From Prevotella sp. (GTDB lineage: Bacteria > Bacteroidota > Bacteroidia > Bacteroidales > Bacteroidaceae): a DNA stretch of 36,276 nucleotides. A program made the translations under genes and the position numbers. The stretch is from the NCBI GenBank assembly GCA_017428055.1, contig JAFRRN010000082.1, positions 1 through 36,276 on the forward strand. Reading direction: 5' to 3'. Of this stretch, positions 1-36,276 are shown piece by piece. Within the stretch, counting starts at the first letter, position 1, and every line of letters begins with the position of its first letter. Below the pieces are notes generated by a model that saw only the letters and a list, made by a program, of their open reading frames with translations, made no database searches and had not been told where the DNA came from.

Positions 1-2
1 CC

Positions 3-866
3 TTGTCAACCGACCCCAAGCGTCTGCTCATTGGCGACGACGAGCACGGATGGGACGATGAGGGCGTGTTCAACTTCGAGGGTGGCTGCTATGCCAAGGT
101 CATCAACCTCGATAAGGACAGCGAGCCCGACATCTACAACGCCATTCGTCGTGATGCACTCTTGGAGAATGTCACCGTTGACGAGGACGGCAAGATTGAC
201 TTCGCCGACAAGAGCGTGACAGAGAACACTCGCGTGAGCTATCCCATCAACCACATTGAGAAGATTGCCCAGAAGGTGAACGGCAAGAGCGCAGGGCCCG
301 AGGCACAGAACGTCATCTTCCTCTCTGCCGACGCATTCGGCGTGTTGCCTCCTGTCAGCATCCTGACACCCGAGCAGACCAAGTATTACTTCCTCTCTGG
401 CTTCACCGCCAAGTTGGCTGGTACGGAGCGCGGCATTACTGAACCTACTCCTACTTTCTCTGCTTGCTTCGGCCAGGCATTCCTCGAGTTGCATCCCACC
501 AAGTATGCAGAGGAACTGGTGAAGCGCATGGAGAAGAGCGGTGCCAAGGCTTACCTCGTCAATACGGGTTGGAACGGCACGGGCAAGCGTATCTCCATCA
601 AGGACACGCGCGGTATCATCGACGCCATTCTGGGTGGTGCCATCCTGAAGGCTCCCACGAAGAAGATTCCTTACTTCGACTTCGAGGTGCCAACAGAACT
701 CGACGGTGTAGCATGGGGTATTCTCGATCCTCGCGACACTTATCAGAACCGTGCTGAATGGGATGAGAAGGCAAAGGATCTCGCTGCCCGCTTCATCAAG
801 AACTTCAAGAAATATGAGGGAAATGAGGCTGGCAAGGCTCTCGTGGCAGCCGGTCCGCAACTATAA
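3..866 (+). CDS. pckA: Phosphoenolpyruvate carboxykinase (ATP), 3' part
   Basis: This is the C-terminal 287 residues of ATP-dependent PEP carboxykinase, which converts oxaloacetate and ATP to PEP, CO2 and ADP in the cytoplasm (in Bacteroidales often running toward oxaloacetate and succinate). The 5' end is cut off by the window edge. The visible protein begins with LSTDPKR, directly after where the family's P-loop would lie, and continues with the metal-binding kinase-2 motif LIGDDEHGW. Other family signatures are [30 protein letters not shown] and [14 protein letters not shown]. The full-length family is about 530-540 residues, so roughly half the gene is present. The first in-frame TTG is inside the gene and is not a start. 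A strong terminator follows the stop codon, so the gene ends its transcription unit here. Confidence 0.97.
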
Positions 867-899
867 ATCCGTAAGGATTTCTGTTTGAAGATATCTCTT

Positions 900-941
900 A
901 TGCCCACTTCTGACCTTTATCAGAAGTGGGCATTTTCTATT
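900..941 (+). terminator. Rho-independent terminator of pckA
   Basis: A perfect 14-bp stem (900-913 with 920-933) with a 6-base loop is followed by a T-rich stretch. It lies 33 bases after the pckA stop codon. The minus-strand smalltalk gene ends just to its right, so the hairpin may also block transcription arriving from the island. Confidence 0.92.
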
Positions 942-948
942 TAGTGAG

Positions 949-1047
949 TCATAAACCCATACAAGAGGTCACGCCAAGCGTGGTGGCTATCGCCGTCAAG
1001 ATGGCGACAATCAGCTGGATGATAAATTTCCAAGTCTCCTTTTTCAT
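949..1047 (-). CDS. Smalltalk-family micro-lipoprotein, 32 aa
   Basis: This 32-residue reading frame starts MKKETWKFIIQ, continues as one hydrophobic helix and ends TSCMGL. Length, charged start, tryptophan at position 6 and the terminal (T)SCMG motif match the small Bacteroidales family annotated as 'smalltalk protein'. Its function is unknown. The single cysteine near the end of a hydrophobic segment is reminiscent of a lipobox, but the remaining mature peptide would be only a few residues. It lies downstream of the HU gene on the same strand, which is the usual neighbourhood of this family. The 271 bases between the two hold no other gene that I can see; a 7-bp hairpin at 1105-1124 (GGCGGAA/TTCCGCC) lies there but has no T run on the minus strand. 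Confidence 0.85.
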   Translation of the reverse strand: MKKETWKFIIQLIVAILTAIATTLGVTSCMGL

Positions 1048-1318
1048 GTTATCCAATACTTTATTTTTCATTTTTAAACTTTCATTTCATAGTGGGCTTG
1101 TAGGGGCGGAACTGCGTTTCCGCCTGTGGTTAGGCAATCGCCCTTGGCGAGAAATTGAACATAATTAATACAAAATCTGAACAAAATACCAAGTGGGCTT
1201 AATGTTTATTTTGATTCAATTTTGATTCCCATTTTTGGATAATTTCCGCACGCAGTGCGCCCCTTTCTGCCCCCTTCATTTTTCATTTTTAATCTTTCAT
1301 CTTTCATTTTCAGCGGGT

Positions 1319-1768
1319 TCACTCGCCGCCGCCTTCGCCTCCTTCGTCGCCATCGTCGTCGGTATCGGGCGAGGTGTAGTCGTCCTGCTCCCTGACGTGT
1401 GCATCGAGGTTCAACTGCTGGCGGGTGAACACGCCCGTGGCGCGGCTGCGCATCTTCACGCCCACCACATTCTTGGCGGCGGTGAACTCCTTCGCGGTAT
1501 CGGCTGCCGTGGTCTGCAAACCGAGGGAGAAGATGGCGAGGTCGGGGATTTTCACGGCTTTTCCGTCGAGAGCCAGCTCACGGATGCAAGCGACCATGTC
1601 TTTCAGGATTCCCGTGATCAATCCTTCAGAATACGGTGAGTGATGGGCTGCCATGTGCTTGGCGAGGCCGTCAAGGTCGATGGTTTCACTCACCGCTACG
1701 CGGGCGAACCACTTGCCTTCGGTCTTAGAGCCTTCGCGCGTGTCTTGATAAAGTTTGTACTTCAGCAT
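1319..1768 (-). CDS. HU/IHF-like DNA-binding protein (HU-HIG type)
   Basis: This 149-residue protein resembles the Bacteroidetes HU variants in which the HU fold is followed by a low-complexity tail. The N-terminus MLKYKLYQDTREGSKTEGKW and the segment ETIDLDGLAKHMAAHHSPYS are typical of the group, as is the later region VKIPDLAIFSLGLQTTAADTAKEF. Residues about 95-118 correspond to the DNA-binding beta-arm (KNVVGVKMRSRATGVF). The tail (about 130-149) is made almost entirely of Asp, Gly and Glu. Proteins of this group are thought to bend or coat DNA; the target here is unknown. The gene is read away from the rest of the island and has its own recognisable promoter at 1891-1922. It probably forms a unit with the smalltalk gene. 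Confidence 0.9.
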   Translation of the reverse strand: MLKYKLYQDTREGSKTEGKWFARVAVSETIDLDGLAKHMAAHHSPYSEGLITGILKDMVACIRELALDGKAVKIPDLAIFSLGLQTTAADTAKEFTAAKNVVGVKMRSRATGVFTRQQLNLDAHVREQDDYTSPDTDDDGDEGGEGGGE

Positions 1769-1890
1769 AGTTTGGTGTTTGTGTTGTTAATAATTGGTTG
1801 ATAATGAAAAAACTACGTATGGCCATCAGTCGATTCTTTGCCTCCAATCTGCGCACTATTTTCGGCTCCCGTTTCTTCTGATTTCCTATG

Positions 1891-1922
1891 CAAATTTACC
1901 GCTATAAATCGTAACCACCAAA
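1891..1922 (-). promoter_or_regulatory. Bacteroidetes-type promoter of the HU gene
   Basis: Reading the minus strand, TTTG (1922-1919) and TAAATTTG (1898-1891) are separated by 20 bases, which fits the Bacteroidetes -33/-7 consensus. The implied leader before the HU start at 1768 is about 115 bases. The array of 22-bp repeats lies about 65 bases upstream. Confidence 0.65.
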
Positions 1923-1985
1923 AATGGGGCTTCGCTAACCTGTAAAAATCTGTTAACGAAACAGGGTGTTCGTGTTAAAAAACCC

Positions 1986-2066
1986 AAACACCATGTTTAC
2001 GCTCTGTAAATACCATGTTTGCAAGTCGTAAACACCATGTTTACCATTAGTAAATGTCATCAAATG
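1986..2066. repeat. Array of 22-bp repeats carrying a 17-bp dyad
   Basis: Units begin at 1986, 2008, 2030 and, in degenerate form, 2052, so the period is exactly 22 bases. The core of the third unit is GTAAACACCATGTTTAC (2028-2044), a perfect inverted repeat of 7 bases around CCA; units one and two deviate by one or two bases. A period of two helical turns places every dyad on the same face of DNA, as in operator or iteron arrays. It sits between the HU promoter and the ORF6N gene. It could bind a regulator or replication protein; the binding protein is unknown. Confidence 0.8.
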
Positions 2067-2280
2067 CAACTTTGCAACTTTGCAACTTTGCAACTTGGAT
2101 AGGTTCACATTTTCTGAAACCTGGAGAGTTCAAATTTTCTATTAATATATTATTATAATAATATATTAATAGAATTATATATATATTATCATTGTTAATC
2201 ACTTATGAATTGCCCAGCAAATGCCCAGTCCGAATATTAGAAGGTACTAAAGTTGCAAGTTGCAAAGTTGCAAAGTTGCA
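2065..2280. repeat. Inverted 8-mer repeat arms around a 38-bp palindrome
   Basis: The left arm (2065-2096) is four perfect tandem copies of TGCAACTT. The right arm (2250-2280) is the same octamer in inverse orientation, AAGTTGCA, in four copies, the second lacking one base. Between them lies a perfect 38-bp A/T-only (apart from one C and one G) palindrome at 2137-2174. The remainder of this 620-base gene-free stretch (1769-2389) holds the HU promoter and leader, the 22-bp dyad array and the ORF6N promoter. Confidence 0.9.
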
Positions 2281-2356
2281 AAAATAAAAAGGTACGATAA
2301 TATATTTGATTGTGAAATTTTAATGTCAGTTTTTAAATAATAAGTAAAAATATTTA

Positions 2357-2364
2357 TATCTTTG
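2357..2364 (+). promoter_or_regulatory. Probable -7 box of the ORF6N gene
   Basis: TATCTTTG fits the TAnnTTTG consensus and lies 25 bases before the ATG. A matching -33 TTTG is not obvious; a T-run near 2330-2334 is the closest candidate. Confidence 0.5.
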
Positions 2365-2389
2365 CATTCGAAACCTTAGAACAAATATT

Positions 2390-2956
2390 ATGAACGACAT
2401 TCAAGTAATCCAAAGCATGATTTATGAGATTAGGGGTGAACGTGTCATGCTTGACAGGGACATTGCAACGCTGTACAATGTTGAGACTAAAGTCTTAAAT
2501 CAGGCTGTAAAGCGAAACATTAAGAGATTCCCCGAAGATTTCATGTTCCAACTTTCCAAGTCTGAGTTCCAAACTTGGAAGTCACAAATTGTGACCTCCA
2601 ATTCTGACAAGATGGGATTACGGCGACCACCTTACGCCTTTACCGAGCAAGGGGTAGCTATGCTCAGCGGCATTCTCAATTCCGATGTTGCAATAGACAT
2701 AAACATCAAGATTATCCGTGCCTTTGTGGCGCTTCGCCGCATTGTCAGTATCTCCAACAATTCAGAGCGTTTTATGCAGATTGAGAAGGAAATCAAATTG
2801 ATTAAGGAGGAGATGAACGACATTCTTGCCAATCAGAACGACATTAATGAATCAACTCGCGCACAACTTGATGCCATCAGCACGGCGTTAGCGGAGTTGC
2901 AAGCCAAGGAGCCGAGACAGATACCACGGAGGAAAATCGGCTTCGTGCAGGATTGA
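2390..2956 (+). CDS. ORF6N (KilA-N superfamily) DNA-binding protein
   Basis: This 188-residue protein has an N-terminal ORF6N domain at about 8-100. Its marks are [43 protein letters not shown] and [20 protein letters not shown], which are diagnostic for the family. Residues about 115-175 form a predicted coiled coil rich in Lys, Glu and Asn, and the C-terminus is basic ([10 protein letters not shown]). ORF6N proteins occur in phages and mobile elements, where they are regarded as DNA-binding regulators or antirepressors. The gene stands alone, between two large inverted-repeat structures, with its own probable promoter. The start is the ATG 25 bases after the -7 box. Its target is unknown; control of the neighbouring operon or of the island is possible. 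Confidence 0.93.
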
Positions 2957-3005
2957 GGTATCTCCTCATCACAACTTGTGAGATACAGACAGCGAAAAAG
3001 TACAA

Positions 3006-3218
3006 GATTACAAAATTACACATTACATTTAGGTACTTCATGAGTGGGGGGAATATGCGGAATCCTATTTTTATATATATATAATATTATAATAATATAT
3101 AAATATAATATATATATACATCTAATTCCCCTCATGATAACAACGTGTCCTGCCAAGTCAGACCCCAATCATGCTCATACCACCTTAATGTAATCATGTA
3201 ATTTGTAATTTTGTAATC
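3006..3218. repeat. Long imperfect inverted repeat with an AT core
   Basis: The left arm begins GATTACAAAATTACA (3006-3020); the right arm (3187-3218) contains its inverse complement and extends the match into a second GATTACA-like unit. Inner arms CATGAG..GGGGAAT (3039-3054) and ATTCCCCTCATG (3125-3136) also pair. The core (about 3071-3118) is almost pure A/T and partly palindromic. The design repeats that of the element at 2065-2280 with unrelated bases. It occupies most of the gene-free stretch 2957-3420; the rest holds the promoter of the following operon. Confidence 0.8.
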
Positions 3219-3362
3219 ATGGCGATGTGAAAAAAAATCATTTGCATATTAGTTGGTGATTAAATTTGCTAATGGTTTCTCTCCACTTTTATAGTTAATC
3301 CCATGCCAGTCATTAGAGCATTTTTGGCAATTGGGGATTAATAATGCTGAAATTACAAATGC

Positions 3363-3397
3363 TTTTGCGGTGATTTCAGTTTTTTCATGTATTTTTG
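3363..3397 (+). promoter_or_regulatory. Promoter of the NurA/HerA/radical SAM operon
   Basis: TTTTG (3363-3367) and TATTTTTG (3390-3397) match the Bacteroidetes -33/-7 boxes, 22 bases apart, slightly long. The predicted transcript would start about 15-20 bases before the ATG at 3421. This argues against the TTG at 3331, which would lie upstream of the promoter. Confidence 0.6.
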
Positions 3398-3420
3398 CAA
3401 ATGATAAGCAAATAAACTAC

Positions 3421-4590
3421 ATGGGTAAGATACTCGACTATATAGCAGACGAAACGCAGGGTAAACGATTCGCATCGTTCAAGTACTGCTACGATGACAC
3501 GTCAGGGCCGATAGAGTACGACCCTGACGAAGAGCATTATATCAACATGAAGGAGTATGCCGAAAGCGTTCACGACCCGAAGATGCGTGATATGACTGCA
3601 AGAGCCGAACTGTGCCGCCAAGGGCCACCCCTCTTCAAATACTTCCTTGATGGTTCGCGCAGAGTGTACAAGGTAGATGACATTCAGTACGACAAGAAAG
3701 TTTTCCCCGTCATTAGCGGACAGGTTTCTGTGGCTTGCTGCGGTAGGGAAATGAATGATGACTATACCTTCCGTGATTTTCATCATGTGGAAGAAGAATC
3801 ATATCCTGTTGTTTGTCTGCCAGTGGTTGCCAATGGCGAGGGTATCGATAATGGTGTCTTCTTCAACAACCTAAAGAACAAACTGAATGAACAGCCCCTT
3901 TTGAAGAAGTCGGGTATTGAGATTGGCAAGGTGCTTTGGTATCTGACACGCCTTGAAGGACGTGAGACACTGGAGAATAAAGGCGTTGCAAAAATACAGG
4001 ACGAAATGGTGGATTGTGAGAAGCGTATTGTTGCTCACCTAATGAGCAAGCATCTGCTGACCCACGAAAGTTACTTGATAAAGGACGGATCTGTACAATA
4101 CAAGCCCATGAAATCGGGTGACTACAAGGAACTGGCTCGTATCCGTAATAACTACCGCCATGTGGTGGGTGTGTCGAAGCGATTCAATCCCAACCTGATG
4201 AAAGACAACAAGGGGCAGAGCAGCGCAGCCGCCATTGCCAGCCTTCCTCTCTTCCATCGCACACCAGCCTTCCTGTGGAGTCCTGGAGCAGAATGGGGCA
4301 ACGTAAACTTCGCCATCTGGTATGTGCGCATCCGTGAACGGAGATATACCTCAACCCCTTATTCGGGTGTGCTGAAAATAGAGAAGATGCTGATGACGGG
4401 AAGCGAAAACGATAATGGCCTGATGACAGACGAAATAGATACGATTACTGCCAACATCATTAACGAACGCAATCCTGTTTGCTACGGCAACGATGCTCGC
4501 TGGGCAAATCATCTTTACCCTGTATATATGGCTGAAAGCTACTGCAAGAGCCGATTTAGAAGTGACATTCAATTCATCAATCTGTTTTGA
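3421..4590 (+). CDS. NurA-like nuclease
   Basis: This 389-residue protein carries features of NurA, the Mn-dependent DNA nuclease that works with the HerA translocase in resecting DNA ends. The visible marks are a first DGS motif at D77-G78-S79 (FLDGSRR), a second at D222-G223-S224 (LIKDGSVQY), a late WYVRIRE segment, and a C-terminal HLYPVYMAESYCKSRFRSD block. That block resembles the PxPLxxAHxxARI ending of NurA, with Glu at 372 where His is usual. The next gene, three bases on, encodes a HerA-like ATPase, which supports the call. I chose the ATG at 3421 because a promoter lies directly before it; a TTG at 3331 would add 30 residues unlike the rest. The exact catalytic set remains unproven from reading alone. 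Confidence 0.72.
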   Translation: MGKILDYIADETQGKRFASFKYCYDDTSGPIEYDPDEEHYINMKEYAESVHDPKMRDMTARAELCRQGPPLFKYFLDGSRRVYKVDDIQYDKKVFPVISGQVSVACCGREMNDDYTFRDFHHVEEESYPVVCLPVVANGEGIDNGVFFNNLKNKLNEQPLLKKSGIEIGKVLWYLTRLEGRETLENKGVAKIQDEMVDCEKRIVAHLMSKHLLTHESYLIKDGSVQYKPMKSGDYKELARIRNNYRHVVGVSKRFNPNLMKDNKGQSSAAAIASLPLFHRTPAFLWSPGAEWGNVNFAIWYVRIRERRYTSTPYSGVLKIEKMLMTGSENDNGLMTDEIDTITANIINERNPVCYGNDARWANHLYPVYMAESYCKSRFRSDIQFINLF

Positions 4591-4593
4591 GAT

Positions 4594-6264
4594 ATGGAGA
4601 AAATAGGACGAATAATAGCAACCGAGAAGCAACCTTCAACTATTGAGGAGTTCACCTTTTGGACACGGAAGGACTTGAAGTTGAAACCTTTCGATGTAGT
4701 GGTGGTTGACCATATAAAGGATGCCAATGGGGAGGATTCAAAGACCTTTGGTGTCGTAGAGGAGATTTCCCACATGACGGACTCACCGAGTGCTTTGGCA
4801 GGATACATTTCCAGCGACTTCGGCGATGTGGATGCCAAGACCTACACGGAGCGCATCGGCATGAACTACGTGAAGTGCAAAGTGGTAGGCAACGACAAAG
4901 GTATCTACATTCCCGTGCAAGAGGGTCGGCAAGTGCATTTGGCTGATGAGGAACAGATTATGGAGGCACTGGGACTGAAAGATGTCAAGAACCCACTCCC
5001 GGCAGGATATATCGAAATGTACGATGGTGAGAACCAGAAGACACTCCCCGTTTATTTCAACTCCCACTTCCTGATAGGGCCGGAAGGAGCGCACCTGAAT
5101 ATATCGGGTATATCGGGCTTGGCATCAAAGACCTCATACGCCATGTTCCTGATGAAAGCCATACAGGACTATGCTATGAAAGGCAACGAGTCAGTGGCAT
5201 TTATCATGATGAATGTGAAAGGAACTGACCTACTGAAAATTGACCAGAAGAATGAGCGGAAGAAAGAACTCGACCTCATCAAGCCTGTTTACGACTTACT
5301 GGAAATGGAAATGAAACCCTTCGAACAAGTGAAGTATTTCTATCCATACGCAAAAGAATACACGAATTACACATACGAAAAAGAGAGTGTGCTGAAAGAG
5401 CGACTGGCAACCAAGACAGCAGCGCAGTACAAATATCTTTTTGAAACCGATGAGGACAAAGAATGCCTTGACCTTCTGTTTGCCAATGTGGATGACCCGA
5501 ATGAAACAATCGAGAGTATCGTGAACTTCATCATGGCTAATGGCGGCGACTTCAAGGGTGTCGAAACATGGGAAGATTTCCTGCAAGTCGCTCACAGCTA
5601 TACACAGTCAGACAAGAAAAGTTCGACAAAAGAGATCTCTGTCATGAGCTGGCGCAAGTTCTATCGACTCTTCAATAAGAGCTACCAGAAATGCAAACAG
5701 ATGTTCACCAACAAATTGGGTGACGACGGTGTGCGACTTCGCGACGAGATAGCCATTATCAACAAGAACGACATAATGGTGATTGATGTTGCGAAACTTG
5801 ATGAAGAGTCACAAGGTTTTGTCTTTGGCGACGTGATGCGAGCCGTTTACAATCTGAAACTTGGAGCATCAAAACGACCTGATGAAGAGATTCCAGACCG
5901 CATCATTATCTTCATAGATGAGTTGAACAAATACGCTTCAAGCGATGTACCCAAGTCGTCACCGATTCTCCATCAGTTGCTCGACATCACAGAGCGTGGT
6001 CGCTCACTTGGCATCGTCCTCTTTGGTGCAGAGCAGTTTGTAAGCGACATACACCGCCGCGTAAAGGGCAACTGTGCTACACAGGCCTTTGGACGCACCA
6101 ATGCCATAGAGATTACCCGCGAGGATTTCCGCTTCGTCCCCAGCGTCTATAAGACGATGCTAACCAGAATGAAGCAGGGCGAATACATCATTCAGAATCC
6201 TGCGTTCCGCTCCATGCTCCACATCAACTTCCCACTACCCATTTACAAGTATTATAACGACTAA
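4594..6264 (+). CDS. HerA/FtsK-like hexameric ATPase
   Basis: This 556-residue P-loop ATPase resembles HerA, a hexameric DNA translocase that feeds DNA to NurA. Residues 1-150 form a beta-rich N-terminal part like the HAS-barrel region. The Walker A region is GISGLASKTS with K179; the residue before the lysine is Ser in place of the usual Gly. A long insertion (about 220-390) contains helices rich in Lys and Glu. Walker B is RIIIFIDELNKYA with D442 and E443. ITERGRSLGIVLFGAEQF follows, with an arginine likely to act in trans, and then a C-terminal VKGNCATQAFGR sensor-like segment. It starts three bases after the NurA-like gene and is followed eight bases later by the GHKL gene. Function in defence or repair is inferred from the neighbours. 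Confidence 0.85.
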   Translation: MEKIGRIIATEKQPSTIEEFTFWTRKDLKLKPFDVVVVDHIKDANGEDSKTFGVVEEISHMTDSPSALAGYISSDFGDVDAKTYTERIGMNYVKCKVVGNDKGIYIPVQEGRQVHLADEEQIMEALGLKDVKNPLPAGYIEMYDGENQKTLPVYFNSHFLIGPEGAHLNISGISGLASKTSYAMFLMKAIQDYAMKGNESVAFIMMNVKGTDLLKIDQKNERKKELDLIKPVYDLLEMEMKPFEQVKYFYPYAKEYTNYTYEKESVLKERLATKTAAQYKYLFETDEDKECLDLLFANVDDPNETIESIVNFIMANGGDFKGVETWEDFLQVAHSYTQSDKKSSTKEISVMSWRKFYRLFNKSYQKCKQMFTNKLGDDGVRLRDEIAIINKNDIMVIDVAKLDEESQGFVFGDVMRAVYNLKLGASKRPDEEIPDRIIIFIDELNKYASSDVPKSSPILHQLLDITERGRSLGIVLFGAEQFVSDIHRRVKGNCATQAFGRTNAIEITREDFRFVPSVYKTMLTRMKQGEYIIQNPAFRSMLHINFPLPIYKYYND

Positions 6265-6272
6265 TCAGAATT

Positions 6273-7892
6273 ATGGCTAAAATAGGCAAATATGTTATTG
6301 ATTCCCTCACGCGAAGCATGTATGAGGACAGCCGCTGCATCTATCGCGAATATATTCAGAATGCGGCTGACCAGATAGACCTTGCTCGCGAACAGCATTT
6401 AGAAGAAAACGATTACTACGAAGTTCATGTAAGAATATTCCGTAACCAAAGACGTATCGAAATAGAAGATACTGCAACGGGTGTGAGTGCAGATAATCGC
6501 GACACGCTGAAAGATGTGGCTACATCGCAGAAGAAACGAGGACAACACAAGGGATTCAGAGGTATAGGCCGACTTGGTGGTTTGGGTTATTGCTCCACAC
6601 TCACCTTCGAGACATCCTATAAGGGCGAAGAGGTGAAAACCTTGATGCATTGGGATGCGGCAAAGATGAACCGTATTGTTGACGATGAACTTGACGAGAG
6701 TGAGGCAGGAAACGTCATCGACGATTGCACCTCGTTTGAAGAACAGCCAGAAGTTGCCGATAAGCATTACTTCAAGGTGATAATGGAAAATGTCACAGAT
6801 GATCGTTTGCTGGATGTGAATAATATCCGCAAATATCTTTCTATGGTTGCTCCCGTGGATTATCCAACCCAGTTTGGTATATTCTCTTCTCAGATAAAGA
6901 GATACATCCAAAATAATGGCATTGTTCTGGATGTATATAACATTTATGTGGGTGACGAATTTGGTGAGGAACAAATATACAAAGGCTACACAACAAAAAT
7001 TGAAGATGCCAGGAATGGCGATTATGACATAAAAGACATCAAGATTTTTGACAGGAAAAACTCTGAAGGCGAAATCATTTATTGGGGATGGTATTCTATA
7101 TCTGAATTACGCGGTCAGATTCCTGCCAACAATGTTGCATACGGAATAAGACTTCGCTGTAAGAATATTCAGGTAGGTGATGAGCGTACTACCCGTAACT
7201 TTTTCGTAGCTGAGGGCGATAAACGCTTTGCACAATATTTCTTTGGTGAGCTTCATGTGGAAACACCTCTCCTTATGCCAGATGCACGTCGTGACTATCT
7301 CCGCGAATGTGAATACAGAAGTACGTTTGAGGGAATGGTAAGGAGCGACTTTACAACACTGAAAGACCTGTGTAACGAAGCTTCCAACATACGTGGCATA
7401 ATCAAGAACATCACAAAGGCGGAAGAAGGCCAGAAAACAATAGAGAAGAAACGCGAAACCAGTTCATTCTTGTCTCAAAAGGAAATAGAAGATGACGATA
7501 CCAAGTATGAGCGTTTCAAGAAGAACAAGGAAAAAGCCCAGCAGCAACTTGAAAGGAAGAAACAGGAAACTGAGCAGAATGGTTCACCCTTGGGCTTTAT
7601 CTATGGAACTTTACCCACACCCGAACCGACTCTTCCGTCAACCCCATCCATTCCTATTAGTACTACCGATGGTGATACACAATATCCGACATTTGTTGCC
7701 AACAGCCCAACAGAACCTACTCCAGATGAGCAGCAACCTAAATTGCGAACGGATAACGCACTCTATAAAAAGTTCGGAGTTAAGGAAAAGAATGTCATCA
7801 ATGCCGTTTATAATGCCATATACAACGCTATCGCCGACGAGGATATGCGTGAAGGGCTTATCAAAAAGATAGAGAAGGAACTAACGAAATGA
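6273..7892 (+). CDS. Hsp90-like GHKL ATPase
   Basis: This 539-residue protein has an N-terminal GHKL/Hsp90-type nucleotide-binding domain. The N-box is REYIQNAADQ with E26, N30 and D33. The G1 box is IEDTATG with D66 and G70. The G2 glycine lid is KGFRGIGRLGGLG at about 93-105. A middle domain runs to about 385 and includes LLMPDARRDYLRE, comparable with the middle-domain loop that contacts ATP in Hsp90 relatives. Residues about 395-440 are a charged coiled coil, 445-495 a Pro/Thr-rich linker, and 500-539 a short helical C-terminal domain. Such ATPases act as ATP-driven clamps or chaperones (Hsp90, MutL, gyrase B, Morc). In this operon it may load or gate the HerA-NurA machine. The stop codon overlaps the next start (ATGA). 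Confidence 0.85.
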   Translation: MAKIGKYVIDSLTRSMYEDSRCIYREYIQNAADQIDLAREQHLEENDYYEVHVRIFRNQRRIEIEDTATGVSADNRDTLKDVATSQKKRGQHKGFRGIGRLGGLGYCSTLTFETSYKGEEVKTLMHWDAAKMNRIVDDELDESEAGNVIDDCTSFEEQPEVADKHYFKVIMENVTDDRLLDVNNIRKYLSMVAPVDYPTQFGIFSSQIKRYIQNNGIVLDVYNIYVGDEFGEEQIYKGYTTKIEDARNGDYDIKDIKIFDRKNSEGEIIYWGWYSISELRGQIPANNVAYGIRLRCKNIQVGDERTTRNFFVAEGDKRFAQYFFGELHVETPLLMPDARRDYLRECEYRSTFEGMVRSDFTTLKDLCNEASNIRGIIKNITKAEEGQKTIEKKRETSSFLSQKEIEDDDTKYERFKKNKEKAQQQLERKKQETEQNGSPLGFIYGTLPTPEPTLPSTPSIPISTTDGDTQYPTFVANSPTEPTPDEQQPKLRTDNALYKKFGVKEKNVINAVYNAIYNAIADEDMREGLIKKIEKELTK

Positions 7893-9832
7893 ATCGGAGG
7901 GTTTTACTTTTAGAGCCTAACTACAAGAACAAGTTCCCTCCTATCGGCTTGATGAAACTGGCTACCTACTTTAGATTGCGGGGCGACGATGTGGTTTTCT
8001 ACAAGGGAGACCTGAAAGAGTTTGTTATCCGTCAGATAACTGAGGAATGCGTTGCACAGCTGGCAAAGGTTGACGAAACTATTGATTGGAAATTGCGTTT
8101 TAATCGCATTGCCAAATACATACGTTATCGACGCAAGTCAGATTTAGAGAGTATTGGCATAGACGATTCGGAAGATGCAATCTTTATTTACCCTTGGATT
8201 GAGCATTTCAAGAAATTCTATCATAGTGGAGAATACAAGAAACACCCCCGTTGGGATTGGGTGGGCGTAACCACGTTGTTCACCTTTTATTGGGACATCA
8301 CCATTGAAACTATTGAGTTTGCCAAGACGATGGTGAAAGACAAGAGGAATTTGATGGTGGGTGGTGTGCTGGCATCTATTCAACCGAAAGAGATAGAGGA
8401 AGCTACTGGTATTAAACCCCATCAAGGAACATTGCACACCCCAGCCGTTGACGGAAAAGGCGGTGACATTGATGATGACAATCCCTATATTATTGACGAG
8501 CTGCCGCTTGACTACTCCATTCTTGACGAAATAGACTACGAATACCCTGATGGTGGATCTTTCTACAGTTATACCACGCGCGGTTGTTTCCGCACATGCC
8601 CATTTTGTGCCGTGTGGAGGATTGAACCCGAATACCAGCAATACATCCCCTTGCGAGAGCGCATAGAAAGAACTCGAAGGCTCTATGGTGACCAGCAGAA
8701 TCTGCTTTTGATGGACAACAACGTGCTACACTCTGAGAAACTGAAGGAAATCATAGAGGATATACAGTCATGTGGTTTTACGAATGGAGCGAGATACGTT
8801 GAACCCAACCAGTACTTCATAGCCGTTCGCAATCTGCGTTTAAGAATAAACGATAGGGCATATATTCGAAAATGCTATAAACTGCTCCAAGAAATCAATA
8901 ATTATAAGGGGCTGAACGAGAAGTTAAGAACTGAAATTCTTGCACTTCGAGAGAAGCATAATCTGTTGCATCTGGAAACATGCAAGCGTGAAGTGTTGGT
9001 AGACACCTATAAGGACTTTGCCCCTTATTTCGAGGCCAAGTATAAAAGGCTGAAGGGCAGGTTGAGGTATGTTGATTTCAATCAGGGTGTTGATGCAAGA
9101 CTATTTAACGAAGAAATTGTTAGCTTGTTAGAGCAGATTCCTGTCAGGCCACTACGAATAGCCTTTGACGACATGAAGACGGAACCCAAATACAAGAAAG
9201 CCATACGTTTAAGCGAAAAGCATGGTATGCGTGATTTCTCCAACTATCTGCTTTATAACTTCAAAGACAAACCTGTAGACCTATACCATCGACTGAAAAT
9301 CAATGTGGACATGTGCGAGAAGATGAATGTCAGCATCTACTCGTTCCCCATGAAATATCACCCTATACGTGGAGAGCATAGCCACGACCGAGATTATATA
9401 GGTAAACATTGGAACAGGAAGTACATCAGAGCCGTCCAAGCCATCCTGAATGCCACAAAGGGCAAGATTGGGCGCGGCGTATCGTTCTTTGAAAAGGCAT
9501 TCGGACGCAATGAGGAGGAATACATGGAATTGCTTTTGATGCCAGAAACATTTTTGGTTTTCCGTTTCTTCTTTGAGGATTTGGGCTATACAAATGAATG
9601 GCGTGAGTCAATGGCAGCATTGACCGATGAGGAACGAGAAGAACTATTACCCATTATCTACATGAATGAGTTTAATAACATTGATGGATTGACGGACAAT
9701 CCCAAATACCGTCATATTCTTACCTACTATAAAGACTACCGCAAGGACATTGCTAACCACTCGTCGGAACTATACAAGTTGTTACAGGAGTTTGAGAAAC
9801 GTCAAATAGAAAAACTGCAGAAGAAATTATGA
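7889..9832 (+). CDS. B12-type radical SAM enzyme
   Basis: This 647-residue protein is a radical SAM enzyme of the cobalamin-binding type. The N-terminus VLLLEPNYKNKFPPIGLMKLATYF, here broken only by family-usual spacing, is the Rossmann-like B12-binding start with the typical PPIGLMKLA, but I see no DxHxxG motif, so cobalamin would be bound base-on or not at all. The 4Fe-4S motif is CX3CX2C at C233, C237 and C240 (RGCFRTCPFCAVW). Further barrel strands are NLLLMDNNVL, YVDFNQGVDARL and PLRIAFDDM. A helical insertion at about 310-390 interrupts the barrel. The C-terminal 150 residues are helical and charged. The substrate is unknown. Translation is coupled to both neighbours through 4-base ATGA overlaps, so it belongs to the same system as the ATPases and the nuclease. 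Confidence 0.87.
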   Translation: MNRRVLLLEPNYKNKFPPIGLMKLATYFRLRGDDVVFYKGDLKEFVIRQITEECVAQLAKVDETIDWKLRFNRIAKYIRYRRKSDLESIGIDDSEDAIFIYPWIEHFKKFYHSGEYKKHPRWDWVGVTTLFTFYWDITIETIEFAKTMVKDKRNLMVGGVLASIQPKEIEEATGIKPHQGTLHTPAVDGKGGDIDDDNPYIIDELPLDYSILDEIDYEYPDGGSFYSYTTRGCFRTCPFCAVWRIEPEYQQYIPLRERIERTRRLYGDQQNLLLMDNNVLHSEKLKEIIEDIQSCGFTNGARYVEPNQYFIAVRNLRLRINDRAYIRKCYKLLQEINNYKGLNEKLRTEILALREKHNLLHLETCKREVLVDTYKDFAPYFEAKYKRLKGRLRYVDFNQGVDARLFNEEIVSLLEQIPVRPLRIAFDDMKTEPKYKKAIRLSEKHGMRDFSNYLLYNFKDKPVDLYHRLKINVDMCEKMNVSIYSFPMKYHPIRGEHSHDRDYIGKHWNRKYIRAVQAILNATKGKIGRGVSFFEKAFGRNEEEYMELLLMPETFLVFRFFFEDLGYTNEWRESMAALTDEEREELLPIIYMNEFNNIDGLTDNPKYRHILTYYKDYRKDIANHSSELYKLLQEFEKRQIEKLQKKL

Positions 9833-10872
9833 TAACAATAAGCGACACAAAAAGTACCTTACCAACCATTCAAAAGGACAATTACAAAGCTTTCTTCCAT
9901 CAAGAACAAATGAAGTTCCTGAGCGGAACTACGTGGCAGAACACCGTCGGGGCATTCTGGAAAGAGATGCGTCTGAACGTATCACCCAATGATGTGGAGG
10001 TCCTTGTGTCGTTTCTCAGGAACAAACGCGATGCTATTTTGCAAGCATACAGACAAGAAGAGTTCTTCGTGTTTTGGAATCGCTGCTTCGATAGTGCTAT
10101 AAAACTGTTTGATGAGGAAAAATTCATTCATTTGCTGTGCCTTGCCTATAGCAACCATATCGAGCGTAGTGACCTCGATGCCTTTTTTGCCTGGTATTGT
10201 TTGACGGGCTTTATCGATGAATTGTTGAGTCGCATTCTTGAACACCAGAGTTCACTCGCAGGAGCTACCATCAACTTCTTCTACAATGATGGTGGCGAGA
10301 TTCATTTTGGGACACCTTCGGGTAAGAAGGCAGAAAATACTACTGCTGAAGAAGATCCTTTGAGAAACATCATTTTCAGCGAAAGGCTATTTGACTCCAA
10401 TGCCCGACTTGCCAAGCTCCGTGACACCATAGCCTCAGCAATCGATATGGGCGATGCTACTATCATGTATGGAAAACCTCAAGCAATGCGTATTGACCCA
10501 ACTGTTAAGAGCGAATGGTACTATATCGTTAAGTCCATTGAAGAAGCAAAAGTTGCACATGACAAACTCTCTGTGACTGGGTTTATTGAGCAGATGATGG
10601 AATGGTATCCTATGCTATTTCCTGATGGCACAAAGGAAGAGTGGGAAAAGTTCAAGAGACGGTTATCGAAGTCTATCTCCGACGAAAAGAGCCTATGGCG
10701 ACAAGGAAAGATGAAGGAAGTTGTTTCGCTTCGTGAAATGTGGGCTAAGGGTATCAGCAAAAAAATCGGTAGTGCAAAAGCAAACCGTATCTATGAGATT
10801 GCCTACAAAGGGCTTTTCCGCAACTTGGAAAACTTGAAGGGCGAAATTGAAAGGGAGAAAACAGAACAATAA
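9829..10872 (+). CDS. Uncharacterised last gene of the operon
   Basis: I do not recognise this 347-residue protein. It has no signal peptide and no membrane segment. The composition is helical and charged, with aromatic clusters such as FFVFWNRCFD (about 83-92) and DAFFAWYCLTGFIDEL (about 118-133). A Gly/Ser/Glu-rich linker at about 160-185 separates an N-terminal helical half from a C-terminal half. The latter holds EWYYIVKSIEEAKVAHDKLS and a basic stretch WEKFKRRLSKSISDEKSLWRQ, which could contact nucleic acid or act as a partner-binding surface. Its start overlaps the stop of the radical SAM gene by four bases, so it is translationally coupled and likely needed in fixed ratio with that enzyme. 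A terminator follows. Confidence 0.85.
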   Translation: MITISDTKSTLPTIQKDNYKAFFHQEQMKFLSGTTWQNTVGAFWKEMRLNVSPNDVEVLVSFLRNKRDAILQAYRQEEFFVFWNRCFDSAIKLFDEEKFIHLLCLAYSNHIERSDLDAFFAWYCLTGFIDELLSRILEHQSSLAGATINFFYNDGGEIHFGTPSGKKAENTTAEEDPLRNIIFSERLFDSNARLAKLRDTIASAIDMGDATIMYGKPQAMRIDPTVKSEWYYIVKSIEEAKVAHDKLSVTGFIEQMMEWYPMLFPDGTKEEWEKFKRRLSKSISDEKSLWRQGKMKEVVSLREMWAKGISKKIGSAKANRIYEIAYKGLFRNLENLKGEIEREKTEQ

Positions 10873-10896
10873 TCATACCATCGGTTAATATCGAAT

Positions 10897-10932
10897 GAAG
10901 GGATTCCGAAAGGAGTCTCTTCTCTTATTTTC
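10897..10932 (+). terminator. Terminator of the five-gene operon
   Basis: An 11-bp stem (10897-10907 with 10912-10922), two of whose pairs are G-U, closes a GAAA tetraloop and is followed by TCTTATTTTC. It lies 24 bases after the last stop of the operon, defining its 3' end. Confidence 0.75.
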
Positions 10933-10955
10933 GTACTAACCAGAGTGGACATTTT

Positions 10956-10998
10956 GTCGGACATGTCGGACAAGAATCGGGATAGTAGTCGGACATGT
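10956..10998. repeat. GTCGGACATGT direct repeats
   Basis: GTCGGACATGT occurs at 10956-10966 and 10988-10998. Each copy runs into a partial further GGACA unit (GTCGGACAA, GTAGGACAT), so the basic unit is an octamer-like TGTCGGACA. They lie between the operon terminator and the promoter of the next gene. This is the third different short iterated motif found in an intergenic gap of the island. Confidence 0.75.
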
Positions 10999-11053
10999 AG
11001 GACATACTGAAAATCAGTAAAATATCTTTATTCTAAGAGTAGAAGAAACTCCC

Positions 11054-11061
11054 TACCTTTG
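11054..11061 (+). promoter_or_regulatory. -7 box upstream of the small gene and VirE/DUF3987 gene
   Basis: TACCTTTG fits TAnnTTTG and would give a leader of about 65 bases before the ATG at 11135. A TTTA near 11027-11030 may stand for the -33 box. The leader contains a GC-rich stretch (about 11072-11097) that may fold. Confidence 0.5.
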
Positions 11062-11134
11062 CATCAGCCAACCGGGACAAGGCGCCAATCCCGCGAGGCA
11101 ACACAATATTGATTCACTTTAATTTCGAGAAACT

Positions 11135-11497
11135 ATGGTAAAGAATATCAAGAGAAAGCACGAGGTGACCGTCCAGATGAGCGGACAGTCGGTATTCATG
11201 AAAGACGAGGACAACAACGACTACGTTCAGTTCCTGCCCGACGAGACGGAGGGCGTGATGATGGAGGGCTGGCGGCACGAGGGCATTGCCCAGCGGTTGC
11301 GCAACGGCACGTTTGACTTCATCGCACGGAAGCGCAGGAGGAGCGACAGCACCTTGTTGAAGAAGGTGGCACACGGGAGGTTGTCGGCAACGAAAGATGG
11401 TGCCATCCAGTTGACATTGAAGATTTTCAAGCACGAGGGCATCAACATGCGAGACACGTTCTTGGAGGAGGCGAGCGAGGCAATCGTGGTACTTTAA
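11135..11497 (+). CDS. Uncharacterised small basic protein, first gene of the VirE/DUF3987 unit
   Basis: I do not recognise this 120-residue protein with certainty. It is beta-rich and strongly charged. The first half (KRKHEVTVQMSGQSVFMKDE, DYVQFLPDETEGVMMEGWRHEG) reads like a compact beta domain; the middle (FDFIARKRRRSDSTLLKK) is very basic and could bind nucleic acid. No signal peptide or membrane segment is visible. It lies 38 bases before the VirE/DUF3987 gene, shares its promoter, and so probably acts with it. Base composition is GC-richer than in the operon to the left, closer to the following gene. Confidence 0.8.
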   Translation: MVKNIKRKHEVTVQMSGQSVFMKDEDNNDYVQFLPDETEGVMMEGWRHEGIAQRLRNGTFDFIARKRRRSDSTLLKKVAHGRLSATKDGAIQLTLKIFKHEGINMRDTFLEEASEAIVVL

Positions 11498-11518
11498 GAT
11501 GGAAGATGGAAGATGGAA
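11498..11518 (+). repeat. Three tandem GATGGAA heptamers
   Basis: Three perfect 7-base copies begin immediately after the stop codon of the small gene and end 17 bases before the next ATG. They are purine-rich and could affect translation of the downstream gene or vary in copy number. Confidence 0.8.
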
Positions 11519-11535
11519 AATTGACTGATTGAAAG

Positions 11536-13845
11536 ATGGTAAATCATGTATTTATTGACGGAAGCGGACACAAGGTTGCCCGCTCCGTTAAGAACAGGGA
11601 AGAGTACTTTGCGCTGAGAAACAGTGTACAGAACCGACAGAGCCTGATGCTGGCACGGAATGGCGACGAGAAGGCGAAGGCAAGGCTGGTGCAGTTCAAC
11701 TACAACGACCTGTTGCCCGATGGCATTCTCAAGGGTTGCTGCCACCCTGCCAGTACGTTTGCGGGCGACATCGACTGTGGCTCGCAGAAGGAGTGTGCCG
11801 AGATTGCCCAACGTTTTCTGGACTTGAAGGAGGAGATTGGGTTGGTGGAACTATCCCGTTCGGCTCGTTATGGCTTGCATTACATCTGTCTGCGCAAGAA
11901 GGGTACGACGATTCTTGAAAACCAAGTGCGCATAGCCATGTTGACGAAGACGGAGATGGACACTTCCACCCACGACCTCCAGCGGGTGATGTTCACCGTG
12001 ACGGCAGACGGCAGGGAGTTGCTCTTCCTTGACGACAGGATTTTCGACGAGCCTCTGACCGTGGAGGAAAGCGCAAGGGAATATGAGTTGCTGAAAGAGA
12101 GGGAAAAAAGTGGACTGGAAAACGTACCAAAAGGAGCGAAGAAGACAAATAAGCACTACGTGCCGAAGCAGGAGGGAGAAATTTGGAAGGAGGAAGTACT
12201 TCCTACACCTGACCTTCAGAACTGCGCAAAGCGCACTACCTCAACCGTCACCCTTCCTACTTCCACCTTCAAAGGCATTTCATACGCTGATATTATTGCC
12301 GAATGGTGGCGACGCAACGGAGGGGAGCCGTCGGAAGGTGAGCGCAACGTGAAGCTGCATCAATTAGCGGTGAACCTTCGGGCTATCTGTGACAACAGGA
12401 AGGACTTGCTTTTGGCTATCATGCCGACATGCGGATTGGGTGAAACGGAATTGAAATCAATCATCGACTCGGCCTGTAAGGAGAACCCGAAGGGAATATC
12501 CAAGATGATGAAAGCCATCGTCGAGGAACTGGAAGACGGAAAGGATTTTGACGGGGAAACGGAAGATGACGGGGATAGCGACAACACGAACACTTTGCCT
12601 ATTAGCGTGAAAAGGAATTTGCCCGTCGGCTTGAAAGAATCGTTGATAGGCGTTCCCAAGAACATGCAAATGCCCGTATTGTGCGCTGTGATGCCGATAG
12701 CTGCCACATACGCCGACTTGGTGGATGTCAGGTATTGCGACGGGATGGAACAAAAACTTGGCTTGATGTCGATTATCCTTGGCGACCAGGCAAGCGGGAA
12801 GAGCGTTTGCAAGAATGCGGTGGACATCTGGAAACGGCAGTTGGACGAGGAGGATGCCTTGGCCCGTAAACGGGAGGAAGAGTGGAAGGAGAGGAAGAAG
12901 TCGCGTAAGTCAAACGAGAAAGCACCAGAAGACCCTCATGTGCTAATCAGGGTGCTGCCTGTCACGGTTTCCTGTTCCACGTTGTTGAAGCGATTCAAGA
13001 ATTCCTGTGACCATACGCTATATTCCTTTGGCGAGGAGCTTGATACTTTGAGGAAAACAAACGGGGCTGGCTCGTGGAGTTCCAAGTATGACATCTACCG
13101 CCTCTCGTTCGATAGGGGCGAATGGGGACAGGACTACAATTCTGACCAAGCGGAAAGCGGCGTTGTGAGAGTGGCGTATAACTGGACGATGCTCGGCACG
13201 TATGGGGCGATGCGGAAGTGTTTCAAGTCAGACAATATCGAGAACGGCCTTTCCTCTCGTATTCTTGTTGCCGAGATGCCTGACAGCAGCTTTGCCAAAA
13301 TGCCAAAGTACGGCAAGCGGTCTTTGGAGGATGAAGCTAAGATACAGGAAGCCGTGAATGCTCTTCGTAAGGCAAACGGACTGATAGATACTCCACGTTT
13401 GCGAAAATCAATAGAGCAATGGGTGGAAGAGAAACGCGTGGAAGCCGCCAAGGACATTGACCGCGTGAAGGACACCTACCGCAAACGGGCTGCGGTGATT
13501 GGTTTCCGTTGTGGGGTGATATTCCATCTGTTGACCGGCAAGGCGAAAGAGACGCAAGCGTGTATCGACTTTGCGCTCATGATGGCTGATTATTGCCTTG
13601 CCCAACAAATCAAGACATTTGGTGAGACATTGAAAAGGCAGTATATAGATTCCAACAACGAAAACAATTGTTGTAAACTAAATGCCTCTGCTTATGATCA
13701 ATTACCATCTGTTTTTTCATCCGACGATTTAAGGGCCATAAAGGGTGAATCGTGTAAAGTCAATTCTTTAAGGATGATTATATCACGATGGGTTCGTGAT
13801 GGTTGGATTAAAAAGATAAGAAAAAACCAATGGCAAAAAGTGTAA
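11536..13845 (+). CDS. BT4734/VirE-like plus DUF3987 protein (primase-helicase-like)
   Basis: This 769-residue protein matches the layout of Bacteroidales proteins with a BT4734/VirE-type N-terminal domain followed by a DUF3987 ATPase-like domain. Residues about 50-185 carry the N-terminal domain (DLLPDGILKGCCHPASTFAG, SARYGLHYICLRKKG). Residues about 250-350 are a helical PriCT/VirE-like segment (DIIAEWWRRNGG, IMPTCGLGETELKSIIDSAC). The P-loop is GDQASGKS at 416-423 with K422. The DUF3987 part follows, including LYSFGEELDTL with its acidic pair and YRLSFDRGEWGQDY. A short C-terminal segment (about 715-769) resembles a winged helix. Related proteins are regarded as primase/helicase-like factors of integrated elements. 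It is cotranscribed with the small gene upstream and runs to within 59 bases of the DUF5675 gene. Confidence 0.82.
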   Translation: MVNHVFIDGSGHKVARSVKNREEYFALRNSVQNRQSLMLARNGDEKAKARLVQFNYNDLLPDGILKGCCHPASTFAGDIDCGSQKECAEIAQRFLDLKEEIGLVELSRSARYGLHYICLRKKGTTILENQVRIAMLTKTEMDTSTHDLQRVMFTVTADGRELLFLDDRIFDEPLTVEESAREYELLKEREKSGLENVPKGAKKTNKHYVPKQEGEIWKEEVLPTPDLQNCAKRTTSTVTLPTSTFKGISYADIIAEWWRRNGGEPSEGERNVKLHQLAVNLRAICDNRKDLLLAIMPTCGLGETELKSIIDSACKENPKGISKMMKAIVEELEDGKDFDGETEDDGDSDNTNTLPISVKRNLPVGLKESLIGVPKNMQMPVLCAVMPIAATYADLVDVRYCDGMEQKLGLMSIILGDQASGKSVCKNAVDIWKRQLDEEDALARKREEEWKERKKSRKSNEKAPEDPHVLIRVLPVTVSCSTLLKRFKNSCDHTLYSFGEELDTLRKTNGAGSWSSKYDIYRLSFDRGEWGQDYNSDQAESGVVRVAYNWTMLGTYGAMRKCFKSDNIENGLSSRILVAEMPDSSFAKMPKYGKRSLEDEAKIQEAVNALRKANGLIDTPRLRKSIEQWVEEKRVEAAKDIDRVKDTYRKRAAVIGFRCGVIFHLLTGKAKETQACIDFALMMADYCLAQQIKTFGETLKRQYIDSNNENNCCKLNASAYDQLPSVFSSDDLRAIKGESCKVNSLRMIISRWVRDGWIKKIRKNQWQKV

Positions 13846-13848
13846 TTT

Positions 13849-13890
13849 TGCAACTTTGCAACTTTGTAACTTTGCAACTTTAGTACCTTC
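13849..13890. repeat. TGCAACTT octamer array, inverse copy of the one at 2240-2280
   Basis: Four copies of TGCAACTT (the third is TGTAACTT) begin just after the VirE/DUF3987 stop and are followed by TAGTACCTTC. The 42-base block is the inverse complement of 2240-2280, including the ten flanking bases, with one missing base and one mismatch. The two copies face each other across 11.6 kb. Confidence 0.9.
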
Positions 13891-13904
13891 ACATAAATAG
13901 AATT

Positions 13905-14351
13905 ATGGAACTTGTTTTAAAAAGAATCGCCAAGAAGAAGGGTTATACGATAGGCAAGCTTTATGTCAAGCAACCTGTTATAGATGAATATTTGAGTGGC
14001 GAGAAGTCTATTTACATCTGTGATACGCTTGAACCTCAATGGCGAGACTATGCCAGGGGTGCACGTAAGATAAAGGGGAAAAGTGCCATTCCAGAAGGGC
14101 GTTATGCCGTGGTAATTACTCATTCGTCAAAATTCAAGGAATGGTTGCCCTTGTTATTAGGTATCCTCAACTTTTCGGATGTTCGCATACATGCTGGCAA
14201 TACGGTGGAAGACACGCAAGGATGTATCTTGGTTGGCGAGAACAAGGAAGTAGGAAAGGTTTTCAACTCGCGCAAATACGTGAAAATAGTGAAACAGAAA
14301 ATCGTAGAAGCCAAGGACAAAGGCGAAGGTGTGTGGATAGAAATACGATGA
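13905..14351 (+). CDS. DUF5675 family protein
   Basis: This 148-residue protein matches DUF5675, a small Bacteroidetes family near mobile and phage-like modules. Family marks are SIYICDTLEPQWRDY, KGKSAIPEGRYAVVIT, RIHAGNTVEDTQGCILVG and a basic C-terminal helix. The order of conserved residues (D40, E43, H-A-G at about 100-102, D-T-x-G-C at about 107-111) resembles an L,D-transpeptidase-like or peptidoglycan-active fold, but the function is not established and I do not assign one. It follows the VirE/DUF3987 gene after the octamer array and ends in a clear terminator, so it closes that transcription unit. In related loci an amidase often occupies this place, which hints at a cell-wall role. 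Confidence 0.85.
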   Translation: MELVLKRIAKKKGYTIGKLYVKQPVIDEYLSGEKSIYICDTLEPQWRDYARGARKIKGKSAIPEGRYAVVITHSSKFKEWLPLLLGILNFSDVRIHAGNTVEDTQGCILVGENKEVGKVFNSRKYVKIVKQKIVEAKDKGEGVWIEIR

Positions 14352-14384
14352 TTATTGAATGTTTTTTCATTGGTATATAGAATT

Positions 14385-14420
14385 GAAATGAGCTTGACGA
14401 TTTGCCAAGCTCATTTCTTT
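14385..14420 (+). terminator. Terminator closing the island
   Basis: A perfect 12-bp stem GAAATGAGCTTG / CAAGCTCATTTC (14385-14396 with 14406-14417) with a 9-base loop is followed by TTTG. It lies between two convergent genes and may serve both. Confidence 0.85.
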
Positions 14421-14463
14421 GTGTTGATGGATGATTCCATTCGTGTTATTTCATCAGATGATA

Positions 14464-17400
14464 TTACTTCACGATTATCTTCTTGACGATGGTCTTTCCA
14501 TCTGAAGTGGTAGATTTCACGATGTTCAAGCCCTTAGTCAAGCGGTTGATTCGACGACCGTCGGCAGTATAGATGGATTGACTTACAATGCTACCAGAAG
14601 CGATGTTGCTGATGCCAGTAGTATTCTGGTGTATACTATTCGTGCCGAGGTATTCCAATTGCCAGTTGGAGAATGGCACCCAGTCGTTGGCCTTTCCAGT
14701 TTTGTTGCAGGCACCGATGCGTAAGGTGCCAGATGCGTCTACGTAGCAAATGAGTTCATTGGTGTACATGCCGAAGTCGCAACGGTTGGCAAGAGCCTGG
14801 CGGTTGTTGGGATAATAATAGGTCACAGGAACATCGGGGTCGGTTATGTTGTCCTCGAATGTTGCCCAGCCGCCTTCGTCGTTAAGCCCGCTCTGGAGGG
14901 TAAAGGCATCCTCTTCATTGTCAGGGATAAAGATCCAACGGACGAAGTCGATGGTGTCTCCGTTGGCATAGATCTTGGCTCGTGGGTCGAAAGGCACCAC
15001 GTTGTTCTTCTCATCATCGGTGAGAAGGTCAAGTTTTGCTATGGATTCGGCATAGCCATACTTCCAAGTCTTTCGGTCGGTGTCGATACCCTCTTGGCGG
15101 TAGAGTCCCTGTACCCTCACGCGGAAGGTGCCTTGGGGCAGCCCAGTGATGTCTTGGTAGATGTCGAAGGCGGTGTTCCATCCCTCTGCAAAGCCGATCT
15201 GCGTTCCCAAAGTGGTGGTTTCCTGTTCCACGCTTACCTTTCCGGCAAATTCGGGAGCCTCAGTCCATCCCTTCAGTCCCTTGGTGTAAGTTGGGTTGAC
15301 GATGACGGAGGTGTAGTTGATAGGTGTGTCATCCGATGCGTCCCTGCCTTCCGGTATTCTCACGAGGGCAATCATCACGTTCACTTCCGCAACCTTGTCG
15401 GCTACCTCCTCGTCAGTATAGGCACCATTGTTGATGCCATCCTCCACCTCGGCATAGAGAGCCTGGGCGGCGGCGAGCGTCTCTGCCTTCGTCAGTGAGC
15501 CGTAAGCGTCGATGGTGGATATCAACTCGTTGTTGGCATCGACGAGCATTTGGTAGGTGTCGATGCTTGCATTGGCGGTTTCCATCACGCCCTTGAGTGC
15601 CTCGTAAGCCTTCAATATGGCGTTGCCATCCTCTGCTCCCTTGCCATTGTCGATGGCTTCTTGAAGGGCTGCCTTTATCTGTGCAGACATGGGCTTCTCC
15701 AATAGAGCCTCGGCATCGTTGATGATGTTTGAGAAGATGGGCTGTAGCGTCTCATAGTCTTTGCCCAAGTAAGTCAACTTGAAGTCGTCCCACAACGGCC
15801 ATGCCCAGCCTCCGATGTTGTCGCCTTTCACGCCGAGGGTCACAGGGTTGCCATCAGACATGAACTCTAAACTCACGTTCCAGTCGTCGGAATAGTTGAA
15901 CATCGCATTGGCGGCGGTGCAGTTGTCGGGCGAATAGACGGTTCCGCCGTCGGAGGCGGTGATGGTTCCCCATGCACCTACACCCATTTCGTTCTTCTCA
16001 TCCTCGGTGTACACCCTCTTCATGAGGTTGTTGAACAGAGCCGAAGCCGTCCCCGCGAAGATTGAGACATGCACCTCGTTAGCTCCCGAGTTCTCTCCAT
16101 TGGCTGCCACCCAAGCGTTATAGGCGTTCTGTGGGTCGTTGGCGCAGCGATAGTAAGCCCTTGTCTCCAATCGGTAGGCACCCTTTGGCAGCTTGACAGA
16201 TTGTGAGATATCGAGCGATCCCGTCTCTGACGAGCCGTGCCATTGTTCTATCACACCCGTGTTGCCAGCGTTGTTGGCGAATCCGTTGTCCGACTTGGTT
16301 ACCGTCCATCCGTTGAAGTCGGCATTACCCTGGGCGTTGGTAAACGAAGCATTGGTGATGAATTCCGATACGTCAGAGTCAGGTGTAAGTTTGTTTTCAC
16401 GGGCAGCTCTTGCCGTTGCCTCCAATTGTTCGAGTTTGGCGAGTACTTCCTCGGTTGTCATGGTTGGGTCTTGGAGCAGTGCTTCAATCTCTTGTGTTAA
16501 TTCAACGAGGTCATCATCTCCGTCATATTCTGATTGCCAGACGGCATCCAAGAAATATTCGTTCCTCGTCTTGAGGGTCTCGTAAGCTGTCATGTTGTCG
16601 CGCAAGGCTTGCAAAGCTTGCATGGTCTTGGCATAGACTTCAAGAGCCTCTTCCTTGGAGCTGGCGGCATTTGCCTCCTCGTTGAGGGCAATGACGGCAT
16701 CGTAATAGGTTTGATTGAAGAGCTTTCCGTCAAACTCCTCGCCCATGTTCTCAGTGAGGGCTTGTGTCATATACTTATAAGAGTCGAGACTGGCACCGTA
16801 GTAGATTAGCTCGGCGTTGTCGATGCCCACCCACGAGTTGTTGAATCCCGTCTGTACGAATCCCATTTCGAGTTTGCCGTCTTCGATGTTCATCATGGTG
16901 GAATAAGCCTTGAACGGGCCTTGTGTCAAGGCAAACTTCTGGTCGTTGAAGTAAACGTACTGGTTGAAGTTGGTCTCGTTGTCGGGGGCAAACGTCTGAA
17001 CGAAAGCGGAGAGTGACACCTTATATACGCCATTGGGCAGTCCGTTCATCGTTTGGTACATCTTGGTTTCCAAGTTGCCGTTGCGCCAGTTCTCCCAGAA
17101 AGGATAAGAGAAGGCACCGTCGGCGGGGTCGCCAATCCACAAAGCCTCGCTGTCGTTGTTGGCAGCGGTCTTGTTGCCCTTGTTCTGGCAGTTGGAGTCG
17201 AGCGACCATCCACGCTCTGACCCGCTCCCCTCGTCGAAGGTAGGATTGATGAGGTATGAGCCGGCGAGGTTGGTGGGATTGTCGGGCGATGCGGCATTGC
17301 TGATAGCCTCCTTCAATGCGTTGATGGCGGCATTGATTTCCTCTATGGTTGCCGATGGGTTGTCAAACACCGCCTTGGCGGCAGAGAGGTCGATGCCCTT

Positions 17401-18087
17401 GCTTTCCGCATCATCAGCGATAGACTTCAGCTCCGTCTTGGCAGCGCGGACGGCATACTCCGCTGGCGAGACAAACGCCCATTGGCAAGCCGAAGGATAG
17501 TCGCTGATGGCGAGATTCCACCGTAGGCACCATGTGGTGGCGGTCAAGTCGGGGTTGTAACCCAATGCCTGTCCCTCCACGTATGTGTAGTTAGCCTCGG
17601 CGTATGGGTTGTCCTCCGTTAGATACGATGGTGTGAGGATTTGGTAGACATTCGCCTGGCCGTCCACGGGAAGGATAGACCAATACGTCCGCGAGGGCTT
17701 GCCATTGGTGAAATAGCTGTCCACATAGATGTAGCCGTCGTCGAAACGACCCGTCAGGTGGTTGCCATTGCCCGTGTCGTCAGAGTATATGGTATAGATG
17801 CCGTCGGGAATCTCTCCCTCCTCTGGCTCGCTCCCCATCAGCGACCGCTGCTCTTGGGCGGTGCGGATGACGAATCTCATTCCCGTGTTGGAGAGGATGG
17901 CTTGCGTTCCCCACCATTCTCCGCGGTTGTAAAAGCGGTCTGCGCCGACGTTGTAGACATACACCGTGTCGCCCGTGGATAGTGGCGTGAAAGCCGGGAT
18001 GGGCAACGTCCAGTCGGTCGCCGATGCATTGATGTTTGCCCATGTTGCGAGGAGCAACAGGGACAGGTAGCGTAAATAATGCTTCAT
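14464..18087 (-). CDS. Large secreted repeat protein with FIVAR-like helices and a T9SS-type tail
   Basis: This 1207-residue protein starts with a signal peptide (MKHYLRYLSLLLLATWANINASA). Three similar blocks follow. Each pairs a jelly-roll, carbohydrate-binding-like domain (GSYLINPTFDEGSG, EFITNASFTNAQGNADFNGW, SVIVNPTYTKGLKGW, each followed by LP.G.Y/F.V) with helical stretches of FIVAR type (about 208-270, 430-585, 800-925; for example PSATIEEINAAINALKEAI). The N-terminal part (about 30-205) is a further beta domain (GDTVYVYNVGADRFYNRGEW). The last 45 residues (SIYTADGRRI...KGLNIV...KKIIVK) match the short type IX secretion tail seen in the other large secreted proteins of this window. 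The role is probably binding of a glycan or other surface ligand outside the cell. It is read from a divergent promoter shared with the pnp region. Confidence 0.85.
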   Translation of the reverse strand: MKHYLRYLSLLLLATWANINASATDWTLPIPAFTPLSTGDTVYVYNVGADRFYNRGEWWGTQAILSNTGMRFVIRTAQEQRSLMGSEPEEGEIPDGIYTIYSDDTGNGNHLTGRFDDGYIYVDSYFTNGKPSRTYWSILPVDGQANVYQILTPSYLTEDNPYAEANYTYVEGQALGYNPDLTATTWCLRWNLAISDYPSACQWAFVSPAEYAVRAAKTELKSIADDAESKGIDLSAAKAVFDNPSATIEEINAAINALKEAISNAASPDNPTNLAGSYLINPTFDEGSGSERGWSLDSNCQNKGNKTAANNDSEALWIGDPADGAFSYPFWENWRNGNLETKMYQTMNGLPNGVYKVSLSAFVQTFAPDNETNFNQYVYFNDQKFALTQGPFKAYSTMMNIEDGKLEMGFVQTGFNNSWVGIDNAELIYYGASLDSYKYMTQALTENMGEEFDGKLFNQTYYDAVIALNEEANAASSKEEALEVYAKTMQALQALRDNMTAYETLKTRNEYFLDAVWQSEYDGDDDLVELTQEIEALLQDPTMTTEEVLAKLEQLEATARAARENKLTPDSDVSEFITNASFTNAQGNADFNGWTVTKSDNGFANNAGNTGVIEQWHGSSETGSLDISQSVKLPKGAYRLETRAYYRCANDPQNAYNAWVAANGENSGANEVHVSIFAGTASALFNNLMKRVYTEDEKNEMGVGAWGTITASDGGTVYSPDNCTAANAMFNYSDDWNVSLEFMSDGNPVTLGVKGDNIGGWAWPLWDDFKLTYLGKDYETLQPIFSNIINDAEALLEKPMSAQIKAALQEAIDNGKGAEDGNAILKAYEALKGVMETANASIDTYQMLVDANNELISTIDAYGSLTKAETLAAAQALYAEVEDGINNGAYTDEEVADKVAEVNVMIALVRIPEGRDASDDTPINYTSVIVNPTYTKGLKGWTEAPEFAGKVSVEQETTTLGTQIGFAEGWNTAFDIYQDITGLPQGTFRVRVQGLYRQEGIDTDRKTWKYGYAESIAKLDLLTDDEKNNVVPFDPRAKIYANGDTIDFVRWIFIPDNEEDAFTLQSGLNDEGGWATFEDNITDPDVPVTYYYPNNRQALANRCDFGMYTNELICYVDASGTLRIGACNKTGKANDWVPFSNWQLEYLGTNSIHQNTTGISNIASGSIVSQSIYTADGRRINRLTKGLNIVKSTTSDGKTIVKKIIVK

Positions 18088-18126
18088 TTCTTTTAGGTTT
18101 TGTTAATTAATAAAATATATAATGTG

Positions 18127-18157
18127 CAAAAATACAAGATTTGCCGTTGAAAACAAA
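18127..18157 (-). promoter_or_regulatory. Promoter of the 1207-residue secreted protein
   Basis: On the minus strand, TTTG (18157-18154) and TATTTTTG (18134-18127) are 19 bases apart, a very good Bacteroidetes promoter. The leader before the start at 18087 is about 30-35 bases. Confidence 0.75.
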
Positions 18158-18244
18158 AAATATTGACATTGTTTTTCCGCAACTGCCCTTGAAAAGCGCA
18201 AAATAATGTGTTTTTATTTGCCTATTTGTTGACAATTGAGTAAT

Positions 18245-18274
18245 TTTGTCCGATTTTTTTATTTTATATTTTTG
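18245..18274 (+). promoter_or_regulatory. Promoter of pnp
   Basis: TTTG (18245-18248) and TATTTTTG (18267-18274) are 18 bases apart. The leader before the ATG at 18303 is about 20-25 bases. It diverges from the promoter at 18127-18157. Confidence 0.75.
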
Positions 18275-18302
18275 ATGTAGGTTAAAACAATAAGTTTTTT
18301 AG

Positions 18303-20627
18303 ATGAATGTAATTACGAAAAGTGTTCAGTTGCCTGATGGCAGGACCATCACGATTGAAACGGGTAAATTGGCGAAGCAGACCGACGGATCGGTAGTGCT
18401 CCGCATGGGCAACACCGTGTTGCTCGCCACCGTGTGTGCCGCTAAGGATGCCGTTCCCGGGACGGATTTCATGCCTTTGCAAGTAGATTACCGCGAGCAG
18501 TATTCCGCTGCGGGGCGTTTCCCCGGCGGCTTCACCAAGCGAGAGGGTAAGGCTTCGGACAGTGAGATCCTCACCAGCCGACTTGTAGACCGTGTGTTGC
18601 GTCCACTCTTCCCCTCCAATTACCATGCAGAGGTGTTTGTCAACGTGATGCTCCTCTCTGCCGATGGCGTAGACCAACCTGATGCCTTGGCAGGATTCGC
18701 CGCCTCCTCGGCGTTGGCTTGTTCCGACATTCCCTTTGAGTGTCCTATCAGTGAGGTGCGCGTTGCCCGCGTGAATGGCGAATATGTCATTGACCCAACA
18801 TTTGAACAGATGAAGGAAGCCGACATGGACATCATGGTCGGTGCCTCCGCAGAGAATATCATGATGGTGGAAGGCGAGATGGACGAGGTGAGCGAGCAAG
18901 ACTTGCTCGGTGCCTTGAAGGCTGCCATGGCTGCCATCAAGCCGATGTGCGAGTTGCAAACAGAACTCTCCAAGGAACTTGGCAAGGATGTGAAGCGCGA
19001 GTACGACCATGAGGTGAACGATGAGGACTTGCGCCAGCAAATCAACGACGAGCTGTACCAGCCCGCCTACGATGTCACCAAGCAGGCTCTTGAGAAGCAA
19101 GCCCGCCAGGAGGCATTTGACAAGATCATCGAGGATTTCAAGACGAAATACGACGAGGCACATACCGACCTCTCCGAGGAAGAGCTGGAAGAGAAACATG
19201 CCGAGGCAGACCGCTATTACCACGACGTGATGCGCGACGCCATGCGCCGTTGCATCCTTGACGAGGGCATCCGCCTCGACGGGCGCAAGACTGACGAGAT
19301 TCGTCCCATCTGGTGCGAGGTAAGTCCGCTGCCCATGCCTCATGGCAGTGCCATCTTCACACGCGGCGAGACGCAGTCGTTGTCTACCTGTACGCTCGGC
19401 ACCAAGCTCGATGAGAAGTTGGTGGACGATGTGCTTGACAAGAGTTATATGCGTTTCCTCCTGCACTACAACTTCCCGCCGTTCTGCACGGGCGAGGCGA
19501 AGGCACAGCGTGGCGTGGGACGCCGCGAGATAGGTCATGGCCACTTGGCTTGGCGCGCCTTGAAAGGACAGATTCCCACGACATTCCCCTATACCGTCCG
19601 CTTGGTATCGCAGATCCTAGAGTCCAACGGCTCATCGTCGATGGCAACGGTATGCGCTGGCACGATGGCGTTGATGGATGCTGGTGTGCCGATGAAGAAG
19701 CCCGTTTCGGGCATCGCCATGGGCTTGATCAAGAACCCCGGCGAGGAGAAGTATGCCGTGCTGTCTGACATCCTCGGCGACGAGGACCACCTCGGCGACA
19801 TGGACTTCAAGACCACGGGAACGAAAGACGGACTGACCGCCACGCAGATGGACATCAAGTGCGATGGCTTGTCATTCGAGATTTTGGAGAAAGCCCTCAT
19901 GCAAGCCAAGGCTGGCCGTGAGCATATCCTTGGCAAGCTCGTGGAGACGATAGCCGAGCCCCGTCCCGAGCTCAAGCCGCACGTGCCCCGCATCGAGGAG
20001 TTTGAGATTCCGAAGGAATATATCGGTGCCGTCATTGGCCCGGGTGGAAAGATTATCCAGCAGATGCAGGAGGAGACAAAGACCACCATCACCATCGACG
20101 AGATCGACGGCGTGGGCAAGGTTCAGGTGTCCGCTCCCGATAAGGAGAGCATCGAGGCCGCCATCCGCAAGATCAAGGCGATTGTGGCAGTACCAGAGGT
20201 AGGCGAGGTCTATGAGGGAACGGTGCGTTCCATCATGCCATACGGCTGCTTCGTCGAGATCATGCCGGGCAAGGACGGCTTGCTCCATATCTCCGAGATT
20301 GACTGGAAACGCCTTGAGACGGTCGAGCAGGCTGGCATCAAGGAGGGTGACAAGATTACGGTGAAGTTGATGGAGATTGACCCCAAGACGGGCAAGTACA
20401 AACTCTCACACCGTGTACTCATCCCGAAGCCCGAAGGATATGTGGAGCGCGAACGCCGCCAGCGCCCCGAGCGCAACAACCGTGGGCAGCGCAATGGCAA
20501 CAATGCCCACCGCAACAACCGTGGCAACAACAATGCCGCCAACCGCAATGAGACGTACCATGACCCCTTGGCAGAGCATGAGCCCAAGGACTTCAACGAC
20601 TCGTTGGATCATGACGACGTGTTGTAA
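18303..20627 (+). CDS. pnp: Polynucleotide phosphorylase
   Basis: This 774-residue protein is polynucleotide phosphorylase, the 3'-to-5' phosphorolytic RNase of the cytoplasm. Its domains are in the usual order: RNase PH domain 1 (about 10-145), the all-alpha linker domain (240-330), RNase PH domain 2 with [16 protein letters not shown] and [15 protein letters not shown], then KH (about 565-625; [16 protein letters not shown]) and S1 (about 632-703; [20 protein letters not shown]). The catalytic aspartate pair seen in E. coli is visible as D493 and D499 in [13 protein letters not shown]. The C-terminal tail (704-774) is low-complexity, rich in Asn, Arg and Gly, a feature of Bacteroidetes enzymes that may bind RNA. 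The gene has its own promoter, and the next gene begins only 25 bases after the stop. Confidence 0.98.
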
Positions 20628-20645
20628 ACATCCCATTATATATAG

Positions 20646-20680
20646 AAATCCCATGGCTCACAAGTGGAGCCGTGGGATTT
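20646..20680 (+). terminator. Hairpin covering the start codon of the regulator gene
   Basis: A 14-bp stem (20646-20659 with 20667-20680), with one T-G wobble and a 7-base loop, ends in TTTT. It lies 18 bases after the pnp stop and so looks like the pnp terminator, yet its left arm contains the ATG of the next gene (20653-20655). It may both end part of the pnp transcript and sequester the start codon. Confidence 0.65.
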
Positions 20681-22371
20681 TCGTTGGTGCTTGCATCCTG
20701 ATAGGATGCTTCCAAGGGCTGATGGGTTTTGCCGTAGCATACGAAAAAACTGGCGACACCATTTGCCCGATGGTCGAGATGGAAGTGGAGCGGCTTCCCG
20801 ACATGAATGTTCCTCGCGCAGGGCATAGCATGTTTTACGTGAATGGGGAGATGGTCGTGGTGGGTGGCCATACCACGGGGTTCGTCCCGACGGCAACAGC
20901 AGAGTATTATAACGACGGCGCGTGGCATTTGCTGCAAACTGTCTATGCCCACGACAACGGTCTTGGCTTGGTGTTGAAGTCAGGCAAGGTCCTTATCGCT
21001 GGTGGGCATGAGCGGCATCTGGGCATAGGACAGACTTTCCCCGTTGAGATGTACGATCCTGTGACCCATACCTTTGATGGCTTCGGTTGCTTAGACCAAA
21101 AGCGGGTGATGGCATCAGGTTTGGAACTTGACAGTGGCAAGGTGATGGTTGCGGGCAACTGGTATAGTGATGATGCCATTGAGCTGTTTGACGGCAACAA
21201 GTTTTTTACCCATGTCAAGGATGTTGCCATCCCGCGTTCCTTTCCATTTGTCTTCCGAACGGCAGCTGATGATGCCCTCGTCGTGGGGGCGGCTGGCTCA
21301 CGTGGGGAGCAAATCAAAAGTGACATGGTGGACCGACTACGTGGCGAGCCATTACACATCCCCCTGTTGGAGGATTGGCATCCGATATGCGACTGGAAAT
21401 ATCCCAATTCCGGCTGTTTCATCGGCAATGAGGCGGTGGGCGACTATTCCTATCTATTCCCTGTACAAAACGATGACGGGCAAGTAGCCATCGCCTTGGT
21501 GCGAAACGGGGAGTTCTCGTTGCTGCCCACCGATTGTCCTGTCCCGATGGAAAGCTCTTGGGGTGCCATCTGTTACTATGCGTCCATAGTTGTGGACAGG
21601 CAGGTTAAGCGGGGGTATCTGATAGGACATGGCAGTAGGGATGGCGAGCATGATATGAAATATGTGCTTTGCATCGACTATGGCAAGAAAGGTGCGGCAA
21701 AGTTGACACTTTATTACACCGAAAGCCTGCCAGGATTTGAGTTTAACGTGGCAATCGATGCCGTTGGCGACATGGTGGTAAGTGGCGGGAGTTTGCACGA
21801 CAACTTCAAACCCTCCCCAGCCGTCTACCTGTTGCGTCTCGGAAACCATGACCAGGGAAAGGAAACCGCATCCTCCTTCCATGGCTTTGTGTCATATATC
21901 CCTTGGGGCATGGCTGGGGTGGCCTTATTGCTACTGTTTGCCTATAGTTGGCATCGATATCGGAAGAACCGTCTTGGGAAGGAGCTGGACGCTACCACCG
22001 CCCCGTCCGTGCAACAAACAGACCCCACCATATATGCCGAGCTGATGGGAAGCATCTGCCAACTGATGGACAAGCGGCAATTGTTCCTCAACAGCGAGTT
22101 AAAGGTGTCAGATATTGCCGCCGAGCTGAATACCAATAGCCGATATGTATCCGATTGCATCAAGCAGGGGAAGAATATCACGTTCAAGCAGTTTGTCAAT
22201 GGCTACCGCGTCGATTATGCCAAGCAATTGATGCGCCAAGACCCCGGTATGAAACTCTCCGTGGTGGGGTTGAAGTCGGGCTTCTCGAATGAAATGACGT
22301 TCTACAGAACCTTCAAGGCGTCCACGGGCATGACCCCGAAAGAATGGGTGTCACGGCTGCAACAAGGTTAA
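20653..22371 (+). CDS. Transmembrane Kelch-like/AraC-type one-component regulator
   Basis: This 572-residue protein begins with a signal/anchor segment (MAHKWSRGIFVGACILIGCF). An extracytoplasmic beta-propeller of Kelch type spans about 35-405, with repeated GGH or GG..E.Y signatures (VVVGGHTTGFVPTATAEYY, VLIAGGHERHLGIG, VMVAGNWYSDDAIELF). A membrane helix lies at about 414-434 (IPWGMAGVALLLLFAYSWH), followed by a basic stop-transfer (RYRKNR). The C-terminal AraC/XylS domain spans about 465-571, with two helix-turn-helix units (SDIAAELNTNSRYVSDCIKQ and SVVGLKSGFSNEMTFYRTFK). It would sense something outside the inner membrane and regulate DNA directly, a hybrid two-component layout without kinase modules. 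Upstream in-frame codons overlap pnp and give nonsense-like sequence, so the ATG at 20653 is preferred. A terminator separates it from the surface-protein genes it may control. Confidence 0.87.
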   Translation: MAHKWSRGIFVGACILIGCFQGLMGFAVAYEKTGDTICPMVEMEVERLPDMNVPRAGHSMFYVNGEMVVVGGHTTGFVPTATAEYYNDGAWHLLQTVYAHDNGLGLVLKSGKVLIAGGHERHLGIGQTFPVEMYDPVTHTFDGFGCLDQKRVMASGLELDSGKVMVAGNWYSDDAIELFDGNKFFTHVKDVAIPRSFPFVFRTAADDALVVGAAGSRGEQIKSDMVDRLRGEPLHIPLLEDWHPICDWKYPNSGCFIGNEAVGDYSYLFPVQNDDGQVAIALVRNGEFSLLPTDCPVPMESSWGAICYYASIVVDRQVKRGYLIGHGSRDGEHDMKYVLCIDYGKKGAAKLTLYYTESLPGFEFNVAIDAVGDMVVSGGSLHDNFKPSPAVYLLRLGNHDQGKETASSFHGFVSYIPWGMAGVALLLLFAYSWHRYRKNRLGKELDATTAPSVQQTDPTIYAELMGSICQLMDKRQLFLNSELKVSDIAAELNTNSRYVSDCIKQGKNITFKQFVNGYRVDYAKQLMRQDPGMKLSVVGLKSGFSNEMTFYRTFKASTGMTPKEWVSRLQQG

Positions 22372-22392
22372 AAAAAGTGCATGGCTCTCTCC

Positions 22393-22430
22393 AAACGACT
22401 AACAATCTCCGAATTTGTTAGTCGTTTTTT
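22393..22430 (+). terminator. Terminator of the regulator gene
   Basis: A perfect 13-bp stem AAACGACTAACAA / TTGTTAGTCGTTT (22393-22405 with 22415-22427), 9-base loop, followed by TTT AG TTTTG. Confidence 0.9.
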
Positions 22431-22463
22431 AGTTTTGTTAGGTGTTGGTTAACCCTTTTTCCC

Positions 22464-22471
22464 TAACTTTG
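22464..22471 (+). promoter_or_regulatory. -7 box upstream of the BspA-like gene
   Basis: TAACTTTG fits TAnnTTTG. The -33 box is not clear: TTTTG at 22433-22437 lies 26 bases away and TTGG at 22445-22448 only about 15. The leader would be about 50 bases. Weak spacing could mean that an activator, perhaps the regulator just upstream, is needed. Confidence 0.5.
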
Positions 22472-22525
22472 AAAAATCAAATGCAACGACCTAAACGATA
22501 ATAACAACATCAATAACAAGATAAA

Positions 22526-25500
22526 ATGGACAAGACTTCTTTTTTCTCAATGACCAAAGGGATGATCGCCTTGGCGGCATGGCTCGCCCTGCCCGCCACG
22601 GCCAGGGCTGACGAGGTGGTCGTTGCCGACAATAACGGCAACCAACTCACCTACAGTTACACCAGTGCCAACGGCCCTGCCACGTTCAAGGGCGTCAAGG
22701 CTTACGCTGCCGACGAGGCGAAGGCAGGACATATCGTGATTGCCGATGCGGTGGCAGATGCCAACGGAAACAGCCACGAGGTGAAATACATCAGTGGCTC
22801 AGTAAGCAACCGGAACAATCTGGTAAGCATCGTGTTCGGGAAAAATATCATCGCCACAGGCGGCGAGGATGGCTCCCAAGGCGACGCCTTCTACAATTGC
22901 GACCGCTTGACAAGCGTCACGCTGAATGCCAAACTGCAAATTTTGGGGCGTTATACGTTCCAGAGCTGCGATAATCTGGAGAGTATCAACTTGGGCGAGG
23001 CATCCAGCTTGACCACGGTCAAGATAAAGGCGTTTGAGAATGCAGAACACCTTCAGCAGCTGACCATCCCCATCTCGGTGACCACCATCGAGGAGGGTGC
23101 CTTCAGCCACATCGACTCGCTGCGAACCATTACCTTTGCCACGGGCAGCAAGCTCACCACCTTGGGCGATGGTGCTTTCCGCGACAACACGAAACTGGAA
23201 AGCATCAACATTGAGGCGTGTACCTCGCTGACCAACTTCCCATCTTATTGGTTGTATAACTGCCCAGGCATCACGTCGCTCACCATACCCGCATCTGTGG
23301 AGACTTTCGGTAGTGGCATGTTCTCCTATACAGACAACATCGAGACCATCACGTTCCTCGCCACGTCGATACCTAATTCTTTTTATAGTGGCAGAAACAA
23401 ACTTACTACCATCAATATTGGGGCTGGCGTGAAAAACATTGGTCAGTATGCCTTCTCGGAAGACACATCCGTAAAGAGCCTGAATATTCCATCGGGTGTC
23501 AGTGATTTGGTTATCGGCAATTATGCCTTCCGAAACATCGATGCCCTTGAGAAACTCAACCTGCCAAAGGGGATTGCCTCCATAGGAACAAATGCCTTTC
23601 AAAGCATCGACTCGCTGCAAATAGTGACATTTGCCACGGGAAGCAAACTCACCACTATGGGTGATGGCGCTTTCCGTGACAACACGAAATTGGAGAGAAT
23701 AAACATTGAGGCTTGTACCTCACTGACCAACTTCCCATCTTATTGGTTGTATAACTGCCCAGGCATCACGTCGCTCACCATACCCGCAACTGTGGAGACT
23801 TTCGGTAATGGCATGTTCTCCTATACTGACAACATCGAGACCATCACGTTCTTGGCCCCTACGATACCCAATAGTTTCTATTCAGGTAGGAGTAGTCTTA
23901 AGACCGTTAACATTGGCCCCGGCGTGAAGGGCATCGGCAACTATGCCTTCCAAAACAGCTACGGCATGACACAGCTGAACATCAACCCGGGCGTAAGCGG
24001 CCTAACCATCGGCAACTCTGCCTTTAACAATTGTGATTGCATCAAGTCAATCACTTTGCCAGTAGGTGTGGTGTCACTGGGGCAGGGAGCGTTCAACAAC
24101 ATTGATTCCCTGCGCACCTTCACGTTTGCCGAGAACTCGCCCATCACGGAGATTTCCCGCGACTGCTTCGGCAGCAACATGAGCTTGGAACGTATCAAGT
24201 TCCCAGACGCGGTAACGACCATCGGCATTGGCGTTTTCTACAACGACCCGAACCTCAAGGAGATAGAATTCGGCACCGGTCTGACTACCATCGTCGATGA
24301 TTGGGGTATTTTTTATAACTGTCCACTACAGAAAATAGTGTTACCTGGTGTCAACTATCCCTTCAAGCGTGACTACAATTTCCCCGCAGACATTATTCTC
24401 TATGTGCATCCCGACTTGGTCGACGAATACCGCTCTAACAATTTCACGAAGAATTATCGTATTATGGCGATAGGATCGACTACCGACTATGTCGTGACCA
24501 CTACTGCTGGTGGGCAATTGCAGAGCAAGATGGCAGAAGACTTGGCACAGTATACGCAGAGCCTTACTATCAATGGCCCTATCAATGGCACGGACATTGA
24601 CTATCTGCATAGTTCATTCCCTAACTTACAGACACTCAACATGACGAATGCTCGCATTGTCGCCGGTGGTGATAAGTACCACCAATGGGATGTGGCACAG
24701 AATGGCAATGCCACCATCAACCAATGGTATGGTCCATGGGAGACTGAGAATAACGTGGTGGGCTACGCCATGTTCTACAACATGCCCTCTCTCCAAAGCC
24801 TGTCGCTACCCAAAGGCACGACAAAGATTGGCGATTATGCCTTGGCGCAAGACAAACGCACCAACTTACGTCTCACCTCTGTCAGCGTTCCCTCTGGTGT
24901 CAAGGATATTGGTCACCATGCTTTCTACTATACAGGTATCACAGAGGTGACCATTCCTTCAGGTGTCACTCGCATAGAGGAATGCACATTCTGGCACTGT
25001 GAGAAGTTACAGAAAGCCACGTTGCCTAATGGGATTACTTTCATTGGCAATTCAGCATTCAGCGAGTGCTACGCCTTGGAGACGGTCAACATGCCATCTA
25101 TAGTTGAGAGCATTGGCGATTACGCCTTCTATAATAATAAGGTGCGCAAGTCGCCGCTCGTCATCCCTGCCACGTGTAAGAGCATCGGCAGCTATGCCTT
25201 CCGTTACAACTATATGCTGCCCAGCATCACTTTCAATGAAGGGCTACAGACTATCGGCTATTGCGCATTTAGTCAGTGTAACGCCGCCACAGTCAATAGT
25301 CTGCCATCGACCATTACCAGCATCGATGAGTGGGCCTTCGAATACTGCGAAGCCATCACCCAGTTCACCGTACCCGTTAATATTAAAGACATACCCACGG
25401 GCATCACTTACCACTGCGGTAACCTGACGAGCGTCACCCTGCCCACGGGCATCACCAGCATCGGTAACCGCGCCTTCCACGAATGTCCGAAACTGACTAA

Positions 25501-28084
25501 AGTCAATGGTCTAAACCAGTCAACTTTGACCAAGATTTATGGTCAGGCATTCCAAAACACGGGTCTGACCACCGTTGCCCTGCCTAACACCATTACGAAG
25601 ATAGATGGCAGCGTCTTCTCCGATTGTGCCAATCTGACGAGCGTCAACGTGCCTACAGGCATCGACTATGTACCTAACGACTTCTGCTACAACTGTCCGA
25701 ATCTGACCACCGTCACGATGCACAACGGTATTCGCACCATCAAATACCGTGCTTTCTGCGACTGCGTGAAGCTACCGTCCATCGTGCTGAACAATCAAAT
25801 AACGCGCATCGAGTACGATGCTTTTTGGAATTGTAAGGAACTGGTGATCACCAAGCTGCCCACCGCTCTGACCTACATCGGCGGCTCGGCATTCCGTGAG
25901 ACACCATCCATTACCGCCTCACTCACCATTCCTACGGGAGTGACCGAGATTGCTGGCGATGCCTTCAATGGTAGCGGTCTCAGCGGAGTTGTATTACCAG
26001 ATGGTCTTACCACGATAGGTAACAGTGTTTTTGTCAATTGCACATCATTAAAGAGTGCAAAATTGCCGAAAAATATCACGCGCATACCTAATTACACGTT
26101 CCAGCATTGTAAGTCATTGGAGAACATCGACATTCCCGAAAGCTTGAGGGAGGTGGGCTATGCAGCTTTCGACGATAGCGGACTGACAGAAATTGAATTG
26201 CCCGACTCCTTGGAGAAGATAGAAAGATATGCTTTCTCCAATACCCAGATACAGACTTTCCGTGTACCCGATGGCATTAGTAAAACGAGCATCGGTGCCT
26301 ACGCCTTAGAAAACTGCAAGCATTTGAAAAAGGCATATATGGGGCGTAATGAGCCTGGTTCTGACATCTCGGAATTTACCTGTCTCAATGGCTGTGACTC
26401 ACTTGAGTTGCTGCGCATCTACTTCGGCCAGCCGCCCAAGTGCAACACATACTATATGGGCTATCGCACGAACTGTGTACTTGAGGTACCAGAAGACCAA
26501 GTTGACCTTTACAAGGCTGCCAATGGGTGGAAGGACTTCAAGGAGATTCGTGGCTTCTTCATGGGCGATGTCCTCGATGACTTGGATTATGCCGTATTGT
26601 GTAAACTCTACCGTGACGACAACGGAAAGAATTGGAAGAAGCCCTGGGATATGAGCAACAACCACCATGCCAGCGGTAAGTGGCCAGGCGTTGTTACTGC
26701 CAAGATAGGTGGTGCCAACTCATTGACCTATGCCATCACAGATATTGACCTCTCAGCACAAGGGTTGAAGGGTCTGCTACCCGACTCGCTGTTCATGTTG
26801 AAACATTTGAAAACACTCAAACTCAATGACAACCAACTCACTGGTGACATCGGCAAGATGCGCGCAAACAAGGCCGTTGCCCTTGCGGAAGTCAACCTTT
26901 GCGGCAACCAGCTCACTGGCGACATCTATCCTTTCGCTTCACAACTGCCCGCCTTGAAGAAGCTCGACGTGAGCTTCAACCGCTTGACAGACATCTCTCA
27001 ACCGCTTGACAAGGGTATCAGCTTTACCTATAGCTATCAGTTCTTCGACCATACCACCAATGAGCTTGTTGTCCCTAATGGTGCACCCATCACAGATATT
27101 ACCGTCGGTGTGCCTTTCGGCCTGCAGCCCAACCGCCTTGCCACCTATCGTCATAGCAACCAAGACTATGGATATAGCAGCAACGATTTGGCTCGTTTCT
27201 ATCACCAAAACGATTACTGGACACCGTGGCCCAATGTATGGGAGTTCTATAAGACCAATGACAAATGGAATCTCTACGAGGGTAACAGCTATGTGTTGAG
27301 GGCAGCCAAGGGTAAGGCAGAGGCATACGCTCTCGGTGGAAACCGCCAGACCATCTTGTTACGCCTTACTTGGACTGACGGCGATGTCAATGCCGACCAG
27401 ACGGTTGACGTCACTGACCTGCAAAGCGTCATCTACTATGCACTGAACAATGCGAAGCCCAATGGTACCATGTTCAACTACACCACCGCCGATGCCAATA
27501 GCGACAACCAGATTAACGTCAGCGACATTGTCGGTAGCGTTGGCTATATTCTAGGATATGTGAAACCTTCTGGCTCGCCCGCGCATATATATAATAAGGT
27601 AATAGAACGTGGCGACAACCTGCTATCGGTGAATGGTACTACTGTCACGCTCGCCAATACTGATAATGTGGCAGCCTTGCAACTTACCGTCAATGGATGC
27701 ACAGCCCGACAAATCCGTGTCAACGAAGCCTTACGTGCAAGATTCAGCGTTTCCATGCGCGATGTGGAAGATGGTGTGCGTATCGTCATTTATTCACCTG
27801 CTGGCAACATTCTTGCAGCTGGTGAACATGAACTGCTGATGAGCCTACCTGCGGGCGCTACCGTCTCTGAAGTGTACCTAAGCGACATTGACGCCTGTCG
27901 TCTCGGTGTAAGGATTGTGGGTGATGCTACTGCTATCGATAATCTGTCATTCGACAAGTCTCAGTTAGACACATTACCCATCTACGATCTCAGTGGTCGT
28001 CGTCTCGGGTCGTGGCAAACATTGCCTTCTGGCATCTACATTATCCATGTGAATGGCAAGCAATATAAGGTTAGTAAGAAGTAA
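22526..28084 (+). CDS. BspA-like LRR_5 surface protein with dockerin module
   Basis: This 1852-residue secreted protein has a signal peptide (ending near ATARADE, residue 28). Residues about 60-1340 are BspA-type LRR_5 repeats of about 23 residues (for example IPSGVTRIEECTFWHCEKL, GITFIGNSAFSECYAL). Residues about 1351-1500 contain a capping segment (LDYAVLCKLYRDDNGKNW) and canonical LRRs (LKTLKLNDNQLTGDI). A dockerin module at about 1618-1680 has two calcium loops, DVNADQTVDVTDL and DANSDNQINVSDI. The C-terminal tail (about 1820-1852: IYDLSGRRLG, GIYIIHVNGKQYKV) is of type IX secretion type. BspA-like proteins mediate adhesion to host or other surfaces; the dockerin suggests anchoring to a cohesin partner. 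The next gene, 44 bases on, begins with a cohesin-like domain. The two are probably cotranscribed. Confidence 0.92.
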   Translation: MDKTSFFSMTKGMIALAAWLALPATARADEVVVADNNGNQLTYSYTSANGPATFKGVKAYAADEAKAGHIVIADAVADANGNSHEVKYISGSVSNRNNLVSIVFGKNIIATGGEDGSQGDAFYNCDRLTSVTLNAKLQILGRYTFQSCDNLESINLGEASSLTTVKIKAFENAEHLQQLTIPISVTTIEEGAFSHIDSLRTITFATGSKLTTLGDGAFRDNTKLESINIEACTSLTNFPSYWLYNCPGITSLTIPASVETFGSGMFSYTDNIETITFLATSIPNSFYSGRNKLTTINIGAGVKNIGQYAFSEDTSVKSLNIPSGVSDLVIGNYAFRNIDALEKLNLPKGIASIGTNAFQSIDSLQIVTFATGSKLTTMGDGAFRDNTKLERINIEACTSLTNFPSYWLYNCPGITSLTIPATVETFGNGMFSYTDNIETITFLAPTIPNSFYSGRSSLKTVNIGPGVKGIGNYAFQNSYGMTQLNINPGVSGLTIGNSAFNNCDCIKSITLPVGVVSLGQGAFNNIDSLRTFTFAENSPITEISRDCFGSNMSLERIKFPDAVTTIGIGVFYNDPNLKEIEFGTGLTTIVDDWGIFYNCPLQKIVLPGVNYPFKRDYNFPADIILYVHPDLVDEYRSNNFTKNYRIMAIGSTTDYVVTTTAGGQLQSKMAEDLAQYTQSLTINGPINGTDIDYLHSSFPNLQTLNMTNARIVAGGDKYHQWDVAQNGNATINQWYGPWETENNVVGYAMFYNMPSLQSLSLPKGTTKIGDYALAQDKRTNLRLTSVSVPSGVKDIGHHAFYYTGITEVTIPSGVTRIEECTFWHCEKLQKATLPNGITFIGNSAFSECYALETVNMPSIVESIGDYAFYNNKVRKSPLVIPATCKSIGSYAFRYNYMLPSITFNEGLQTIGYCAFSQCNAATVNSLPSTITSIDEWAFEYCEAITQFTVPVNIKDIPTGITYHCGNLTSVTLPTGITSIGNRAFHECPKLTKVNGLNQSTLTKIYGQAFQNTGLTTVALPNTITKIDGSVFSDCANLTSVNVPTGIDYVPNDFCYNCPNLTTVTMHNGIRTIKYRAFCDCVKLPSIVLNNQITRIEYDAFWNCKELVITKLPTALTYIGGSAFRETPSITASLTIPTGVTEIAGDAFNGSGLSGVVLPDGLTTIGNSVFVNCTSLKSAKLPKNITRIPNYTFQHCKSLENIDIPESLREVGYAAFDDSGLTEIELPDSLEKIERYAFSNTQIQTFRVPDGISKTSIGAYALENCKHLKKAYMGRNEPGSDISEFTCLNGCDSLELLRIYFGQPPKCNTYYMGYRTNCVLEVPEDQVDLYKAANGWKDFKEIRGFFMGDVLDDLDYAVLCKLYRDDNGKNWKKPWDMSNNHHASGKWPGVVTAKIGGANSLTYAITDIDLSAQGLKGLLPDSLFMLKHLKTLKLNDNQLTGDIGKMRANKAVALAEVNLCGNQLTGDIYPFASQLPALKKLDVSFNRLTDISQPLDKGISFTYSYQFFDHTTNELVVPNGAPITDITVGVPFGLQPNRLATYRHSNQDYGYSSNDLARFYHQNDYWTPWPNVWEFYKTNDKWNLYEGNSYVLRAAKGKAEAYALGGNRQTILLRLTWTDGDVNADQTVDVTDLQSVIYYALNNAKPNGTMFNYTTADANSDNQINVSDIVGSVGYILGYVKPSGSPAHIYNKVIERGDNLLSVNGTTVTLANTDNVAALQLTVNGCTARQIRVNEALRARFSVSMRDVEDGVRIVIYSPAGNILAAGEHELLMSLPAGATVSEVYLSDIDACRLGVRIVGDATAIDNLSFDKSQLDTLPIYDLSGRRLGSWQTLPSGIYIIHVNGKQYKVSKK
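23111..23852 (+). repeat. Recent internal duplication, 495-bp period, in the BspA-like gene
   Basis: Copy 1 at 23111-23357 and copy 2 at 23606-23852 are nearly identical at the DNA level (long runs such as TTCCCATCTTATTGGTTG in both). The offset is 495 bases or 165 residues, so the frame is kept. The intervening repeats are much more diverged. Confidence 0.88.
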
Positions 28085-28128
28085 GGAGTAAGTATATAAG
28101 GAATAAGTAAATAAAGAGGAACCAAGAT

Positions 28129-31100
28129 ATGAAACATCTACGATTTCAACTATTTGCAGTACTGCTCTGTCTATTGTGCAGTAACAGTTATGCCGCCAAC
28201 GTGCTGCGCATCGATTCCGTGCGCTATCCCGCTGGTAAGACTGTCAGCCTACCCATCGTGCTACAGAACAGCAGCGACATCACGGGCGTCCAGTTTGACA
28301 TCTCCGTGCCGTACGAGTTGGAGACCGACGCTGGGGGCAATGTCATCGTGCAGTTGTCGAAGACACGCGCCGCATCGCACGTCTACACCACGAAAAGCCT
28401 TGGAACGGAGAGTCGCAACGCCGATACGCATGGCGGCGTGTCCACCTATTATAAGTATCGCATCATCGTCTATAGCGACCAAAATGCGCTGTTGCTCGGC
28501 AATGCGGGAACGCTGCTCACCGTCAATCTCACTACGTCAGTTGAGTTGAGGAACGGTGCCGTGTTGCCCATCTACCTGCTTGACAACAGCGTGACGCTCT
28601 CCAACCGCGAGAAAGAGAACGTGTTGACCGGCAAGATGAACGGTGCCATCACCATCGAGGAGATTCCCCGCCCCGACCTCATGCCGGCCAATGTCACCTT
28701 CGATGGCACCAGCGTTGCTCCTGGTGGTAAGTTGAAAGTGTCTTGGGTTGTGAAGAACGTCGGGCAGGTGGCCACCGACGGTGGCTGGAGCGAGCAAGTC
28801 TCTCTGGTTACCGTTTCGGGCAACTTGGTGAAGACCATCGCCACCACCTATTATGACCAGAGACTTTCGGCTGGCTCACAGGTGAGCCGCACGGCAGAAA
28901 TCATGCTGCCTACCCTGCTTGGTCTCGATGGTGCCTGTAAGGTGCAGGTGACCGTCGTTCCCACCGAGAAGACGGGCGAGCATATCTCTCTGCGTGACAA
29001 CAACACGGCGCAAAGCAGCAAGAATACCGGCGTGGGCAAAGTGCTCACCTTGGAGTTGTCGCAACTGCGTGTGGTCGAAGGCTCCAGCCGGCGCATCACC
29101 GCCAAGTTGAGCCGCTCTGGCCGATGGAACAATGTACGCACCTTTACGGTCAGCGGCACACCTACTGATACGCGCCTTGACCTTCCCGCCACGATTAGCA
29201 TTCCCATGAACCAGTCGGGTACGGTCTTTTATGTCAACGTGGGCAACAATGATAAAGTGGATAAGGACTCCGTCGTGACCCTTTCCATTACGGGTGACAA
29301 TTACGGGGCTGCTACGGCGCAAATCGTCATCGAAGATGATGAGTTCCCCGAACTGACGGTCAAGAGTTCGAAGTCGGTTATCACGGAGGGTGAAACATTC
29401 GACCTCACCATCACCACGCCGCGTACCTCTTCTGAACCCATCAACGTAAGCATCACCAGTGAGAACAACAAACGTTTCAAGTTCCCCTCGCAAGTCGCTA
29501 TCCCTGCTGGCAAGAAATCAGTGACGGTGACGGTGCAGACCGTCGATGACGAGCTGCCCAATTTGGAGGAATCCAATAAGTTCACCGTTTCCGCGGCCAA
29601 GTTCAACCGTGGCGAGGCTATCGTCTTGTTGCAAGACAATGACATGCCTGTGCTTTCACTGACACTCACACCTGACAAGGTGGGAGAGAATGCCGGCCCT
29701 ACGGCGGTGTCTGCCGTGCTGACCCGCACGGGCAAGGTGGATAACAAGGTGACCATCAAGCTCAGTGACAACGCCAACGGTGGACTCTATTACGGCAATA
29801 AGACATTGGAGATGGCTGCCGGGGTAGAAACCATATATTTCAATCTGGGACCTGTGGATAATGCCATTGTTGATGGCGACCGTACTTATACCGTTACGGC
29901 GGGTATCTGGGTGTCGTCGTGTAACTGTGCCTCCTCGGGCGAGGCGGCTGGCAATGTCTCGGCAACGCTCACTGTCCTCGACAACGACGGTGCCGCACTT
30001 GCCATCAGCTCACAGGCAAGCACCGTGAAGGAGGGTGGACAGACCAAGCTCACCATCAAGCGCAACACCACGGGGAACAGCCAACCGCTCACCGTCTCTA
30101 TCAGTGCCAATGACGAGACAGACCTGACTTTCCCGAAGACAGTGACCATCCCCGCAGGGCAGCAGTCGGTGGATATAGACATCGTGTCGAGGAAGAACAA
30201 CGTCAGTGGCGACTCTCGCACCATCGTCTTCACTGTCAGCAGCAGTGGGTACAGTTCGGCAACGTGCTTCCTGCTCATCACAGACCAGACGTTGCCCGAT
30301 GCCCGTATTGCAGAATTGACATCAGATGTCACGGAAGCAATGGTAGGCAGCACGGTTCTGCTCAAAATTAAGGTGGTGAACGAGGGTGTGTCTTCTTTAC
30401 CCGTCAAGACACCTGTTGCCATTTATCGAGATGAAACGCTTGTGACAACCATCTATACACAAACCGAGATACCTGTTGATGGTTTTGAGACATTGGAATA
30501 TCGCACACTATTACCCGACAAGATAGGCCAGACTCTCTATCATGTCGTAGTCAACGAAAAGCAAGCTGTCAATGAATTGGTGTTCACCAACAACACCTCT
30601 GCCGGGCTGGCCATCACGAGTACATCGCCCTTTACCGCTACTGTGCAGACTGACAGACCTTATTATCGACAAGGCGATAAAGTCATCATCACGGGCCAAC
30701 TCATTGGAGAACAGGCAACAAACACAACCATCAATGTCTACATTATCAATGATGGTGTGCGCGAGGTTAAGTCTGTATGGGCAAACAGCCAGGGGAAGTT
30801 CAGTCTCGAATGGCCTCTCTACGACCTCCAATCAGGACACTTCTCTGTTGGTGCTTGCTACAAGGGAGATGACACCAACGAGGAGATGGCCGGCTTCGAT
30901 GTCTATGGACTGAAACGTGCCAGCAAGGATTATATCACTTGCGATGTCACTTGCGGCGAAACTTACAACGGCATCGTCAAACTCGTGAATGCGGGGACGC
31001 TCCCATTGACGGGTGTCAAGACAGAGATTGTCGGTGCACCCGAGGGCTGCGATGCCAAATTCAATATCCAGCCGAACATTGCAGGAGGTGAGTCGGCCAG

Positions 31101-34100
31101 TCTTTCTTATTCGCTTACAGGCTCCATTCCCACCGAGGGTAACAATTGGGACATGCTGAAAGTGCGTGTCACTTCTAATGAGGGAGCTTTCCTTGAGGTG
31201 CCACTCCATTACTATGCCCGTTTGGCGAAGGGTAATCTCGTGGTGGAAAACCAGAACTTGGTGACCACCATGAACAAGGACAATGGCCGTGACTATAGTT
31301 TCATCGTGACCAACACAGGTAGGGGCAACACGGGCAAGATTAGCCTCTCCCTGCCAGACTTCATGACACCCTTGACGGGTGCCACCATGACTGGCTTGAA
31401 CCAGAATGATACGGCGACCATCGTGCTGCGCATGATGCCAACAGCCAACATGCAACTCAATGTGCCAATCACAGGCATGTTAGGTATCAATTGTGAGAAC
31501 GGTAATGGTACATTTATCAACTTCACCATTACACCAGTCTCCGATGCCAAGGGAACACTCGTCATTGATGTATGTGATGAATACACCTATTATACAGAGG
31601 AGAAACCTCATGTGAAGAATGCGGAAATCGTACTTCGCAATCCTATTACGGGTGGATTGGTAGCAGAAGGGGTGAGTGATGAGAATGGTCTCTTTACCAT
31701 AGAATTGCCTGAAGGATATTATCAAGTAAACGTCACCGCCGATAAGCATGATGCCTACAAGAACAATGTCCTTGTTGACCCAGGATCGACGACGACGAAA
31801 GTCATCAACTTGAGTTACCAAGCCATAACTGTCACATGGGATGTGGAAGAGACAGAAGTTGAAGATGTGTATAATATTGTCACCACCGTACAGTATGAGA
31901 CAAATGTTCCCATGCCTGTTGTCGAGACCATTGTACCCGAAAGGGTGGAAGTCAAAGACCTTGGAGAGGGAGAGAGCGTCATCTTCTATGCCGTGTTGAC
32001 CAATAAGGGACTCATTGCTGCGCAAAACACCAGTTTCACCATGCCAGAGGAAGAGGGTGGATACAGGTGGGAGCCATTAGTGGAAAACGTTGGTTTTACT
32101 TTGGCTCCCCAACAGAGTTATACCATCCCTGTTAAGGTCACTCGCATCGTTTCCGCCAATAATATCAAGCGCAAGGCATCTGGAACAGGCAATGGCTGTA
32201 CTCTTGCCACATATACATATTATGAAGCCCAGTGCGGAAATGACTGGAAAATCCATGATTACAAAAAAGACATCCCATATTTGGATTGCGGGCCAGAGGT
32301 GTTGGAGACCATCCTTGAAACGACTGGCGGTGGGCTGCGCGGTCCCAATGGATGGGGAGGAAATGGCTCGTACAGTTCTAATTCAAGTGGAGGTGCCGTT
32401 TCCACAGACGACAGTTGTAATCCATGCCTGAGCAACATTCATAACTTGGTTATGGACATCATAGACTGTCCTATGGGATTCATTCCCGGACTTGGAGATG
32501 CGTGGGCTTATTTAAGGACAGCTTATTGCTATAGTCAGGCAAGCACAGCGGCTGACCATTTCTGGTGTACCGTAGGTGCCGCAAACACAGTAGCAAGTAA
32601 CTTTGAAGTTACAAAACCCTTTACAGGATTCATAGGCTGTGGGTTAGCCGTCATCGATATTGCAAGGGGTTGCGGTGCGCCTGATGCCCCGAAAGCCCCT
32701 GCCACATTCCCCGATGGCAGGAAACGCGGAGAAACTCATGCTCCTGTATATCATGAGCCTGCATGGGTAACGGAGTATAGGACGAAAGTATTACCAGCGA
32801 AGGATTACCTAAATGCTATCCAAAACTATTATGATGAGTTGTTTGGTGACAAAGTTTGGTGTGAATTGAGTACTGTCGAGGAAATGCGGGACATCCTTAG
32901 TGCATTAGAGTTAAACAAGGACAAAGGGACCATCCAGGCAGATGCCTTGCGCGTCTATAAGCCTATGGACATAACGGATGAGCAGTTCAACACCTTTATT
33001 GAGCGTGTCAACAACACAATAGCAGGAAAGACATCCGGGAACGTGATACATCAAGATGTACTTGAACAACAGATAAGTGTCATGGAGGGGGCTGACAAAA
33101 GGGCAAAAGCTGCCGGGTATGAGAATGTTGGGCAACTGATTGATAAGGAGTTTAATAAACTGCAAGACCACCTCAAGAACGATGGAAACTCTGTTTGTGC
33201 CACTATTTCATTGCAGATAGAGCAGACCATGACGATGACACGCCAAGCCTTCCGTGGCACACTCAGTATCACCAATGGCAACGGAAGTGGTGCCATGCGT
33301 GACATCAAACTGAAGTTGAACGTGACCAATAGGCAGACAGGACTCGTCGCCACCGCCAAGGAGTTTGAGATGCACATGGAGAAACTGAAGATGTTTGAGG
33401 GCAACCTTGACATGGAGAGCGGTTGGTATCTCGGCGCAGACAGCACGGGAACGGCAACCATCTTGTTCATCCCATCGAAGTATGCGGCTCCAACAGAGCC
33501 TGTGGATTACTCGTTTGGCGGTACGTTGAGCTACATCGATCCATACACGGGCCTTGAGGTAACTCGCGAACTCTATCCCGTGACATTGACCGTGAAGCCT
33601 TCGCCAGAGCTTGACTTGACCTATTTCATGCAGCGTGACATCTATGGCGACGATGCCTTGACGGAAGCCGTGGAGCCAATGGTGCCAGGTGAGTTTGCCG
33701 TGATCCTGAATAACAAGGGTTATGGCGATGCCACCAATGTGCGCATGGTGACGCAGCAACCCAAGATTATCGAGAATGAGAAAGGACTTTACATTGACTT
33801 CGAGTTCCTCTCATCGCAGCTCAATGGCCAAGAGAAGACCCTCGCTATGGGCGAGAGCATTCCCACGGAGTTTGGCACCATCCCCGCCCACTCACAGGCA
33901 TACGCCCAGTGGTGGTTGCAATCTACGTTGCTCGGTCATTTCGTTGACTACAACATTGAGGCAACACACGTCACCAGTTATGGTAATGAAAACCTCTCGC
34001 TGCTCGACCAAGTGACGATTCATGAGTTGATTCATGGCTTCACACCTACTGAAAAGGGTGGTCGTGCGTTCCTCGTGAACGACATCCCTGACGGTGATGA

Positions 34101-36090
34101 CCTGCCAGACCAAGTGTATTTCACCGATGCTACCCAGGCTGACGTGACCATTGCCGTGAATGCTGTTGCCACCAAGCAGAGCGATACGGAGTACACATTG
34201 ACCATTATGCCGATGAAAAATGGCTGGAACTACGGAAACGTGCTTGACCCGACGATAGGTCGTCAGAAACTTATCAAGGTGGTACGCCAGCGCGACAACA
34301 AGGAACTGCCACTTGACAACGTATGGCAAACCGACCGCACACTCATTGATGGTAAGGAATGGCTCTATGAGAACCGTCTGCATTTCGTTGGCGACATGGT
34401 TGCCACTGGTGAGACTTATCTGCTCACCTTCGAGCCAAAGCCTGATAAAGAGTTGGAAGTAGAGAAATTTGATGGCATCCCCGCCGAAGGAACATTGTCA
34501 TTGCAACGTATTACCGAGGCGACCGTTACCTTCAACAAGGCTATCAATGCCCAGACCTTCACCACCGCCGACTTGACGCTGGCTTGCCAAGGAACACAAC
34601 TTGATGTCTCTAAGATGAGTATTACCAAGGTAGATGATCGTACTTTCAAGTTGGGCTTCGCTGAACTGTCCACACAGAATGGTTACTATGTACTGACTGT
34701 TCAGACGGCAGCCATTACAGATGCCGAGGGTTTCTGTGGTGCTACTGGCAAGCAAGCCACATGGGTTCAGTTTGCCGAGGGCAAGGTGTTGCTTACCCTG
34801 AATGCCTCGCCCACAGAGGGTGGCAAGGTAACTCCCGCCACGGGACAGTATGACTACGAAAAGTCCATCACATTGACAGCAACCCCCAACGAGGGCTATG
34901 AGTTTGTGAACTGGATAACGAATGCCTCGAGTGTTCCGACGGTTATCAGCAACAATGCATCGTTAGAGTATATCCCGAAACAAGATGCTACATTGACAGC
35001 CGTGTTCCAAGCCAAGAAAGTCAATGTCACCGTGAACTACCGTGAGGGTGCTGGTACCATCGAAGGTGGCGGTACGGGTATCTATGCTTACGGCACAGAG
35101 TTGACCTTGAAGGCAACTCCCGCCGATGGCTATCAATTTGACGGCTGGATGATAGATAGCGTGAAGGTTACAGGCTCGCCCGATGCCAACACGTTGACAC
35201 TTACCGTGACGAAGCCCGTTCAGGTGGATGCTGTATTCTCGGTGCGTCCCGACATCATCCTCAGTGGACGTGTCACCTCATCGGTTGACGGCACACCCAT
35301 CGGCAATGCAACGGTTACGTTGACGCACGACGGCATTGTCTATACCACCACCACCGACCGGTTTGGACGCTATTCCATCCAAGTGGATGACCGCACGTTG
35401 ACATACGCCATCCATTGTGAGGCACCAGGCTATATCTGGAGTGCCAACAGTGATATTTGGTTTGACGAGACAGCCAAGACAAAAGACTTCGTGTTGTTGC
35501 AAGGCGAGACCGTGGTGGTACCCACCGACGGCATCTTCGCCTTCTCGCCCAATGTGGACGTGGAGGTCGATGACTTGGATGTCACGGTTTGGTATGTCAC
35601 CGAATTCGACAAGTCGAGTTTCGTCATGAAACAGGTGACATCGGGGAAAGTCAAGGCTGGAGAGGGTGTCATCATCGTTGGCGCACCACAAGACCGCCTT
35701 GACATGTCGAAGGCATCGAATGTCCATGAGATTCCCAACAACCTATTGGTGGGTACAGGACAGACACCTTACGAGGTGAAGGATGACAATGTGTTCATCT
35801 TGAAGGAAAGTGCCAGCTCACGCAAGTTCCGTGTAGCGGGAGTCACCGATGCTCATTTCTATCGGGCAGCCAAGGGGACTGTCATTCCAGAAGGCAAGGC
35901 TTACATCCATTATACGCTGGAAGGCTTACCCGACGAGGTGGGCATCATCTGGGATGACACGTCGCTCATCAATATGGTGAAACAAGCCATGGAGGATAAT
36001 GAGAACCATTATGGACTCGATGGACGGCCCATTTATAAGATGGACAAGGGCATTCATATCCTGAAGGGACGCAAGGTCATCGTTAAGTAG
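28129..36090 (+). CDS. Giant secreted protein: cohesin-like, CARDB, Calx-beta, Ig-like and InlB-type modules
   Basis: This 2653-residue protein has a signal peptide (residues 1-22). Modules follow in order. A cohesin-like domain (about 24-175; KTVSLPIVLQNSSDITGVQF) is followed by a CARDB-type domain (181-300; RPDLMPANVTFDG) and four Calx-beta-like repeats beginning near 304, 405, 505 and 623, each with a V.EG.. start and DND or DDE end. A second CARDB-type domain (722-830) and adhesin-like beta domains follow. A carboxypeptidase-regulatory-like domain lies at about 1141-1230 and a Cys/Gly-rich hydrophobic segment at about 1420-1525. An SbsA-type Ig domain (about 2115-2215), two divergent InlB B-repeats (about 2221-2370), a second carboxypeptidase-regulatory-like domain (about 2372-2455) and a secretion tail (YGLDGRPIYKMDKGIHIL..) complete it. 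No catalytic domain is evident. It is likely a surface scaffold or adhesin, expressed with the dockerin protein upstream. Confidence 0.88.
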   Translation: MKHLRFQLFAVLLCLLCSNSYAANVLRIDSVRYPAGKTVSLPIVLQNSSDITGVQFDISVPYELETDAGGNVIVQLSKTRAASHVYTTKSLGTESRNADTHGGVSTYYKYRIIVYSDQNALLLGNAGTLLTVNLTTSVELRNGAVLPIYLLDNSVTLSNREKENVLTGKMNGAITIEEIPRPDLMPANVTFDGTSVAPGGKLKVSWVVKNVGQVATDGGWSEQVSLVTVSGNLVKTIATTYYDQRLSAGSQVSRTAEIMLPTLLGLDGACKVQVTVVPTEKTGEHISLRDNNTAQSSKNTGVGKVLTLELSQLRVVEGSSRRITAKLSRSGRWNNVRTFTVSGTPTDTRLDLPATISIPMNQSGTVFYVNVGNNDKVDKDSVVTLSITGDNYGAATAQIVIEDDEFPELTVKSSKSVITEGETFDLTITTPRTSSEPINVSITSENNKRFKFPSQVAIPAGKKSVTVTVQTVDDELPNLEESNKFTVSAAKFNRGEAIVLLQDNDMPVLSLTLTPDKVGENAGPTAVSAVLTRTGKVDNKVTIKLSDNANGGLYYGNKTLEMAAGVETIYFNLGPVDNAIVDGDRTYTVTAGIWVSSCNCASSGEAAGNVSATLTVLDNDGAALAISSQASTVKEGGQTKLTIKRNTTGNSQPLTVSISANDETDLTFPKTVTIPAGQQSVDIDIVSRKNNVSGDSRTIVFTVSSSGYSSATCFLLITDQTLPDARIAELTSDVTEAMVGSTVLLKIKVVNEGVSSLPVKTPVAIYRDETLVTTIYTQTEIPVDGFETLEYRTLLPDKIGQTLYHVVVNEKQAVNELVFTNNTSAGLAITSTSPFTATVQTDRPYYRQGDKVIITGQLIGEQATNTTINVYIINDGVREVKSVWANSQGKFSLEWPLYDLQSGHFSVGACYKGDDTNEEMAGFDVYGLKRASKDYITCDVTCGETYNGIVKLVNAGTLPLTGVKTEIVGAPEGCDAKFNIQPNIAGGESASLSYSLTGSIPTEGNNWDMLKVRVTSNEGAFLEVPLHYYARLAKGNLVVENQNLVTTMNKDNGRDYSFIVTNTGRGNTGKISLSLPDFMTPLTGATMTGLNQNDTATIVLRMMPTANMQLNVPITGMLGINCENGNGTFINFTITPVSDAKGTLVIDVCDEYTYYTEEKPHVKNAEIVLRNPITGGLVAEGVSDENGLFTIELPEGYYQVNVTADKHDAYKNNVLVDPGSTTTKVINLSYQAITVTWDVEETEVEDVYNIVTTVQYETNVPMPVVETIVPERVEVKDLGEGESVIFYAVLTNKGLIAAQNTSFTMPEEEGGYRWEPLVENVGFTLAPQQSYTIPVKVTRIVSANNIKRKASGTGNGCTLATYTYYEAQCGNDWKIHDYKKDIPYLDCGPEVLETILETTGGGLRGPNGWGGNGSYSSNSSGGAVSTDDSCNPCLSNIHNLVMDIIDCPMGFIPGLGDAWAYLRTAYCYSQASTAADHFWCTVGAANTVASNFEVTKPFTGFIGCGLAVIDIARGCGAPDAPKAPATFPDGRKRGETHAPVYHEPAWVTEYRTKVLPAKDYLNAIQNYYDELFGDKVWCELSTVEEMRDILSALELNKDKGTIQADALRVYKPMDITDEQFNTFIERVNNTIAGKTSGNVIHQDVLEQQISVMEGADKRAKAAGYENVGQLIDKEFNKLQDHLKNDGNSVCATISLQIEQTMTMTRQAFRGTLSITNGNGSGAMRDIKLKLNVTNRQTGLVATAKEFEMHMEKLKMFEGNLDMESGWYLGADSTGTATILFIPSKYAAPTEPVDYSFGGTLSYIDPYTGLEVTRELYPVTLTVKPSPELDLTYFMQRDIYGDDALTEAVEPMVPGEFAVILNNKGYGDATNVRMVTQQPKIIENEKGLYIDFEFLSSQLNGQEKTLAMGESIPTEFGTIPAHSQAYAQWWLQSTLLGHFVDYNIEATHVTSYGNENLSLLDQVTIHELIHGFTPTEKGGRAFLVNDIPDGDDLPDQVYFTDATQADVTIAVNAVATKQSDTEYTLTIMPMKNGWNYGNVLDPTIGRQKLIKVVRQRDNKELPLDNVWQTDRTLIDGKEWLYENRLHFVGDMVATGETYLLTFEPKPDKELEVEKFDGIPAEGTLSLQRITEATVTFNKAINAQTFTTADLTLACQGTQLDVSKMSITKVDDRTFKLGFAELSTQNGYYVLTVQTAAITDAEGFCGATGKQATWVQFAEGKVLLTLNASPTEGGKVTPATGQYDYEKSITLTATPNEGYEFVNWITNASSVPTVISNNASLEYIPKQDATLTAVFQAKKVNVTVNYREGAGTIEGGGTGIYAYGTELTLKATPADGYQFDGWMIDSVKVTGSPDANTLTLTVTKPVQVDAVFSVRPDIILSGRVTSSVDGTPIGNATVTLTHDGIVYTTTTDRFGRYSIQVDDRTLTYAIHCEAPGYIWSANSDIWFDETAKTKDFVLLQGETVVVPTDGIFAFSPNVDVEVDDLDVTVWYVTEFDKSSFVMKQVTSGKVKAGEGVIIVGAPQDRLDMSKASNVHEIPNNLLVGTGQTPYEVKDDNVFILKESASSRKFRVAGVTDAHFYRAAKGTVIPEGKAYIHYTLEGLPDEVGIIWDDTSLINMVKQAMEDNENHYGLDGRPIYKMDKGIHILKGRKVIVK

Positions 36091-36237
36091 ATAGAAAGCA
36101 TGAAAGAAAGGTGTGGCTAAATACAAAGGTACAACATCTTCTTGAATGTCAAAGTATTTTAGGGAAGATTATTTTGCGCCTTCGCAAATAGGAAACATGA
36201 ACGGAGAAAACGCCTTCATAGGATGAATCAGTCATTC

Positions 36238-36276
36238 GTCCAAAGGGCTTGGACACACCGTCCAACATGCTTGGAC
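36238..36276. repeat. Two tandem GTCCAA..TTGGAC dyads
   Basis: GTCCAAAGGGCTTGGAC (36238-36254) and GTCCAACATGCTTGGAC (36260-36276) are 17-base units with 6-base inverted ends, 22 bases apart. The second ends exactly at the window edge, so an array could continue. The rest of the stretch after the last gene (36091-36237) shows only a weak 6-bp hairpin near 36173-36188. Confidence 0.75.

Follow-up and report, generated by a model that had tools for sequence, protein, structure and literature searches.

NurA, HerA, a GHKL ATPase and a radical-SAM protein (rSAM) are encoded side by side in the 36,276-nucleotide stretch of Prevotella sp. DNA analysed here (the window), and we are nearly certain that they form one functional unit. 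We propose, at a probability of roughly 45%, that this quartet is a horizontally spreading, restriction-modification-like anti-invader system in which the GHKL-rSAM pair would mark host DNA in the place of a methyltransferase.

The operon comprises five ORFs, all on the + strand, at 3421-10872 of the window (ORF list). A nurA-like nuclease gene (3421..4590, 389 aa) is followed after 3 bases by a herA-like translocase gene (4594..6264, 556 aa) and after a further 8 by a Hsp90-type GHKL ATPase gene (6273..7892, 539 aa). The cobalamin-class radical-SAM gene (7889..9832, 647 aa) and a variable, accessory fifth gene (9829..10872, 347 aa) each overlap the preceding gene at an ATGA. These coordinates confirm the layout given in an earlier note on this DNA, and the single promoter and single terminator that it placed around the genes were also recovered. 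A Bacteroidota-type promoter, TTTG-N22-TATTTTTG, lies at 3364..3397 (+ strand) and is the sole consensus match within 2900-11600; the consensus, which we take to be that of Bacteroides promoters, matches 7 times in the whole window versus 0.77 expected. A likely intrinsic terminator (10897..10922, + strand) has an 11-pair stem followed by a T-rich tail; because 6 terminator-like sites occur within 2900-11600 versus 7.5 expected, this call rests on position and stem length. The ORF at 2390-2956 is presumably an ORF6N gene (named by eye).

The best 80 rSAM relatives include 69 loci whose upstream sequence exceeds 5 kb, and the quartet was complete at full length in 65 of them; relatives beyond these 80 exist, 412 stretches (not species) having matched. 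Phocaeicola barnesiae DSM 18169 (L077) and Dysgonomonas macrotermitis DSM 27370 (L109) are two strains in which every member of the quartet is full length. The four genes were exactly consecutive on one strand in 62 of the 73 loci with three ORFs upstream, with median gaps of 1, -0.5 and -4. This NurA was present in 5 of 395 genomes of a separately drawn phylum sample, and HerA, GHKL and rSAM stood beside it in 5/5 (one of the five is the window's genome, and one contig or more is also among the 80). Pairwise distances of the four proteins correlated at 0.78-0.97, versus at most 0.18 in 999 permutations. Comparison of sequences thus establishes the families, their co-inheritance, the conservation of their predicted active-site residues and, as described below, the exchange of their partners. 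The earlier note had joined all five genes in one system and had staked this on rSAM and the fifth gene being conserved neighbours of HerA-NurA. The four-gene core and its rSAM stood; gene 5 did not, because a homologue occupied the same slot in only 9 of 75 loci, and it was rejected as a core member. The conserved unit is four genes, not five. Gene 5 had no NCBIfam or PADLOC match, and its only Pfam match scored 0.15.

The quartet is sporadic, yet it is found across several phyla. We considered whether it might be a DNA-repair operon, HerA-NurA resecting ends as with Mre11-Rad50 and rSAM reversing a base lesion. Distant HerA relatives on three plasmids do lie beside SbcD and SbcC/SMC-family genes (HerA relatives occurred in 6 of 72,556 plasmid records; of the four examined, three were annotated in this way and one, L265, was unannotated). 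However, so sparse a distribution (2 genomes with strong rSAM matches among 60 from the genus, NurA in 5/395), spread nonetheless over several phyla and viral contigs, makes a repair operon improbable. The left flank of the operon, a gene that we take by eye to be pckA-like, shows that it adjoins a variable region: the adjoining 9-18 kb held no other window protein in 12 of 12 relatives, and no clean empty site was found among them.

NurA was without a match in the Pfam search, and its profile gave a weak match in the PDB (0.41). The fold search with its predicted structure (mean pLDDT 66) was headed by three NurA structures at 1.8e-8, 2.0e-6 and 3.2e-5, the matches being 7f6d NurA (1.8e-8), TM1739 and Sulfolobus NurA. 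Residues D77, E200, D222 and H364, which we take to be the active site, were invariant in 68/68 rows, the window's row counted; like those counted below, they had been chosen as invariant in smaller alignments. The HerA profile matched Deinococcus radiodurans HerA (7f6d) with an E of 4e-55, and the Walker A and B residues of this HerA/FtsK-class protein were invariant in 70/70 rows. These results support the naming of genes 1 and 2 in the earlier note: by predicted structure, gene 1 has a NurA fold with conserved acidic residues, its nuclease activity and its complex with HerA being putative, and gene 2 appears by sequence to be a HerA of the HerA/FtsK class related to known HerA. The third protein also bore out its assignment as a Hsp90-like GHKL ATPase. 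It matched Pfam HATPase_c_3 (5.7e-7) and, by profile in the PDB search, HtpG (1.6e-17), Hsp90/HtpG chains heading its PDB matches (best 60 of 162), and E26, N30, D66 and R340 were invariant in 75/75 rows. This supports a predicted GHKL ATP site and a Hsp90-like N domain; the earlier note had named Morc-like proteins as an example of GHKL ATPases in defence, and the best matches here were to Hsp90/HtpG.

Gene 4 looks like a cobalamin-class radical SAM enzyme, as had been claimed, and is predicted to bind cobalamin and SAM. Pfam B12-binding and Radical_SAM both matched below the cut-off; the fold search returned TsrM and MgmA under 0.001 and AprD4 at 0.0035, with low TM-scores; and profile matches in the PDB were weak, the best at 0.0082. 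The CxxxCxxC motif lies at C233-C240, and C233, C237 and C240 were kept in 81/81 rows barring one X. The protein also matched the phage family phrog_9298 (2.4e-37). Radical SAM enzymes (viperins) occur in defence, and the earlier note had drawn this parallel. A nucleotide-directed defence of this type, in which the product of rSAM would be a toxic or chain-terminating nucleotide, is nevertheless very improbable: B12-class folds came first, rSAM is tightly coupled to a DNA translocase-nuclease, and stand-alone phage rSAM often sits near packaging genes. A viperin identity is unlikely: rSAM had no PADLOC match and no viperin-named match in Pfam or NCBIfam.

Of the 69 quartet HerA rows that the 80 loci supplied, 20 went into the HerA tree (14 random, 6 chosen), and the plasmid HerA of L265 was left out. 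Six rows whose operons encode a type IIG-like N6-methyltransferase of ~1,100 residues formed a group (99/96) adjoining the GHKL-rSAM group (99/98), with HerA-SbcCD rows as the outgroup; the tree needs 3 partner changes, the fewest possible. Five of the six operons (L264, L292-L294, L297) also carry an N4/N6 DNA methyltransferase. The sixth, L291, labelled as a methyltransferase row for its type IIG-like protein, has no N4/N6 methyltransferase adjoining HerA-NurA. Among NurA-HerA operons, GHKL-rSAM is thus exchanged with DNA methyltransferases, an observation that is new here; we infer what the methyltransferase operons do. The two sides of the exchange do not match gene for gene (the type IIG-like protein is extra, and L291 differs), a point against DNA marking.

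In the rSAM tree, 38 of 39 GHKL-linked rows formed one group (100/99). The remaining GHKL-linked row, L040, fell outside it on a very long branch, which also tells against a DNA mark. Partners of GHKL-linked rSAM switch between NurA-HerA, ParB plus a DEAD helicase (with or without a DndB-family protein) and protein X, and on plasmids the GHKL-rSAM pair lies beside ParB and DEAD-helicase genes.

The exchange with methyltransferases suggests a specific mechanism that can be tested. HerA-NurA would be the restriction arm, the ring translocase HerA feeding dsDNA to the NurA nuclease. rSAM, which the Hsp90-like ATPase would work or gate (a role that we infer for GHKL), would fill the methyltransferase slot of the neighbouring NurA-HerA lineages and write a host-DNA mark, with a methyl group or another carbon modification added to a base or sugar. 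Only unmarked incoming DNA would be degraded, and gene 5 would be an exchangeable accessory, perhaps for targeting. DNA is proposed as the rSAM substrate because of the neighbouring genes, by analogy. Of the two parts of a restriction-modification system, a nuclease is present and a modification enzyme is suggested by analogy with the related operons only.

Alternatively, the quartet may defend the cell with no self-mark: rSAM and GHKL would turn the nuclease on, either by sensing the invader or by modifying its nucleic acid or a protein such as NurA or HerA. The unit and its spread fit this equally well, the closest rSAM folds include the protein methylase MgmA as well as TsrM, and HerA pairs with Sir2 and with DUF4297 in defence (seen in part of PMC12977600). 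In L053 and L117, GHKL is split while NurA, HerA and rSAM remain open. If GHKL were needed for self-protection, such splits should harm the cell, unless they are assembly errors. On the other hand, related NurA-HerA operons bear DNA methyltransferases, viral contigs carry rSAM alone, and GHKL-rSAM stands beside several unrelated nuclease/helicase sets, a pattern more suggestive of a common modification module than of something that activates a single nuclease. We consider defence with no self-mark rather unlikely.

Some viral and archaeal contexts speak for the proposal that GHKL-rSAM marks host DNA. On the viral contig L131, DrmA- and DrmB-like genes are directly followed by NERD-like, rSAM and GHKL genes; the DrmB-like call draws on MZB (5.1e-9) and on annotated relatives (two regions, out of 56 and 85 records). 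The names DrmA, NERD and PD-(D/E)XK are our assumptions, as is the Cas7 look of L133. An archaeal genome has a short rSAM gene upstream of ParB-like and Mrr-like genes (the location of the Mrr match, L112:16152-17045, was worked out from its contig number, its position and the length of the frame). ParB-like and terminase genes adjoin many of the stand-alone rSAM genes of phages. We compared 144 proteins near phage rSAM (from 222) with 141 far from it (from 450): ParB_N and terminase families were among the 25 listed near (of 52) and absent among the 25 listed far (of 62). DNA methyltransferases were no commoner near phage rSAM among the families listed (3 N6_N4, 1 Dam and 1 C5 near versus 4 N6_N4 far, among matches listed), an observation against DNA marking. 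Marinitoga virus 1 has rSAM and HerA-NurA with no GHKL match in 18.6 of its 53.4 kb, which likewise tells against it. The L264 HerA, scanned against viral sequences, matched only itself. Slightly more tentatively, GHKL-rSAM may be a portable writer for several destruction arms (NurA-HerA, ParB plus helicase, DISARM-like DrmA-DrmB), the bare rSAM of phages being a countermeasure and the radical-made DNA mark lying probably at an unreactive carbon.

The viral occurrences also raise the question of whether the genes protect or process plasmid or prophage DNA as a mobile-element function, not host defence. The Marinitoga virus and the viral contigs speak for this, as do 3 DUF3987, 3 relaxase and 2 integrase matches among 145 neighbour proteins; however, housekeeping genes (adenylate kinase, urocanase, LpxC) are neighbours too, and stand-alone rSAM on the viral contigs L140-L200 had no NurA/HerA match within five genes. 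We give this explanation a low probability. The neighbours (145 proteins from the 588 no longer than 900 aa that lie within 6 kb) matched 134 PADLOC models versus 61 for a control of 145 proteins (from 239 on 20 stretches of 15 kb, those above 900 aa dropped). These counts are of models, not proteins, so the defence-island enrichment is weak, an observation against an anti-invader role. The earlier note had argued for defence from an island setting: the anti-invader role is likely, and the island part of the argument is weak.

The set is absent from PADLOC 2023, the earlier note's novelty holding in this respect: among the five proteins only gene 2 matched, to mad8 (3.4e-10) and HerA (0.012), and no description of the quartet was found in open-licence literature. 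It shares the mad8-matching HerA with MADS (mad1-mad8), no other MADS model being matched by the five proteins. With DISARM, the link is the rSAM-GHKL pair common to the window operon and L131, which also has the DrmA- and DrmB-like genes, whereas the DrmA, DrmB, DrmC core was unmatched among the window's five proteins (PADLOC). The methyltransferase operons (L264, L292-L294, L297) share the NurA-HerA core and an adjoining HerA group, and have a type IIG-like protein and N4/N6 methyltransferase where the window has GHKL-rSAM. HerA-NurA of archaea and Deinococcus has the related HerA, the NurA fold and adjacent genes in common with the quartet; here the pair is joined to GHKL and rSAM, is sporadic and has a core without Mre11-Rad50. 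To our knowledge, Sir2-HerA and HerA-DUF4297 work without a modification enzyme. They combine a HerA-class ATPase with an effector partner (part of PMC12977600), whereas here the partner is NurA and two further enzymes are present, the PADLOC HerA model matching at 0.012. The same 2026 study, in the part available, suggests an antiviral role for Thermococcus HerA-NurA. DndFGH and the 'HerA/FtsK capture' systems also unite a HerA/FtsK-class motor with a nuclease (part of PMC10853773, in whose main text the word NurA is absent), but the five proteins had no DndF, DndG or DndH match (PADLOC).

Partner exchange makes the question of DNA marking directly testable. If the proposal is true, at least dozens of bacterial species would guard their DNA with a radical-chemistry mark, a new way of telling self from foreign DNA, and a role would be suggested for phrog_9298, a phage family whose only name is 'radical SAM domain protein'. 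Even if rSAM acts otherwise, the quartet would be a four-enzyme system of Bacteroidota and other phyla, undescribed in PADLOC 2023 or in the open-licence literature searched, and worth testing.

The five same-strand ORFs that the earlier note had described at 3421-10872, with gaps of 3 and 8 bases and two ATGA overlaps, are all as claimed. The window is one complete contig of a 4.2-Mb genome. Using what we take to be the Bacteroidota-type promoter consensus, we found a sole match within 2900-11600, at 3364-3397, ending 23 bases upstream of the first ATG; an 11-pair stem followed by a T-rich tail lies downstream of the operon (10897-10922). The stretch between the operon and an upstream gene, which we judge ORF6N-like by eye, contains an inverted repeat 26 bases long (92%) as well as AT-rich palindromes (3003-3221).

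Gene 1 (NurA) had no match in a Pfam scan, and its profile gave merely 0.41 against the NurA chain of 7f6d. A fold search with its structure model (mean pLDDT 66) returned the 7f6d NurA (1.8e-8), TM1739 (2.0e-6) and Sulfolobus NurA (3.2e-5), and nothing else below 0.001. The profile of gene 2 (HerA) found the D. radiodurans HerA at 4e-55. Gene 3 (GHKL) matched HATPase_c_3 (5.7e-7), and its profile retrieved HtpG (1.6e-17) plus further Hsp90s. Gene 4 (the radical-SAM protein, rSAM) matched Pfam B12-binding and Radical_SAM, both under the cut-off, and phrog_9298, 'radical SAM domain protein', at 2.4e-37; the top folds for its model (mean pLDDT 80) were TsrM and MgmA, then AprD4 (0.0035), with low TM-scores of 0.24-0.49. 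Family-model scans of gene 5 (PADLOC, Pfam, NCBIfam) gave nothing useful.

We scanned a species-genome collection with the rSAM profile and retained the best 80 loci among 412 stretches encoding a relative. Full-length NurA, HerA, GHKL and rSAM (judged by fixed length minima, over the eight ORFs preceding rSAM) occurred together in 65 of these 80 loci. Eleven of the other 15 had less than 5 kb upstream, two (L053 and L117) carried all four genes with GHKL split, and two (L111 and L112) lacked NurA-HerA. With the window counted, NurA D77, E200, D222 and H364 were invariant (68/68 rows), as were HerA K179, T180, D442 and E443 (70/70) and GHKL E26, N30, D66 and R340 (75/75); the rSAM cysteines were kept in 81/81 rows except for one X. 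The pairwise distances of the four proteins (66 rows) correlated with each other at 0.78-0.97, versus at most 0.18 in 999 permutations.

NurA of this type was present in 5 of 395 phylum genomes: the window's own and four others, at least one of which (G493, locus L097) is also in the best-80 set. All five encode HerA, GHKL and rSAM nearby and in order; of the four others, two also have an inserted pair (461 aa; 273-295 aa) and a second GHKL, and one has a second GHKL and protein X, an extra partner of some GHKL-rSAM pairs. A sixth phylum genome with a strong rSAM match held a 220-aa fragment alone. Within the genus, strong rSAM matches occurred in 2 of 60 genomes, many of the 60 being incomplete. 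The quartet extends to Clostridia, Victivallaceae, Aminicenantes and others, mostly in metagenome bins, where mis-binning is possible. In L097, L115, L120, L256 and L257 it is interrupted by an AAA-type ATPase (AAA_15 in L120) and a 270-295-aa protein, and a second GHKL copy is usual.

Gene 5 (9829-10872) had been taken as a conserved part of the set, a view that the counts do not bear out. Scoring same-strand ORFs of at least 100 aa no more than 150 bases downstream, we found the fifth slot filled in 41/80 loci, by just 9 gene 5 homologues, 14 members of a second family and 18 mixed proteins; it was empty despite at least 500 bases in 34/80, and there was no room in 5/80. Gene 5 is thus accessory. 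The second family (e.g. L065, L067, L072, L075, L083) outnumbers the gene 5 homologues and has, by eye, RNA-polymerase alpha-CTD-like repeats; the Pfam family of that name was matched by 2 of 145 neighbour proteins (members not named).

The HerA profile matched 11 of the 299 genomes sampled from the phylum to which G747 (Clostridia) belongs and 3 of 145 from that of G746 (Victivallaceae), each sample containing its own centre genome, picked for holding the system. Nine of the 11 matches were strong (2.5e-73 or better), and two weak ones (~1e-5) were excluded. The nine comprise four quartets and five operons with a type IIG-like protein (1083-1111 residues): L295 is broken, L291 has no adjoining N4/N6 DNA methyltransferase, and in the other three such a methyltransferase adjoins HerA. 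The three from the G746 phylum are L296, with its genes ordered rSAM-NurA-HerA-GHKL, the methyltransferase operon L297 and one quartet; another NurA-HerA operon of the methyltransferase kind lies on viral contig L264. The four type IIG-like proteins scanned matched N6_Mtase, Eco57I and MmeI_Mtase above cut-off, and the five N4/N6 methyltransferases scanned matched N6_N4_Mtase above cut-off. L292, L293, L294, L297 and L264, all with NurA-HerA, a type IIG-like N6-methyltransferase protein and an N4/N6 methyltransferase adjoining HerA, may represent a restriction-modification type.

Marinitoga camini virus 1 carries a short rSAM opposite HerA-NurA, and no GHKL match was found within the 18.6 kb examined. 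A HerA tree (38 rows; three HerA-SbcCD plasmid rows as outgroup) placed 28 GHKL-rSAM rows on one side of a branch (99/98) and grouped six methyltransferase rows by another (99/96). Partners changed three times, the minimum possible and a value reached by 0/200 shuffles. The fork uniting these two groups apart from Marinitoga had 84/60, with a long-branch warning for the Marinitoga and SbcCD rows.

On three alphaproteobacterial plasmids a DGQHR protein (in L012 with a DndB-family match, 7.7e-8) adjoins rSAM and GHKL, and ParB-like and DEAD-helicase genes lie nearby in two of the three and in eight viral contigs. Protein X accompanies GHKL and rSAM both in L111 and L112, which lack NurA-HerA, and in L113 and L118, which have it. 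L112 (an Altiarchaeales genome) also has three consecutive genes, a second, short rSAM and then a ParB-like and an Mrr-like one (13817-17045). Viral contig L131 carries DrmA-like, DrmB-like (MZB, 5.1e-9), NERD-like, rSAM and GHKL genes in this order (2996-13478), the DrmA-like and NERD-like labels being our own, by eye; no methyltransferase was noticed with this DISARM-like set in 14.7 kb. Two relatives on plasmids were examined: one has DrmE, DUF1998 and phospholipase-D genes beside it, and the other a phospholipase-D gene and a DNA methyltransferase gene.

The rSAM tree (54 rows) united 38 of 39 GHKL-linked rows (100/99), separate from 14 stand-alone phage rows; the remaining GHKL-linked row, L040, fell outside on a very long branch. 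Partner labels changed 13 times (minimum 6; shuffled mean 29.6), with some 'DGQHR' rows having ParB and helicase neighbours yet no DGQHR match, and L154 labelled alone despite a nearby GHKL match. On viral contigs L140-L158, many stand-alone phage rSAM genes are flanked by a ParB-like gene on one side and terminase on the other; the rSAM genes on viral contigs L133 and L137 share neighbours, one looking Cas7-type by eye.

Radical-SAM enzymes acting on phage DNA bases exist. Among open-licence papers on HerA-NurA together with radical SAM, whether defence was included or not, or on radical SAM combined with DNA modification and DndB or ParB, no listing describes the quartet, and none does among the matches listed for radical SAM with DISARM. 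It is likewise not described in the available portions of PMC10853773, PMC12839542, PMC12458937, PMC6449724, PMC12783734 and PMC12977600; those of the phage-DNA papers PMC6449724 and PMC12783734 do not contain the word 'radical'.

NurA-HerA and GHKL-rSAM are two modules with exchangeable partners, and DNA methyltransferases occupy the position held here by GHKL-rSAM. The swap is not one-for-one, the neighbours of phage rSAM genes had no methyltransferase enrichment among the families listed, and GHKL is split in L053 and L117. We count all three against a DNA mark, and a defence role without one is a serious rival. In L037, HerA is broken by an insert while the other genes are open, which would allow a loss of restriction but says little because the loci were found through rSAM. 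The economical reading is that of a DNA modifier: GHKL-rSAM would mark DNA, and NurA-HerA would degrade DNA that lacks the mark.
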